Source: a virus. Taken from it: a stretch of 42,117 bases of DNA. The notes under the pieces were generated by a model that was not told the origin of the DNA, did not search any database, and saw only the letters and a list, made by a program, of their open reading frames with translations. The translations under genes and the position numbers were made by a program. Below are positions 1 through 42,117 of the stretch, one piece after another. The stretch lies in IMG/VR virus record IMGVR_UViG_3300050821_002614, positions 1 to 42,117 of that record; one strand, 5' to 3'. Within the stretch, counting starts at the first letter, position 1. The number at the start of each line of letters is the position of its first letter.

Positions 1-98
1 TTGGTATTGGATCACTTATGCAGAAATCGTGCTTGCATCAATCCCGACCATTTAGAAGCGGTCACGAACGCGGAAAATATCCGCCGTAGCAGGAGGGA
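1..98. repeat. Terminal direct repeat, copy 1 (circular join)
   Basis: Bases 1-98 are identical to bases 42020-42117. The reading frame of the HNH endonuclease continues across the join without a break. This is what a circular contig (or a circularly permuted phage genome) opened at an arbitrary point looks like, with an overlap of about one assembly word. The unique circle is therefore 42,019 bp. A true packaged terminal repeat would not normally cut a gene in two. Confidence 0.95.
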
Positions 99-228
99 TT
101 ATTGCCCGCGCGGGCACGCGCTCTCCGGGGAGAATTTATATATCAATCCTGCCGGTGCGCGCGTCTGTAAAACATGTGCCATTGAATCAACCAGGCAATG
201 GCGATATAGGAACCAGAAGGCGGCATAG
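1..228 (+). CDS. HNH homing-type endonuclease, C-terminal 75 residues
   Basis: This is the 3' part of the gene that starts at 41837. Joined across the circle, it gives a 136-residue protein. The part seen here carries the HNH core: [17 protein letters not shown] followed by an Asn-containing helix ([10 protein letters not shown]), then a second metal-binding stretch CPRGH...CKTC. This is the HNH_3 type of free-standing phage endonuclease, which nicks or cuts DNA and often behaves as a homing element. It sits between the large terminase and portal genes, a common insertion point for such genes. The TAG stop at 226-228 lies directly before, and probably within, the start region of portal. Confidence 0.9.
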
Positions 229-284
229 TCATTCCAAGCATTCCACGCGATTCCGACAAGCCGGCGACTACGGATTCGGAAATC

Positions 285-2399
285 GTGCAGGAATGTGCGC
301 AGCGTTTGCGCCTCTGTGCCGAAGCCGAGACCGACAACCGCGCCGCTGGCATGGCGGCAATGGAGTTCAGGGACGGCAACCAGTGGCCGGATGATCTCTA
401 CAATCAGCGCAAGATCGATAAGCGGCCGAGTCTTACGATCAATCACACCAATACCTTCGTTAGGCGCGTGGTCAATAACATGCGCCAGCAACGGCCGCGC
501 ATCAAAGTGCATCCGGTGGGCGAGGGCGCGGATGTTACGAAAGCCAATGTTATCGCGGGGCTCATTCGTCACATTGAGAATTTGAGCCAAGCGGCCATCG
601 CCTACGACACGGGCGGTGAGTCGGCGGTCACCATTGGCTGGGGTTACTGGCGCGTCACCTCTGACTTTGTGGCGCCTGATTCGATGGATCAGGAATTGAA
701 AATCAACCCGATCCGCAATCCCTTCACCGTGTACATGGACCCTGGTAGCGTCATGCCGGCCGGCGAGGATGCCGACTGGGTCATCATTTCGCACAAGATG
801 AAGCGCCAGGACTACGCGCGCGAATATCCGGACGCCGACAAAATCAGCTACCAATACACCGGCAGCGGCGATGAGCTATCAGAATGGGAGACCAAAGACG
901 ACATTCGGCTAGCGGAATACTACCGGGTGCGCAAGACGCGGGACACGCTGTACCGCATGACGAACGGGATGTGTCTGTTCAAGGATCAGATGGAGGAATT
1001 ATCGGCAGAGCTTGCCGCCGCAAAGGTCACCATTGCGAAGGACCAATCCGGCAAGCAAGTCAGCCGTCCATCGACGCGCCGGCTGGTGGAATGGTACCAG
1101 CTGAATGGCCTTAAGATCGTAGACCGGCGCGCGCAGGGCGATGATCCGTTGCCCGATGAGTGGATACCGGTCATCCGCTGTGAGGGCAATGTCATTGACT
1201 TGAATGGCCGCATCCGCCGCAAGGGGATGGTCGCGGATCTCATGGACCCGGCGCGCATGTATAATTACTGGCGCACCATGGAAACGGAACTATTGGCGCT
1301 GGCGCCGAAGGCTCCGTTTATCGTGGCCGCAGGTCAATTAGATGGCCATCCGGAATGGAAAGATGCCAATCAGAAACCGTATTCGGCTCTTGTTTATGAG
1401 CCTGCCTTTGTGGAACAACCGGACGGCTCAAAACAAGTTTTGCCGCCACCACAACGCATGCAACCTATCCCGGTACCGGCTGGTGCGGTGCAAGCCGCGC
1501 AGGGTGCACAGCAGGATCTTATGGCGGTTGCAGGTATGCCGCACGAGCCGAGTGCTGATGTACCGGGCGCGGCCATTAGCGGGGTGGCGTTACAGCGTCG
1601 CCAGGCCCTTTCCGATATTGGCCACTTTCAATACTATGACAATCAGACCCGCGCTATCGCTCACACAGGACGAATACTACTTCAGCTGATTCCGTTCTAC
1701 TACGACACCGCGCGCATGCAGCGGATCATCGGTGAGGACGGCGTGCCGTCGATGCAGGGCATCAATCAGCCGATGCCGTCCGGTGATGGCACCGCCATCA
1801 TGCAGGTCAAAAATGATCTCACGGTGGGCCGTTACGATGTGGTGATGGACACCGGTCCAGGCTATGAGACCAAGCGCCTAGAGGGCGCCGAGTCCATGCT
1901 GGAATTGCTCAAGACCCCCTTAGCGGAGCCCATCGTCAAGGTGGGCTCTGATGTCATCGTGCGCGGCATGGACTTTAACGGTGCCAGCGATCTAGCCGAC
2001 CGGCTGATGCCGACCAATCCTGAAAGCATGAACAAGCTGGTGGCATCGCTCCCGAAAGAAGCGCAAGGCGTGGTGCAGGCCATGCAACAGCAAATGGCGC
2101 AGCAATCCCAAGTGATCCAGCACCTACAACTAGAGATCAAGTATAAGTCCGATATTGAAAAGGGCTGGATGGGTGTAGAGCGCGACAAGATTGCGACCAA
2201 ACAGAAAGAGTCGCACGAATCGAATCTCACCAAGAAAGAGGACACGCACGTCCGGGCGGTCACCGCGCGCGATGTCGCCGAGATCCAGGCCGGCGGGCAA
2301 TTGCTTAAAAGTCATGTCGACGCTGCGCACGAAACCGTCGCGCGGCGCGAAACATTGGCAGCGGCAGAAAAGGCCGAAAAGTCTAACGGCGCCGCCTAG
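285..2399 (+). CDS. Portal protein, P22 family
   Basis: 704 residues from the GTG at 285, the length of P22-type portals. It forms the dodecameric ring at the head vertex, where the terminase docks and through which DNA passes. The N-terminal region has AMEFRDGNQW and RPSLTINHTNTFVRRVVNNMRQ, typical of the family. The C-terminus is a long charged helix (about residues 590-704), like the P22 portal barrel. The frame is open upstream to a stop at 207, and the unused codons read DSDKPATTDSEIV, which looks like genuine portal N-terminus. The true start may therefore be a non-standard codon (ATA at 225 or ATT at 231), with AGAAGG at 215-220 as ribosome site. GTG 285 is the first standard start. 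Confidence 0.9.
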   Translation: MQECAQRLRLCAEAETDNRAAGMAAMEFRDGNQWPDDLYNQRKIDKRPSLTINHTNTFVRRVVNNMRQQRPRIKVHPVGEGADVTKANVIAGLIRHIENLSQAAIAYDTGGESAVTIGWGYWRVTSDFVAPDSMDQELKINPIRNPFTVYMDPGSVMPAGEDADWVIISHKMKRQDYAREYPDADKISYQYTGSGDELSEWETKDDIRLAEYYRVRKTRDTLYRMTNGMCLFKDQMEELSAELAAAKVTIAKDQSGKQVSRPSTRRLVEWYQLNGLKIVDRRAQGDDPLPDEWIPVIRCEGNVIDLNGRIRRKGMVADLMDPARMYNYWRTMETELLALAPKAPFIVAAGQLDGHPEWKDANQKPYSALVYEPAFVEQPDGSKQVLPPPQRMQPIPVPAGAVQAAQGAQQDLMAVAGMPHEPSADVPGAAISGVALQRRQALSDIGHFQYYDNQTRAIAHTGRILLQLIPFYYDTARMQRIIGEDGVPSMQGINQPMPSGDGTAIMQVKNDLTVGRYDVVMDTGPGYETKRLEGAESMLELLKTPLAEPIVKVGSDVIVRGMDFNGASDLADRLMPTNPESMNKLVASLPKEAQGVVQAMQQQMAQQSQVIQHLQLEIKYKSDIEKGWMGVERDKIATKQKESHESNLTKKEDTHVRAVTARDVAEIQAGGQLLKSHVDAAHETVARRETLAAAEKAEKSNGAA

Positions 2400-2453
2400 G
2401 CGCTGATCCCGTTCTCTCAAAAGCAAGGGGCTTCACTGCCCAGAGGTTTTCCT

Positions 2454-3461
2454 TTGGCTAAAGTAGTCACGAGTCAGGGTATCCAGGAATTTGTCTCTTC
2501 CGGCAAATTCGAGCAAGTCAAAAACGATCCGCCGCGAAAGAAAGCGGATGACGCGCCGCCGCTGGAGGTCAAAGACAAGCCACCGGTGGCCGACACCAAG
2601 ACGCCAGAGAAGAAGGAACACGAAGAGGAGGAGACCTTAAGCGAGAAGATCCGCGCGCTGATGGAATCGGACCCGGAGCTTGCCGAGTACGTCACCAAAA
2701 AGAACGCCGCGATCAATCGCAAGCATAAGGAAATGCGTGAGGCACGCGAAGCCGCCGAAGAGGCGGAACGCTTCGCCGAGAATCAGTATAACGAACGGCG
2801 TCTATCAGGTGAACGACTGTCGGCGGCCGAACGAGAGCTAGCGGACTTGCGAGCCAAGGCCGCACCGCCGGAGAAGAAAGAGGAACTCAAGAAACCAGAT
2901 CCTAAAGAGTTTTATGACGATAAAGGGCAATTCAAGGCGTTTGAGTACGCAGAGGAACTAGCCGCTTATTCAGCGAATAAAGCGGTAGCGGACGATAGGG
3001 CCAAGCAGGCCGAAGATCAGCGCAAAGCGGAACTCGCGGCAGCTGAAAAATTAGCGCGTGAGCGCGTGGCGGAAGCCACCAAGACCTATCCGGATTTTGC
3101 CGAAGTGATGGCGGCCAGCGATTTGCAAACGCATACCGCGGTGCTGCAATACCTGTCGGCCAGTGAGCACATCGGCGAGGTGAGTTATTACCTCGCGAAG
3201 CATCCGGAGTTTGTTGAACGCATCAACAAATTGCATCCGCTGAAAGCGATCGCGGAAGTCCGCGACATCGAAAAGACCTTTGAAAAGCCGCCGGTGAAGA
3301 CCGAAGAGACTACCTCGGAACTACCGGTAAAAACGTCTAGCGCGCCCGCGCCCATCAAACCCCTGTCATCCGCCAGCACCGTGAACACCAACACGGACCC
3401 GGCAAAGATGACTTATCGGGAATTGAGGGCCTACGAACGCGCCCGCGCCCGTCGGCGCTAA
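2454..3461 (+). CDS. Scaffolding protein, putative
   Basis: 335 residues, extremely rich in Lys, Glu and Ala and predicted mainly helical, with a long charged segment at about residues 75-215 that could form coiled coil. The C-terminus is basic (ELRAYERARARRR), as expected for the coat-binding end of a P22-type scaffold. It starts with TTG (MAKVV) after AGAGG. Its place between portal and coat, as in P22, is the main support. It would direct procapsid assembly and leave before packaging. Assignment rests on composition and gene order, not on a recognised motif. Confidence 0.75.
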   Translation: MAKVVTSQGIQEFVSSGKFEQVKNDPPRKKADDAPPLEVKDKPPVADTKTPEKKEHEEEETLSEKIRALMESDPELAEYVTKKNAAINRKHKEMREAREAAEEAERFAENQYNERRLSGERLSAAERELADLRAKAAPPEKKEELKKPDPKEFYDDKGQFKAFEYAEELAAYSANKAVADDRAKQAEDQRKAELAAAEKLARERVAEATKTYPDFAEVMAASDLQTHTAVLQYLSASEHIGEVSYYLAKHPEFVERINKLHPLKAIAEVRDIEKTFEKPPVKTEETTSELPVKTSSAPAPIKPLSSASTVNTNTDPAKMTYRELRAYERARARRR

Positions 3462-3484
3462 CAACACTTTAGGAGTCTTCCCAC

Positions 3485-4861
3485 GTGGCAAATAATTTGC
3501 TGACGATGAGCTATATCACTAACGAAGCTCTAGTCGTCCTGGAAAATGAGTTAGTGATTGCGAATCGCGTGGAGCGCCAATACTCCAACGAATTCGCCGA
3601 GACCGGCGCGAAGGTCGGTAACACGGTGAGCATTCGCCGGCCGCCGCGCTACAAGGGCACCTATGGACCGCCCCTGAATGTGGAGGACAGCAACGAGACC
3701 TACGTACAGATCCCGCTGAACTATCAGTTCCACGTCGATGTACAGTTCACCACGCAAGATCTTGCACTCTCCATGGACATGTTCAAGCAACGCATCTTGC
3801 GGCCGCAAATTGCCACGGTTGCGAATCGCATCGATTCGGATACCGCGCAGTATGCGTACCTCAATACCGCGGCATCGCTGGGTACACCGGGCACCAGCCC
3901 CAATAGCTTGAAACTCTTCACCGATGCGCGCGCGATTCTGGCCGCGGAATCCTGCCCGAAACAGGGCGAGAAGAACGCAGTCTTGGACCCCATCAGCATG
4001 TCATCGATGGTCGCGACCGTGCAGGGGTTGTTCAATCCGCAAGCCAAGATCAGCGAGTATATCGATAGCGGTATGATCGCACGCGAGTTCGGCGGCCTCG
4101 ATTGGTGGGAAGACCAGAATATTCCGGTGTTCACCACTGGGGCCGGCGGCAACGGTGCCGCGAACTCGGCGATTCTGACTACGCCGATCGCGGGTACGGC
4201 GTTCCTTACCACCGGCTGGGCGCAGTCCGGCACGGTATCAACGCAAGGCTGGCAGAACAGCACCGCGGTGGTCAGTGTCGGTGATGTGATCCAGTTCGCT
4301 GGCGTCTATCCGGTCAATCCGCAGAACCGCTTGCAGTATGGAAAGACCTTGCGGCAATTCGTGGTGCTGCCACCGGGCGGCTTTGTCACTCCGGCGAACG
4401 GTGCAGCGGCACCAGGCTTGACTTACGGCGCTGCGACCCTGGCCGCGGGCACCTTCAATCCGATCACCGGTCTCTATACCTCCAGCGGCACCGGCACCCT
4501 GACGTTGACCATTGGGGACGCCGTCATCAGTGGCGGACAGTTCCAGAACGTGACGGTAGCGCCCGCAAGCGCCGCCATCATCACCTTGAACGGTTCCACC
4601 ACCCCGGCAACGAATGGCGGCTTGGTGAGTCCGCAATCGCTGGTGTTCCACAAGTATGCGTATGCACTGGCGTTCGCGGACTTGCCGCTACCGCGTGGAG
4701 TGGAATACGCGGCGCGTGCCTATGACGATGAGGACGTGGGCATGAGCATTCGCTGTGTCACGCAATACACCATCAACAACGATTCTGAGCCCACGCGGGC
4801 GGATGTGTTGTATGGCCCGGCGAGTCTGTATCGCTCTCTCGGTCTCCGGGTTGCCGGTTAA
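3485..4861 (+). CDS. Major capsid (coat) protein, P22 type
   Basis: 458 residues; GTG start after AGGAG. The N-terminus (LLTMSYITNEALVVLEN, then VGNTVSIRRPPRYKG at about 43-57) is characteristic of the P22 coat superfamily with an HK97-like fold. The segment at about residues 255-390 is rich in Gly, Thr and Ala and probably forms an inserted beta domain. It follows scaffold directly and begins the structural run. Residues 4-37 are closely similar to residues 54-85 of the twin-arginine-signal protein at 38795-39133, a partial duplication. Confidence 0.92.
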   Translation: MANNLLTMSYITNEALVVLENELVIANRVERQYSNEFAETGAKVGNTVSIRRPPRYKGTYGPPLNVEDSNETYVQIPLNYQFHVDVQFTTQDLALSMDMFKQRILRPQIATVANRIDSDTAQYAYLNTAASLGTPGTSPNSLKLFTDARAILAAESCPKQGEKNAVLDPISMSSMVATVQGLFNPQAKISEYIDSGMIAREFGGLDWWEDQNIPVFTTGAGGNGAANSAILTTPIAGTAFLTTGWAQSGTVSTQGWQNSTAVVSVGDVIQFAGVYPVNPQNRLQYGKTLRQFVVLPPGGFVTPANGAAAPGLTYGAATLAAGTFNPITGLYTSSGTGTLTLTIGDAVISGGQFQNVTVAPASAAIITLNGSTTPATNGGLVSPQSLVFHKYAYALAFADLPLPRGVEYAARAYDDEDVGMSIRCVTQYTINNDSEPTRADVLYGPASLYRSLGLRVAG

Positions 4862-4875
4862 TAGGAGTAACGACT

Positions 4876-5355
4876 ATGGCTAATATCAATCCGGGGCCGG
4901 CAACCACGTCAACCGCTGCAACGGTTGCAGTGCTGACCCCACAAAACATCTTGGGTTCCACCGTACCAGGGCAGGGCGGCAACGCCTTGCGCTTGCTGGC
5001 CGTGGGTCGCGCGGTGCCGCTGGGTGGTACCGGTGACGTGGCGGTGCTGCCCGTCATCAATGCTAGTTCGTGGTGCGTGGTGACGTTTGTGTTTACCAAT
5101 GGCCTGATCTCGGGCGTGGCGGGTTCCGTTGCCGCCGCCTCGATTGGCGCATGGAGCGCGGCAGCGGGTACGGGGACGGCACTACGAACCGCGGGCGTGT
5201 TGACGGGTGTCAATGGCACGGTGGTGCTGGTGAACGCGGCGGCAGCGGCCGGCGCCGCTCTGGCCATTTCCACGCAAAACATCTACATCAACAACACCGT
5301 GGCGGTCGCCAACGGGACCTGTGACATGTTTGTTTATGGATACGACCTCTCGTAA
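4876..5355 (+). CDS. Small Ala/Gly/Val-rich virion protein, putative head decoration
   Basis: 159 residues, 14 bp after the coat gene with a GGAG site. The composition (Ala, Gly, Thr, Val with regular beta-like alternation) and the position right after coat suggest a head decoration or fibre-like protein. No family is recognised. The first residues, MANINPGPA, are repeated at the start of the SGNH hydrolase at 6620, so the two proteins may share an N-terminal docking tag. A strong terminator follows, so coat and this gene can be expressed more highly than the genes beyond. Confidence 0.7.
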   Translation: MANINPGPATTSTAATVAVLTPQNILGSTVPGQGGNALRLLAVGRAVPLGGTGDVAVLPVINASSWCVVTFVFTNGLISGVAGSVAAASIGAWSAAAGTGTALRTAGVLTGVNGTVVLVNAAAAAGAALAISTQNIYINNTVAVANGTCDMFVYGYDLS

Positions 5356-5404
5356 TCGACTGACGTAAACCGCTAGACCATCCCCCTTTTTGCGTCATGT
5401 CACT

Positions 5405-5428
5405 AGGGCCCTTCGGGGCCCTTTTTTT
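5405..5428 (+). terminator. Rho-independent terminator after the coat cluster
   Basis: A perfect 7-bp stem AGGGCCC/GGGCCCT closes a TTCG tetraloop and is followed by seven T. It lies between the decoration-like gene and the next structural gene. Readthrough or an antiterminator is needed to express downstream genes from the late promoter, which would lower their level relative to coat. Confidence 0.93.
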
Positions 5429-5444
5429 ATAGGAGTTTTCCTCT

Positions 5445-5780
5445 ATGCCATTGGGTCCGCAAATTGTCACCTATGGGAACGTACAAAGTACCTTTGTACT
5501 CACCATCTCTATAACGCCCGTCGCCACCGCAGCCGCCACTACGCTTGAACAAACGTTCACGATACCGGGACTGCAAGCGGGAGACCAAGTATCCGCCATC
5601 AATGCGCTCTTTGCGTTTTCTAGTTTGGTGGATGTGGTCAACGCCAGGGTGAGCGCGAACAACACACTAGCACTCGCGTTCTCCAACAATACCGCCGGCT
5701 CCCTGACTTACCCGGCCGGCTCGTTTTATTTAGAAGTCAATCGGCCGGTGCCAGGCTTACCGATGACGGTCATTCAATAA
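5445..5780 (+). CDS. Hypothetical structural protein (111 aa)
   Basis: ATG after TAGGAG, 16 bp beyond the terminator. It is rich in Val, Thr, Ala and Asn, with hydrophobic beta-like stretches, no cysteine and no membrane segment, similar in texture to the two genes that follow. It ends in PGLPMTVIQ and its stop directly abuts the next ATG (translational coupling). No family is recognised. The context suggests a minor head or neck protein. Confidence 0.65.
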   Translation: MPLGPQIVTYGNVQSTFVLTISITPVATAAATTLEQTFTIPGLQAGDQVSAINALFAFSSLVDVVNARVSANNTLALAFSNNTAGSLTYPAGSFYLEVNRPVPGLPMTVIQ

Positions 5781-6139
5781 TGGAAACGTGGGCGTTTAAT
5801 CCGCTGTATTCCAATTCCGGGCTGCAGGGCTCGCCAGTCGGTACCTTAGTCGCGTCCGTCACGATCGCGGCAACAACCGCCGCCGCTGCCGGACTACTGC
5901 CGGGCCCCAACACCGGGCCAAAGCAAATCGAGTTCACCAACCAAACCGGTGCATGGGCGTATATCAATCTAGGCATTGCGGGGTCCGTGACCGCCGCGAC
6001 GGTGGCTAGCGGCTATCCACTCGCACCCGGTGCGGACAAGGTGATTACGATCGCCGATGAAGTCACCGGATGGTCGGTGATCCTGGCCGCTGGCGCTACC
6101 GCTGGGTCCGTGACCGCCACGCGCGGCAACGGGATTTGA
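5780..6139 (+). CDS. Hypothetical structural protein (119 aa)
   Basis: The start ATG shares one base with the preceding TAA stop. The protein is of the Ala/Gly/Thr-rich beta type, with short repeats such as AGSVTAATVASG and AGATAGSVTATRG, which suggest a jelly-roll or Ig-like module. It has no catalytic motif. It is probably made at a fixed ratio with its neighbours and could be a capsid-surface protein. Confidence 0.6.
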   Translation: METWAFNPLYSNSGLQGSPVGTLVASVTIAATTAAAAGLLPGPNTGPKQIEFTNQTGAWAYINLGIAGSVTAATVASGYPLAPGADKVITIADEVTGWSVILAAGATAGSVTATRGNGI

Positions 6140-6140
6140 C

Positions 6141-6608
6141 ATGCTCAAATCCTTAGGCGTATCGGCCGGCGCCATCGCTGCCGCTGGCGGTCTTACCTTG
6201 GCATCGCTTGCGACCGGCGCCACACAAACCACCGTTGCCAGTCCTGGCGCTGCGCTCACGACAGCAACGCCCATCAATGTCACCAGCAAATCTTTCACCG
6301 CTGGCACCTATCTGATGTGGGGCATTGTGGACTTCGCACTGACCGCAGCCACCACCACAGAGTTTCGGATGGGTCTATCCGTGGTCTCGGCAACGCTGCC
6401 GACACAAGCGGGCGGCGCCGGCATCGGTTCCGATGCACTCGCGATCCTGCCACTCGTCACCACGACATTGACTGACACCTTAACCGATCAGGCGGGCCCG
6501 ACCATCGTAACGCTCGGCAGTACCACCACCGTATTCCTGGTAGCGCAAGCCACCTTTAGCGCCGGCACCATGACAGCCTATGGAACGCTGACCGCGTTAC
6601 TGATTTAA
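6141..6608 (+). CDS. Hypothetical structural protein (155 aa)
   Basis: Starts one base after the preceding stop. It has an Ala/Gly-rich N-terminus (AGAIAAAGG) that could be mistaken for a membrane segment, then Thr-rich beta-like sequence with a TAATTTEFRMGLS stretch resembling fibre or decoration beta sandwiches. It belongs to the same compositional group as the three preceding small genes. No family is recognised. Confidence 0.6.
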   Translation: MLKSLGVSAGAIAAAGGLTLASLATGATQTTVASPGAALTTATPINVTSKSFTAGTYLMWGIVDFALTAATTTEFRMGLSVVSATLPTQAGGAGIGSDALAILPLVTTTLTDTLTDQAGPTIVTLGSTTTVFLVAQATFSAGTMTAYGTLTALLI

Positions 6609-6619
6609 ACGGATCAACT

Positions 6620-7897
6620 ATGGCAAATATTAATCCCGGTCCAGCAGCCACCAGCACCGTTAATCAAGCGGCGCAAATAGTTTCTAATCCGCTTTCAGGT
6701 CTCTACACGATTGCCACGTTGCCGAGTTTGCCGGCTGGCAATATTGGCGTCACCGCATACACCAGCGATGGCGGACTATGGGTGTGGAACGGAACGTCTT
6801 GGATGCAGGTTTCGCCGATCGTCACCGGCACCGGTATCAGTAACTTTAATGCGCAGAACACCCGTAAATTATTGGCCGCGCGCGCGCGCGTGGTTTCGAA
6901 TAGCGGCCTTGCGCGCGTCGCCTATATTGGCGATTCCAATACCGCGGGCGCGTGGTCGACGGGCAACGGCCTAGCCTCTAATGCAATCTCTGGCTCCCCG
7001 CCCGTGCGCATTGCCAAGACCGTCACCGGCAATGATGGTCTCACTGCGATCTCTGATAGCTGGTTCGGCGCCGCGGGACTTGTTACCCAAGCGAATTACA
7101 ACGCCTACAACAGCAAGGTGGTAGCGGCGGGTTCATGGAACCCGAATAACTTCTTTACGCTCCCTGGCGGCTTTGCCATGCTCGCCAACACGGTGTCGAA
7201 TTTCGCGTTTACGCCGACCTCTGCATTCGACACCATCGATATCTACACCATGAACGTGGCGGCCGGCGGTAGCTTCACGGTGAACGTCGATGGCGGCGCG
7301 ACCTTGGCCACCATCACAACCGTTGCCGCGAATGTCTACACTAAAAACACGGTCGCTTGCACTCTCGGCACGCACACCATTAATTGCGCGACGACCTCCA
7401 CAAGTAGTACGTGGCTCTGCGGCATGGCAGTACACAACTCGACCGCCGCCGCCTTGGAAATGTACAACATGGGCATCAGCGGCATTACCGCCGCCACCTA
7501 CAATGTTGCCGGCATGGCCGCCGCACTCGCGACAATCGCGCCGCACGTGACCCTCATCAACATCACGACCAACGACATTAACACCACGCCCACGTCCATC
7601 GCAGCCTATACGGCGAATATCCAGGCACTCATCACCGCAGCTCTCGCCACCGGCGATTGCATCTTGATGATCGCTATCCCCGCGAGCGGCGCGAATTGGA
7701 ACAATGGTGTCAATTTGACCTATCAAGCAGCGGTCTATGCACTCGCGGCCAGCAACAATATTCCGATCCTTGATCTTACGCAGCGCTGGGTGTCCTACGC
7801 GGTCACGAATCCGATCATGCCGTACGGCGATATATTGCACCCTGGCCCGGCCGGCTACGCCGACATTGCCGCCGCCATGACGATATTTTTCCAGTAA
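6620..7897 (+). CDS. Virion-associated SGNH/GDSL hydrolase
   Basis: 425 residues. After an N-terminal tag (MANINPGPA, shared with the protein at 4876) and a small WVWNGTSW segment (about 54-61), an SGNH hydrolase domain begins. Block I is YIGDSNTAG with the nucleophile Ser at about 106, block III is represented by ITTNDIN, and block V is GDILHPGPAGYADI with Asp about 404 and His about 407. These enzymes are esterases or deacetylases. In a virion a carbohydrate O-acetyl esterase acting on host surface polysaccharide is the likeliest role. A Gly/Thr-rich beta insert lies around residues 175-250. Gene order places it in the head-neck cluster rather than with the tailspikes. Confidence 0.8.
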   Translation: MANINPGPAATSTVNQAAQIVSNPLSGLYTIATLPSLPAGNIGVTAYTSDGGLWVWNGTSWMQVSPIVTGTGISNFNAQNTRKLLAARARVVSNSGLARVAYIGDSNTAGAWSTGNGLASNAISGSPPVRIAKTVTGNDGLTAISDSWFGAAGLVTQANYNAYNSKVVAAGSWNPNNFFTLPGGFAMLANTVSNFAFTPTSAFDTIDIYTMNVAAGGSFTVNVDGGATLATITTVAANVYTKNTVACTLGTHTINCATTSTSSTWLCGMAVHNSTAAALEMYNMGISGITAATYNVAGMAAALATIAPHVTLINITTNDINTTPTSIAAYTANIQALITAALATGDCILMIAIPASGANWNNGVNLTYQAAVYALAASNNIPILDLTQRWVSYAVTNPIMPYGDILHPGPAGYADIAAAMTIFFQ

Positions 7898-8878
7898 ATG
7901 GCCACCACGGCGCTAGACATCATCACTGGCGCGTTACTCAATATCAACAGCTATTCCCCCGGCGAAACGCTGAACAATGCCGACGCCACTACGGCATTGA
8001 ATGTGCTCAATGATTTACTAGAGTCGCTCTCGACCGATCAGTGTTTTGTTTATACGCAAGCGGAGACCATCTTTCCGTGGGTCGCCGGGCAGTATCAGTA
8101 TAGCGTCGGCAATCCGGTAAGCCCGACTACGTTTGTCGGCGCCGTCACGGGCGCAAGTAATGTCATCACTGGCATTACCGCGATACCGAGTGACTTAGCG
8201 CTGGGCGCCACCATCACCGATGGCCAAGCGGTCTTGACTGCGGGTACCGCACTTAACCCCTTGCCGGTGACGGTGACCGGGATCGGCGCCAGCACCGTGA
8301 CGCTATCCTCGCCGGCCACTGCAACGCCCGCCATCAATCCGGACACCATCAACTATACGGTGCCGGGCAATATTCCGATGCAACGCCCGTTGCGCTTTCG
8401 CGATGGCTTCACGCGCGCCAATACCTCTGGAATTTCGAACCTCGACTATTCGTTCCAGATGATTTCCTTTGATCGGTACAAAGAGGAACTCTTAAAGAAC
8501 GTGCAAGGTCCGTGGCCCTATGTGGCGGCGTATCAGCCCACGTTCCCCTATGGCACGCTCTATGTGTACCCGGCGCCTGGCAGCAATTACACCGCGCATC
8601 TCTTTACCGATTTAATTATCAGCGATTTCGCCGCGACCACCACCGCGTACAGCATGCCGCAAGGGTACTCGCGGGCGCTTAAGAAATTGCTGGCCCTGGA
8701 GCTTGCGCCGAACTACGGCAAGGCGCCGTCACCGCTACTGATGAGCCAGGCCAAGGAGGCCAAGGAACTCATCAAGTCGGTGAACGATACGCCAGTGGTG
8801 ACCTTGCGCTTTGATAGCGCGATTGCGTCGGCACAAGTTAATGACGCCGGCTGGATCATTCGCGGCGGCTTCGTATAG
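7898..8878 (+). CDS. P22 gp4-like head-tail adaptor / tail accessory factor
   Basis: 326 residues. The N-terminus (TALDIITGALLNINSYSPGE, then a helix with LNVLNDLLESLS) and the C-terminal helices (YSRALKKLLALELAPNYG) match the tail accessory factor family (P22_Tail-4 type), which caps the portal and closes the head channel. P22 gp4 has 166 residues. The excess here is partly a beta-rich insert at about residues 80-150 (GASNVIT...), related to an insert in the next gene. Its ATG directly follows the preceding TAA. Confidence 0.82.
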   Translation: MATTALDIITGALLNINSYSPGETLNNADATTALNVLNDLLESLSTDQCFVYTQAETIFPWVAGQYQYSVGNPVSPTTFVGAVTGASNVITGITAIPSDLALGATITDGQAVLTAGTALNPLPVTVTGIGASTVTLSSPATATPAINPDTINYTVPGNIPMQRPLRFRDGFTRANTSGISNLDYSFQMISFDRYKEELLKNVQGPWPYVAAYQPTFPYGTLYVYPAPGSNYTAHLFTDLIISDFAATTTAYSMPQGYSRALKKLLALELAPNYGKAPSPLLMSQAKEAKELIKSVNDTPVVTLRFDSAIASAQVNDAGWIIRGGFV

Positions 8879-10611
8879 TGTTCCGCGGCGGCGATTTCGG
8901 TTTCGTCGGCGATAGCTATCAAGCGCCGATGGTGCTGCAGGATGCACAGGACACCATCAATTTTTATCTGGAGAAGGACCCGAAAGAATCTCCCAAGATG
9001 CCGAACGCCTTATTGGGTGCGCCAGGGCTGAATCCCTTAGCATCGACGCAGACCGGCCAGGTGCGCGGCGCGTGGGTGTTGCCTGGCAGCACCGCCGCGT
9101 TAGTGGTGACCGGCAACATGTTGTATCTGGTGACGATCACGGTACCGGCCACGCAAACGTCGCTGCCGCAGTATGCGACAACCGCTGTCGGGACGTTGCT
9201 CACCAACTCCGGCCCGGTGGTGATGCGCGATAACGGTGTATTGACCAATGGCCAGGGCGGCTATTGCCTGATCGTTGACGGCCAATATGGCTATTATTAC
9301 TTGCTGTCGGGCGTGCCCTACGTCAATACCTTTACCGGGAGCTTGAGCGGCACCAGTAATGTGATTACCTTGCCGGGCGTATTGCCGGTGGGCTTGATCG
9401 TAGCGAATACCCCGACCTTAACCGACACCGGCGGTGTGATCCCCGGCGGTACGTTCATAGTCTCGGTCGACACCGTCGCCTTGACCATCACCATGTCCGC
9501 GGCGGCTAGCGGGAATTTTCCTAGCGACACCGTGAGCCTGCATATTCCGGTGTTCGGGCGCATCACTGATCCCGGATTTTTGGGCGCCAATCGCATTCTA
9601 TTTATTGAAGGCTGGCTCATGTTGAATCAGCCTGGCACGCGCACCTTCTACACCACCGGGCCTACGCCATATTCAATGCTCTTTCCTGGCGCGTTCTTTG
9701 CGCTGAAAGACTCCAGTACCGATAACCTCATTACGCTGATGGAGAACAACCGTGAAGCGTGGCTCATCGGGGAGCGCACCTCTGAAGTCTGGTTCAATGC
9801 AGGCGGTACTAATTTTGCATTTCAACGATTACCGGGGGTGGGTCCTCAGATTGGATGCGCAGCCGTGCATTCCATATCACGGGGCGGGGCTCAATTGGTC
9901 TGGCTCGCACGCAACGAACAAGGCCAGAACGTGGTTGTCTGTACCAGTCAATATAGCTGGAAACGACTTAGCAACCACGCCATAGAACATGCGATCTCGC
10001 AATACCCGGTGGTCTCGGATGCCATTGGCTATTGCTACGAAGAAGAGGGCCACCTCTTCTATATGCTCACCTTCCCGACCGCGGACGTGACTTGGTGCTA
10101 TGACTTTGTCAGTGAGACATGGGCCAAGCGCTTGTCATTCGATCCGGTCGCCGGGGTCTATCATCGGCACCGCTCCAATTGCTTCATGGACTTCGGCGAC
10201 GTGCGCATGGTGGGCGATTACACCACCGGGCAATTGCACCAGATGTCGCGCGCGTTCTACACCGATGCCGGCAACCCGTTACGGGCACTGCGCCGTACCC
10301 CGCACCTGTGGGGCAAAGAGAACCGCGAACGCTTGTTCTTTGCGCAACTGCAAATTGAATTTACCCCCGGTGTGGGCTTACAGACGGGCCAGGGCACTAA
10401 CCCCCAAGTCATGTTGCGCTGGAGCGATGACGGCGCCTTTAGCTGGAGCAATGAACACTGGACCTCGATCGGCGCCGCCGGCCAGACCAAAAACCGCGCC
10501 ATCTGGCGCCAGCTGGGCCAGGCGCGTGATCGGGTGTGGGAAGCGGTGATTAGTGACCCGGTGCCGCGCGACATCATCGGCGCCACCCTCTACGCGGAGA
10601 CTACCGAATAA
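8878..10611 (+). CDS. P22 gp10-like packaged-DNA stabilisation protein
   Basis: 577 residues; GTG start overlaps the upstream TAG by one base. The sequence has the features of the gp10 / Phage_stabilise family: a beta-propeller-like series with RILFIEGWLMLNQPGTRTF, NREAWLIGERTSEVW and LVWLARNEQGQNVVV, and the C-terminal RLGQARDR/WRQLG segment. It would seal the neck below the gp4-like adaptor and hold packaged DNA. It carries an inserted domain at about residues 148-225 (SGTSNVIT...) like the insert in the gp4-like protein. The stop overlaps the next ATG. Confidence 0.85.
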   Translation: MFRGGDFGFVGDSYQAPMVLQDAQDTINFYLEKDPKESPKMPNALLGAPGLNPLASTQTGQVRGAWVLPGSTAALVVTGNMLYLVTITVPATQTSLPQYATTAVGTLLTNSGPVVMRDNGVLTNGQGGYCLIVDGQYGYYYLLSGVPYVNTFTGSLSGTSNVITLPGVLPVGLIVANTPTLTDTGGVIPGGTFIVSVDTVALTITMSAAASGNFPSDTVSLHIPVFGRITDPGFLGANRILFIEGWLMLNQPGTRTFYTTGPTPYSMLFPGAFFALKDSSTDNLITLMENNREAWLIGERTSEVWFNAGGTNFAFQRLPGVGPQIGCAAVHSISRGGAQLVWLARNEQGQNVVVCTSQYSWKRLSNHAIEHAISQYPVVSDAIGYCYEEEGHLFYMLTFPTADVTWCYDFVSETWAKRLSFDPVAGVYHRHRSNCFMDFGDVRMVGDYTTGQLHQMSRAFYTDAGNPLRALRRTPHLWGKENRERLFFAQLQIEFTPGVGLQTGQGTNPQVMLRWSDDGAFSWSNEHWTSIGAAGQTKNRAIWRQLGQARDRVWEAVISDPVPRDIIGATLYAETTE

Positions 10612-10949
10612 TGGCTCAGTTTCGCATCGTGCCGAGTTATGAGACACAGCTTTCGCCCGGCAATCACAATGATTCGGTCTGGTATCGGTATTTCCAGCAG
10701 AACGAATTAGGCACACCGCCCAGCAGCGAAATGGTGCTAGCGGTGGCGGCATCCCCCTTTAGCTATGCCTATCCGTCGAAAGGTTTCCTGATTGTCTCGG
10801 GCGGTACGGTCTCGGTCATCATGTTCTCACGCACTCCGGGAACCTTCTATCTCACCGGGCAAATCGCGGGCGTATTCCCTGGCGCACAGAATGACGTGCT
10901 CAAGATCACCTATAGCGTCAAGCCGGCCGTGGTGTTCATTCCGACATGA
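10611..10949 (+). CDS. Hypothetical neck/tail-associated protein (112 aa)
   Basis: The ATG overlaps the stop of the gp10-like gene, and the end overlaps the cupin-SET gene by 4 bp. The C-terminal half resembles a small phage beta module (SYAYPSKGFLIVSGGTVSVI...FYLTGQIAGVFP) often encoded next to neck genes. No enzyme motif or membrane segment is seen. It is likely a small virion or assembly protein. Confidence 0.68.
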   Translation: MAQFRIVPSYETQLSPGNHNDSVWYRYFQQNELGTPPSSEMVLAVAASPFSYAYPSKGFLIVSGGTVSVIMFSRTPGTFYLTGQIAGVFPGAQNDVLKITYSVKPAVVFIPT

Positions 10950-11755
10950 ACCTGCCCGCGACATTGAACACCTTGGAAGGCGTGATGCAGGGACTACCGC
11001 AAGTCGCGTGCGATGTCGTGCACGCCTTTGCGCCCGGCATCTACATCCGGCAAGTCACCTTGCGCGCCGGCTCCTTTGTGATGGGGCACCACCACCGGCA
11101 AGCGCACTTGAACATCATGGTTAAGGGTCATCTCACCCTTTTTGCCACCGATGGCACGCGCTCAGAACTCTATGCGCCGGTCATCTGCGTAGCGGAACCA
11201 GGCCGCAAGGTGGCCTATGTGCATGAAGACACGCTATGGCTGAACCTCTACGCCACCACGGAAACCGATGTCGAAAAATTGGAAGCGACCTACTTGGAGA
11301 TCACCGAGGGCTGGCAGTCTGTACATGATGCATTCCACATGAATCGCGACGCGGACCGGGAGGACTTCGATAACTTTCTCTGGGAAACCGGCTTATCTGC
11401 GGAATCGGTGCGCATCGAATCAGAAAACACCGTGGATCAGATGCCGTTCCCGCAAGGTGCGTACAAGTGCAAGGTGGGCCCGTCTGACATTCAAGGTAAA
11501 GGCTTGCTCGCCTGTGCTGACATCGCGGGCGCCGAGATCATTGCGCCTGCCAGGCTTGATGGCAAGCGCACCCCGGCCGGCCGCTATACCAATCACGCCA
11601 AAGTCCCTAATGCGCAGATGATCGCGCACGCGAACGGCGATATCTTTCTCATGTCGGTGAAGCCGATCGGCGGCAGTTTGGGCGGCCAGGCCGGCGAGGA
11701 AATCACCGTCAACTATCGCCAAGCGCTCACCTTGAATCAGCTGGTAACCCAATGA
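10946..11755 (+). CDS. Cupin-SET domain fusion protein
   Basis: 269 residues. The N-terminal half (about 1-120) is a cupin-like domain with the metal-site pattern GHHHRQAHLNIMVKGHLTL. Small cupin-like proteins of this type occur next to neck genes in podophages. The C-terminal part (about 175-265) has the order of a SET domain: IQGKGLLA, then RYTNHAKVPNA, then GEEITVNY, which match the GxGxxA, NHxxxPN and GEExxxxY elements of protein-lysine methyltransferases. If active it would methylate a lysine on a virion or host protein using SAM. It overlaps both neighbours by 4 bp, inside the structural operon. The cupin assignment is weaker than the SET assignment. Confidence 0.78.
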   Translation: MNLPATLNTLEGVMQGLPQVACDVVHAFAPGIYIRQVTLRAGSFVMGHHHRQAHLNIMVKGHLTLFATDGTRSELYAPVICVAEPGRKVAYVHEDTLWLNLYATTETDVEKLEATYLEITEGWQSVHDAFHMNRDADREDFDNFLWETGLSAESVRIESENTVDQMPFPQGAYKCKVGPSDIQGKGLLACADIAGAEIIAPARLDGKRTPAGRYTNHAKVPNAQMIAHANGDIFLMSVKPIGGSLGGQAGEEITVNYRQALTLNQLVTQ

Positions 11756-12519
11756 GCGCGGTAGCGGCGGGAATCATCGCCGGGGGCGCGGTCTTAAGCG
11801 CCGGCATCTCGGCGTATTCATCGGGGCAGGCGGCCAACAAACAGGCGCAGTCGGCGCAGAACTCCCTGAACCTGCAACAAGGCATGTACGACCAAACGGT
11901 GGGCTATGAAGCGCCGTACCGTGACGCGGGCACGGGCGCCACCTCGCAATTGAATTACTTGCTTGGTACCGGCACACCGGGAGCTGGCAACACCGCGGCG
12001 TCAAGCCCTGCCGGTGGTTTCGGTTCCCTGAATGCGCCGTTTACCGGCGACATGATGAAGCAGTACAGCCCCGCGTATCAGTTCCAGATGCAGCAAGGGC
12101 AACAGAATGTATTGAACCAGACTGCGGGACAGTCCGGCGCACTGTCGGGGGCGGCTTTGAAGGATCTCACTAGTTTCAATCAAGGCTACGCCAATACCGC
12201 CTTTAATAACGCGTTCTCGCAATATCAAACGCAGCAATCGAACACCTTCAACCGCCTGGCTGGCATTGCGCAGCTGGGCCAAGCCGCATCCTCCAATCAA
12301 GCGAGTGGTGCGAGTAACTTTGGCTCTAGCATCGGCAGTGCCGCGCAGAATATCGGCACCGCACAGGCCGGCGGCATCGTGGGCGCATCGAATGCCATCA
12401 CCGGCGGCATCAATTCTGCAACGCCGTGGCTCTATGCCGGCGGTGGTGGTAGCGGTGGCTGGAACTTTGGTAATTCCGATACTACTGATATGAGTGGCTT
12501 TGCCACCGGTGGCGGATAG
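11752..12519 (+). CDS. DNA ejection (internal virion) protein 1
   Basis: 255 residues, rich in Gln, Gly, Ala, Asn and Ser. It has an N-terminal hydrophobic Ala/Gly segment (AGIIAGGAVLSAGISA, about 6-21), then helical Gln-rich sequence and a Gly-rich tail. This is the usual appearance of the first small ejection protein (P22 gp7 equivalent), which is injected with the DNA and builds the channel through the envelope. ATGA overlap with the preceding gene; its TAG shares a base with the next GTG. Confidence 0.78.
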   Translation: MSAVAAGIIAGGAVLSAGISAYSSGQAANKQAQSAQNSLNLQQGMYDQTVGYEAPYRDAGTGATSQLNYLLGTGTPGAGNTAASSPAGGFGSLNAPFTGDMMKQYSPAYQFQMQQGQQNVLNQTAGQSGALSGAALKDLTSFNQGYANTAFNNAFSQYQTQQSNTFNRLAGIAQLGQAASSNQASGASNFGSSIGSAAQNIGTAQAGGIVGASNAITGGINSATPWLYAGGGGSGGWNFGNSDTTDMSGFATGGG

Positions 12520-13886
12520 TGGCTGACGGTTATCAAGCGGTCGCGCTCGGCATCAAGCCGCAAGATCCTAGCCAGACATTTGACAGTCTCAACAGTATTT
12601 TAGGTCTGCAGCAAAAACGCCAGGGCTTGCAGATCCAGGCACAACAGCTGCAGCAAGAACAACTCAAAACGCAGCAGCAGCAAGGGGTGCAGGACTTTTT
12701 CAAGTCCTTTGACCCGACTGACCATATCGGCGCCGATGGCACCACTGATGTCAACAGCGTGCATACCAGCGACACCTATAAGAATGCCGGCAACGCCAAG
12801 CCGCTGATTGACCAAACGTTGGGCCAGATCAAACAGCAGCAATTGACCGCCAAGCAAAGCCTGCAGTCGTTGAATGACGACGCGCTAGGTCTATATACCC
12901 GCGGCATGAACACGCTGCAGAACGATGACGACGTGAAAAAAGACAACGCGGCTGGGCGTGCCAAAGTCGATCAATTGCACCAATCTATCGCCGCAATGAG
13001 TCCGGACATGGCACGCGTCGCCGGCACCTTTGGCCCGGTCACGCAACACGCCAAACAGGGCGATTTGTCCAAGGCAGTGGGCGCGGTGGGCTTAATGGGC
13101 GCGGATGTGATCGGGCAACGCGGACAGCAGAATCCGCAGCAGACCAGCAACGCGCAACAACAGATTCTTAATCGCGACGTCGGCACCGGAGCGCTATCCG
13201 CTCCCCCTGGTGGTACTGCTCCTAGTGGTGGTCCCGGTGGGCCATTGAATCCTACATCCTCGGTGGTTGCCGGCAACACGGCCCGCACCACGGCGGTTGC
13301 CGGTAGTGATATCGATCGGGCTAATGAAATCAGCGCCAAGATTCAGCCATCGCAAGCGGCCATCGGCATTACGCAGCGGGTAGATGATCTCGCCAATCAA
13401 ATTAGCTCCGGCAAGTTCGCCAAGTGGGTCATGGATAAGGCGGCTGCCGCTGGTAACCAAGACCCGGCCATCACCGCACGACAATTGCTTGAGAAAGACT
13501 TGGGGCAAGTCAAATCGGCCGCGACGGCATCCGCTGCAACGGATAAAAAAATGGACACGATTTTGGCCGGCTATCCAGAAGCCACATCGACATCAGACAC
13601 CATCCACGGTGCCATGGACTATATCCGCGGTTCATTCCGGCAAAATGTGGCGCGCGGGGAACTGTTGAATAAGTACCGGGACAAAAAGCCGAACTTAGAA
13701 GGCTTTCAGCATGCCGACGACGTATTGACCGGCCACACGGAACCGCTTATGCATGAATTCAATGCGCTGAAGACTCGACAAGAACGTGTCGATTTTTACA
13801 AGCGCAATTTCCATGAGCGCGGGCAAGCGGAAGCCTTCACAAACCGCGTTAGTGCCATGGGTGATATGAATGTCCTTAGCCGCTGA
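12519..13886 (+). CDS. DNA ejection protein 2 (coiled-coil rich)
   Basis: 455 residues from a GTG overlapping the upstream TAG. The N-terminus has a strongly Gln-rich coiled coil (about 30-60, LGLQQKRQGLQIQAQQLQQ). A Pro/Gly-rich linker lies near residues 205-250, and further helices follow. The position between the gp7-like and the large third ejection protein fits P22 gp20. It overlaps the next gene by 17 bp. Confidence 0.72.
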   Translation: MADGYQAVALGIKPQDPSQTFDSLNSILGLQQKRQGLQIQAQQLQQEQLKTQQQQGVQDFFKSFDPTDHIGADGTTDVNSVHTSDTYKNAGNAKPLIDQTLGQIKQQQLTAKQSLQSLNDDALGLYTRGMNTLQNDDDVKKDNAAGRAKVDQLHQSIAAMSPDMARVAGTFGPVTQHAKQGDLSKAVGAVGLMGADVIGQRGQQNPQQTSNAQQQILNRDVGTGALSAPPGGTAPSGGPGGPLNPTSSVVAGNTARTTAVAGSDIDRANEISAKIQPSQAAIGITQRVDDLANQISSGKFAKWVMDKAAAAGNQDPAITARQLLEKDLGQVKSAATASAATDKKMDTILAGYPEATSTSDTIHGAMDYIRGSFRQNVARGELLNKYRDKKPNLEGFQHADDVLTGHTEPLMHEFNALKTRQERVDFYKRNFHERGQAEAFTNRVSAMGDMNVLSR

Positions 13887-15723
13887 TCCGGAATTAGATG
13901 AGGCGTTCGGGCCGGCTACCGCAGCACCATCGGCGCCCACATCGCTCGATTCTGAACTAGACGCTGCATTCGGGCCACCGCCAGCGCGGGCCGCAGTCGC
14001 GAACAAGCCAACGAGTCCTTACGCCGATCGCCCGGTAATCAGTGATGCAGTAGACAACCAATTGCATGAGCTTGGTAGCGGGATGTTGCACGGCGTGGTT
14101 GGTGGGTATAAGGGTCTCGTTACGCTTGCCACTAGTCGCGATCCGGACAAAGCCGCCGCAGCGGTTGAGGCGGAAACGGCGAAGGCCTACCACGCGCCGG
14201 TATCGCCTTACGTCTCTACGATGGCGCCCGCGGCGCGCAAGGCGTGGGAGTCCGGCACACAGCTGCCGGCCGCTACGGAATTGGGCGATATCGCGGAACG
14301 TCACGGCGCATCCCCTGCCTTGAGCACCGGTCTTGCAGTGTTGCCGGCAGCGGCAGCGGCATCCCTTGGTGCGCCGCGTGGCGGCTTGGGCGAAGCGCCG
14401 AAACTGACCCCGACCGGCGCACCGGAAGCGCAAGCGGTAGTGAATAAGGCCAGCGAATCGCAATCGATGGGCGCCGCTGGTACGCCTATTGATGTATCGG
14501 AGGCGTCACCGCAGGGGAAGGCTGCCATTGCGGCAGCGGACCCGGCGAAGTTGGATTCCGCGGCATTGCAAAATCATTTGGAAGCGGAACGCCATGGCGT
14601 TCAATTATCGCGCGGGCAGGCGAATCGCGACCCGGTACAGTATTCGAACGAACAAAATTCGACACTTGGCGCTAAACAACTTGCTGCACAAGAGGATCAA
14701 TTGGTTAATGGGATAGATGACATTCGCCGTGACGCCTCACCATCAACGGTCCACAACAACGTCATCCAAAACGGGCAAACGGTTGTTGATTCGTTGAAAG
14801 CCTACGACGAACCGGTGCAAGCGAACATCCGCGCCAAATACAAGGCATTAGAGGATGCAAACGGCGGCAGCCTACCAATTGACACCGGTAGTTTTGTTTC
14901 CAATGTCGACGCCATTTTAAAAAAGCGCTTCCTTACTGGGTCTGTTCCCGCTGCCGGCAAAGAGTTACTTGATAGTTTGCGCGCCGGTGAGCCGTTGGAC
15001 TTCGAAGGCTTTGAAGAGGCGCGAAGCCGCTTGGCGGAAGCGCAGCGGAACGGCGGTAGCGAGGGGACTGCGGCGAAGGCCATACGCGCGCAGCTTGAAC
15101 AAATGCCACTGGCACCGGAAGCCGCAAAACTTAAGGGCCTGGCTGACGAAGCGCGCGGCGCTGCCCGTAGTCGCTTCGAAGAATTGGAAGCTGATCCCGC
15201 CTATCAAGCCGCGGTTGACGATGTTGCCGGTGGCATCAAAAAGGGCCAATCGTCACCGCTGGCTGACAAGTTCCTAGATAGCCATGCGCTCGGCAATGCA
15301 CCTAAATCGCAGGTTGATCTAATGATGTCGAAACTAGACGACGAAGGCCGCGGTGCAGTGGCCTCGCATACCTTGAACGCTATCCGGAAGAGTGGCGTTA
15401 ACTCTACGGGCAAGGTGGTGCCGAAAGGGTATAGCGATGCACTGGCGAAATACGGGCCTAAACTAGATTCATTGGTAGCCCCAGAGACGCGCCAGGGGCT
15501 AGAAGAAATGGGCCATGTGATTAATAACGCCAAAGTGGCGCCGCCCGGCAATTTCGTCAATTACTCTAAATCTGGCGTCATCATGAACGCTGCGCAACAT
15601 GCCGGAGAAGCGGCAATCAATGCCAAAACGTTAGGGATCGGTGTGCCCTTTATCAAGGGAGCACTAGAGCGAAAATTTATCGATGACGCATGGTCACCGT
15701 ACGCTGGAATCGAAAAGCGCTAA
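13870..15723 (+). CDS. DNA ejection protein 3 (large)
   Basis: 617 residues, Ala-rich and helical. Near the N-terminus a short motif occurs twice: ELDEAFGP (about 9-16) and ELDAAFGP (about 28-35). The last residues, FIDDAWSPYAGIEKR, recur almost unchanged at the C-terminus of the opposite-strand microprotein encoded just downstream. Position and size suggest the third ejection protein (P22 gp16 position), delivered into the cell ahead of DNA. The start ATG lies inside the preceding gene. No catalytic motif was recognised. Confidence 0.75.
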   Translation: MSLAADPELDEAFGPATAAPSAPTSLDSELDAAFGPPPARAAVANKPTSPYADRPVISDAVDNQLHELGSGMLHGVVGGYKGLVTLATSRDPDKAAAAVEAETAKAYHAPVSPYVSTMAPAARKAWESGTQLPAATELGDIAERHGASPALSTGLAVLPAAAAASLGAPRGGLGEAPKLTPTGAPEAQAVVNKASESQSMGAAGTPIDVSEASPQGKAAIAAADPAKLDSAALQNHLEAERHGVQLSRGQANRDPVQYSNEQNSTLGAKQLAAQEDQLVNGIDDIRRDASPSTVHNNVIQNGQTVVDSLKAYDEPVQANIRAKYKALEDANGGSLPIDTGSFVSNVDAILKKRFLTGSVPAAGKELLDSLRAGEPLDFEGFEEARSRLAEAQRNGGSEGTAAKAIRAQLEQMPLAPEAAKLKGLADEARGAARSRFEELEADPAYQAAVDDVAGGIKKGQSSPLADKFLDSHALGNAPKSQVDLMMSKLDDEGRGAVASHTLNAIRKSGVNSTGKVVPKGYSDALAKYGPKLDSLVAPETRQGLEEMGHVINNAKVAPPGNFVNYSKSGVIMNAAQHAGEAAINAKTLGIGVPFIKGALERKFIDDAWSPYAGIEKR

Positions 15724-15773
15724 TCCTTTTTTTCGATACCGGCATAGGGTGCCCAAGCATCCTCAATAAATTC
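15673..15773. repeat. Protein-coding inverted repeat (two 44-bp arms)
   Basis: Arms 15673-15716 and 15730-15773 are 34/44 identical in inverted orientation. Eight of the ten differences fall at third codon positions. The left arm encodes the C-terminus of the large ejection protein (+), and the right arm the C-terminus of a 51-residue membrane protein (-). The short spacer holds both stop codons. The transcript could also fold into an imperfect hairpin, which might act between the converging genes. Confidence 0.9.
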
Positions 15774-15875
15774 TTTCGTGCCTGGCCGCAGCTTGCGGTT
15801 CTCGCGATCCGTGCGAATGCCGTCTTTGACAATCAGATAGACCACCAGCGCACCAAACAGAATGTAAGGAATCAT
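15720..15875 (-). CDS. Single-TM microprotein with ejection-protein C-terminal tag
   Basis: 51 residues from the ATG at 15875, which overlaps the TGA of the upstream 33-codon gene as ATGA. An N-terminal membrane helix (YILFGALVVYLIV, about 4-16) is followed by a charged region (KDGIRTDRENRKLRPGTK) and the C-terminus FIEDAWAPYAGIEKKD, nearly the same as the end of the converging ejection protein. A longer reading to 15989 exists, but its first 38 residues look non-coding. It is encoded against the late operon, at the place where P22 carries its sieA/immI genes. A role in superinfection exclusion or immunity is an inference. Confidence 0.75.
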   Translation of the reverse strand: MIPYILFGALVVYLIVKDGIRTDRENRKLRPGTKEFIEDAWAPYAGIEKKD

Positions 15876-15973
15876 CGGCCGCGTCCCAAGTGAAAGGACT
15901 TGCAGAGCATGGTGATGGCGCCCACGCACACACCGGCATTCAACAGCGCTACTAACAGCACAAGGATTTCCAT
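15872..15973 (-). CDS. 33-residue membrane microprotein
   Basis: ATG at 15973 with a strong GGAGG site four bases upstream on the minus strand. It is nearly all one membrane helix (MEILVLLVALLNAGVCVGAI...) ending in a basic tail (GRGR). The TGA stop overlaps the ATG of the next membrane microprotein by four bases, so the two are made together. The ribosome site on the minus strand overlaps the start codon of the + strand tail-fibre gene at 15983, so the two transcription directions share almost no spacer. It is too short for family assignment. Confidence 0.7.
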   Translation of the reverse strand: MEILVLLVALLNAGVCVGAITMLCKSFHLGRGR

Positions 15974-15982
15974 TAGGCCTCC

Positions 15983-17020
15983 ATGACAACGACGGTTCTC
16001 GCTCCCTATCTCACATCCCAGTTCTTCGGCAATAACGGCGCGTTTTTGAGTGGCGGCCAGATATTCACCTACCAGGCCGGCACCGTCACGCCGATCGCCA
16101 CCTATACAGATAGCACGGGCGGCACGCCCAACACAAACCCCATTGTACTTAATGCGCGCGGGGAGTGCTCAATTTGGGTTAATCCAAACACTGCATATAA
16201 GTTTGTGCTGCAGGACAGCAGCGGGAACACCATATGGACCCGCGATCAGGTCATACAAAGCCAGCTAATCACGCTTTACGGTGGCGTCGACACCGGCGGC
16301 GTGAATGCCTACATCCTGAATTTTGCGGCGCCCTATACCAGCTACGTTGACGGTACGGTGATTTATTGGATACCGGCCAACACCAACACCGGTCCATCCA
16401 CCATCAATGTGAATGGACTTGGTGTAGTGAATCTCGTGAATCAGGGCGGGAGCGCACTCACAGCCGGCCAGATTTTCGCCAATCAAATCGCCGTCATCAT
16501 GTACAAGGGCGGCTCGTTCTATTTGGTGTCTTCCGGGTATTCGAGCGCAGCCGCACAGACACTATTCATTGCCAATCGCTCTGTTGGTGCAGGCGCGCAA
16601 GCGCTCGCCGGCAATTCCACTACGACGGTGATATTCGATAATACATCCATCAATCGCGGCACGAATTACAACACTGCCACAGGATTATTTACTGCGGCCA
16701 TCGCCGGAATTTATACCTTCACCGCAACGCTGGTTGTTACCAGTAGCGGCGCCGCGAGCGGTTACGGTCCGTATTATTTCAGCAAGAATCTTGCCTCCAC
16801 CACTGGCAATTATTGGCCGCTGAACGGGCTTATTCAAGGTTCGCTCTCGGGATCTACCCCCGCCAGTGTTCAACAAGGCATATTCGGCGCAACCGCTAAT
16901 TTCTCTATGAATAGCGGCGACACGATGAGCATTCGTTGCCAGATGCCAAACCCCGGCGGCGGCTTTACGGTGGCGGGCGATGGCAAATCGTCGCAATTCT
17001 CCGGATATCAAAGCGGATGA
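15983..17020 (+). CDS. Receptor-binding tail protein with C1q-like head
   Basis: 345 residues. Residues 1-90 form an N-terminal module (FFGNNGAFLSGGQIFTYQAG, TPNTNPIVLNARGE, KFVLQDSSGNTIW) shared with the next gene, probably the virion-attachment domain. Residues from about 205 to the end resemble a C1q/TNF-like jelly roll: VIFDNTSINRGTNYN, then TGLFTAAIAGIYTF. This predicts a trimeric protein with a globular binding head. No lyase motif is seen. The stop overlaps the next ATG as ATGA. The ribosome site is weak, and the start lies inside the minus-strand GGAGG region. Confidence 0.83.
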   Translation: MTTTVLAPYLTSQFFGNNGAFLSGGQIFTYQAGTVTPIATYTDSTGGTPNTNPIVLNARGECSIWVNPNTAYKFVLQDSSGNTIWTRDQVIQSQLITLYGGVDTGGVNAYILNFAAPYTSYVDGTVIYWIPANTNTGPSTINVNGLGVVNLVNQGGSALTAGQIFANQIAVIMYKGGSFYLVSSGYSSAAAQTLFIANRSVGAGAQALAGNSTTTVIFDNTSINRGTNYNTATGLFTAAIAGIYTFTATLVVTSSGAASGYGPYYFSKNLASTTGNYWPLNGLIQGSLSGSTPASVQQGIFGATANFSMNSGDTMSIRCQMPNPGGGFTVAGDGKSSQFSGYQSG

Positions 17021-19239
17021 CCGCGCAGCTTAGCCCGCAGCCACTATTTCAAGCCTTTGCAACGAATGGACAATTTTTGGTCGGCGGCAAGCTCTTTACT
17101 TATGCCGCCGGCACGACAACACCGCAAGCCACCTACATCGATTCGACGCAGACCACGCCCAACACCAACCCGGTCATTTTGAATGCGATGGGCCAGGCGA
17201 ATGTATGGCTTGATCCGACCAAAACTTATAAATTCGTGTTGCAAGATGCGAGCGGCAATCCGCTATGGACCGTTGACAATGTGCCGGCGCCATTTAATGT
17301 GCCGGCTCTCTCTGGGAGCTTGATCCCCACAGTCACCAACACCTACAACATTGGCAGCCCATCATTCACATGGGCCAATGGCTACTTCGGCACCTCGGTC
17401 CTCATTAATGGCGTCCCGGCGATTGCCTATCCGCAGACCGATTCAGAATTGTTCGCGAGTGTTACGCCGACTAACTACACGATCGCGCCGTACAACGTCT
17501 TGCGCTATGGCAATAATACGGTCCCTGGTACTACGGATATGACGGCAGCATTCCAGGCAGCGCTCAATAGCGTGAGCTATATCGTTTCACCGACGACAAT
17601 AACGCAATGTCTGGCGCAGGGCGGTCAAGTCTATGTCCCGCGTGGGCGTTATCTCACAACTTCGACGTTGTACCGAAATTCTAACGTACACATCGTTGGA
17701 GAGGATTGCGGACCAATCCAGGAAAGCCCGCTGCAAATCACAGGGCTAGTCGGTTGCGCGATGATCCTCTATAAGAGCGCGACGCAACAATCTATCGCCA
17801 TCGACGGCGCGGGGTTTTGGCTGCAGGCACAAACGACTTACACCGGAACGGCTTCTGCCGGCGGCGCACAGACAATTACGATCACCACCGGGCTGACCAT
17901 TGCGGCGAGCGCCATTTACATTCAGATCACGAGTGGCACGGGCGCAGGTCAAAAGAGACCGATTCAGACTTATAACAGCGGTACGGGTGTTTTCACCGTG
18001 GGCTGGCCATGGGTGACGCCACCTGATGCGACTAGTGTGTGGTCTATCCCTGGTCATGCGATCGGCGACCGCTTTACGCAGCTCATTTCAGGGACAGAAA
18101 ATGAATCGCTGAATTTGGGTGCATTCAGCTATTCGAACGGCGGCCAACTCAAAAACCTGGCGATTGTCAGTATTTCAAGTGGTGGCACTTATCCAGGCGG
18201 CCACTATATGGGCATGCGGGACATGTCCAATTTTGAAACGAACGCTGCGCAAAACTTACTAATCGCCGGTTTTCAGGTCAGCTTAGAATCGACTGGCTGC
18301 GGATACGCCACCTATGAAAACATTACTTCTGTTGCGCAATTAATAGGGTTTGGCTGGTGTCAAGGCGATCATCTGACGCGAATCCAGTGCGTTGACTTTG
18401 GTGTGCAAGCAACGCCAAGCCCGTTGACTGTACTCAATAGCCCTTGGTTCGTCTCTTATCAATCAAGCTCGGGGCTCGATCCGAACGGCAACTTTTGGAC
18501 TGCCCATTACGCATTCCAGGAAATAGGCGTCTACATTACTTGTGATGGAGAGGGAGGAGATAGAAGCTACTACAATCAACAATCTACCAGTTCACTGTAC
18601 TTAGACTGCCACATGGAGCGGATGAACCAATACGGAATGTGGGTCTCTAACGGGTTAGTTACTTGGATTGGCGGTGACTGGTTCCCAACCTTGGCGGTTG
18701 CAGGTTTTACGGGAGCTACTTGTAACTTGACGATTGATGGGCTTGCGGTATCGGGGTCCAACTACAATGCTGGAGCTAGAACGATCGGGCAATTCCCGAA
18801 TACTTTCGGTGGCCGGGTTACTGTTAGAAATACACCCCCCTTAGTTCTCGATGCTAATCCGGTCGCCGGGCAATTGACGGTCTGGGACGCATTCCCGAAA
18901 AGCATTGCGATAAGCACTCTCAATACTGTAGGCGCCGCCACCCTCACGGCTGGCGCGCTCTACGGTGGCGCCATTATCCGCGGTGGTGCTCAAGTAGGAG
19001 CCTTTTCAGACACTCTGGATACGGCCGCGCACATTATCGCCCAGTTCATCCCGGTGCCTATTGTCGGCTCTACAGCCCAATGCACGATCTACAACACCAC
19101 TACGCAAGTCCAAACCCTGCTTGCTGGTACCGGTATTACGTTCCAAACCGGCACGCTGACCATTGCGGCCGCATCCTCAAGAACGCTGACGATGAGTATC
19201 GGAAATATCGGAACGCCCGCGGTGAATATTGTCGGATAG
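17017..19239 (+). CDS. Tailspike with right-handed beta-helix (putative depolymerase)
   Basis: 740 residues from the ATG at 17017. Residues 1-85 repeat the N-terminal module of the preceding protein (FATNGQFLVGGKLFTYAAG; TPNTNPVILNAMG; KFVLQDASGNPLW). From about residue 155 a pectate-lyase-3-like beta-helix begins: VLRYGNNTVPGTTDMTAAFQAAL, GGQVYVPRGRY, then repeated short beta turns. A small Thr-rich module is inserted near residues 270-345 (ITSGTGAGQ...). The likely role is binding and cleaving host surface polysaccharide. Catalytic residues cannot be fixed from sequence alone. Confidence 0.85.
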   Translation: MTAQLSPQPLFQAFATNGQFLVGGKLFTYAAGTTTPQATYIDSTQTTPNTNPVILNAMGQANVWLDPTKTYKFVLQDASGNPLWTVDNVPAPFNVPALSGSLIPTVTNTYNIGSPSFTWANGYFGTSVLINGVPAIAYPQTDSELFASVTPTNYTIAPYNVLRYGNNTVPGTTDMTAAFQAALNSVSYIVSPTTITQCLAQGGQVYVPRGRYLTTSTLYRNSNVHIVGEDCGPIQESPLQITGLVGCAMILYKSATQQSIAIDGAGFWLQAQTTYTGTASAGGAQTITITTGLTIAASAIYIQITSGTGAGQKRPIQTYNSGTGVFTVGWPWVTPPDATSVWSIPGHAIGDRFTQLISGTENESLNLGAFSYSNGGQLKNLAIVSISSGGTYPGGHYMGMRDMSNFETNAAQNLLIAGFQVSLESTGCGYATYENITSVAQLIGFGWCQGDHLTRIQCVDFGVQATPSPLTVLNSPWFVSYQSSSGLDPNGNFWTAHYAFQEIGVYITCDGEGGDRSYYNQQSTSSLYLDCHMERMNQYGMWVSNGLVTWIGGDWFPTLAVAGFTGATCNLTIDGLAVSGSNYNAGARTIGQFPNTFGGRVTVRNTPPLVLDANPVAGQLTVWDAFPKSIAISTLNTVGAATLTAGALYGGAIIRGGAQVGAFSDTLDTAAHIIAQFIPVPIVGSTAQCTIYNTTTQVQTLLAGTGITFQTGTLTIAAASSRTLTMSIGNIGTPAVNIVG

Positions 19240-19247
19240 GAGTCCCA

Positions 19248-19604
19248 ATGTCCAAACTCGCACACTTGATCGCACAAGAAGAAGGCTACGGAATTCCTGG
19301 CGCACTGCCGACGCGCGATAACAACCCCGGCGATTTGCGTCACTCGCCGCATAGTTTCCACACCGGCGACCCCAATGCGATCGGCCAGATACCGACCCCA
19401 GAAGAAGGCTGGGCTGATCTTGAACGACAGCTGAAGCTATTCGCAGAGCGCGGCTTGACACTGCAAGAAGCCATCTATGAGTTTGCGCCGGAGAATGAAA
19501 ACAATAGCGCGGCCTATCTGGATTTTGTGTGCCATGGCTTGGGCTGCGGCGCCGATACGTTAGTGAAAGACGCATTACTCATCCCAATGGAGACACCAAC
19601 ATGA
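19248..19604 (+). CDS. Putative peptidoglycan hydrolase (lysozyme-like)
   Basis: 118 residues from ATG 19248 after TAGGAG. It carries IAQEEGYG followed by DNNPGDLRH and PEEGWADLERQLKLFAERGLTL, the pattern of small phage proteins with the (R)NNNPGNL motif that have a lysozyme/transglycosylase-like fold. The Glu in QEEGYG could be the catalytic acid. It opens the lysis cassette, with an ATGA overlap to the first membrane gene. No signal peptide is seen, so it needs the holin for release. It could instead be virion-associated. Confidence 0.68.
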   Translation: MSKLAHLIAQEEGYGIPGALPTRDNNPGDLRHSPHSFHTGDPNAIGQIPTPEEGWADLERQLKLFAERGLTLQEAIYEFAPENENNSAAYLDFVCHGLGCGADTLVKDALLIPMETPT

Positions 19605-19768
19605 CGGACGAATTGAAAGCGGAAGAAGAGAAGGTAAAAACGATTTTATCAGCCATGAACGCGGACGCCAGTAAGGCCACATTCTGGGCGAGCGCGCACA
19701 GTGTATGGCTGATCGGCTTTGGCGCCTTTGTGCTCGGCGTAATGGTTGGTCATTGGGTGCATCTATGA
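19601..19768 (+). CDS. Single-TM lysis-cassette protein (55 aa)
   Basis: ATGA overlap with the hydrolase gene. A charged amphipathic N-terminus (DELKAEEEKVKTIL) precedes one C-terminal membrane segment (SVWLIGFGAFVLGVMVGHWV, about 34-53). This fits a holin accessory, antiholin or pinholin-like protein. It has no family signature. It is coupled to the next gene by another ATGA. Confidence 0.65.
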   Translation: MTDELKAEEEKVKTILSAMNADASKATFWASAHSVWLIGFGAFVLGVMVGHWVHL

Positions 19769-19908
19769 ATCCGCATATGACCTGGCATCTGTTTTTCTTA
19801 ATCCTGGCGCTAGTGCTCGGGGTTCTCGCCATCCCGCCGATTGCGTCGCGCTACAATCTGTTCGCGGCATCGTGGACCGCATTTCTGATAGCACAGTTCT
19901 TCACGTAA
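19765..19908 (+). CDS. Two-TM lysis-cassette protein (47 aa)
   Basis: Starts at ATG 19765, overlapping the previous stop by 4 bp. Two hydrophobic segments (HLFFLILALVLGVLAI and NLFAASWTAFLIAQFF) are separated by a short PPIASRY turn. Its TAA directly abuts the ATG of the 3TM holin. It is a candidate small holin or holin regulator. It may be required with its neighbours to time membrane opening. Confidence 0.62.
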   Translation: MNPHMTWHLFFLILALVLGVLAIPPIASRYNLFAASWTAFLIAQFFT

Positions 19909-20433
19909 ATGAACTTTAGCGCCACCGCTAAGACTGTGCTCGCCACGGTGGCGCCATTATTGGGTACCGCGATCGGCGGCCCCTTCGGTGGGCTCGCCGG
20001 TACACTCTTAGCCAAGGCGCTTGGCACCACCGACCCCAAGGCCATGGAGGCGGCGATTACGTCGACTGATCCGGATATCCTCTTGAAGCTTAAGCAAGCG
20101 GATAACGACTTCAGCGCACAGATGAAAGCGCTGGATATCTCCGAGGAGAAGCTACACACCGATGACACCGCGAACGCCCGCGCGCGCGAAGTGCAGGTGC
20201 ATGACTCCACCCCGCACATCCTGGCTTACCTCATCACGTTCGGATTTTTTAGCGTCTTGGGTTGGCTCTTATGGAAGGGGAAGCCAGAGCAAGGCGGCGA
20301 CGTAATGTTGGTGTTAGTGGGTTCGCTCGCCACCGCGTGGACCGGCATCGTGGCTTACTACTTTGGGTCGAGTGCGGGGAGCGCGGATAAAAGCGCGGCC
20401 ATCAATAAATTTATGACCAATGGAAAAACATGA
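19909..20433 (+). CDS. Holin, 3TM (GTA-holin type)
   Basis: 174 residues. A Gly/Ala hydrophobic N-terminus (LLGTAIGGPFGGLAGTLL), a central charged region containing DDTANARAREVQ, and two C-terminal membrane segments (ILAYLITFGFFSVLGWLLW; VLVGSLATAWTGIVAYYFG) ending in GSSAGSADKS. These are hallmarks of the holin family described from gene transfer agents. It would form membrane lesions that release the hydrolase. The following gene starts inside its last 14 bases. Confidence 0.85.
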   Translation: MNFSATAKTVLATVAPLLGTAIGGPFGGLAGTLLAKALGTTDPKAMEAAITSTDPDILLKLKQADNDFSAQMKALDISEEKLHTDDTANARAREVQVHDSTPHILAYLITFGFFSVLGWLLWKGKPEQGGDVMLVLVGSLATAWTGIVAYYFGSSAGSADKSAAINKFMTNGKT

Positions 20434-20803
20434 CTTCGAATCGACCACGGCAGTGCTCAAGCGCCGCGCGCCAGGGCTGGCGTGGTTACCGGCGGTATTC
20501 CGTGAGCGGCTTACACCGGCCGCGCTGTGGGGTGCAATCGTGGCAACGGCCGGCATGCTGGTGCTAGCCGTCACCGCGTGGGTGAGCACGCAAAAGAACA
20601 TGGAACACCTTCAGGAATTATCGGTTCATGCTCAAGCGCACGAACAAAAGACCGATGAACTGTTGCAGCAATTGGTGACCGGGCAAGCGGTCATGAATGC
20701 CACTATGGGCGAGTTCAAAGCCGAACAGGACCGGCAGCGCCAGTGGCGTGACCGGATCGAACAGGAAGCGGATAGCCCACCCCATGCGAGGCGGCGCAAA
20801 TGA
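20420..20803 (+). CDS. Membrane-anchored coiled-coil protein (spanin candidate)
   Basis: 127 residues, overlapping the holin by 14 bp. A short cytoplasmic N-terminus is followed by one membrane segment (AALWGAIVATAGMLVLAVTAWV, split about 34-55) and a long helical, Gln/Glu/Arg-rich periplasmic-type region ending PPHARRRK. This N-in topology with a coiled coil is that of an inner-membrane spanin (Rz-like), and the position after the holin agrees. No embedded lipoprotein Rz1 frame was found, so it could also be a structural membrane protein. Confidence 0.55.
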   Translation: MEKHDFESTTAVLKRRAPGLAWLPAVFRERLTPAALWGAIVATAGMLVLAVTAWVSTQKNMEHLQELSVHAQAHEQKTDELLQQLVTGQAVMNATMGEFKAEQDRQRQWRDRIEQEADSPPHARRRK

Positions 20804-21021
20804 TGAACGAAACCGACCGGCTACTAGTCGCCAAAATCACCGGTATTCAAGTGACGATTAAGGGGCTGATGCTGCAGGTGGAAGGTTGGCGCGTCCACAC
20901 CTCATCGATGGGCGATTTTATCCTCCATGAGATCGAAGAACTCGAAAAGACCGTCGTAGAATTGAAGTCTACGCTTCAAGGTAATGGGAATGGTCCGTCG
21001 GTAAAGCCCAGAACCCCGTAG
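20800..21021 (+). CDS. Hypothetical helical protein (73 aa)
   Basis: Starts ATGATG overlapping the preceding TGA. Helical, with leucine/isoleucine heptads ([16 protein letters not shown]) and a Pro-rich tail. It ends the rightward lysis group and overlaps by 46 bp the 3' end of the minus-strand gene at 20976. No family is recognised. It might pair with the coiled-coil protein upstream. Confidence 0.55.
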   Translation: MMNETDRLLVAKITGIQVTIKGLMLQVEGWRVHTSSMGDFILHEIEELEKTVVELKSTLQGNGNGPSVKPRTP

Positions 21022-21242
21022 CCATCAATCGTCACGATGTAGGTATGCTCCCAGCCGATGCGCGTATCGGGCGACATCGAATAGCTTGAGATATGCACTT
21101 GCCGCGGATCGAACTTAAAATTATTGAGCGGCGGATCTTTGAAGATATTCCCGATGTGATCCAGTAGTTGCGCGTAGTTCGCAATCTCGACGCACGTTTC
21201 CATCGATTCATCCAAGCCGCCGCGATGCTCCCTGAACTTCAT
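20976..21242 (-). CDS. Conserved hypothetical phage protein (88 aa)
   Basis: Starts with [19 protein letters not shown] and contains [22 protein letters not shown]. This resembles a small protein family I associate with phages of soil proteobacteria, always of unknown function. A strong GGAGGGG lies upstream of the ATG. The ATG overlaps the stop of the mini-CsrA gene (ATGA), and the ribosome site is itself part of the CsrA coding sequence, so translation of the two is linked. Confidence 0.75.
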
Positions 21243-21346
21243 ATATTCCCCTCCTTAGGCTCCGCGCCGTGCACGTCGACCACCGTCACGGTGATCCCCT
21301 CCCCAATCATCAGCGTTTCACCAATTCGCCTGGTTAGTATCAACAC
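21239..21346 (-). CDS. csrA-like: Truncated CsrA-like microprotein (35 aa)
   Basis: GTG start after AAGGAGG. The product begins [20 protein letters not shown] and goes on TVVDVHG, then ends AEPKEGNI. The first 27 residues match the N-terminus of the RNA-binding regulator CsrA (E. coli [20 protein letters not shown]...) very closely. The strands and helix that complete CsrA (about 60 residues) are missing. CsrA binds GGA in mRNA leaders, and the flanking AAGGAGG sites here contain that motif, so autoregulation is possible. It might bind host CsrA and form mixed dimers, or be a remnant. Coupled to the next gene by ATGA. Confidence 0.82.
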
Positions 21347-21367
21347 GCGACCTCCTTGCCGAAATTC

Positions 21368-21925
21368 TTACATTTTACCTTCCAATGTGGCAAGAACCAA
21401 CAACGCGGTTAAGTGTACTGGGTCCTGGTTGTCACACTTCGCCCGAACCCCCCTCAATAAGCCAATGCATGCATGGACCTTGCGTATCAAATTGACGCCG
21501 TTCTCTGGCGTTTTTGCTTGCGCGATCCGATCCGCGACTTTCACATAGTAGTTTTTTTTATGGCTTCTTTTCTGGGGTGGGGCTGGCGGCTTGGGTCGTA
21601 GGTGGGTTGGCGCTTTGCCGCTAAATTGCTTATTCCTCACCCACCCCGAAAGCACCGAACTTCCCACGGCAATCTCTGCAGCTACTTTAGATTGTGATTC
21701 ACCGGCCAGCACCCGCGCCACTGCGGCCCGCTTGAACTCATCAGGAAAGTATCTAATCTTTCTTTCTTTAGGGTTGTCGCGCTCATCTTTCCACCGCTTC
21801 AGCATCGTTGGAACAATGCCGAGATCCTTAGCGATCTCGAAAGGCCGTTCGTTGACTAACCGCGCCAGGGCGGCATTGCGAAATTCGTCCGAGTATCGCG
21901 CAACGCGGCGCTTTGCTTTGGCCAT
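21368..21925 (-). CDS. Double transposase-type HTH DNA-binding protein
   Basis: 185 residues with two copies of an IS3/HTH_Tnp_1-like domain: RYSDEFRNAALARLVNE...LKRWKDE (about 10-48) and YFPDEFKRAAVARVLAGE...LSGWVRN (about 59-98). A Pro/Lys-rich linker and an unrelated helical C-terminus follow. No DDE catalytic domain is encoded, so it looks like a transposase OrfA-like fold recruited as a regulator. It is the second gene of a minus-strand operon. Its ATG directly follows the upstream TAA. Confidence 0.72.
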   Translation of the reverse strand: MAKAKRRVARYSDEFRNAALARLVNERPFEIAKDLGIVPTMLKRWKDERDNPKERKIRYFPDEFKRAAVARVLAGESQSKVAAEIAVGSSVLSGWVRNKQFSGKAPTHLRPKPPAPPQKRSHKKNYYVKVADRIAQAKTPENGVNLIRKVHACIGLLRGVRAKCDNQDPVHLTALLVLATLEGKM

Positions 21926-22201
21926 TTACTTGACTCCATTCTTTTTGATCTCTTTGGCTTGTTTGCGCAGCTGCGTTGCGCTCACAAAGGGCTTGACGAT
22001 CGGCACCGCGCGCAAGTTCCCTGGCTCCCTTGCTACGACCTCCATGCGCATGTCGTAGATATGGAGTTTGCGGCGGCGGTTCATGATTTCCGCATTAGAG
22101 CGTTTGGCCCAGCGGCCGAAGGATGACCGGCAACCGCTGCAGGTCTTTAATTGAGAGCGTGGCGCTAGTTCGTTTTCTTCGCACAGTACACAGATAGCCA
22201 T
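21926..22201 (-). CDS. Small zinc-finger protein (91 aa)
   Basis: The N-terminus has CVLCEEN...LKTCSGCRSSF, a four-cysteine zinc site. The rest is basic (RRRKLHIYDMRM; KQAKEIKKNGVK). AAGGAG lies upstream, separated from the ATG by an 11-base C-rich spacer. It is the first gene of the minus operon reading toward the double-HTH and mini-CsrA genes, suggesting a nucleic-acid-binding regulatory group. Confidence 0.68.
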   Translation of the reverse strand: MAICVLCEENELAPRSQLKTCSGCRSSFGRWAKRSNAEIMNRRRKLHIYDMRMEVVAREPGNLRAVPIVKPFVSATQLRKQAKEIKKNGVK

Positions 22202-22575
22202 TGGGGGGGGTCTCCTTCCGCTAGTTGTATAGTTTAGTGATCTTACTCCCTGATTTAAGCTCTTGAAAAGCTAGCTAAACTTTGGCGCGCGGTTGCGTAT
22301 GTTGATCGATGGCGCTTAAGGGCGCTTAAAGTGTTACCAGCCTGTTACCAGCACGTGTAACTCACTGATTCATAAGCCTGATAAATCATTGCGTATCATG
22401 GGGGATCTTCTGCTATACTACTAATCGTGTCGAATCATGTAGTTACAGAATCACGATACGCTAGGAAAATAGGCTTATTTACACGATGAAACACGAAGCA
22501 GCATTACCCGTCATCAACGCAACTGTTACCAGTTTGTTACCAGAAAATTTTGGTAACACTTAGAAAGGAAACCCC
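22202..22575. promoter_or_regulatory. Divergent control region with GTTAC repeats
   Basis: This 374-bp gap separates the minus Zn-finger operon from the plus integrase operon. It holds GTTACCAG at 22333 and 22344, an inverted GTAAC at 22357, a single GTTAC at 22442, GTTACCAG again at 22525 and 22536, and an inverted TGGTAAC at 22551. The last pair forms a near-palindrome just before the next gene. An inverted repeat ATCGTG...CACGAT flanks about 22424-22460. These could be operators or integrase arm sites. An attP core cannot be recognised without a host sequence. Confidence 0.65.
22389..22419 (+). promoter_or_regulatory. Candidate promoter for the integrase operon
   Basis: TTGCGT at 22389 and an extended -10 (TGC TATACT, 22411-22419) with a 19-bp spacer. 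The extended -10 may compensate for the long spacer. It reads toward the small gene at 22576 and integrase. The two GTTAC clusters lie on either side, so occupancy could control it. Confidence 0.5.
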
Positions 22576-22833
22576 ATGAAAACCAGTATTAAAAAACAAT
22601 CTCAGGCGGCATTAGCAATGGGTCCCCGCTGCGGGGACCATATTCAACTTCGCAATCAATGGGCTTGCGTCAGCATTACGCGAGACGATGTGGCAGGCCA
22701 ACCGACCACATATGTTGTAGACGGTGACATTGCGGATGAGCGCGCAAGCGTCAAAGAATTTCCTACACTGACCAAAGCATTGACTTACGCCTGGCACTCA
22801 TTAGCCGTGTATCAAAATGGACGGGTTGACTAA
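22576..22833 (+). CDS. Hypothetical protein upstream of integrase (85 aa)
   Basis: ATG after GAAAGGAAA. It has a basic N-terminus (MKTSIKKQSQAAL), followed by mixed alpha/beta sequence with WACVSITRDDV and TLTKALTYAWHSL. No family is recognised. Its TAA overlaps the integrase ATG by one base, so the two are co-translated. It could be a regulator or directionality partner of integrase. Confidence 0.6.
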   Translation: MKTSIKKQSQAALAMGPRCGDHIQLRNQWACVSITRDDVAGQPTTYVVDGDIADERASVKEFPTLTKALTYAWHSLAVYQNGRVD

Positions 22834-23846
22834 TGGGCACCATCGTCAAACGCGGCACCAAACACCGCGCCGTCGTGCGCTTTGCCGGCAAAACACTCAC
22901 CAAGACCTTCGATAAGGTGCGCGATGCGGATGCCTGGATCGCGGCCACCGAGACAGATATTCGCAAGGCAGTCTTTACCCCTGAGGGCTTCCGCAACGAA
23001 CTCACCTTGAGCGAGATCCTTGTAAAGCACCGCAACGAAGTGCTGGCGCTGCGGCCGTATAAGGTGAACCTGCAGGCCTCCCTGATGTTCGCGCGCCAAT
23101 TCGAGGGCGTGACCTTGAGCCAGATGACGCATGCGTGGTGGGTCAAAGCGGTGTCATCGTGGGCGGTCAAGCCGGTGAGCGCGCAACGCTATGTGCTCAA
23201 CATCGTCTCGGCACTGCGCGCGGCGGAAGACCTCCAATGGGGGGTCAAGGTCGACTGGGCCAGCTACGATGCCGCCATGGCCGCCATGAAGCGGCAAGGC
23301 AAGCTCACCGAAGGTAAGCCGCGCGATCGGCGCGTCAGCGATGAAGAGATTGCGGCGATCAAGGCACAGATTACCGACTTGATTTTGCCGCTGGCGGACA
23401 TCATTGACTTTGCATTGCTCACCACCATGCGGGTGGGGGAAATCGCGCGCATCACGTGGGCTGATCTTGACCAGCGGCGCAAAATGCAAATGATCCGCGA
23501 CCGCAAAGACCCGAAACGCAAAGCCGGCAACGATCATGAGATTCCGTTGCTGGCCGGCGCGCTCGATATCATCAAGCGCCAGCCCCGCACCGATGCGCGG
23601 ATTTTCCCATGGAATGCCGAGTCCATCGGCAAGGCGTTTGCGTTCATGGCGAAGCTTGCGCGCATCAAGGGCGTACACTTCCACGACTTGCGCCATGAGG
23701 GCATTACCCGACTGTTCGAACAAGGCTTCGCTATCGATGAGGTCGCGCTGGTCTCCGGCCATACGCAATGGGATACACTGCGGCGCTATACGCACATCAA
23801 GGGTGAGAGCTTGCACCAGGGACCGCGGCAAAGGCGGGCGGCATGA
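22833..23846 (+). CDS. int: Tyrosine recombinase integrase
   Basis: 337 residues. An N-terminal arm-binding-like segment (1-60) and a SAM-like core-binding domain (about 60-160) precede the catalytic domain. Catalytic residues in order: Arg about 200 (TTMRVGEIARITW), HDLRHE with His 284 and Arg 287, His 310 (SGHTQWDTLRRYTHI) and nucleophile Tyr 319. It inserts the circular phage genome into the host chromosome at attP. It is coupled to genes before and after. The attachment site itself could not be identified. Confidence 0.95.
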   Translation: MGTIVKRGTKHRAVVRFAGKTLTKTFDKVRDADAWIAATETDIRKAVFTPEGFRNELTLSEILVKHRNEVLALRPYKVNLQASLMFARQFEGVTLSQMTHAWWVKAVSSWAVKPVSAQRYVLNIVSALRAAEDLQWGVKVDWASYDAAMAAMKRQGKLTEGKPRDRRVSDEEIAAIKAQITDLILPLADIIDFALLTTMRVGEIARITWADLDQRRKMQMIRDRKDPKRKAGNDHEIPLLAGALDIIKRQPRTDARIFPWNAESIGKAFAFMAKLARIKGVHFHDLRHEGITRLFEQGFAIDEVALVSGHTQWDTLRRYTHIKGESLHQGPRQRRAA

Positions 23847-24076
23847 ACAATCCCAAGATATCGGAACGGTTTGGCAGTGCGCGTAAGCCACGCCAGTACG
23901 TAAAGCCGGGTGAGACCTATAAGGAGGCACAGCGGCGTTGGCGCGCACGGTGGGATGACTATCGCGATGCCGTTATAATGTGTGAGTGCCTGTACCAGGC
24001 TAGCGTGTCACGGAAGAAACACATGTTCCGCGCATTCTATGGTTTGGAAATGCGCTATATCGTGGAACACTACTAA
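23843..24076 (+). CDS. Hypothetical basic protein after integrase (77 aa)
   Basis: ATGA overlap with int. Rich in Arg, Lys, Trp and Tyr (KEAQRRWRARWDDYRDA; RKKHMFRAFYGLEMRYI). It could bind nucleic acid. No known family. It overlaps the 3' end of the Xis-like gene on the other strand by 4 bp, and tandem terminators follow. Confidence 0.6.
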   Translation: MNNPKISERFGSARKPRQYVKPGETYKEAQRRWRARWDDYRDAVIMCECLYQASVSRKKHMFRAFYGLEMRYIVEHY

Positions 24077-24369
24077 CCTCTTTGCTGCCGCCTGGCCCGC
24101 TTCATCGGAGGCGGGCCTTCTTTTATCCGCCGCATGCCGGCGGCTTTTTTTTCATCAAAAAACGCCTTGAGCACATCCCGGTCAATCACGTGACGCTTGC
24201 CCAGCTTGTAGGTCTCGACCGGGAAACGCTTTTCTAGTATCGCATTCTTGATCGCGCCCGCGGTCATGCCGAACATGTGCGCAGCGTCGCGCACATCGAT
24301 CCAAGATTCTTCGATGACGGTTTCCGCTTTGGCATTCACTTTAGTAGATCCTGATTTTTTGGTCGTCAT
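24073..24369 (-). CDS. Excisionase-like MerR/HTH_17 protein
   Basis: 98 residues from the ATG at 24369 (MTTKKSGSTK). A winged-HTH domain, IDVRDAAHMFGMTAGAIKNAI...YKLGKRHVIDRDVLKAFFDE (about 35-82), is of the AlpA/Xis type, which bends DNA and sets integrase direction. A basic tail follows. It converges with the integrase operon and is the last gene of the minus recombination operon, overlapping the ParB-like gene by 29 bp. A longer reading to 24489 lies inside that gene and is not needed. Confidence 0.75.
   Translation of the reverse strand: MTTKKSGSTKVNAKAETVIEESWIDVRDAAHMFGMTAGAIKNAILEKRFPVETYKLGKRHVIDRDVLKAFFDEKKAAGMRRIKEGPPPMKRARRQQRG
24094..24124 (+). terminator. Rho-independent terminator 1 after integrase operon
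   Basis: GGCCCGC (24094-24100) pairs with GCGGGCC (24111-24117) and is followed by TTCTTTT. It lies inside the coding sequence of the convergent Xis-like gene and faces the integrase operon. Confidence 0.8.
24127..24152 (+). terminator. Rho-independent terminator 2 after integrase operon
   Basis: CCGCCG (24127-24132) pairs with CGGCGG (24138-24143) and is followed by C and eight T. It is the second of a tandem pair that stops rightward transcription from the integrase operon. Confidence 0.88.
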
Positions 24370-25213
24370 TGGGTTGACACGTAATGGTTGAACGGCTGGC
24401 CTCAGTATTGCCACGCCGGCGCCAGTTCCATCCCTTGATGACCATGCGCATGCGGATCTCAAGCGGGAACTTGCTGATGCGTTCGGCATCGCGAATCAAC
24501 GCGGTGCGAAGGATGTATTCTGGATCAGTGCGGCTCAATTCCTCGCCGGTGTAGAAGCCGCGCATAAATTTACTGGCTTGTTCCTGGTGCTTGCGGCCGA
24601 ACATTTCATAGAGCGCGGTCCCGCAACCAAGGCTCATCGGTCGCGCCTCCTTCAGATACCCGCTCAAAGTCTCGGCGCATTGGAACATCGAGGGGTGGTC
24701 CTTCACATACTCGATGACATCCGTATTGCTCAAGCGATTGCCACGCCCGTGGATGGTCTGACGGTCCAGCCGCGAGCACCATTGCACCGCAGTCGATACC
24801 GCGCCGATCACGGTCCGCGTCTGGTCATGGAAATGCAGCGCCATCGCATCGGCACCGGTGCGCACGGCGCCCGTGTCAATGGTGCGAAACGCTTCAGGTG
24901 TAATGCCGTATACCACCAGCGTTTGTATGGGCTTGCCGGCTTCGATGATCGCGAACAGCCGGTGCTGTCCGTCCAGCACTTGCTCATCCTCGGCAATCAC
25001 GATGGCCTGGCCGTTCACCTGCCAATTGCCGGCAAGGATCTCAGCCGCCAAGAATTCCACATGGCGCTTGCGCACCGGGCGGTTATTTTTGTTACAGCGT
25101 AGCCACTCGGTGGCAATGGTGGGCGTGATGGTCACCACCTCGGCAACGATATTTTTATCGCTGCCGTAAATCTTGGCAGCGTGCGGGAACTGAATGATTT
25201 TAGGTGTAGCCAT
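24341..25213 (-). CDS. ParB-like (sulfiredoxin-fold) phage protein
   Basis: 290 residues. The N-terminal half has the ParB/Srx-type pattern NRPVRKRHVEFLAAEILAG, then GQAIVIAEDEQVLDGQHRLFAI, and a helical C-terminal half follows. In phages such proteins act as nucleases, DNA-binding regulators or partition-like factors. The GQHR motif is the likely active or nucleotide-binding site. No ParA partner is present, so plasmid-style partition is unlikely. Its ATG overlaps the stop of the SSB-like gene, placing it in the recombination operon. Confidence 0.75.
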   Translation of the reverse strand: MATPKIIQFPHAAKIYGSDKNIVAEVVTITPTIATEWLRCNKNNRPVRKRHVEFLAAEILAGNWQVNGQAIVIAEDEQVLDGQHRLFAIIEAGKPIQTLVVYGITPEAFRTIDTGAVRTGADAMALHFHDQTRTVIGAVSTAVQWCSRLDRQTIHGRGNRLSNTDVIEYVKDHPSMFQCAETLSGYLKEARPMSLGCGTALYEMFGRKHQEQASKFMRGFYTGEELSRTDPEYILRTALIRDAERISKFPLEIRMRMVIKGWNWRRRGNTEASRSTITCQPNDDQKIRIY

Positions 25214-25503
25214 CAGAATGGTATCCCATCGTCAAAATCTGGCGGGGGTGCTTTGGCAGCCGGTGCCGGCGGCTTGATCGGCGGCGGCGAGCGCGGCGCA
25301 TCCCGATCAACGACCGTCTTGGACTTGAAGCGTAACGATAGATATTTGTAGCCGTGTTTATCCTGATTAATCCACGCGTCGATATAGAATGCCACCTTAT
25401 TGATTTCGCATTCTCCGCGATAGTCGGCGCGCGTCTCAATGCCGTCTTTATTGTTCTTAAAGAGCGCACCGCGCATGTTGTTATCGAAACGTGGATCGCT
25501 CAT
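25213..25503 (-). CDS. SSB-like protein with acidic C-terminal tip
   Basis: 96 residues from the ATG at 25503. A compact beta-rich N-terminal domain (MRGALFKNNK...KVAFYIDAWINQDKHGYKYLSLRF) is followed by a Pro/Ala-rich linker and the end DFDDGIPF, almost the same as the protein-docking tip of bacterial SSB (DFDDDIPF). This predicts a single-stranded-DNA-binding protein that recruits repair and replication proteins. The N-terminal domain is much shorter than a standard SSB OB fold. Encoded between exonuclease and ParB-like genes. Confidence 0.75.
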   Translation of the reverse strand: MSDPRFDNNMRGALFKNNKDGIETRADYRGECEINKVAFYIDAWINQDKHGYKYLSLRFKSKTVVDRDAPRSPPPIKPPAPAAKAPPPDFDDGIPF

Positions 25504-26141
25504 GCGGCAGACTCCATGATCCGTTGATAGGCTAGGTCGACATCTGCAAGAAACTGGATCGCTGATTCCGCATAGGCTGCAATCTCGCAATCGCCGCGCT
25601 CTACCCGCACGCGCAATAGCTGCAGTTTCTTTGGCAACCGATCATCGAAGCTGATGAGATCGCAGAACGTGGCGCCGGAGATCCACAGGTTATGCCGCAC
25701 TTGCGCGCGGTAATCGTTCAGCAAGTTTTCAGGATGCGCGCGGTAGGCTAAGTGTTGCGCGGTCATCGGGCATTTCAATTCCAAGATGCCAGAGAAATTC
25801 CCGATATCCCCATCGAGTGAGCAACCGGCCATATGGTCCTTACTCTGCAGGAACCCGGTCCGGCGCACCATCGCGCCCATGTCAGCCTCATACATGGCAA
25901 ATGCCAAGGGCTCCAAGCCGATGCCGCGTTGCATGTCGGCATTGGCGAAGAACGTTTCGCGCGCCTCCCCGTTGATGCGCTCGCCAATCAGCTGCAGTAA
26001 ATATTTCTCGCGGGTTTTGCTCGGCTCGCCGCTGCGGCCCTTCATCAGCACCACAGAGGCGCGTGAGCCGGTCAAGCGGCCGGCGCGTGCCGCGCGCCAC
26101 TCCGGTGAGCGTTGCTCGCACTCGATCACTATGAACCCCAT
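25500..26141 (-). CDS. YqaJ/lambda-type recombination exonuclease
   Basis: 213 residues from the ATG at 26141; an in-frame ATG at 26153 is the alternative. The family motifs are visible: CEQRSPEWRAARAGRLTGSRA, then GIGLEPLAFAMYE, GCSLDGDIGNFSGILELKCP (catalytic D, then E-x-K), and YRAQVRHNLWIS. It is a 5'-3' double-strand exonuclease that makes 3' tails for the ERF annealing protein encoded upstream in the same operon. The stop overlaps the SSB-like start. Confidence 0.88.
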   Translation of the reverse strand: MGFIVIECEQRSPEWRAARAGRLTGSRASVVLMKGRSGEPSKTREKYLLQLIGERINGEARETFFANADMQRGIGLEPLAFAMYEADMGAMVRRTGFLQSKDHMAGCSLDGDIGNFSGILELKCPMTAQHLAYRAHPENLLNDYRAQVRHNLWISGATFCDLISFDDRLPKKLQLLRVRVERGDCEIAAYAESAIQFLADVDLAYQRIMESAA

Positions 26142-26314
26142 AGCACATACCATCCCCAACCACTCAGGTACATCGTGGTCAGAAACAAGATCAAATCCCA
26201 CAGTCGAGAATTCCGAGTGACTTGGCGCGGGTATTGGTTCAACACGATATAGCTGAAATAACAGACGGCATCGAATGTCAGCAGCCAAAATGCGACCAGA
26301 GCATAAGACCTCAT
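26129..26314 (-). CDS. Two-TM membrane protein (61 aa)
   Basis: Starts with ATGA overlap to the gene above and ends inside the exonuclease start region. Two hydrophobic segments (LVAFWLLTFDAVCYFSYIV and LILFLTTMYLSGWGWYVLW) are linked by a basic loop (QYPRQVTRNSR). No family is recognised. A membrane protein in a recombination operon could serve in host exclusion or membrane anchoring. Confidence 0.62.
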   Translation of the reverse strand: MRSYALVAFWLLTFDAVCYFSYIVLNQYPRQVTRNSRLWDLILFLTTMYLSGWGWYVLWGS

Positions 26315-26577
26315 TGCTTATCCGCAAACGCAACAGCCCGTTGTTGCCACTCATCCACGTCACTGACATCCGGCCCAAAGAGCGCACCATAGGAGAGGCC
26401 AACCATATCGGTGACCAATGGGGTACCCACGGCGTCGGCAATCTCATAAGTCGCTTGATACTCATCGATGCGCGTCACCGTCACCACGTAGGTTTGATCC
26501 AGCACCGAATACCAAACGAGATCCGCGGGTATCTCGGTCTCGCCGGTGCTGATGGCTAGGGCTTCGTCCAGTGTCAT
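26311..26577 (-). CDS. Hypothetical protein (88 aa)
   Basis: Start chosen at ATG 26577 (MTLDEALAIS), which overlaps the upstream TGA as ATGA. The longer reading to 26616 lies inside the previous gene. The protein is acidic, with beta-like sequence (WYSVLDQTYVVTVTRIDEYQATYEI). No motif is recognised. Part of the tightly packed minus recombination operon. Confidence 0.6.
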   Translation of the reverse strand: MTLDEALAISTGETEIPADLVWYSVLDQTYVVTVTRIDEYQATYEIADAVGTPLVTDMVGLSYGALFGPDVSDVDEWQQRAVAFADKQ

Positions 26578-26894
26578 TTGCCGCCCGCCAGTACTTTCAA
26601 TTTCCATTTGAGCCATTCGTTGACTTTTTTCCAGCGCTCGAAATTGGTTGCGGTGGGCGGTATGGAGTCATTCACCGCCGCTACTTCATCAACCAACGCC
26701 GAATGCACGGTGCTTTTCGGATTGTCATTCCAAAAACAGCCCATTGCACAATGGTGGCCTTTTTGATCGTGTAGCCGTCCATAGATCAGGCCGCGCCGCT
26801 TCGCCACCGCTTGGGCAATCAGATAGAGCGCTGTGTCATCGGATAGAGCATCCCCCAACGTGTTGCGAGTCTCGCTGGCGCGCAGCTTACTCAC
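26574..26894 (-). CDS. Hypothetical protein (106 aa)
   Basis: Helical protein with GRLHDQKGHHCAMGCFWNDNPK, a His/Cys-containing central stretch that could bind metal, and a Trp/Lys-rich C-terminus (FERWKKVNEWLKWKLKVLA). Coupled to both neighbours by 4-bp overlaps. Function unknown. Confidence 0.62.
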   Translation of the reverse strand: MSKLRASETRNTLGDALSDDTALYLIAQAVAKRRGLIYGRLHDQKGHHCAMGCFWNDNPKSTVHSALVDEVAAVNDSIPPTATNFERWKKVNEWLKWKLKVLAGGK

Positions 26895-27646
26895 GGTGTC
26901 TCACTCACCCGCTGCGCCAGCACCTTCAATGCCGCCCAGTCCGCCGCGTAGTGCAACACGATCACTGCGCGCGTGGTGTCGGAGAGTCCGCGCCAGGCTT
27001 CAGCGAGTGCACTGCTACCCTCGGTCGATGCATCATTAAGCGCGGTCCAGATGTCGGCCGCGATCTCGGGTGCGGTTTTATCGGTGGTGCCCTGGCCGTC
27101 ATCGTCGGGCATGTCGACGGTAGAGAGACCCGTCACGGCCAACAACGTATAGCGCTGCAAGTAAGTGGTGGCCGATGAGATCGCCTGAATCGAATTCTTG
27201 CCGCCCGAATCATCGGCGAGCGAATAGAGCGAGACGCTTTCCTTGTGCCCCGCGACGTGGGTCAAGGTACAAGTCACGGTAATCTTGTTTTGTTCCTGCA
27301 CCATGGACCAGGCGTGCTTGATGCCATGTTGGGCGAGCGCCGCCGCAATCTTGGTCGTGACCTCATAGTGGGTGGCGTGATCGTATTCGGTGACGGTGCC
27401 GGCGCGATTCGTAAACTGGACATGCTTGTCTTTGTGCAGGGTCGGCGCCTGCAGCTGAAACGCCACCATGGCCGCCGCATAGGCTCGCTCGGCTTGCGCC
27501 CGGTCCCAACGCTCCTTAAGGTCTAAGAGTCGGCTGATCCGTTCTAGATCGAACTCCGGCGCCTGTGCGGCACGCTCCAAGATCGCCATGAGCATGCTGC
27601 CATCCGCCACCGGGGGGGACGGTTGCGGCGCATCAATTATCATCAT
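26891..27646 (-). CDS. erf: ERF-family single-strand annealing protein
   Basis: 251 residues from ATG 27646, which overlaps the upstream stop. The ERF core is seen at about residues 60-165: TLHKDKHVQFTN...TEYDHATHYEVT, then HAGHKE-like loops and the signature SSATTYLQRYTLLAVTGLST. P22 Erf and relatives anneal complementary strands and help circularise or recombine phage DNA. The C-terminal region (DDDGQGTTDK onward) is helical. It works with the YqaJ-type exonuclease in the same operon. Confidence 0.88.
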   Translation of the reverse strand: MMIIDAPQPSPPVADGSMLMAILERAAQAPEFDLERISRLLDLKERWDRAQAERAYAAAMVAFQLQAPTLHKDKHVQFTNRAGTVTEYDHATHYEVTTKIAAALAQHGIKHAWSMVQEQNKITVTCTLTHVAGHKESVSLYSLADDSGGKNSIQAISSATTYLQRYTLLAVTGLSTVDMPDDDGQGTTDKTAPEIAADIWTALNDASTEGSSALAEAWRGLSDTTRAVIVLHYAADWAALKVLAQRVSETP

Positions 27647-27834
27647 GCCACCACCCGCGCGTTGGCCAGGCCGCCGCACTGCGCCAGCGCGGCAAAATAC
27701 TGATGAAGGTCCGCCATGGCCTCTCTGGCGCGGTCGCGCTCCATCGAGCCATCGGGGAGGTACTCGACCACGATTTCTAGCGCCACCAGGGAAGAGACCA
27801 GGGTTGCCTGCTTGATCGGTAAGATGCGAGTCAT
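27643..27834 (-). CDS. Hypothetical protein, first gene of the recombination operon (63 aa)
   Basis: Start at ATG 27834 (MTRILPIKQATL) with AAGGGG seven bases upstream. Helical, with the pattern LVALEIVVEYLPDGSMERDRAREAMADL. Its stop overlaps the ERF start. No family is recognised. The region upstream (27856-27982) holds the operator-like repeat noted separately. Confidence 0.6.
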   Translation of the reverse strand: MTRILPIKQATLVSSLVALEIVVEYLPDGSMERDRAREAMADLHQYFAALAQCGGLANARVVA

Positions 27835-27906
27835 TGCGCACCCCTTCAGCGTCAATTCATGGGATGCGCCACGCTACGCCAAAATCTGCAGGCGTCAAGT
27901 TTAATT

Positions 27907-27928
27907 AACCGTTGCACAATTGACGGTT
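27907..27928. promoter_or_regulatory. Operator-like inverted repeat AACCGT-N10-ACGGTT
   Basis: A perfect 6-bp inverted repeat with a 10-bp spacer, beside a TTAATTAA palindrome. It sits between the minus recombination operon and the small plus gene at 27983. Plus-strand TTGACG (27920-27925) overlaps the right arm, so a regulator here could block a promoter. The same motif was not seen at the CI/Cro switch. Confidence 0.4.
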
Positions 27929-27982
27929 AGTTTAGTAATCTAAATGGTGGGAGCAACCGCTTGAAGCCGGGGGATTACCATC

Positions 27983-28156
27983 ATGAGTAAAGCTGAGCGC
28001 CGCTACTACGCCACCGGCAATGTCTTGTGGACCGATTTCGGGGTCGCAGTGCCCCTGACCTTAAGCCTTGCGGCGGTTCGGTTGCGGCGCGCGTACGCCG
28101 CGTCGGCCAAAGACCAGATAGTGAAAATCCGTCTCAAGCGCCGTCAGCAATTTTAG
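27983..28156 (+). CDS. Small hypothetical protein (57 aa)
   Basis: ATG after GGGGGA. The N-terminal half reads naturally as protein (SKAERRYYATGNVLWTDFG). The last 32 codons overlap the 3' end of the CI-like gene on the other strand, and the C-terminus is basic (KIRLKRRQQF). It may be an early regulator, but it could be chance. Confidence 0.4.
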   Translation: MSKAERRYYATGNVLWTDFGVAVPLTLSLAAVRLRRAYAASAKDQIVKIRLKRRQQF

Positions 28157-28450
28157 GAAAGACTGCAAGCCGATATTGTCGGTCTTGCCAGATTCCCATG
28201 CGGATATAGACCCTTTCGTGACACCGCACGCCACGGCTAGTTGATCTTGGCTTAAGCCCACCGCGTGGCGCCGCTCCCGCAAGCGGTCCGCCATGCTCTG
28301 CGGCGCGGGGGCGGTCTGATGCACCGCATGATTGGCGCGCGCCAATTCCAATAGTTTTTCAATGCTCAAGGGGGTGGCTTCATCGCCCGGCATTTCCATC
28401 AAATCACCGGCGCTTGAGAGACCGCTATAACGCTTTGTAGTGGTGTTCAT
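28061..28450 (-). CDS. CI-like repressor (XRE HTH)
   Basis: 129 residues from the ATG at 28450. The C-terminal half is an HTH_3 domain: LRERRHAVGLSQDQLAVACG, then VTKGSISAWESGKTDNIGL. There is no LexA-like peptidase domain, so induction would not use self-cleavage. It is divergent from Cro with only 18 bp between start codons. It presumably maintains lysogeny by blocking the Cro-side promoter. Confidence 0.82.
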   Translation of the reverse strand: MNTTTKRYSGLSSAGDLMEMPGDEATPLSIEKLLELARANHAVHQTAPAPQSMADRLRERRHAVGLSQDQLAVACGVTKGSISAWESGKTDNIGLQSFLKLLTALETDFHYLVFGRRGVRAPQPNRRKA

Positions 28451-28461
28451 TTTACTATACA
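28434..28461 (+). promoter_or_regulatory. Cro-side promoter overlapping the CI promoter
   Basis: TTTGTA (28434-28439) and TATACA (28456-28461), spacer 16. On the other strand TATAGT (28459-28454) serves CI. The expected + start of transcription (about 28468) is next to the Cro ATG at 28469, and the - start falls at about the CI ATG at 28450. Both messages would then be leaderless. No ribosome site is visible for either gene. Confidence 0.6.
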
Positions 28462-28468
28462 ATAACAC

Positions 28469-28654
28469 ATGTGGAAATCCAGCGTCTATCGCCATTATAA
28501 GTCATTCAAAGCCATCGCGGAAGCGCTCGGAATTACCAAAAGCGCGGTAAGCCAGTGGCCGGACCTGATCCCGGAAGGGATGGCCTACAAGCTGGAATCC
28601 CTGACCCACGGTAAATTGAAAGTCAAACCGCGCCTCTATCGGAAGGCGGCATGA
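28469..28654 (+). CDS. cro: Cro-like repressor (P22/lambda Cro family)
   Basis: 61 residues. SVYRHYKSFKAIAEALGITK followed by SAVSQWPDLIPEGMAYKLES matches the lambda/P22 Cro helix-turn-helix (KSAVSQW, IPE). It begins the early rightward operon and opposes CI. Its ATG lies 8 bases after the -10 box. The stop overlaps the next small ORF as ATGA. Confidence 0.87.
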   Translation: MWKSSVYRHYKSFKAIAEALGITKSAVSQWPDLIPEGMAYKLESLTHGKLKVKPRLYRKAA

Positions 28655-28767
28655 TGAATGCTTGGGCGCAGCAATACCGCGATCCGCGCTGGCAGCGTAA
28701 GCGGCTGCTGCAATTGCGCGCCATTCAGATACGCCGAGTCGATTTTGCCGCCAGGTTGTGCGAGTGA
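28651..28767 (+). CDS. 38-aa protein resembling an HNH N-terminus
   Basis: ATGA overlap with cro. The sequence YRDPRWQRKRLLQLRAIQI resembles the first helix of many HNH endonucleases (YRDPRWQxKRLxIL...), but the cysteines and HNH core are missing. It may be a degraded fragment or a small DNA-binding peptide. The TGA overlaps the next ATG. Confidence 0.5.
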   Translation: MMNAWAQQYRDPRWQRKRLLQLRAIQIRRVDFAARLCE

Positions 28768-29633
28768 TGGGCGGCTGGATCAAGATGGAAAAGGATTTAC
28801 TGACGGACCCGCGGATTACCAATCTGATTAGTAACGCACCGGCGTTACATGGTGTAACGCATGCTTTAGGCTGTCTCGCGCATTTGTGGATGATCGCTGA
28901 TGCGCACATCAGCAATGACGATATTTTGGCGCTCGGGGCAGACCAAATAGACCAACTCTTGAACGTCAAAGGCTTCTGTGCCGTATGCCCACAGGATTGG
29001 CTTCAGGTCATCGACCCGCACCATGTAAAACTGCCCGGCTTTCATACACATAACGGCACCATTGCGAAGCAAAAAGCGCAAACGGCTAAGCGCGTAGCAA
29101 AGCACCGCAAAGCCGGCAACGCAAATGCGTTACAGAATGGTAACGGTACAGCGTTACCAGACCAGACCAAGACCGAGACTCTAAATCCCCCTAAAGCCCC
29201 CCCAAAGCAAGGCCGGCGAGCGCGCACCGATGGGGACACGATTCCTACCGATTTCGCACTGACCCCAGCGCGCCGCGATTTCGGTGAAAGCCTCGGATTG
29301 CAAAACGTGCCGCGCATCTTTGAGGATTTCTGCGACTATTGGCTCACCAAAGGCGGCCGGTCACTCGATTGGCAACGCACCTGGTATCGCTGGTGTCGCA
29401 AGCAATTGGATATGCCGGCGCAGACCAAGGTTAATGGCCACAACACCGCAGCGCCGGCTAACCGCGATGCTGCCGCGTGGGCCGAAGCGCGGGCAGCGGC
29501 CAAAGCGATCGGCTTTCGGGAGCCCTTCGCCATGGAAACGCCCGCAAGCTATCTGACCAGCATCAAGCTGGAGCGCGATCGGCCGCCGAAGTTCTCATTG
29601 AGCCAACTGCAGGCACGGGCGCAGCACCGATGA
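28767..29633 (+). CDS. Replication initiator (O/DnaT-like)
   Basis: 288 residues from ATG 28767 (MGGWIKMEKDLLTDPRI). An N-terminal winged-helix-like region (about 1-105) and a C-terminal domain with FEDFCDYWLTKGGRSLDWQRTWYRWCRKQ, a pattern found in DnaT-like and phage O proteins. A basic/Gln-rich linker joins them. The gene contains two clusters of three alternating GTAACGC/GCGTTAC motifs, which suggests that the origin lies inside it as in lambda O. No helicase gene follows, so the host helicase would be recruited. Confidence 0.7.
   Translation: MGGWIKMEKDLLTDPRITNLISNAPALHGVTHALGCLAHLWMIADAHISNDDILALGADQIDQLLNVKGFCAVCPQDWLQVIDPHHVKLPGFHTHNGTIAKQKAQTAKRVAKHRKAGNANALQNGNGTALPDQTKTETLNPPKAPPKQGRRARTDGDTIPTDFALTPARRDFGESLGLQNVPRIFEDFCDYWLTKGGRSLDWQRTWYRWCRKQLDMPAQTKVNGHNTAAPANRDAAAWAEARAAAKAIGFREPFAMETPASYLTSIKLERDRPPKFSLSQLQARAQHR
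28831..28860. repeat. Phased GTAACGC cluster 1 (origin candidate)
   Basis: GTAACGC at 28831, its inverse GCGTTAC at 28842, and GTAACGC at 28854. Centres are 11-12 bp apart, about one helical turn, so all sites face the same side of the DNA. It lies inside the initiator gene. Confidence 0.65.
29127..29157. repeat. Phased GCGTTAC cluster 2 (origin candidate)
   Basis: GCGTTAC at 29127, inverse GTAACGG at 29140, and GCGTTAC at 29151, again 11-13 bp apart. It lies in the linker-coding part of the initiator gene, about 300 bp from cluster 1. Confidence 0.6.
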
Positions 29634-30463
29634 AACCGCTGGCAATTGATCTATTTTGCGGCCTTGGTGGCTGGACCGAAGGGTTGATTGAAGTGGGCTA
29701 TGAGGTGATCGGATTCGATATCGAAGCCCACGCCTATGGTGTTCATCGCTACCCGGCGCAATTGGTGCTACAGGATGTGCTGACCTTGCAGGGCACACAG
29801 TTCAAGGATGCGGCGCTAATCGTGGCCTCCCCACCGTGTCAAGCCTACAGCTACCGTGCCATGCCGTGGAAGCGGGCCAAAGCCTTGCCACCGCCAGATA
29901 ATGCGCTATTTGATGCGTGTTTTCGCATTCAGCGCGAAGCCATTGCAATGGCCGCTCGTTTCATACCGCTGGTGGTGGAGAACGTGCGCGGTGCAATTCC
30001 GTATGTGGGCCGCTCAAGGTGGAATTACGGGAGTTTTCATTTGTGGGGGGACGTGCCAGCTTTGATGCCGATGACGAAGGCAATCAAGGCAGCAGGTATA
30101 AAAAAACCCGGCATGAATTGCGGCTCCGACAAGCCAGGCTATCGGGCGCAAGCATTCAATGATCTCGGTGCCAAAGGGATTGGCCACGCCCCCAAAGGCC
30201 ATTGGACCAATCCCGCAGAGCACGGCATCAAGTGCGGGGGTGATTGGTTCAATAGTGAGCAACCGTCAATTTCTCGCATGACAAGCAGCAAAAGCAACGC
30301 GCGCAAACGTGCCAGCGCTATGATTGCCAAAATACCCCTCCCATTAGCTAGACACATTGGGCGGGCGTGGTGGCCCATGGAGAATAGCGATTCTCGCCAC
30401 GCATACGCGCCAGGCTGGCCGATCGGCACTCACCCGCTATCCATGGAAGGGTGCCATGCATAG
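29630..30463 (+). CDS. DNA (cytosine-5) methyltransferase
   Basis: 277 residues; ATG overlaps the initiator stop (ATGA). Motif I LFCGLGGWTEG (SAM binding), motif IV SPPCQAYS with the catalytic Cys, and motif VI VVENVRG are present. The C-terminal target-recognition part is short. No restriction enzyme gene is recognised nearby, so it is an orphan methyltransferase, likely protecting phage DNA from host restriction. It overlaps the next gene by 8 bp. Confidence 0.88.
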   Translation: MKPLAIDLFCGLGGWTEGLIEVGYEVIGFDIEAHAYGVHRYPAQLVLQDVLTLQGTQFKDAALIVASPPCQAYSYRAMPWKRAKALPPPDNALFDACFRIQREAIAMAARFIPLVVENVRGAIPYVGRSRWNYGSFHLWGDVPALMPMTKAIKAAGIKKPGMNCGSDKPGYRAQAFNDLGAKGIGHAPKGHWTNPAEHGIKCGGDWFNSEQPSISRMTSSKSNARKRASAMIAKIPLPLARHIGRAWWPMENSDSRHAYAPGWPIGTHPLSMEGCHA

Positions 30464-30773
30464 ACGCCACAGACGCGACGCTACGCAGTCGCCCGCGGTG
30501 GCCGAACTCATCGCCATGGGCTTTTCCGTGGCCGACACCTCGCAGTGCGGTGATGACTTCCCCGATTTGGTGATCGGCAAGCATGGCCTGACCGGCCTGG
30601 TGGAACTCAAGGCCAAAAGCCCTGGCCGCACTACCATGAACAAACTGGTGAGCGCCGGGCAGCGGGAGTTCGCCGCGACCTGGCGCGGATCGCCGGTGAT
30701 CTTCGGGTTTTGTGCCGAGGACGTGCGCGTAGGATTCGATGCAGAGCTACGCCGCGTTGGAATACTCAAATAG
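30456..30773 (+). CDS. VRR-NUC-like nuclease
   Basis: 105 residues. FSVADTSQCGDDFPDLVIGK, then GLVELKAKSPG gives the D...E-x-K core of the PD-(D/E)xK fold as in VRR-NUC and small Holliday-junction-type nucleases. A role in processing recombination or replication intermediates is likely. It overlaps the methyltransferase end. An actual restriction function with that gene cannot be excluded. Confidence 0.75.
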   Translation: MHRRHRRDATQSPAVAELIAMGFSVADTSQCGDDFPDLVIGKHGLTGLVELKAKSPGRTTMNKLVSAGQREFAATWRGSPVIFGFCAEDVRVGFDAELRRVGILK

Positions 30774-30784
30774 GAGGACGATCA

Positions 30785-31036
30785 ATGGCTTATTGTCACA
30801 AATGCGGCAAGCACGTAGTGGAGCGCATGTATACGCATCTGCAGCATTGCCAGGGCGCAACGAAGAGTGAGAAGCATTTCTCCACGGACGACACCGCAAG
30901 CCCGATGGCAAGCTCCACGTGGAGCACTCCGGACTATGCCAGCCCCGTGAGCACCCCCGACAGCAGCGCCGCGCCTGACACGTTTACCGGCGGCGGTGGC
31001 GAGTCGAGTGGGGGCGGTGCGTCGGGCGATTGGTAG
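30785..31036 (+). CDS. Small zinc-finger protein with Gly/Ser tail (83 aa)
   Basis: ATG after AGGAGG. The N-terminus CHKCGKHVVERMYTHLQHC has a C-x2-C...H-x3-C zinc site like a C2H2 finger. The rest is low-complexity Ser/Thr/Pro and ends GGGGESSGGGASGDW, probably disordered. Function unknown; early operon. Confidence 0.65.
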   Translation: MAYCHKCGKHVVERMYTHLQHCQGATKSEKHFSTDDTASPMASSTWSTPDYASPVSTPDSSAAPDTFTGGGGESSGGGASGDW

Positions 31037-31039
31037 CTC

Positions 31040-31171
31040 ATGAGCAAGCAACACCGCACGCGCAATCGCCTGGTCAGGTGCGCGCGCTGCAATATCACAT
31101 TTATCGCTCTCATCCGCCGCTGCAAGTGCGGCCGGCGACTGGTGCCCAGTGACCAAGCGCCGCCTGGCTGA
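31040..31171 (+). CDS. Zinc-ribbon microprotein (43 aa)
   Basis: ATG three bases after the preceding stop. Basic, with RCARCN and RRCKCGRRL, four cysteines of a compact zinc ribbon. It overlaps the next GTG-started gene by 23 bp. Possibly a transcription or translation modulator. Confidence 0.55.
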   Translation: MSKQHRTRNRLVRCARCNITFIALIRRCKCGRRLVPSDQAPPG

Positions 31172-31409
31172 ACAATCCCCGACCGATACGCTTCGCTATC
31201 AGCTGATGATCTTGCGTCTTAGCCAGCGCGGAGCCGCGCGCGCACTCGGGATTGATAGCCGAACGTTCCGCTACTACTGCTCGGGGCAGAAAGTAATTCC
31301 GCACTTGCTCAACCTAGCATTAGAGGGGCTCATAGCGCGGCAGGAACGTGAGGACAAGAAAGCACTGAGGCGGGAGCGGCTCAAAGCAATCAGGCAGGCG
31401 GTAGGCTGA
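31149..31409 (+). CDS. HTH DNA-binding protein (86 aa)
   Basis: GTG start. Residues about 20-50 (MILRLSQRGAARALGIDSRTF) form a helix-turn-helix of XRE type, followed by a long basic helix (QEREDKKALRRERLKAIRQ). Last gene of the rightward early operon. It could control the neighbouring GTTAC sites at 31495. Confidence 0.65.
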   Translation: MTKRRLAEQSPTDTLRYQLMILRLSQRGAARALGIDSRTFRYYCSGQKVIPHLLNLALEGLIARQEREDKKALRRERLKAIRQAVG

Positions 31410-31782
31410 TTTGTGCTCCGCACCAGCCCCAGCGCGCGCCACTGGCCAGCGGCCAGCCATGCTGCACCACACCAATGCGCATCATGTCGCAAGTGTTACC
31501 ATCGTGAGTGTTACCAGCTAGCCCAAGTCATTGATTGATAAGCGCGCGCGTGGTCAATGCTGATCCTAACCTAGGATTTACAGCCAGGGGATCAGGGATT
31601 TCAGGGTCCTGAAGGGGATCGACCTTAATTTCCGGGGGCGGGGGTCGCCGGCCTGGTATGGGGGCCCCATCCTACATAGTTTCGCTTGGCTGCATGCTGC
31701 GTTGCACAACGCTTTCACTTTGGGAATTTTGGCGCGGTCGCTAGATTGAATGCTGCATCGCAACCATGCGCTTAGGTTCGGA
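31410..31782. other. Non-coding stretch between early operon and tRNA
   Basis: No convincing gene. It contains GTTACCA at 31495 and GTTACCAG at 31510, followed by TCATTGATTGATAAGC. This matches about 50 bp at 22331-22376 near integrase. A TGGCC-AGC-GGCCA hairpin (about 31443-31455) and a CAGGGTCCTG palindrome (about 31601-31610) are also present. A role as regulatory or attachment DNA is possible. Confidence 0.5.
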
Positions 31783-31857
31783 TGGTTCAGGGAGTAGGGT
31801 TCGAACCTACGTTCTCAGGTTCAAAGCCTGATGTCTTGCCGCTTGGACGATCCCTGA
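31783..31857 (-). tRNA. tRNA-Gln (anticodon UUG)
   Basis: Full cloverleaf on the minus strand: acceptor TCAGGGA/TCCCTGA, D arm GTCC...AAGAC, anticodon stem TCAGG/CCTGA with loop CTTTGAA (anticodon TTG), variable loop GAACG, T loop TTCGAAC, discriminator A and an encoded CCA. It may supply glutamine CAA decoding; several structural proteins are Gln-rich. It is probably transcribed with the minus genes upstream. Confidence 0.92.
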
Positions 31858-31995
31858 TCTCTGGAGGAACCTAAAGCCGCGCGCGCGAGGGCCAGGGAAT
31901 TTCACGCTCACTAAGCCGCTCGGACAGCGGAAAATCGAAAAAGTTCGGCGCAGATGCGAATCACTGTTATTTGTTGTCCGCGTGGTGGTCTGTCG

Positions 31996-32283
31996 CTAGT
32001 TTCGCGGGGGAACTTGACACGCGCCAGCGTGCCCAGCCCCCGACGTGCATTCATCGCACCGTGGGCATTGTGTGTTGCGCGTCGCTGCGCTCTCCGCTGG
32101 ATGGCCGAACAGCACCAACACGGTCTGTTCGGCGCGATCCGGCTTACTGCGCAGCCATTCGAGCAAACTATCGCGCGTAAGGTCCGCGATATCGTGACTG
32201 CCACATTTGCCGTCAACGCCCAGCGCTCGGACGTAGATACCGCAGTCGGCGTGGCGGCGCTTGGGGTCGACTTTGAGGGTCAT
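31996..32283 (-). CDS. Hypothetical protein with Cys-rich C-terminus (95 aa)
   Basis: The middle resembles a short alpha/beta segment (SLLEWLRSKPDRAEQTVLVLFGHP). The C-terminus NTQCPRCDECTSGAGHAGAC contains four Cys and a His that could bind zinc. ATGA overlap with the gene upstream. Function unknown. Confidence 0.6.
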   Translation of the reverse strand: MTLKVDPKRRHADCGIYVRALGVDGKCGSHDIADLTRDSLLEWLRSKPDRAEQTVLVLFGHPAESAATRNTQCPRCDECTSGAGHAGACQVPPRN

Positions 32284-32519
32284 GTGATCCCCTCGATTCT
32301 CTCGATCACCGCCCTAGCCAGGCGCACGGTCTCGGCGTCGCGGGAGTTATGCACCGTCACATCGATGAACGCCTTGCGCTCGGCGTAGGTCGTTTGGTGG
32401 TTCCAGATTTGATTGACTTTCAGCATGAGCGGCGAATCCGCCGGCAACGGCTGCCCGGTGGTGAGGTCTAAGAGTGCCGGCCGGCAGCCCTCGCAGTGGT
32501 CACAGAATTCGTGGGTCAT
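32280..32519 (-). CDS. Hypothetical protein (79 aa)
   Basis: N-terminus HEFCDHCEGCRPALLDLTTG has three Cys and a His, a probable metal site. The rest is helical (YAERKAFIDVTV; VRLARAVIERIEG). Coupled by 4-bp overlaps to both neighbours in the minus operon. No family is recognised. Confidence 0.6.
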   Translation of the reverse strand: MTHEFCDHCEGCRPALLDLTTGQPLPADSPLMLKVNQIWNHQTTYAERKAFIDVTVHNSRDAETVRLARAVIERIEGIT

Positions 32520-32704
32520 GGCAGATACAGCGGTACGGCATCCATGAAGGCATAGGAGGCGCCAGGCTCGCCCGCCTCGATATCATCCATGGCATTGACG
32601 GCTTTGCGCGCGTCCTCGGCTAGTTCTTTGGTTTGGAACTCGACCACATGCGAGGTAATTTCGCGGTTGGTCGACGCGATGAGCCACAGGCGCCAGGTGG
32701 TCAT
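32516..32704 (-). CDS. Hypothetical protein (62 aa)
   Basis: Start at ATG 32704 (MTTWRLWLIAS), overlapping the upstream TGA as ATGA. It has a beta-alpha-like pattern, with HVVEFQTKELAEDARKAVNAM suggesting a small ferredoxin-like fold. Function unknown. Confidence 0.6.
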   Translation of the reverse strand: MTTWRLWLIASTNREITSHVVEFQTKELAEDARKAVNAMDDIEAGEPGASYAFMDAVPLYLP

Positions 32705-32916
32705 AGCTCGCCCGTCCATTCCCATTTAGAGATTTCGAGATCGGTTAGCCGAATTTCCCGCCCGTATACGCGGTCATCGTTATCGATCGGTTCCATACCG
32801 AACGGCCCCATGTAGCAGAACTTTGCGCCGCAGCGCCGGCACTTGACGTTCACCGACAAGCCGCCGTGCGGCCCCTCGAAGAATTCCTCACTGCCGCAGT
32901 GTGGGCAGGTAGTCAC
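32701..32916 (-). CDS. Zinc-ribbon protein (71 aa)
   Basis: CPHCGSEEFFEGPHGG, then VKCRRCGAKFCYMG, two CxxC pairs of a classic zinc ribbon. The acidic C-terminus ends ISKWEWTGEL. It overlaps the gene upstream by 4 bp. Likely a nucleic-acid- or protein-binding adaptor. Confidence 0.65.
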   Translation of the reverse strand: MTTCPHCGSEEFFEGPHGGLSVNVKCRRCGAKFCYMGPFGMEPIDNDDRVYGREIRLTDLEISKWEWTGEL

Positions 32917-33386
32917 GCGTCGCGCTCCAGATTCCCCGCGCCGCCGCAGTCTTGCGGTGGATCTCCATATACATCTAATAGCGCGTCAATGCTCAGCCGG
33001 TAATTACCATCCAACCGAATCGCGCGCAGTAAATTTAGCGCGTGATCGCGTTGGCTTTCCAGTTCAGCGTGCTTTTGATCCCAGTAGTCATGGGATTGCT
33101 GAATGCGGTTGCGTTCGGCAACGATTGCGCGGGCGAGGTCCGGCGCGTCATGGTGCGACCAAAGGGTATCGGGTGGCGGCTCGCCGCGCAGCGCATTGAC
33201 CACCCCGCGCAACAGGTCGCCTTGCCGCGCGATCAATTCGTAGGATGCGTTTTCCTCTTCGCGCATTTCATCGGTGACGATTAATAGCTTTTGATATTTT
33301 TGCGCCCATTCGTCACGCTCGGCGATGGTGTTGGCAAGGGCGCGCTGCGTTTCGGTTAGTAGATCGCTCGGCGGCGTCGGGATCAT
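32913..33386 (-). CDS. Coiled-coil hypothetical protein (157 aa)
   Basis: Start at ATG 33386 (MIPTPPSDLLTE). Long helical region (TQRALANTIAERDEWAQKYQ; RAIVAERNRIQQSHDYW; AELESQRDHALNLL) with coiled-coil heptads. It ends CGGAGNLERDA. No family is recognised. Member of the minus accessory operon. Confidence 0.65.
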   Translation of the reverse strand: MIPTPPSDLLTETQRALANTIAERDEWAQKYQKLLIVTDEMREEENASYELIARQGDLLRGVVNALRGEPPPDTLWSHHDAPDLARAIVAERNRIQQSHDYWDQKHAELESQRDHALNLLRAIRLDGNYRLSIDALLDVYGDPPQDCGGAGNLERDA

Positions 33387-33613
33387 TGGTGGCGTTCCTG
33401 ATTGCGCAAGAGGTATGCACCTTGTCGGCGGCGCTTGGCGACTAGTTTGCGCCAGCACTTCAAGCACCGGCGGCCGGACCCTTCGGAGCGCGGGCCGCCG
33501 CAGTCCTCGCATACATATTGATAGGTCATGGCCGTGATACTGGTATTCGATGCCATAGGTTTTGGTGGGGTGCGGCTGGCGCGCGGCTGGCGCGCGGCTT
33601 CGCTCATGCTCAT
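33383..33613 (-). CDS. Zinc-ribbon protein, first gene of minus operon (76 aa)
   Basis: Start at ATG 33613 (MSMSEAARQP) with GAGGG seven bases upstream. A shorter start at 33529 has no ribosome site. The zinc ribbon YVCEDCGGPRSEGSGRRCLKC is followed by a very basic end (LVAKRRRQGAYLLRNQ). Possibly RNA- or DNA-binding. Confidence 0.58.
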   Translation of the reverse strand: MSMSEAARQPRASRTPPKPMASNTSITAMTYQYVCEDCGGPRSEGSGRRCLKCWRKLVAKRRRQGAYLLRNQERHQ

Positions 33614-33741
33614 GCGGATACCCTCACCAGGCCCGCGGTTACAACGGCCAACCCCGCGATCCGGTTGGACGGGGTACCCGCGCCGCTTATAACAAAGATC
33701 AGGTTTCGTGTCATCTTGCACCGCGCTTCGCTGAAAAATAT

Positions 33742-33771
33742 TTTACACCGTGCGCCGAGGTTAAGTAAACT
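33742..33771 (+). promoter_or_regulatory. Promoter of the rightward accessory operon
   Basis: TTTACA (33742-33747), 18-bp spacer, TAAACT (33766-33771). The ATG at 33781 lies only ten bases after the -10 box, so the message would be nearly leaderless. A direct repeat TTGCACCGCGC / TTACACCGTGC (about 33716 and 33743) covers the -35 region and may bind a regulator. Confidence 0.55.
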
Positions 33772-33780
33772 AATCTCGCC

Positions 33781-34071
33781 ATGCCGAATTACACGCCTGA
33801 TGAGTACCGCGCGCAAGTCATGAAGCTGCGCAACGTCGCGCACAGCGCCGGCTATGATGAACTGTCACTAGAGTCCGGTATTACCGGCGGGATGCTGATG
33901 CTGGCGGCGCAGCGCATCGAAGCCATGCAAAAGATCATCGATGACGATGAACACCGTAGCGAATTCTGGCGGCTGTGGTGTGCGGTGTATGACGGGCCGT
34001 TAGCGTGGGACGGGCGCGACGCATTCGAAGAGATCCAACATTTAGGGGGTTTCAGTGGCCAACATCCGTAA
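33781..34071 (+). CDS. Hypothetical protein (96 aa)
   Basis: First gene of a rightward accessory operon. Helical; YTPDEYRAQVMKLRNVAHSA, and later EFWRLWCAVYDGP. No ribosome site, consistent with the near-leaderless promoter. It overlaps the next GTG by 17 bp. Function unknown. Confidence 0.62.
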   Translation: MPNYTPDEYRAQVMKLRNVAHSAGYDELSLESGITGGMLMLAAQRIEAMQKIIDDDEHRSEFWRLWCAVYDGPLAWDGRDAFEEIQHLGGFSGQHP

Positions 34072-34276
34072 GAAGAAGTCCGCAAAGAAGCGCGCTAAGA
34101 AGGGCCCAGCATTTTCGGTTATCAAGCTCTCGGGTGACCTCACCAACATGGTGGGCACGGTCTCCAAGATCAGCGGCGTGGGTGTTGAGGACGTGGTTGC
34201 CGTGTTCATCGCGATGGGCGCCATTTGGACGATGAAGAATAGCCCGGAATTCCAGGGCCGGCGGCGCAATGGCTGA
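34055..34276 (+). CDS. Basic-tailed hypothetical protein (73 aa)
   Basis: GTG after AGGGGG. A strongly basic N-terminus (MANIRKKKSAKKRAKKGP) is followed by a hydrophobic helix (GVEDVVAVFIAMGAIWTM) and the end FQGRRRNG. It might bind nucleic acid or lie along the membrane. It overlaps the next gene by 8 bp. Confidence 0.58.
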   Translation: MANIRKKKSAKKRAKKGPAFSVIKLSGDLTNMVGTVSKISGVGVEDVVAVFIAMGAIWTMKNSPEFQGRRRNG

Positions 34277-34523
34277 AGCTCAATATGATGCTGAAGCCGC
34301 GGTCAATCTGACCTTCGAAATTGCGCAGCAAATCCGCCCGCTATTAGCGGGCCAAGCGCGCGAAGTGCAGGGCGCGGTGTTGGCGGAATTGCTCGCCATG
34401 TGGATTGCCGGGCACCATCGCTGCGGCGATGCCGTCATGGCGCAAGTGTTGGAGCAACATTATAGAGTGGTGCGGGATTTGGTCCCCATCAACATCTATC
34501 AAGGGCATCAGTGTGAGCACTGA
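34269..34523 (+). CDS. Hypothetical helical protein (84 aa)
   Basis: ATG inside the end of the previous gene. Mostly helical (AAVNLTFEIAQQIRPLLAGQ; AVLAELLAMWIAGHH). No motif beyond a His/Cys-containing stretch (HHRCGD). It overlaps the next GTG by 11 bp. Confidence 0.58.
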   Translation: MAEAQYDAEAAVNLTFEIAQQIRPLLAGQAREVQGAVLAELLAMWIAGHHRCGDAVMAQVLEQHYRVVRDLVPINIYQGHQCEH

Positions 34524-35166
34524 GTACCGCGAAGGCCTGCCGCCGCTGCCACCGCGCATGCGCAAGCTACCGGTGGACGATCGCAAGTATCCGGTGCCGT
34601 GGTTCGTCAAGTGGTTTGATGGTAAGCCAGACTTTAGGGTCGCGAACTCCATCAAGTTCAAGTCCGCGGTGAGCTATGGGCTATGCTGGGTGTGCGGCGA
34701 GTCGTTAGGGAAATTCAAGACGTTTGTCGTCGGCCCCATGTGTACGGTCAATCGCATCACCTCGGAGCCGGCCTGTCATTTGGATTGCGCGCAATTTGCG
34801 GTCACCGCCTGCCCGTTCATGTTGCTGCCGGCGGCGCAGCGCAAGACCGCGGCACTGCCGCCCAAGACCATGGCGCCGCCTGGCGTGCACCTGGATCGCA
34901 ATCCGGGCGTGACCGCGCTCTGGACCACGCGTGAATTTAAATTGATTCCGATGACGGATAACCGGCGCTTGATTTCGATCGGCGCACCGGAGACCATCAA
35001 GTGGTACCACCAGGGCCGCGACGCGACGCGCGATGAGGTGCAAGAGTCCTTAGATGACGGCTTCCCGGTGCTGTGGGCGCTGGCGCGTGCTGCCGCGGTT
35101 GATTCGGTGGTGCAGCTGGAGAACGCCTACGCGCAAGTAGCTTCGCTCTACTTGCCGGCGGCTTAG
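34513..35166 (+). CDS. Conserved hypothetical phage protein (217 aa)
   Basis: GTG start (MSTEYREGLPPLPPRM). It contains YPVPWFVKWFDGKPDFRVAN, then LCWVCGESLGKFKTFVVGPM and a second Cys/His group (ACHLDCAQFA...ACPF), so it likely binds metal. I recognise the overall pattern as a family common in actinobacterial and proteobacterial phages without known function. A longer reading from 34405 lies inside the previous gene. Confidence 0.72.
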   Translation: MSTEYREGLPPLPPRMRKLPVDDRKYPVPWFVKWFDGKPDFRVANSIKFKSAVSYGLCWVCGESLGKFKTFVVGPMCTVNRITSEPACHLDCAQFAVTACPFMLLPAAQRKTAALPPKTMAPPGVHLDRNPGVTALWTTREFKLIPMTDNRRLISIGAPETIKWYHQGRDATRDEVQESLDDGFPVLWALARAAAVDSVVQLENAYAQVASLYLPAA

Positions 35167-35457
35167 ATGTTCTCACTGCGTTCCATGAGTCGCGGGCGCC
35201 TAGTCGCAATCAATGGCTTTTTCATTCTATGGAATGCGGCGTTTCTGGCATGGGACATCCGCACCGGTCGCAATGCGCCGCTCACCATCTTTCAAGCGAT
35301 GGTGTTTGGTTTTCAGGTGGCGATTTCTTGGGAATCGTATATGTCGTGGCGGCGCTTGAGCCAATTTGAGCGCGAATTGCAGGAACAAGGAGAGGCGCAC
35401 TTGCAAGAATTTCAGCGCAGAGTCGTGGCTTTTTTCCGGACCCTGCCGCCGCGATGA
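35167..35457 (+). CDS. Membrane protein with two hydrophobic segments (96 aa)
   Basis: ATG directly after the preceding stop. Hydrophobic segments LVAINGFFILWNAAFLAW and APLTIFQAMVFGFQVAIS, then a charged helix (FERELQEQGEAHLQEFQRR). Function unknown; possibly anchors a partner at the membrane. ATGA-type overlap with the next gene. Confidence 0.6.
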   Translation: MFSLRSMSRGRLVAINGFFILWNAAFLAWDIRTGRNAPLTIFQAMVFGFQVAISWESYMSWRRLSQFERELQEQGEAHLQEFQRRVVAFFRTLPPR

Positions 35458-35882
35458 TCCTAGGTATCGTCGGCCACGAAGCCGCCAAGTTCACCGCCGA
35501 GACCGAACGCCAGGCACGCGTGCAAATCCGCGAATTCCTGGTGCTGGATAATGTGCAACGCGTGGTGTCGGGCGCGTGCCATTTGGGCGGGATCGATGTG
35601 TGGGCGATCGAAGAGGCCAAGAAATTCGGAATTCCGACACAGGAATTCGCGCCGGCCAATCGTGCTTGGGAGACCGGCTACAAGCCGCGCAACATTTTGA
35701 TTGCGGAGACTTCCGATAAGGTCATCTCACTGGTGGTCAAGGTACTCCCCGCCGGCTATGTCGGCATGCGCTTTAAACTGTGCTACCACTGCAAGACGGA
35801 TAGTCATGTGAAGTCCGGCGGTTGCTGGACCGCGCACTATGCCGGCGGGTTGGGCAAGCCCTTTGAGATCATCGAAATCTAG
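35454..35882 (+). CDS. SLOG-like nucleotide-binding protein
   Basis: 142 residues. It starts with ILGIVGHEAAKF, then VVSGACHLGGIDVWAIEEAKKF and GYKPRNILIAETSDKVISL, the pattern of the SLOG (LOG/DprA/DUF2493) Rossmann-like superfamily that binds nucleotides or derivatives. A Cys cluster (CYHCKTD...GGC) sits near the end. Related proteins sense nucleotide signals in defence and counter-defence systems, but no effector is recognised beside it. Confidence 0.7.
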   Translation: MILGIVGHEAAKFTAETERQARVQIREFLVLDNVQRVVSGACHLGGIDVWAIEEAKKFGIPTQEFAPANRAWETGYKPRNILIAETSDKVISLVVKVLPAGYVGMRFKLCYHCKTDSHVKSGGCWTAHYAGGLGKPFEIIEI

Positions 35883-35906
35883 TTGCGCCGCAGTAGTTAA
35901 TTTAAC

Positions 35907-35934
35907 TTGACCATGAGTTGATTTATTGTACTCT
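35907..35934 (+). promoter_or_regulatory. Sigma70-type promoter upstream of 35964
   Basis: TTGACC (35907-35912), 16-bp spacer, TACTCT (35929-35934). It gives the 256-residue protein, and possibly the RNA element downstream, its own transcript. Confidence 0.6.
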
Positions 35935-35963
35935 TCGCAATCCTAACGAAGGGGTAAACGACT

Positions 35964-36734
35964 GTGGCCAAACTATCAGAACTATTAGCGGCTGAAAAGA
36001 CGCCGAACGGCGCGTGGAATCAGCTGCAAGAAGACACTACCAAAAAGTTTAAGAATTCGACGCATTTCTTTGATGGGCATTCAAAAAGCCTGTCGATGAT
36101 CGAAGATAATCCCGGTAACGTCGCGATCCAGGACCAGGCGCGCGAGGAAAAGCCGGTGACCACCACGGTGTACGACACCCTGGAATATGCGCTTTCGATC
36201 TTTGCGCGCGCCGAGGACTTGCAGTATCAAAAGAACCTCACCAACCGCCAGGCCGCTGGCACGGTGATGTGGAAGGGCTCGCCGCTTCTCAAGGATTTGC
36301 CGATTGATGAGCTATTGGGTTTGGAGGCGCGATTGACAAAAATCCGCGCGATCTACGCCGATATGCCGACCTTGGACGCATCCAAGCACTGGACCCCGGA
36401 CACGCAAAGCGGCGCGCATGTGTGGGTCACCAAGTACACCGAGGAGACCACCAAGACCGAGAAGCAAGTCGTACCGGTGGTGATGTCGGCCGCAACCAAG
36501 GAGCACCCGGCGCAAGTTCAGCCGATCTCTAAGGACGTGGTGGTGGGCAAGTTCACGGTGACGCGGCGCAGTGGTGCCGCCACCGCGGTGCAGAAATCGG
36601 AAGCTATCAAGCGGGTGGATGAACTCTTAATCGAGATCAAGCAAGCGCGCATGCGCGCGAATGAGACTGAAGTTCAGGCGGGTTCCATTGCGGCGGTGTT
36701 GGTGCCGCTGCTACTGGAGCCGTTACAGAGTTAG
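35964..36734 (+). CDS. Conserved protein of unknown function (256 aa)
   Basis: GTG start after GAAGGGG. Alpha/beta protein with STHFFDGHSKSLSMIE, then YDTLEYALSIFARAEDL and EHPAQVQPISKDVVVGKFTV. It resembles a conserved bacterial and phage family of about 250 residues that I know only as a domain of unknown function. It has its own promoter and directly precedes the permuted-tRNA element. Confidence 0.68.
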   Translation: MAKLSELLAAEKTPNGAWNQLQEDTTKKFKNSTHFFDGHSKSLSMIEDNPGNVAIQDQAREEKPVTTTVYDTLEYALSIFARAEDLQYQKNLTNRQAAGTVMWKGSPLLKDLPIDELLGLEARLTKIRAIYADMPTLDASKHWTPDTQSGAHVWVTKYTEETTKTEKQVVPVVMSAATKEHPAQVQPISKDVVVGKFTVTRRSGAATAVQKSEAIKRVDELLIEIKQARMRANETEVQAGSIAAVLVPLLLEPLQS

Positions 36735-36772
36735 GCCAAGCGTTAGCGTTAGGTTTTGCGTCAACTGAATGG

Positions 36773-37028
36773 AGTTAGCGTATCGCCTACAGCGTTTGAC
36801 TAAGGTGCAAGGTGAATACTAGTCATGTCGGCAGACTTGAAATCTGCAGACAATCCTTGGAAAAACGGGTTCGATTCCCGTCGGCCCCTCCATTATATGG
36901 GGCCGTCGTCTAACGGCAGGACACCGGGGGTTATAGCGTTAGTGTCAACTACTTCACTTTGTAGGGAAACCATAGAGGGCCGGCACGGCAGGCACGCACG
37001 GCTGGCCCTTTATCCCATTTGAATAACT
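36773..37028 (+). ncRNA. Candidate permuted intron-exon gene: circularly permuted tRNA within a split group I intron
   Basis: tRNA halves are in reverse order. The 3' half has an anticodon-stem strand CCTTGG (36855), AAAA, T arm 36865-36881, acceptor CGGCCCC (36882), T and CCA (36890-36892). After TTATAT comes the 5' half: acceptor GGGGCCG (36899), D arm 36908-36922 and CCGGGG (36924). The acceptor halves pair perfectly, and CCGGGG pairs with CCTTGG. Outside lie group I-like elements also split in permuted order: GGGAAACC (36964) with P4 GGGA/TCCC and P5 AGAGGGCC/GGCCCTTT (36974/37004), P3 CACTT/AGGTG (36955/36803), P7 TGACTA/TAGTCA (36797/36820), a P9-like hairpin (36831-36847), and P6 TAACT/AGTTA (37024/36773). 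P8, exact splice sites and anticodon are not resolved. Confidence 0.6.
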
Positions 37029-37065
37029 GATGAGCGGCGGAGTAACACACCTAAAGGGGCAACAC

Positions 37066-37509
37066 ATGAACATCGATGAGGCAATCAACAAAGCGGCGGA
37101 TCATATCGAACAGTATCCCGAGTCCTATCACTTCGGGCAGGGCATGGTGATCGACAGAAAGTATCAGGGGTTTGGCCCAGATCCTGGACCCGGCGGCCCG
37201 CACGCATGCATGCTGGCGCGCATCGGCGAAATGGCCGGGGTGCCGGTGGGCGTTGGTTGCGATACGGTCGCGCGGTATATCCTGTCCTCAAGCGCCGGGG
37301 ACTTCTACGAAGCGATCCGCGCCGCCACCGGCAGCAAAGCTGGCCGCCATGATCCGGTACACCATGCACCGACCATCCCCGCGGCCATGCGCAAGGTGGC
37401 TAAGAAATATGAAGGGATACCGATCGGGGTGCGGCAGATTTTCGACGCGCCGCCGAGTGAAACCTTAGCGCCGCACTACCGCGTGTTTTCCGTCCGCATC
37501 ACGGCCTAG
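37066..37509 (+). CDS. Hypothetical protein, paralogue A (147 aa)
   Basis: ATG after AAAGGGG. NKAADHIEQYPESYHFGQG, then ACMLARIGEMAGVPVGVG and PAAMRKVAKKYEGIPIGVRQIF. The next gene is a clear relative with the same order of motifs. The fold and function are unknown. It begins the late-side small-gene run after the permuted-tRNA element. Confidence 0.65.
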   Translation: MNIDEAINKAADHIEQYPESYHFGQGMVIDRKYQGFGPDPGPGGPHACMLARIGEMAGVPVGVGCDTVARYILSSSAGDFYEAIRAATGSKAGRHDPVHHAPTIPAAMRKVAKKYEGIPIGVRQIFDAPPSETLAPHYRVFSVRITA

Positions 37510-37517
37510 GGGGCATC

Positions 37518-37916
37518 ATGGAACTTTACGAAGGTTTGATGAAAACCGCCGATCATATCGAACAACATCCGGAACTCTATTCGTTCGGCATCACTGGCCG
37601 GCCGGATACATTTGAGCCGCGCGCGTGCTTTCTCGGGCGCTTGGGTGACATCATGGGCATGGACTTTTTTGCCGCCAACGCGGTGGCGGTGCGCTTCTTC
37701 CATACGGAAGAGGGCGCAATATTCCATGATCTCATTCGTATCGCCACGCGTGGCGGCATGCTTACCGATGTCATGCCATTCCCGAGTCGCGTGGCGCCGG
37801 CCATCCGTGAGTTTGCCAAACGCTACGCGCCCGCGCCGGCACTCCCGGAGAGCGTGCGCGCCATTTTCAACGTTCCCGCACTCATCGAAGGAGAACACGC
37901 CCATGCCGTTATTTGA
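37518..37916 (+). CDS. Hypothetical protein, paralogue B (132 aa)
   Basis: Tandem relative of the preceding gene: MKTADHIEQHPELYSFGITG, ACFLGRLGDIMGMDF, PAIREFAKRYAPAPALPESV. It overlaps the next gene by 14 bp. The shared pattern (DHIEQ-P-E-Y-FG; AC-L-R-G; P-A-R-A-YA) marks a small family. Confidence 0.65.
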   Translation: MELYEGLMKTADHIEQHPELYSFGITGRPDTFEPRACFLGRLGDIMGMDFFAANAVAVRFFHTEEGAIFHDLIRIATRGGMLTDVMPFPSRVAPAIREFAKRYAPAPALPESVRAIFNVPALIEGEHAHAVI

Positions 37917-38109
37917 AGTGGCGATTATTCAAAAGCCGACCAAGAAGGAAATAGAGGAGGGCACCGCCATCGAAAAGCTGGTGTTCGGTCCTGAACCGGT
38001 GATCGCGCGTGACGGCCAATCGGCCGCCATTACCGCGGTGACCGGACCTAAGGCACCGGTGGGCCTCGATATGACCCGCGCCGAGGTGATCGTCCGCCCT
38101 TTTGCGTAA
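37903..38109 (+). CDS. Small conserved phage protein with frameshift signal at its end (68 aa)
   Basis: Zero-frame product MPLFEVAIIQKPTKKE... ending VIVRPFA. It is a beta-alpha small protein of a type common near phage terminase genes, function unknown. Its last codons contain C CCT TTT (38097-38103), a perfect XXXYYYZ slippery heptamer. The -1 frame stays open for 85 codons to the TGA at 38358-38360 and gives a predicted 152-residue product. A hairpin at 38123-38156 lies downstream. Confidence 0.72.
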   Translation: MPLFEVAIIQKPTKKEIEEGTAIEKLVFGPEPVIARDGQSAAITAVTGPKAPVGLDMTRAEVIVRPFA

Positions 38110-38360
38110 GGTCTGACACTGAGGAGGCGGTACCGCAGCGCGCGCGGTCCGCCTCCCGCGGTGTTCAGGCCAACAACCCGGTGCTACGCGCGGCGGCCAT
38201 GCCGATGGTGGCGCAGTTCACCGCTGACGAACCGGCGCCATGGGACGCCACTGTGAACTTTCAGGGCATCGGTAGTAGTACCGCTGGCGTCAACTACGCC
38301 AGCCCCAAACTCGGCACGCAAAGCTATGCAGCGGGGTCATTAACCACGACGCGCACTTGA
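38097..38360 (+). CDS. -1 frame extension, or a separate small gene
   Basis: After slippage at CCCTTTT the -1 frame reads CVRSDTEEAVPQRARSASRG, QANNPVLRAAAMPMVAQF, TADEPAPWDATVNF and on to SYAAGSLTTTRT, with normal protein composition. If it is an independent gene, the first ATG is at 38199 (53 residues) or the GTG at 38181, and neither has a good ribosome site. The shift reading explains the long open frame better. Confidence 0.5.
   Translation, partial: PFCVRSDTEEAVPQRARSASRGVQANNPVLRAAAMPMVAQFTADEPAPWDATVNFQGIGSSTAGVNYASPKLGTQSYAAGSLTTTRT
38123..38156 (+). other. Strong hairpin downstream of slippery site
   Basis: GGAGGCGG-T-ACCGC pairs with GCGGT-CCGCCTCC: 13 bp with one bulged T and a 7-base loop. 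No T run follows, so it is not a terminator. It begins 19 bases after the CCCTTTT heptamer, somewhat further than the usual 5-9 bases for a frameshift stimulator. Confidence 0.85.
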
Positions 38361-38424
38361 TCGTCATTCGTTAGCGCACGTTTTTTGACAAAGGAGGAAT
38401 AGCGCGTATTTTCGGGCGGATTAC

Positions 38425-38817
38425 TTGCGAGGGTATCCGCCTTTGATCTCTGAAACCCGCCGCCGGCTCAAAGAATGGGGTCTCTGGGCTTGCGGCGGTG
38501 AACCGTCCATGTCCTCCATGTTCAAGGCGATGAACGGGCGCGGTGCGCAGGATTTGCGCGAAATGCCCGACTATATTGCCGAAGTAGATCACATCGTGTG
38601 TGTGGCACCGCGCGACATTCGAATCATCCTCATCAAGTTCTACGGCACCGGCGGCACGGTCCAGGATAAGGCCATTGCGTTGGGGTTGGACCGCCGTAGC
38701 TTGCGTCGCCGCACCGATCGCGCCGACTGGTACGTCCACTCACAACTTGACGCACCGCCCGCGAAGGCGTATCCAGACGCGAGAATAGCGCGTGATGTCG
38801 GAACGTCCCGTGTTTAG
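38425..38817 (+). CDS. Q-like late antitermination protein, putative
   Basis: 130 residues from TTG 38425. PLISETRRRLKEWGLWACGG, then VDHIVCVAPRDIRIILIKFYGTGGTVQDKAIALGLDRRSLRRRTDRA, a C-terminal HTH-like region as in small phage antiterminators. It lies just ahead of the late genes. The frame is open upstream to 38389, and SAYFRADYLRGYPP reads as genuine N-terminus following AAGGAGG (38391-38397), but no standard start codon lies there. The annotated start is probably too late. Confidence 0.62.
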   Translation: MRGYPPLISETRRRLKEWGLWACGGEPSMSSMFKAMNGRGAQDLREMPDYIAEVDHIVCVAPRDIRIILIKFYGTGGTVQDKAIALGLDRRSLRRRTDRADWYVHSQLDAPPAKAYPDARIARDVGTSRV

Positions 38818-39133
38818 CCGGCGCGCGTTCCTGCAAGCGTTCCTGCCGGCCGCCATTATCGCGCCGGTGTTGGCTGAAGAACTCATCTGGCAGCCGACTA
38901 AAACCATTGTGTTACCGCCCGCGGGTGGTTGGTGGGTGCCGGCCGCGGGCAATACGTTGCTGACGATTTCCTATATCACTAATGAAGCGCTGAAAATCTT
39001 GGAAGCGGACATCCGGATTGCTGAGGGCATCCGCTACGGCAATCAATTTAATGGTCGGCGCTACGGCCACATTGTAGTCAACGACAATACTTACCGTCAT
39101 TTAAGGAGCATTACCGATGCCTGGCAAGCCTGA
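38795..39133 (+). CDS. Twin-arginine-signal protein carrying a coat N-terminus copy
   Basis: 112 residues from ATG 38795. Residues 8-27 are a Tat-type signal: SRRAFLQ followed by hydrophobic AFLPAAIIAPVLA. After a Pro/Trp linker, residues 54-85 (LLTISYITNEALKILEADIR) repeat the N-terminus of the major capsid protein (LLTMSYITNEALVVLENELV), also at DNA level. It may be a membrane-bound or exported decoy, an assembly anchor, or a minor virion protein. It overlaps the Q-like gene by 23 bp. Confidence 0.78.
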   Translation: MSERPVFSRRAFLQAFLPAAIIAPVLAEELIWQPTKTIVLPPAGGWWVPAAGNTLLTISYITNEALKILEADIRIAEGIRYGNQFNGRRYGHIVVNDNTYRHLRSITDAWQA

Positions 39134-39296
39134 AAATAAAGAGTCCATGAAAGGCGAAAGCCGCGCGCATGGCTCCAAGGGTGCGGAGTCCGTCAAGTCA
39201 ATTGAGCATGTGGGCTCATCCGGACCGCACGGCGTGCGCTTCCCGGTCCACAACCACCCGGACAAGTCCGTGGTCCACAAGACCCTGAAAGAGTAA
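39117..39296 (+). CDS. Small hydrophilic protein (59 aa)
   Basis: ATG after AAGGAG. Rich in Lys, Ser, Gly and His (KGAESVKSIEHVGSSGPHGV), no hydrophobic core, probably disordered. Its TAA overlaps the next ATG. Function unknown. Confidence 0.6.
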   Translation: MPGKPENKESMKGESRAHGSKGAESVKSIEHVGSSGPHGVRFPVHNHPDKSVVHKTLKE

Positions 39297-39409
39297 TGCC
39301 GCAAAAGATGGCCGGCTTGGCGGAATGGATCGGGCGGCTGCTTCGAACCAAGCTCAAGGCCAAGCCGCAACCCTACCGTGAATATCGAGAGGCTAAGAAA
39401 TCGAAATGA
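39296..39409 (+). CDS. Basic microprotein (37 aa)
   Basis: ATG overlaps the preceding TAA, TGA overlaps the next ATG. An amphipathic basic helix (MAGLAEWIGRLLRTKLKAK) is followed by PYREYREAKKSK. It might bind membrane or nucleic acid. Supported only by tight coupling. Confidence 0.5.
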   Translation: MPQKMAGLAEWIGRLLRTKLKAKPQPYREYREAKKSK

Positions 39410-39705
39410 TTACCCCAACCATCGGCCGTATTGTGTGGTTTTGGAATAGTCCGGAACTTCGCGGCGCGCAACCAGAAGCCGCGATTGTGGCCAAAGTTTG
39501 GTCCGATACCATGGTGAACCTCGGCGTATTCCGCGATAACGGCAATTGCACCGGCTTTACCTCGGTGACCTTGTGGCAGGGCGAGGGGGAGCCGCCGGCC
39601 AGCGCGTATTGCGAATGGATGCCGTATCAGAAAGGCCAGGCCGCCAAGACGGATGCACTGGAACTTGCCGCTGCCGCACGTGCCGCAGGTCCGACCAATT
39701 ATTAA
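39406..39705 (+). CDS. Small conserved phage protein (99 aa)
   Basis: Begins MITPTIGRIVWFW and contains QPEAAIVAKVWSDTMVNLGVF and GEPPASAYCEWMPYQ. It resembles a common small phage protein with an SH3-like or beta-barrel pattern, function unknown. Overlaps the GroES-like gene by one base. Confidence 0.65.
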   Translation: MITPTIGRIVWFWNSPELRGAQPEAAIVAKVWSDTMVNLGVFRDNGNCTGFTSVTLWQGEGEPPASAYCEWMPYQKGQAAKTDALELAAAARAAGPTNY

Positions 39706-40109
39706 TGAGCGCGCCCGGTGTCCGTCTCTCTGACAAAGCGGTTAACTTTGTCGCTCCCGGCCGGCACATCCGGCCGCGCGGGGATTATCTCATCGTCAAG
39801 CCGCTGCCGCTCACGCTCTCCGAGCGACTTAAAGCTGATTGGCATGGTGAAGTCGTCCGCGGGCGAGTCATTGCCGCTGGTCCCGGTTGTTATAAGAACA
39901 TCCACCGGCGCGGTGTCAAAGACGGCAAGCCCTGGCGCACCGTGCGTCAATCTCAAGTCTTCACCCCAAATGAAGTCCAAGTAGGCGACATCGTACAGCT
40001 GGGCGGGATGGAGATTGAAGGATACCTTTTCCCAAAAGTATGGGTTAGCGGCGATTGGTGTGTAATTTGCCGCGAAGAGGATGTGTGTTTCATTGAATGC
40101 AAGCCCTAA
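39705..40109 (+). CDS. GroES-like co-chaperonin
   Basis: 134 residues from ATG 39705. Cpn10 pattern in order: RGDYLIVKPLPLT, then VVRGRVIAAGPG, NEVQVGDIVQLGGMEI, and REEDVCFIE. These correspond to the beta-barrel strands and the closing strand of GroES. The segment between (YKNIHRRGVKDGKPWRTV) could be a longer loop. It would help the host GroEL fold coat protein, as T4 gp31 does. It lies just ahead of terminase and overlaps TerS by 13 bp. Confidence 0.75.
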   Translation: MSAPGVRLSDKAVNFVAPGRHIRPRGDYLIVKPLPLTLSERLKADWHGEVVRGRVIAAGPGCYKNIHRRGVKDGKPWRTVRQSQVFTPNEVQVGDIVQLGGMEIEGYLFPKVWVSGDWCVICREEDVCFIECKP

Positions 40110-40585
40110 GCCCCGCTGAAATTGCGGCGATCGAAAAAGAGAAACGCCGCGCGCAAGCACTCAAGAATTTTGCCGGCCACACCTTAAAAAAAGGCGAGGC
40201 GCCGGGCCGCGCGGTGGGTTCCCGCAACCGGCTGCAGGCCGGGTTCCTATATGCGCTCTCGGAAGATTTCGCCAAGTACGGCAAGGGCGCCATTGAACAC
40301 GCGCGCCGCATCGATCCCATGGGGTATGTGAAGACCATCGCCAACCTCATGCCAAAACAGTTTGAGCAAACGACCCCGTTAGAGGAATTGAGCGATTCCG
40401 AACTCATCGCAGCCATTGCCCTTATCCGATCCAAACTTTCTGTTGGCACTAGAGAAAGAATTGGAGAAGAGAAAGAGCCGCAATCGCTTGATCGACTACC
40501 GGCCGTACCCGAAGCAGCTGGAGTTCCACCGCGCCGGCCTCGACTACCGCGAACGCCTGCTAATGGCGGGGAATCAACTCGGTAA
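40097..40585 (+). CDS. Small terminase subunit, putative
   Basis: 162 residues. The N-terminal part (ALSPAEIAAIEKEKRRAQALK; GRAVGSRNRLQAGF; DFAKYGKGAIEHARRIDPMGYV) looks like a DNA-recognition protein placed before TerL. The last 56 codons overlap TerL out of frame. There the protein is Pro/Arg-rich ([17 protein letters not shown]) and could be a basic DNA-binding tail. Confidence 0.65.
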   Translation: MQALSPAEIAAIEKEKRRAQALKNFAGHTLKKGEAPGRAVGSRNRLQAGFLYALSEDFAKYGKGAIEHARRIDPMGYVKTIANLMPKQFEQTTPLEELSDSELIAAIALIRSKLSVGTRERIGEEKEPQSLDRLPAVPEAAGVPPRRPRLPRTPANGGESTR

Positions 40586-41834
40586 GACCTTAGCCGCCGG
40601 CATGGAAACCGCCATGCATCTGACCGGTGAGTACCCCGAAGGCTGGCCAGGGCGGCACTGGGGTCGCCCGGTGGTGGGCTGGGCCGCTGGCGTCACCGGA
40701 GAGTCGACGCGTGACAATCCTCAAAGAATCTTACTGGGTCGCACGGGCGCCCTTGGCACTGGAGCAATTCCTAAGGACCGGATTATTGACACCTCAGCAA
40801 GTCGCGGACTTGCGGATGCGGTTGATACGATCCAAGTTCGCCACTCGACCGGCGGCACCTCGACGCTGCAGCTCAAGTCCTATGAAAAAGGACGCGAGAA
40901 GTGGCAAGGCGAAACCCTCGATTTCGTCTGGTTCGATGAAGAACCGCCGGAAGATATCTATACGGAAGGTCTCACGCGCACGAATGCCACCGGCGGTATT
41001 ACGTTTATTACTTTCACGCCGCTACTAGGCGTCACCGGGGTGGTGCGCCGCTTCATCATCGATCACGCACCGGGTACGCACTTCGTACAGATGACCATCG
41101 ATGATGCCGCGCACTACACACAGGAACAACGTGAAGCCATCATTGCGAGTTACAAACCGTTTGAGCGCGATGCCCGAATCCGCGGCATCCCGCAACTAGG
41201 GTCTGGCCGCGTGTTCCCGGTCAATCAGGATGATATTACGGTCGAAGCGTTCCCCATTCCGGAGCACTGGCCGCAAATTGGGGGGCTCGATTTCGGCTGG
41301 GATCACCCCTCGGCCGCCGCGCGTCTCGCGTGGGATCGCGATAACGACGTGTTTTACGTCATCGCGGTACATCGCGCGCGTGAGCAAACCCCGGTGATGT
41401 TCGGCGGCAGTGTCAAGCCATGGGGTGCGTGGTTGCCATGGGCGTGGCCGCATGACGGCTTGCAGCACGACAAGGGCTCAGGCGAGCAGCTGGCCGCGCA
41501 GTACCGCGCGCAAGGCTTGAACCTCATCAAAGTGCGCGCCACCTTTGAGGATGGCACCAACGGATTAGAGGCCGGTGTCGCGGAAATGTTGGACCGCATG
41601 CAAACAGATCGGCTCAAGGTCTTTTCGCACCTGGCTGACTGGTTCGAAGAATTTAACCTCTACCACCGCAAAGAAGGCCTGATTGTGAAGCTGAATGATG
41701 ATCTTCTATCCGCCACGCGCTACGCCCTCATGATGAAGCGCTGGGCCGGCACGCCGAGTAAAAAAGTGGCGGCGCCGTCGTTTGAGCAGAAATTTCCCAG
41801 CGTCCGCGGTGACGGGTTGGGGTGGATGGCCTGA
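40416..41834 (+). CDS. terL: Terminase large subunit, P22 gp2-like
   Basis: 472 residues from TTG 40416. ATPase: [13 protein letters not shown] (adenine-binding region), Walker A AGNQLGKT (51-58), Walker [10 protein letters not shown] (about 168-176) and a coupling TFTPL. Nuclease domain begins near [12 protein letters not shown] (Asp about 292). It packages DNA into procapsids and cuts it, probably by a headful mechanism as in P22. The overlap with TerS is 170 bp. The TTG start has no clear ribosome site, so translation may depend on coupling. Confidence 0.93.
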
Positions 41835-41836
41835 CG

Positions 41837-42117
41837 ATGCCTAAGTGGGCTAATACCGTTGATCGATTGTTGGAACAAAAGATAACAAAAATCGGCACGT
41901 GTTGGATTTGGAATCGGCCACTAGGTGCCGGCGGTTATGCATATACAACAATCGCGCATAAGACGGTGCGCGCCCATCGTGTTGTCTACAAACATTTTAA
42001 GGGCCCAATACCTGACGGTTTGGTATTGGATCACTTATGCAGAAATCGTGCTTGCATCAATCCCGACCATTTAGAAGCGGTCACGAACGCGGAAAATATC
42101 CGCCGTAGCAGGAGGGA
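41837..42117 (+). CDS. HNH endonuclease, N-terminal part (continues at base 1)
   Basis: ATG three bases after the terminase stop. The first 61 residues ([52 protein letters not shown]) are the usual N-terminal zinc/beta region of phage HNH_3 proteins, leading into LVLDHLC at the join. The whole protein has 136 residues. It shares the late operon with terminase and portal. Confidence 0.9.
42020..42117. repeat. Terminal direct repeat, copy 2
   Basis: Identical to bases 1-98. See copy 1: it marks the artificial opening of a circular molecule inside the HNH gene. Confidence 0.95.

What the first reader, a model, noticed from the sequence alone, without database searches (positions are those of the whole stretch)
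15673..15875. Membrane microprotein copies the C-terminal tag of the converging ejection protein
FI(D/E)DAW(S/A)PYAGIEK ends both the 617-residue ejection protein (+) and a 51-residue single-TM protein (-). The two DNA copies form a 44-bp inverted repeat. Eight of ten differences fall at codon third positions, so selection has kept the peptide in both. A membrane-held copy of an ejection-protein tag, encoded where P22 has sieA/immI, suggests a superinfection-exclusion factor that engages or blocks incoming ejection proteins, or a channel partner.
Basis: partly seen in the sequence, partly recalled or inferred. Interest (0 to 1): 0.85.

Follow-up and report, generated by a model that had tools for sequence, protein, structure and literature searches.

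The report
Membrane microprotein copying an ejection-protein tail
A phage known only from sequence carries a tiny predicted membrane protein whose tail copies the end of the phage's own DNA-injection protein, and in several related phages the two tails have changed together, which hints at a decoy that may block injection by phages of the same kind.

Summary
The 617-residue ejection protein (+, 13870-15723) ends FIDDAWSPYAGIEK-R; a convergent 51-residue single-TM protein (-, 15875-15720) ends FIEDAWAPYAGIEK-KD. It is not a one-off. A C-terminal PGAG/PYAG-type tag is found in 122 of 128 distinct ejection loci (loose motif). Seven of the 128 have a convergent, N-terminal-TM microprotein ending in such a tag; an eighth (L119) has one co-directionally. 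The motif is in 7 of 41 slot ORFs against 2 of 16,558 others (motif written after seeing the seven). Tags tend to track their own partner: of 5,040 pairings of the seven, only the true one reaches its identity; with L119, 5 of 40,320. Homologous microproteins switch tag residues with their partners. Codon identity between copies is random (22 of 62, 25.4 expected), so the peptide, not a DNA repeat, is kept. P22 has convergent sieA in this slot, aimed at the gp16/gp20 ejection proteins (PMC10883804). Best reading: a membrane-tethered decoy of the ejection tag that hinders injection. Mimicry and co-change are shown; exclusion is inferred. Most relatives have an untagged membrane protein there, or none by my filter.

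The parts
13870..15723 (+). 617-residue ejection protein (third of three, gp16 position), with C-terminal tag
   Evidence: ORF; follows a phrog_598 'DNA ejection' protein and a 455-residue protein; 128 distinct homologous loci, the window included; BFVD matches include proteins named injection protein and LT_GEWL-domain protein. No Pfam or PHROG match of its own
15676..15717 (+). tag in the ejection protein, FIDDAWSPYAGIEK (residues 603-616)
   Evidence: mean pLDDT 95 (601-610) and 87 (611-617) after 52-53 (571-590)
15720..15875 (-). 51-residue microprotein: N-terminal TM (about residues 1-17), basic stretch, C-terminal tag; predicted N-out/C-in
   Evidence: inside the 89-aa TTG ORF; hydropathy and charge; homologue in G018/L085, 57% over residues 3-49
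15729..15770 (-). tag in the microprotein, FIEDAWAPYAGIEK
15872..15973 (-). 33-residue TM ORF (MEILVLLVALLNAGVCVGAITMLCKSFHLGRGR), GGAGG before its ATG, stop overlapping the micro ATG (ATGA)
   Evidence: a 35-residue TM ORF lies the same way before the microprotein of G018/L085
11752..12519 (+). gp7-like DNA ejection protein (context)
   Evidence: phrog_598, E 2.7e-24
12519..13886 (+). 455-residue protein in gp20 position (context)
   Evidence: order of genes only; no PHROG or Pfam match
15983..17020 (+). next late gene; the minus-strand pair fills the gap before it
   Evidence: phrog_26190; C1q, Pfam
22833..23846 (+). tyrosine integrase (suggests a temperate phage)
   Evidence: PF00589, E 3.8e-18,

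Best explanation
The microprotein is a membrane-tethered decoy of the ejection protein's C-terminal docking tag. Its N-terminal helix anchors it in the inner membrane with the tag on the cytoplasmic face (predicted). When a phage with a similar ejection protein injects, the incoming third ejection protein arrives at that membrane; [quoted passage not shown] This would be superinfection exclusion that works like P22 SieA but by peptide mimicry, and it would explain why the tag tends to follow the phage's own ejection protein. Shown: conservation of the tag, its copy on TM-type microproteins, peptide-level conservation with randomised codons, co-change in part of the pairs, the sieA-like position. 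Inferred: topology, docking site, time of expression, exclusion.
For: Seven convergent TM-type microproteins end in the motif (7 of 41 slot ORFs against 2 of 16,558 others). Pairing: tag identity 65 for the seven true pairs, mean 37.7, reached by 1 of 5,040 pairings, the true one; without the window and L182, 1 of 120. Homologous microproteins switch with their partners: window/L085 at I/A, W/L, K/R; L112/L178 at A/Y, F/T, A/E. Own tail ranks among 100 distinct tails: window 1, L085 1, L182 1, L178 2, L112 4, L117 11, L172 27. Same codon at 22 of 62 shared residues, 25.4 expected by usage. All seven have a hydrophobic N-terminal stretch; the net charge of the next 20 residues is positive in six and -1 in L085. 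Two AlphaFold2 models place the tag with high confidence behind a low-confidence linker, which suits a docked tail. P22 sieA is convergent with gene 16; [quoted passage not shown] Integrase in 4 of the 7 tagged records.
Against: No function was tested. No sigma-70-like promoter was found in 15500-16500. L119 carries its tagged ORF on the late strand, and its tag (SLAPYAGL) does not match its own tail (SLKPGAGI) better than others do: rank 45 of 100; with L119 included 5 of 40,320 pairings reach the true sum, and with L119 but without the window and L182, 5 of 720. Four of the seven convergent microproteins have at least one foreign tail that scores better (ranks 2, 4, 11, 27), so specificity is clear in only three or four. 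By BLOSUM score another pairing slightly beats the true one (388 against 386). 16 of 22 filtered slot proteins are untagged. No integrase match in L117 and L178 (40-kb records) or in the 8-kb L172 fragment. Homology of this family to P22 gp16 is not established (hhalign probability 7.6%).
Confidence: 0.5

Rival explanations
1. Lytic-cycle partner: the microprotein acts late in its own infection, for example keeping newly made ejection proteins from inserting into the host membrane, or staging them there for assembly, by holding the same docking site.
For: L119 has a hydrophobic + tag ORF on the late strand, TTG start 5 nt behind the ejection stop. Tag matching suits a partner of the phage's own ejection protein just as well. 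No promoter seen for a separate transcript.
Against: Seven of eight are on the strand opposite to the late genes. 120 of 128 loci showed no tagged copy within 500 nt behind the ejection gene, so it is not generally needed for assembly.
Confidence: 0.2
2. Shared host partner: both tags bind the same host membrane or cytoplasmic factor, and the microprotein either shields it (still exclusion) or recruits it to help injection.
For: T7 gp16 needs its last five residues for infectivity and its C-terminal domain is presumed to reach the cytoplasm (passages of PMC8954989); P22 injection needs host YajC (PMC10883804, section 8). A common host factor would explain why several tags, and L119's, fit foreign tails as well as their own.
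Against: Confident placement of the tag in two monomer models suggests docking on the protein itself; no host partner is known here.
Confidence: 0.15
3. Cargo tag: the C-terminal peptide directs ejection proteins into the capsid, and the microprotein is a further packaged or ejected component.
For: The tag is conserved at the end of what is by gene order an internal virion protein (122 of 128 by the loose motif).
Against: Seven of eight lie antisense to the late genes; a TM protein would sit in the membrane; rare among relatives (8 of 128).
Confidence: 0.06
4. By-product: a DNA-level inverted repeat (terminator or template-switch duplication) or a leftover of recombination, with no function of its own.
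For: The arms fold strongly; L112 and L178 keep slightly more same codons than expected (5 of 8 against 3.0; 4 of 8 against 2.8).
Against: Codon identity is random overall (22 of 62 against 25.4), L119 is not inverted, and peptides co-change in homologous microproteins. The same base differences speak against an assembly fold-back.
Confidence: 0.05

Closest known systems
P22 SieA (superinfection exclusion, block of DNA injection)
   Same: Convergent gene directly behind gene 16 (22 nt gap), as ours behind the ejection gene; membrane protein whose target is the ejection apparatus (PMC10883804).
   Different: SieA is 164 residues with the FxRYPxEAxxFNK motif (PMC10883804, section 13); ours has 51 residues, one hydrophobic stretch and no such motif; BLASTP of the two gives E 2.5. 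P22 SieA carries no copy of the gp16 tail (by eye).
HK620 hkcB (hypothetical protein abutting gene 16)
   Same: Minus strand, begins at the base after gene 16, hydrophobic N-terminus.
   Different: Long polar, coiled-coil-looking tail and no copy of the gp16 tail, by eye.
Untagged small TM proteins in the same slot of relatives (for example the 'GFRKV' type in L086, L092, L096, L101, L110)
   Same: Same convergent slot and similar size.
   Different: No tag; two hydrophobic stretches around the GFRKV loop, by eye.
HK97 gp15, TP-J34 and Tuc2009 exclusion proteins, T4 Imm
   Same: Membrane or predicted membrane proteins that block DNA entry; for TP-J34 and HK97 the block depends on tape measure or tail tube genes (as told in PMC10883804 section 14; T4 Imm from passages of PMC11436027).
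   Different: Long-tailed phages; no copied tape-measure or ejection tag is mentioned in the parts I read.

Membership tests
SieA superinfection exclusion proteins | gene convergent with the gp16 gene and lying directly behind it | tested here: met
SieA superinfection exclusion proteins | about 160 residues, with the FxRYPxEAxxFNK motif | tested here: not met
   51 residues, one hydrophobic stretch, no significant similarity; feature from PMC10883804 section 13
SieA superinfection exclusion proteins | blocks DNA injection by P22-like phages when expressed alone | not testable with these tools
   needs plating and injection assays
SieA superinfection exclusion proteins | escape mutations in gp16 and gp20 | not testable with these tools
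   needs phage genetics
P22-like gp16 ejection proteins (for the 617-residue partner) | last gene of the three-gene ejection block, before the tail genes | tested here: met
P22-like gp16 ejection proteins (for the 617-residue partner) | sequence homology to P22 gp16 | tested here: inconclusive
   hhalign probability 7.6%, E 0.0046 over 97 columns
Known anti-phage defence proteins (PADLOC-DB) | match to a model | tested here: not met
   0 families for 7 proteins: six of the seven convergent tagged microproteins (not L172) and the 33-residue ORF

The most novel reading that the evidence does not exclude
A new way of excluding one's own kind: short-tailed phages hang a copy of their own ejection protein's docking tag on the inner membrane, and the tag's sequence helps set which incoming phages are jammed. 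Tag type would act as a partial compatibility code, gained or swapped several times and carried in either orientation behind the ejection gene, and the untagged membrane proteins of the same slot would be alternative, SieA-like blockers.
Probability: 0.35. Interest if true: 0.9.

Novelty: new variant of a known kind. Interest (0 to 1): 0.8.

Why it matters
The P22 SieA paper finds it difficult to understand how SieA contacts such diverse ejection proteins and says the details need further work (PMC10883804, section 14). A natural peptide copy that co-changes with its ejection protein names a likely contact site: a short C-terminal tag. If true it gives a testable peptide inhibitor of DNA ejection, a marker for candidate exclusion genes in uncultured phages, and a case of self-mimicry used for self-exclusion.

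Tried and rejected
Searches that led nowhere: tblastn of the microprotein in the phages collection, no match at E up to 10; the ejection proteins of window, L182 and L101 match only Pseudomonas phage PAE2 there (25.8-28.6%), whose homologue lacks the tag; the microprotein alone in viral contigs, none of 42 candidate stretches confirmed, and the two-sequence alignment A1 found only G018 again (1 of 49); the tag pattern in viral contigs gave one locus, L003, where it lies in unrelated sequence; the tag pattern in genome contigs, none; A4 in genome contigs gave one short MAG contig cut before the tail (L254). Xanthomonas phage PBR31's last internal protein has no PGAG-type tail, and among the ORFs listed I saw no small convergent TM ORF by eye. 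Rhodoferax phage P26218 and two Manatee Spring phages were fetched and only their gene tables looked at. Solved structures: none for the ejection family by sequence at E 1 or by fold at E 0.001. PHROG matches of microproteins are weak and of unknown function: phrog_34033 for the window (E 0.0054), phrog_2442 for L085 (E 0.016).

Considered and rejected or left open: terminator or hairpin selection, recent gene conversion, assembly fold-back (codon data). SieA's conserved cytoplasmic motif as a similar mimic: the best BLASTP pair aligns the tag with it, but E is 2.5, so it is not claimed. P22, Sf6 and HK620 gp16 tails show no PGAG-type tag by eye. The lysogeny link by integrase is weak: 15 of 39 records searched, 4 of the 7 tagged ones.

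Limits of the statistics: the strict motif was written after seeing the seven, with [PTV] and [AG] to admit L117 and L182; L182 was first noticed by its score against its own ejection protein; the window pair was given. The tree (quick method) used 67 rows with 45 C-terminal residues removed, had L119 labelled as without tag, and took some untagged labels from the looser list; the tag needed 6 changes, and 123 of 500 shuffles were as low. The census needs a Shine-Dalgarno-like motif and missed L178. The 128 loci are distinct, not independent: they have 100 distinct 40-residue tails, and 112 that were long enough fall to 67 at 80% identity.

Full report
What is there. The window is a 42,117-base virus record with a P22-type late block: portal (phrog_156), head closure (phrog_578), a phrog_598 DNA-ejection protein, a 455-residue protein and a 617-residue protein, then tail genes, and a tyrosine integrase at 22833-23846. 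The 617-residue protein ends KFIDDAWSPYAGIEKR. On the other strand, converging on it, a 51-residue protein ends EFIEDAWAPYAGIEKKD. The 14-codon arms differ at ten bases, nine of them third positions. A 33-residue TM ORF precedes the microprotein, ATGA-coupled.

The tag belongs to a family. The portal brought 80 loci from viral contigs. I searched 46 of those 80 records: 9 hold the ejection protein and 1 (G018, IMGVR_UViG_3300012582_000008) the microprotein. Many of the 37 without the ejection protein are short fragments, but G011, G020 and G032 are 38-42 kb. In all nine, as in the window, P[GY]AG[IL] lies within 15 residues of the C-terminus. Profile searches then brought 73, 11 (3 of them new) and 80 of 183 loci. 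With the window, L085-L093 and L254 these are 167 loci, of which 128 are distinct ejection genes with a complete 3' end. By a loose motif 122 of 128 carry the tag within the last 45 residues; by the strict motif used for the microproteins 40 of 128 do within the last 40. The six without are L098, L111, L113, L167, L215 and L249.

Tagged microproteins. In 7 of 128 loci an ORF on the opposite strand, its stop within 10 nt of the ejection stop, ends in the tag: window, L085 (G018), L112, L117, L172, L178, L182. Pairs (ejection / micro): KFIDDAWSPYAGIEK/EFIEDAWAPYAGIEK; QFAKKVLAPYAGIER/AFAKRSLAPYAGIER; KAAAKTFAPGAGLTR/RAARRSFAPGAGIIP; QAMTKSLQTGAGISL/RHMRESLAVGAGIAR; RATKRTLAPGAGLTR/RWVEWTLRPGAGLIP; KYAKEATEPGAGMSR/RYVRRATEPGAGLAT; KAAKETMTPYGGMGR/RLTKEVMTPYGGMDR; identities 12, 12, 8, 7, 8, 8 and 10 of 15. 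The motif is found in 7 of 41 ORFs of that slot and 2 of 16,558 other ORFs of the same loci (Fisher p about 1e-17; motif written after seeing the seven). One of the two others, in L119 (4356-4466), is again a hydrophobic N-terminus plus tag, 36 residues, LLALLLAVFLTEKLNTKSAEEKSLAPYAGLDYKEPK (first residue from TTG), on the strand of the ejection gene and starting 5 nt behind its stop. L117 and L172 have the lowest scores against their own partner (36; 37, 35), and some chance ORFs in the loci reach 36-38, one overlapping the ejection gene 47; shuffles of the C-terminus reach them 0 and 1 times in 5,000.

Covariation. By identity over 15 residues the seven true pairs score 65; the mean of all 5,040 pairings is 37.7 and no other reaches 65. 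By BLOSUM62 one other pairing is slightly higher (388 against 386). Without the window (given) and L182 (found by own score) the true pairing is still the best of 120; with L119 added, 5 of 40,320 pairings reach the true sum, and 5 of 720 without the window and L182. Ranked against 100 distinct tails, the own tail is 1st for window, L085 and L182, 2nd for L178, then 4th, 11th and 27th, and 45th for L119. So specificity is clear for three or four, and absent in L119. The N-terminal parts of the window and L085 microproteins are homologous (z 13.4), and so are those of L112 and L178 (z 15.3); within each such pair the tag residues differ in step with the ejection protein (I/A, W/L, K/R and an acid/base swap; A/Y, F/T, A/E). 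Among the ejection tails listed, PYAG is found in window and L085, and PYGG in L157, L175 and L182; of the seven convergent microproteins those with Y are window, L085 and L182, while L119's has Y and its own tail G. On the ejection tree the tag is scattered (6 changes for 7 rows, 123 of 500 shuffles as low), so it was gained, lost or swapped more than once.

What is kept. Over the seven pairs 62 residues are shared; 22 use the same codon, 25.4 would be expected from codon usage. The DNA copies keep no more likeness overall than the peptide forces. That speaks against recent gene conversion, hairpin selection and an assembly artefact. L112 and L178 have slightly more same codons than expected (5 against 3.0, 4 against 2.8) and may be younger.

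Anatomy. All seven convergent microproteins start with a hydrophobic stretch; the 20 residues behind it are net positive in six (-1 in L085, whose first residues behind it are nevertheless basic), which predicts the N-terminus outside and the tag in the cytoplasm (inference by the positive-inside rule). AlphaFold2 on the window protein (67 sequences) gives mean pLDDT 95 and 87 for the tag after 52-53 in the linker, with a bridge assigned at E615; on L182 (54 sequences) 92 and 90 after about 60. A tail placed so well behind a poor linker is probably docked on the protein body; I had no coordinates or error matrix to see where. BFVD matches include viral proteins named injection protein and LT_GEWL-domain protein; no solved structure matches at E 0.001 by fold or E 1 by sequence.

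The slot. In P22, sieA lies on the minus strand 22 nt behind gene 16; in HK620, hkcB, with a hydrophobic N-terminus, begins at the base after gene 16; Sf6 has no annotated gene there. In 22 of 128 loci my filter (Shine-Dalgarno-like motif, hydropathy) finds a convergent TM ORF: 6 tagged, 16 untagged, several of a type with a GFRKV loop; 106 have none by this filter, L178 among them wrongly. [quoted passage not shown] near-full escape needs changes in gp16 (P546S, G532W) and gp20, and the sieA-like genes examined in prophages lie between genes 16 and 9 (PMC10883804: abstract, sections 8 and 13 and part 1 of 2 of section 14 seen). T7 gp16 needs its last five residues for infectivity and its C-terminal domain is presumed to reach the cytoplasm (PMC8954989: passages only).

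Mechanism. From these I infer a membrane-held decoy that competes for the docking site of the incoming ejection tag. If the site is on the ejection protein itself, the co-change of tag and partner follows. What does not fit well: L119, whose ORF sits with the late genes and whose tag is not its partner's; no visible promoter; no integrase match in two of the six tagged records of 24 kb or more. A late-acting partner of the phage's own ejection protein and a shared host factor are the main rivals.

In print. Eight searches of the held library listed 20 of 61, 15 of 50, 6 of 6, 15 of 37, 10 of 49, 10 of 187, 1 of 1 and 0 of 0 papers; no title or abstract start among those listed describes a copied ejection tag on a membrane protein. 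I opened only three papers, each in part (PMC10883804, PMC8954989, PMC11436027). Most papers of subscription journals are not in that library, so this is no proof of absence.

Noticed in passing
L119:4356-4466: Co-directional hydrophobic + tag ORF directly behind the ejection gene; a hairpin with a T-run follows before the next gene (seen by eye).
   Followed up: partly
window 15872-15973 (-): 33-residue TM ORF coupled by ATGA to the microprotein, with a 35-residue TM ORF in the same place in G018/L085; likeness of the two beyond hydropathy was not tested.
   Followed up: partly
L086, L090, L092, L096, L101, L110 behind the ejection gene: A recurring small slot protein with a GFRK loop between two hydrophobic stretches, a candidate alternative exclusion protein.
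   Followed up: no
window 15983-17020 (+): Late protein with a Pfam C1q-domain match (E 3.8e-09) at residues 206-251.
   Followed up: no
window 10946-11755 (+): Protein matching phrog_34170 and two tail-fibre PHROGs, with a Pfam SET-domain match below the curated cut-off.
   Followed up: no
HK620 (NC_002730) 33313-33642 (-), hkcB: Protein with a hydrophobic N-terminus abutting gene 16, annotated hypothetical; same slot as P22 sieA.
   Followed up: partly

Follow-up and report, generated by a model that had tools for sequence, protein, structure and literature searches.

The question raised by this locus is why the two halves of a tRNA stand in swapped order between two protein genes of a phage, and what kind of RNA they form. 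The window, by which we mean the whole analyzed stretch of 42,117 nucleotides (IMG/VR record IMGVR_UViG_3300050821_002614), belongs to a P22-like temperate podovirus in which integrase, portal, and terminase are present. An earlier note had read the element as a circularly permuted tRNA housed in a split group I intron; the permuted order held and recurs at dozens of virus loci, whereas the group I part did not, as the Rfam family Intron_gpI finds no match there. The reading we tentatively favor, at slightly less than an even chance, is that the window carries a Y-RNA-like tRNA mimic, a small noncoding phage RNA, rather than a group I permuted intron-exon (PIE) element that splices itself.

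The element occupies the intergenic stretch 36735-37029, between an upstream ORF (35964-36734, DUF7873) and a downstream ORF (37030-37509). Read directly on the plus strand, the 3' half comes first: the T arm ACGGG-TTCGATT-CCCGT (36865-36881, also covered by a sub-threshold local match to the Rfam model tmRNA_permuted) runs into the acceptor 3' strand CGGCCCC (36882-36888), followed by U73 and CCA (36889-36892). A six-base spacer, TTATAT (36893-36898), leads to the acceptor 5' strand GGGGCCG (36899-36905), which is complementary at all seven positions as previously claimed, and to the D arm GTCT-AACGGCA-GGAC (36908-36922). An anticodon-stem analogue closes the tRNA-like core; its 5' strand CCGGG (36924-36928, from sequence and fold) extends to CCGGGGGTT (36924-36932), and its 3' strand CTTGG (36856-36860, from the centroid fold) can extend in the window to AATCCTTGG (36852-36860), both on the plus strand.

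Neither half has an ordinary partner, as had been supposed: a search upstream for the normal partner half returned none. ARAGORN calls no tRNA at the element, nor does Rfam at threshold. Among 2,611 ordinary tRNA 3' ends from the same loci, seven are followed by a 7/7 acceptor partner with a D arm, against 5.3 expected from random pairing of ends with downstream sequences; tandem ordinary tRNAs or chance were rejected as the source of the order by the partner check and this mixed-pair control. A covariance model, R1, built from 34 other permuted units with the window left out, matches the window at 36813-36945 with 46.3 bits (E 5e-7). Similarity searches with the window element and its close relatives against named phages and plasmids gave nothing useful, and we found no Ro60/TROVE gene and no RNA ligase in the 42-kb record. 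The same phage carries an ordinary tRNA-Gln(TTG) gene at 31783-31857 on the minus strand.

The flanks of the element are themselves structured. In the minimum-energy fold, which is more stable than that of shuffled sequences (z -3.3), the outer stem is a flank helix, H, of 11 bp formed by TGCAAGGTGAA (36806-36816) and TTCACTTTGTA (36953-36963), a helix matched by 42 of 1,000 shuffles. Upstream of it lies the motif CGTATCGCCTACAGCG (36779-36794), identified by pattern scan and comparison and partly common to the loci L282, L588, L567, and L004 (CGTATYRCC, mostly then ACAGC). The 3' part contains a hairpin with an anticodon-like loop, GCAGA-CTTGAAA-TCTGC (36831-36847), which is not found in L282 or L588, and a further hairpin with the loop GCACGGCAGGCACGCACGG lies downstream (36972-37013), its loop common only to L282 and L588; all of these features are on the plus strand. 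No single join gives the element an anticodon loop with U33 (p 0.37), while 32 of 57 other permuted units rebuild an anticodon arm at p<0.05. Inspection of the joint by eye alone revealed no bulge-helix-bulge motif; the flanks form other helices. Short direct repeats (GCGTTAG..GTCAACT) are common to the far-upstream and downstream flanks.

With L282 and L588, the only other close members, the window makes up a group (group C) marked by helix H and the loop GCACGRCAGGCACGYACGG, the downstream hairpin loop being found nowhere else among 602 loci. All three have CGTATCRCCT upstream and a 5-bp anticodon-stem analogue, whose 3' strand, CTTGG in the window, reads CTCGG in L282 and CCCGG in L588 (and ACCAG in L567). 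The flank helix stands at the same place in L588 (11 bp) and in L282 (8 bp), in letters quite different from those of the window: across the group, the strands are TGCAAGGTGAA/TTCACTTTGTA, CGCGAAGC/GCTTCGCG, and AGTGCGTGCTG/CAGCACGCACT. In these relatives, the letters of the helix have been replaced and its pairing kept. The L282 and L588 records also gave no Ro60/TROVE gene.

Beyond this group, pattern scans of IMG/VR and a descriptor script showed that virus contigs hold dozens of different permuted units, nearly all unannotated; cultured carriers include the phages Serratia BF, Cronobacter GAP32, and Ruegeria RpAliso, and single phages may hold units in tandem (L312, L300, and L307). The literature searched, which took in no preprints and few subscription papers, contained no report of permuted tRNAs in phages. 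An alignment of 34 units has 87.8% of its cells paired (slid controls reach 35-46%) and scores 0.717 for covariation versus 0.215 when shuffled; the flank helix H1, which played no part in sequence selection, shows changes on both sides at 7/7 pairs. Model R1 has at least one match in each of the 30 carrier records searched whole, although ordinary tandem tRNAs may account for the weak matches over positions 32-112. Pairing from flank to flank is similarly widespread, the best helix reaching at least the 95th percentile of mixed flanks in 17 of 39 units and extending up to 24 bp. The spacers of other units are mostly AT-rich with TAT at the end, TAT having formed part of one search pattern. 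Several candidates were set aside: a phage-encoded RNA ligase is not a universal factor (RtcB in 3/32, PF09414 in 13/32, and PF09511 in 7/32 carrier records, with none of the three in several records of 135-209 kb), the motif CGTATYGCCNTACAGC alone occurs mostly at unrelated places, and ARAGORN run on spliced constructs proved too permissive for discrimination. The large RNAs GOLLD and ROOL were seen to share tRNA clusters with permuted tRNAs (L270:7545-8034; L337:5852-6477).

One set of units (group A) shares a flank layout that can be written [H1]-UACAGCAA-n-|3' half ... 5' half ACG|UAAAA-n-[H1']. An exact TACAGCA stands upstream in 11 of 40 permuted units from loci that were not selected by this motif, against 3 of 2,790 ordinary tRNAs. 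Once joined, group A arms are complete and fit their discriminators (Asp GTC/G73, Asn GTT/G73, Phe GAA/A73, and Thr TGT/A73). The same module, with a hairpin immediately ahead of CAGCA (mean helix score 13.8 versus 6.5 shuffled, combined p 5e-14), occurs as an intron of 38-50 nt inside phage tRNAs of ordinary order, such as the tRNA-Lys of BF. Seven cultured phages (BF, CBB, SNUABM_50, GAP32, XbC2, Kaldavass, and D479) have the insert at one common site; the first six keep the loop CTTTTAA (Lys UUU), and their exon bases 27-28 and 42-43 covary (CG/CG, GG/CC).

The tRNA-Lys(UUU) genes of these six jumbo phages and the related gene of Vibrio phage D479 deserve a description of their own. Each has a 45-49-nt insert (49 nt in BF) at tRNA position 28/29, the removal of which restores the anticodon arm; the insert contains a hairpin and, in most of these genes, the CAGCA motif (L619:68-195, that is, Serratia phage BF KY630187 at about 296567-296694; further L632-L637). 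The inserts look like a class of tiny introns, unlike group I introns and unlike those of Lak phages. Lak megaphage tRNAs carry introns that are likewise unclassified and likewise sit in phage tRNA genes (PMC6784885); a pattern search found no copy of the tiny UACAGCA intron in Lak-A1, whose Thr intron carries a tRNA-like insert, and the Lak-A1 introns were rejected as members of the same class. In Erwinia phage pEa_SNUABM_50, an HNH endonuclease gene is annotated directly after the intron-bearing tRNA-Lys (L633:321-362), which makes a link to homing possible.

Permuted units, left unannotated in BF, are conserved among phages of Erwinia, Cronobacter, Xanthomonas, and Pectobacterium. In BF, GAP32, XbC2, and Kaldavass, the permuted acceptor is capped by a tetraloop and lacks CCA, and these copies are therefore probably not matured to tRNA. 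Permuted tRNAs of Eneladusvirus and Mimasvirus (L555:2531-2661, L627, L628, and L629) show varying acceptor tetraloops, AUCG, UUCG, CGAA, and CUAG, again with no CCA.

A further set of units, group B, brings in the Y RNAs, which mimic tRNA and are found near Ro60 in bacteria and phages. Group B units score 30-42 bits against the Rfam family YrlA (a Y RNA-like family with a threshold of 69), and their joined ends give discriminator-consistent anticodon arms (Ile GAT/A73, Thr TGT/A73, Gly TCC/U73, Phe GAA/A73, Val TAC/A73, and His GTG/C73). A TROVE (Ro60) gene is present in 6 of 37 carrier records and adjoins the RNA in five of them (L276, L300, L307, L089, and L285). In L658 (G014:326500-335500), a Ro60 gene (TROVE plus vWA), four to five permuted units, and RtcB follow one another within about 7 kb, an order that resembles the bacterial rsr-yrlA-rtcB repair operon. 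In RpAliso (L654, OR257569), where we found no TROVE match, two permuted units and two flank modules devoid of tRNA occupy 3195-3868, all unannotated and downstream of a permuted tmRNA; the unit near 3343-3481 would give a tRNA-Ile (GAT) if joined. The two tRNA-free modules are copies of the group B flank module around short non-tRNA inserts (L654:3668-3755 and 3778-3868), which would become small RNA circles if the module joins its ends. Permuted tmRNA genes lie beside permuted tRNA-like units at L654:2895-3116 (RpAliso, unannotated) and at L435:6275-6516.

How, then, should the window element be explained? The earlier proposal of a natural group I PIE element, in which P3- and P7-type pairing of the flanks would splice out a circular tRNA, has some pairings to its credit. 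The P7-like GACTA/TAGTC surrounds TGCAAGGTGAA, which pairs with the other flank in the manner of a P3-P7 pseudoknot; an exact pair, GTCTG/CAGAC, lies at the same place in L588, and the window also contains GGGAAACC. PIE constructs have the order intron 3' part, exon, intron 5' part, and the window shares this order but differs in that no group I core is detected. The flank pairings are thus partly real, and the core that had been read into them is unsupported. P7 is weak and not kept in L282, and the weak spot already conceded for P8 is genuine: P8 and J8/7 are absent, the two strands proposed for P7 being only 17 nt apart. At least a partial model match would be expected of a permuted group I intron; Intron_gpI (RF00028) gave none, whole or partial, at the window element, L282, or L588 at E up to 10, although the same search found real group I introns of ~50-60 bits elsewhere in three carrier phages. 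The flanks of most relatives, about 70-120 nt in all, are too short to hold a group I core. Because of the missing Rfam match, the missing P8, and the short flanks of most relatives, we reject the group I reading as very improbable. A relic of a permuted, two-piece tmRNA strikes us as just as remote. The best Rfam match of the element is indeed tmRNA_permuted, over the T arm and acceptor; it reaches 27.9 bits, which is below threshold, and spans only 58 of 213 model positions. The two-piece tmRNA (RF04321) has the same order of acceptor 3' part, spacer, and acceptor 5' part, and permuted tmRNA genes neighbor permuted tRNA-like units in L435 and RpAliso, but the window has a full tRNA D arm with its stem, and no tag reading frame or pseudoknots were seen.

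The main rival is a true permuted tRNA gene that is spliced, because many relatives rebuild a tRNA: the flank helix would bring the ends together, an activity other than group I would cut both joints, and the ligated halves would form a circle, to be opened into a working tRNA by RNase P and 3' processing. The complete arms of group A, the recurrence of its module as a tiny intron (in seven cultured phages, where the anticodon is mostly kept and exon changes compensate one another), and the CCA at positions 74-76 in the window all speak for it, whereas the window offers no joint that gives a U33 loop and the motif arrangement of group A is missing from its flanks; for the window we consider it unlikely, albeit less so than the other rivals. 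Permuted tRNA genes of algae and archaea have bulge-helix-bulge joints cut by the splicing endonuclease (PMC3978253, PMC3218864). They likewise place the 3' half first, with a short spacer and flanks that pair at the joint; the window differs in belonging to a bacterial phage, in showing no bulge-helix-bulge (by eye only), and in having an anticodon loop that cannot be rebuilt. This last feature, along with the direct repeats in the flanks, would also suit a functionless remnant, either a dead rearranged tRNA gene or a leftover of tandem duplication, which we regard as improbable given the intact acceptor, T, and D arms and the flank helix and downstream hairpin kept in the diverged L282 and L588.

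We read the window RNA as a tRNA mimic because its build, an upper tRNA half set on a stem of paired ends with no anticodon loop, is that of YrlA. YrlA-type bacterial Y RNAs (RF02553) have the same permuted T arm, capped acceptor hairpin, and D arm on an end-paired stem, and no anticodon arm; the window fold has this architecture of a tRNA-like module on paired ends. It differs from YrlA in its CCA and AT-rich spacer in the acceptor loop, in its extra downstream hairpin, and in the absence of Ro60 from the record (the protein may come from the host), and its score against the YrlA model is 18.8 bits (E 0.11; gathering score 69). In this reading, the core of the window RNA is a circularly permuted tRNA-like fold whose upper half comprises the T arm, an acceptor hairpin closed by UCCA and the six-base spacer, and the D arm, while a stem that the 5' and 3' parts of the same RNA build together takes the place of the anticodon arm: the 5-bp anticodon-stem analogue, an internal loop, and then the 11-bp flank helix. 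The order, the pairing, the lack of an anticodon loop after any single join, and the replaced helix in relatives are shown directly; beyond them, we infer that the RNA is transcribed and acts by mimicry, that its upper half would be recognizable to RNase P and tRNA modification enzymes, and that the stem may be the site for a protein partner, as it is for Ro60 in Y RNAs. Besides the low YrlA score, the missing Ro60/TROVE gene in all three group C records, and the small size of that group, a mimic has against it that its CCA sits exactly at 74-76 and that its spacer is AT-rich, as in a tRNA meant for maturation.

Judged by sequence comparison, the window element belongs to a broad, hardly annotated set of virus RNAs whose build is related to that of bacterial Y RNAs. 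It is possible, though we would not call it probable, that tailed phages harbor widespread permuted tRNA genes and ~38-50-nt introns whose joining machinery is neither group I nor group II nor the archaeal endonuclease, with one branch tied to Ro60 and RtcB and the window as a member. Should the joined forms be real, tRNA splicing in bacteria and their phages would follow an undescribed route, and there would be a first hint as to why Ro60, Y RNAs, and the RtcB ligase sit together, as the Ro60-linked phage RNAs read as complete tRNAs after end joining; if the reading of the Ro60/RtcB branch is true, bacterial Y RNAs would be related to the precursors of permuted tRNAs. Direct testing is possible in the cultured carriers Serratia BF, Cronobacter GAP32, and Ruegeria RpAliso, the last growing on R. 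pomeroyi DSS-3. Should the window RNA be no more than a tRNA mimic, it would still carry the Y-RNA-like build into small temperate phages that lack Ro60, and it shows that a whole layer of phage RNA genes escapes annotation programs.

Follow-up and report, generated by a model that had tools for sequence, protein, structure and literature searches.

The window, that is, the whole 42,117 nt stretch of DNA that was analysed, is a complete-looking phage record with a direct terminal repeat of 98 nt. On its + strand, a P22-type portal protein (285..2399; PF16510, E 8.2e-148) is followed by a probable scaffolding protein (2454..3461), which matched no family and was assigned because it lies between portal and coat and is of charged composition. 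The major coat protein (3485..4861, +; PF11651 P22_CoatProtein, E 2.4e-33; phrog_283, E 3.6e-64) comes next, and its family is the source of the copied segment described below. The predicted model of this coat matched the Sf6/CUS-3/P22 coat fold (best E 6.6e-12); at a mean pLDDT of 58.3 the coat family is clear and the ends are unreliable. The Terminase_6 large subunit is encoded at 40416..41834 (+; PF03237, E 2.7e-30; PF17289, E 5.1e-24), downstream of the fusion gene.

The fusion ORF was confirmed to begin with an ATG at 38795 and to close with a stop codon ending at 39133, with a GTG start also possible at 38792. Its start overlaps an upstream ORF (38425..38817, +; ORF list and sequence) by 23 nt and its end overlaps a downstream ORF (39117..39296, +; ORF list) by 17 nt. 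In the encoded protein, MSERPVFSRRAFLQ... and a hydrophobic stretch precede PTKTIVLPPAGGW; the following GNTLLTISYITNEALKILEADIRIAEG... repeats the start of the coat, ANNLLTMSYITNEALVVLENELVIAN. The Tat-type leader (38795..38932, +), comprising MSERPVF-SRRAFLQ, the hydrophobic stretch and the conserved QPTKTIVLPPAGGW, was recognised by a 32-member leader profile (E 7e-17) and in the leader alignment. Coat residues 3-48, from the N-terminal arm, are copied at 38951..39076 (+), as found by BLASTP, by the coat profile and by phmmer with the phage's own coat. A short C-terminal tail and the stop codon make up the remainder (39077..39133, +), with no coat similarity by BLASTP or the coat profile; the RRYG stretch immediately before this tail is also present in the related protein L084.

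The Tat consensus is S/T-R-R-x-F-L near the N-terminus, and small phage proteins are sometimes annotated as 'twin-arginine translocation signal domain-containing protein'. In the fusion, the twin Arg of SRRAFLQ lies near the N-terminus and is followed by a moderately hydrophobic stretch, so both elements of the signal named in the original prediction are present. Searches of the fusion protein against Pfam and NCBIfam gave no family at E<=1 and those against PHROGs nothing significant (best 0.096 and 0.17), and its predicted structure (mean pLDDT 38.7) was too poor for use. Elsewhere in this region, a possible GroES-like ORF (39705-40109; phrog_3188 co-chaperonin, E 0.017) lies shortly 3' of the fusion, and the adjacent ORFs 37030-37509 and 37518-37916 resemble tandem paralogues (KAADHIEQYPESYHFG and KTADHIEQHPELYSFG; 74% over 47 nt).

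The copied coat segment

Residues 54-95 of the fusion (GTG numbering) aligned to coat residues 3-48 with 22/46 identities (48%; BLASTP E 6e-9), and the match was strongest at residues 54-85, where a repeat of the coat N-terminus had been predicted. The Smith-Waterman score of the segment against the coat was 91; the maximum in 2000 shuffles was 66 and none reached 91. The own coat matched the window passenger in phmmer at E 4.5e-6. A profile link of the segment to the coat family had been set as a test beforehand, and a profile of 30 coats duly recovered the fusion ORF at E 5.3e-6 among 13,574 ORFs. Only coat residues 3-48 are represented, and the full coat fold (A, P and E-loop domains) is lacking. 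The similarity of the leader LPPxGG to an LPPGG loop of the coat (pairwise E 0.018) was taken as chance.

The repeat had also been described as visible in the DNA. The likeness there is only modest, with 56/99 nt identical. The fusion and the coat gene use the same codon at 10/16 shared residues, where 5.9 would be expected from codon usage. The window fragment is thus not a recent copy of this phage's coat gene; among the 97 coats compared with this fragment, the own coat comes fourth.

A leader family with exchanged passengers

Relatives of the coat (best 80 of 355) and of the terminase (best 80 of 526 confirmed) served as the starting set. A leader profile was run on their open frames, and scans of viral contigs with alignments gave more members; iteration of the profiles yielded 32 distinct members, to which a later search added four. 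When 34 virus records (searched piecewise) and the window were combined, 42 leader matches were obtained at E<=0.01, 39 of them below 1e-3. Removal of three exact duplicates left 36 distinct proteins, and L255 brought the total to 37, a second, weak leader match of L255 (E 0.0073) being left out of the count. The profile search in other phages thus brought together 37 distinct proteins from IMG/VR contigs that share this leader and among which coat ends turn up repeatedly, so the prediction of a coat N-terminus behind a Tat-type signal both holds and extends beyond the window.

The family is defined by a leader of RRxFL, a hydrophobic stretch and P-x-RT-x-FLPPxGGW, with the consensus MNRRGFLxxLGxAxA..PELLxPxRTFFLPPxGGW. 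The twin Arg is present in 35/35 complete leaders, one further member being cut by a contig end. A basic residue between the hydrophobic core and LPP was scored by script in 31/35, and three of the four scored without it had been shortened by the search pattern. The best 15-residue Kyte-Doolittle value of the leaders has a median of 1.9. The leader is kept through FLPPxGGW or close variants while the passengers vary. Judged from sequence, the fusion therefore belongs to a fast-diverging phage protein family in which a constant Tat-type leader carries a swapped C-terminal passenger. In line with such divergence, the coats of the window and G027 are 74.5% identical and their fusions 44%, and the fusion thus evolves faster than the coat.

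The distribution of leader genes is sporadic, with 12 matches in the first 155 loci, nearly all of which were coat or terminase relatives, and several leader genes occur per phage in L164, L172 and L170. This sporadic presence, together with multiple copies per phage and passenger turnover, suggests an arms-race gene. Among the 34 records searched, 13 had a Terminase_6N match over the cut-off, and in all 13 the leader genes lay on the terminase strand less than 8 kb away (10 upstream and three just downstream of the terminase). The fusion gene of the window is likewise on the terminase strand and within 8 kb. This proximity and the overlaps of 23 and 17 nt suggest late expression, with the fusion gene co-transcribed with packaging/morphogenesis genes.

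Outside the viral contigs, tblastn of a phage collection was performed with the window protein, L064, the L159 leader, L176, L018, L164b, L165 and L255, and the leader was absent among the matches listed. The significant matches listed for L064 and L255 were to coat genes, or to same-position genes in near-identical phages. The best leader-like match, in Caulobacter phage Seuss, was rejected (E 10, beginning about 30 residues inside a 304-aa protein). A single scan of genome contigs gave 26 pattern matches, none confirmed as a leader. No paper on a fusion of a Tat leader and a coat fragment was found by title or abstract start, in a mostly open-access coverage.

Passengers derived from coat ends

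Coat ends account for 15/37 passengers, namely six coat N-arms from two coat families and nine coat C-tails. The other 22 have no coat similarity, and two of these are either truncated by the end of a contig or very short. For nine passengers, the match to the own phage's coat is direct (E<=2e-3). When passengers were compared with the open frames of their own phage, coats were the only targets at E<=2e-3, with eight matches. These comprised the N-arms of the window (E 4.5e-6), G001/L064 (7e-10), G027/L084 (1.1e-4), G009/L162 (3.9e-12) and G021/L172b (5.7e-10), and the C-tails of G019/L170c (1.8e-8), G010/L018 (1.3e-4) and G004/L100 (1.9e-3). As a control, the other ORFs of 50-220 aa from nine phages (the eight matched ones and G007) were compared with their own coats, and 1/2245 matched at 2e-3. 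This lone match, L212:3-308 (mid-coat, E 3.3e-6), starts with the contig itself, immediately 5' of three leader genes; it may be a truncated fourth leader member, although no leader is seen in it. Once genuine coats and pieces of coat lying at contig ends had been set aside, the best matches of the 30-coat profile among the 13,574 ORFs again came from the leader family and aligned at coat positions 2-59 or 388-450. An ORF of G012 (4036-4395) that matched at 7e-4 over a low-complexity stretch is not a leader member.

The L212 contig drew attention on two further counts. Its region 1-2196 holds the three-gene leader array and the truncated ORF matching mid-coat, all upstream of the terminase. 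In its coat ORF (L212:10600-11932), the usual coat start is preceded by some 40 additional N-terminal residues, which include a hydrophobic stretch. The ATG of this ORF is preceded by a purine-rich stretch resembling a strong ribosome-binding site, and no ATG, GTG or TTG was seen at the usual start (ACG GTC); the product could be a coat anchored in the membrane, or the coat may have been fused to a small gene upstream of it.

Eight members share the C-tail motif IRxVxQYLINxDxxPxRYD. In one profile-profile comparison this group was placed on coat residues 421-445 (E 6.7e-7), with its invariant R, Q, Y, I, D and D falling on strongly conserved coat columns. Individually, 5/8 members matched the coat profile with E<0.2, and for two of these E was <1e-3. 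L017, L164 and L193 are C-tails by homology to other members, and inclusion of L170c gives the nine. On an Sf6-type coat alignment, with the domain limits given in the available part of PMC9965877 and a transfer of Sf6 to P22 numbering that was our own step, the C-tail passengers map to the coat P-domain and the window segment to the N-arm. One C-tail pair gave a dN of 0.37 and a dS of 1.43 (dN/dS <0.3), which points to purifying selection over that pair; this was the only pair with a usable dS, two others having given none and the window and G027 being near saturation (dS 2.2).

Two source coat families were recognised, phrog_283/P22-type and phrog_9953. The second supplied the passengers of L162, whose coat matches phrog_9953 at E 1.7e-20, and L172b, whose passenger was 56% identical to its own coat in the first comparison (E 4e-11). 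In a second comparison, for each of this pair the own coat fits better (66% for L162, 52% for L172b) than the other passenger (39%), although the L172 coat is also a good fit for the L162 passenger (59%). The L255 protein (G035), encoded between the terminase and a portal-like ORF, consists of the leader and then coat residues 3-56. Its passenger scored 40.6 bits with its own coat and 30.4 with the next of 97 coats, and the G019 passenger scored 28.3 and 22.8, respectively. Matches of the L255 passenger to coats of cultured phages were 6e-7 and weaker, and those of the L064 passenger to coats in the phage collection were 7e-7 and weaker. The own-coat ranks of the other passengers in the P22-coat group were 4, 36, 23, 87, 13 and 36 of 95-97 coats. 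Because the own coat is, for some passengers, a closer match than other passengers or coats, capture of coat ends probably took place repeatedly. The joining of a membrane-targeting leader to a copied capsid-protein end thus seems to have arisen more than once in phages known only from environmental sequence.

Several other assignments of passengers were considered and set aside. That of L130 resembled a piece of a tail protein (ORF 8878-10611) by eye (profile E 1.7), that of L176 matched Acinetobacter phage coats in mid-protein (E 0.6-1), and that of L170a matched a scaffold-like ORF at E 0.03, which is not claimed. L165, L171, L173, L174 and L192 share another passenger type, approximately EAAGRFTYDxxTxMLSLWER. 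The end of the L160:8112-8348 passenger (GFDLAPPGWPSEW) also ends a GroES-looking ORF, L056:2-271 (E 5.6e-7).

Proposed function and comparison with known systems

Tentatively, as a possibility rather than a probability, the fusion is read as a mimic of the coat that is targeted to the membrane, titrates a factor binding the coat and is co-transcribed with packaging/morphogenesis genes. The leader would take the passenger to the inner membrane, where it may be docked on the Tat machinery, anchored or exported, and the passenger would mimic a coat interface and titrate a factor that recognises the coat. The likeliest such factor would be a host defence protein that senses capsids or a competitor that hijacks them, and less likely the phage's own scaffold. 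A decoy is preferred since exchange of passengers, several copies per phage and a scattered distribution are more readily reconciled with an arms-race gene than with a core part of assembly. The suggestion that the segment mimics a coat docking site appears reasonable by analogy, because the N-arm is the scaffold-binding part of the P22 coat in the available text on that phage; the 9/37 C-tail and 22/37 non-coat passengers speak against scaffold docking as the sole role. The non-coat passengers also count against the coat-mimic reading itself, as does the fact that several P22-group passengers do not fit their own coat best. The named capsid sensors (CapRel, Thoeris and Lit) act in the cytoplasm, and periplasmic export of a mimic alone would therefore not help.

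In a further reading, which we regard as very unlikely, the leader would serve as a Tat disposal chute removing the coat-binding factor from the cytoplasm. The unfolded coat bait alone would be rejected by Tat, the pair formed when a folded capsid sensor or hijacker binds the bait would be exported hitchhiker-style, and the phage would renew the bait by copying its own coat ends. It is unlikely that the leader instead tethers a coat end (arm or tail) to the inner membrane, where this end would contact the scaffold or the growing lattice of coat and bring procapsid assembly to the membrane. The gene does lie in a packaging/morphogenesis run adjoining the terminase, as does L255 in its own setting, the captured parts are coat ends, and N-arm residues of the P22 coat bind the scaffold hook (available parts of PMC9965877 and PMC12005531). 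A core assembly tether sits poorly with the sporadic occurrence among the first 155 loci, the swapping of N-arm for C-tail between members, the majority of members without a coat segment, and the Q found in L084 at a conserved coat Glu position.

Some fragments resemble the coats of other phages more than that of their own phage, which could indicate a dominant-negative weapon: within a shared cell, it would poison the assembly of capsids by related phages or satellites. Precedents would be the SaPIbov5 capsid homologue Ccm, which redirects helper capsids (PMC8569155, as far as its available text goes), and the prophage protein Tab, which is described as blocking tail assembly. Such a weapon is unlikely, as the apparently recent captures are nearest to the own coat and would hit the phage itself, and poisoning needs no Tat leader. 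The conservation of the leader while passengers vary, 22/37 of them without coat similarity, would also suit an effect of the leader itself (e.g. occupation of the Tat machinery), with the passenger as interchangeable cargo often recombined from the coat gene. This is doubtful, given that the traceable passengers are coat ends and not other structural proteins of the same phage, and that purifying selection is indicated over one C-tail pair. Fast divergence and low codon identity with the coat gene might even be expected of recombination debris remaining open by chance. Such a non-functional chimera is very unlikely when the leader is conserved across different phages, coat ends are captured repeatedly, the surrounding overlapping ORFs are intact and dN/dS is <0.3 in the one usable pair.

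If the preferred reading of a decoy or that of a tether were true, phages would be repeatedly converting parts of their own capsid into effectors in their own right that are directed to the membrane. Baits would offer a direct route to the coat interfaces recognised by host defences or hijackers; alternatively, procapsid assembly would be membrane-coupled in P22-like phages. The leader family is a ready set of natural variants for testing.

Among known systems, as described in the available portions of the papers cited, SaPIbov5 Ccm resembles the fusion in being a second coat-derived protein beside the real coat, and is able to interact with the coat (PMC8569155). Ccm differs in forming whole pentameric capsomers and in being satellite-encoded, whereas the fusion is a coat fragment rather than a capsomer-forming homologue, and the family has coat ends of 30-60 residues behind a Tat-type leader in the phage itself. 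The segment copied in the window corresponds to the N-arm that binds the scaffold hook in P22, but there the arm belongs to the coat itself, and a membrane-targeted copy is not described in the accessible text of PMC9965877 and PMC12005531. Capsid proteins trigger CapRel and Thoeris, and the Gol peptide of the T4 coat triggers Lit (PMC9712102, PMC11312562, from the portions available). Host factors thus recognise coat regions, and by analogy a coat mimic could be a decoy; in those systems the triggers lie within the real coat and are not separate leader-bearing copies. Finally, in Tat hitchhiker export, partners bound to a protein with a Tat leader can cross the membrane together with it, which in the available part of PMC4273604 is described for the E. 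coli aldehyde oxidoreductase PaoABC and not for phage proteins.
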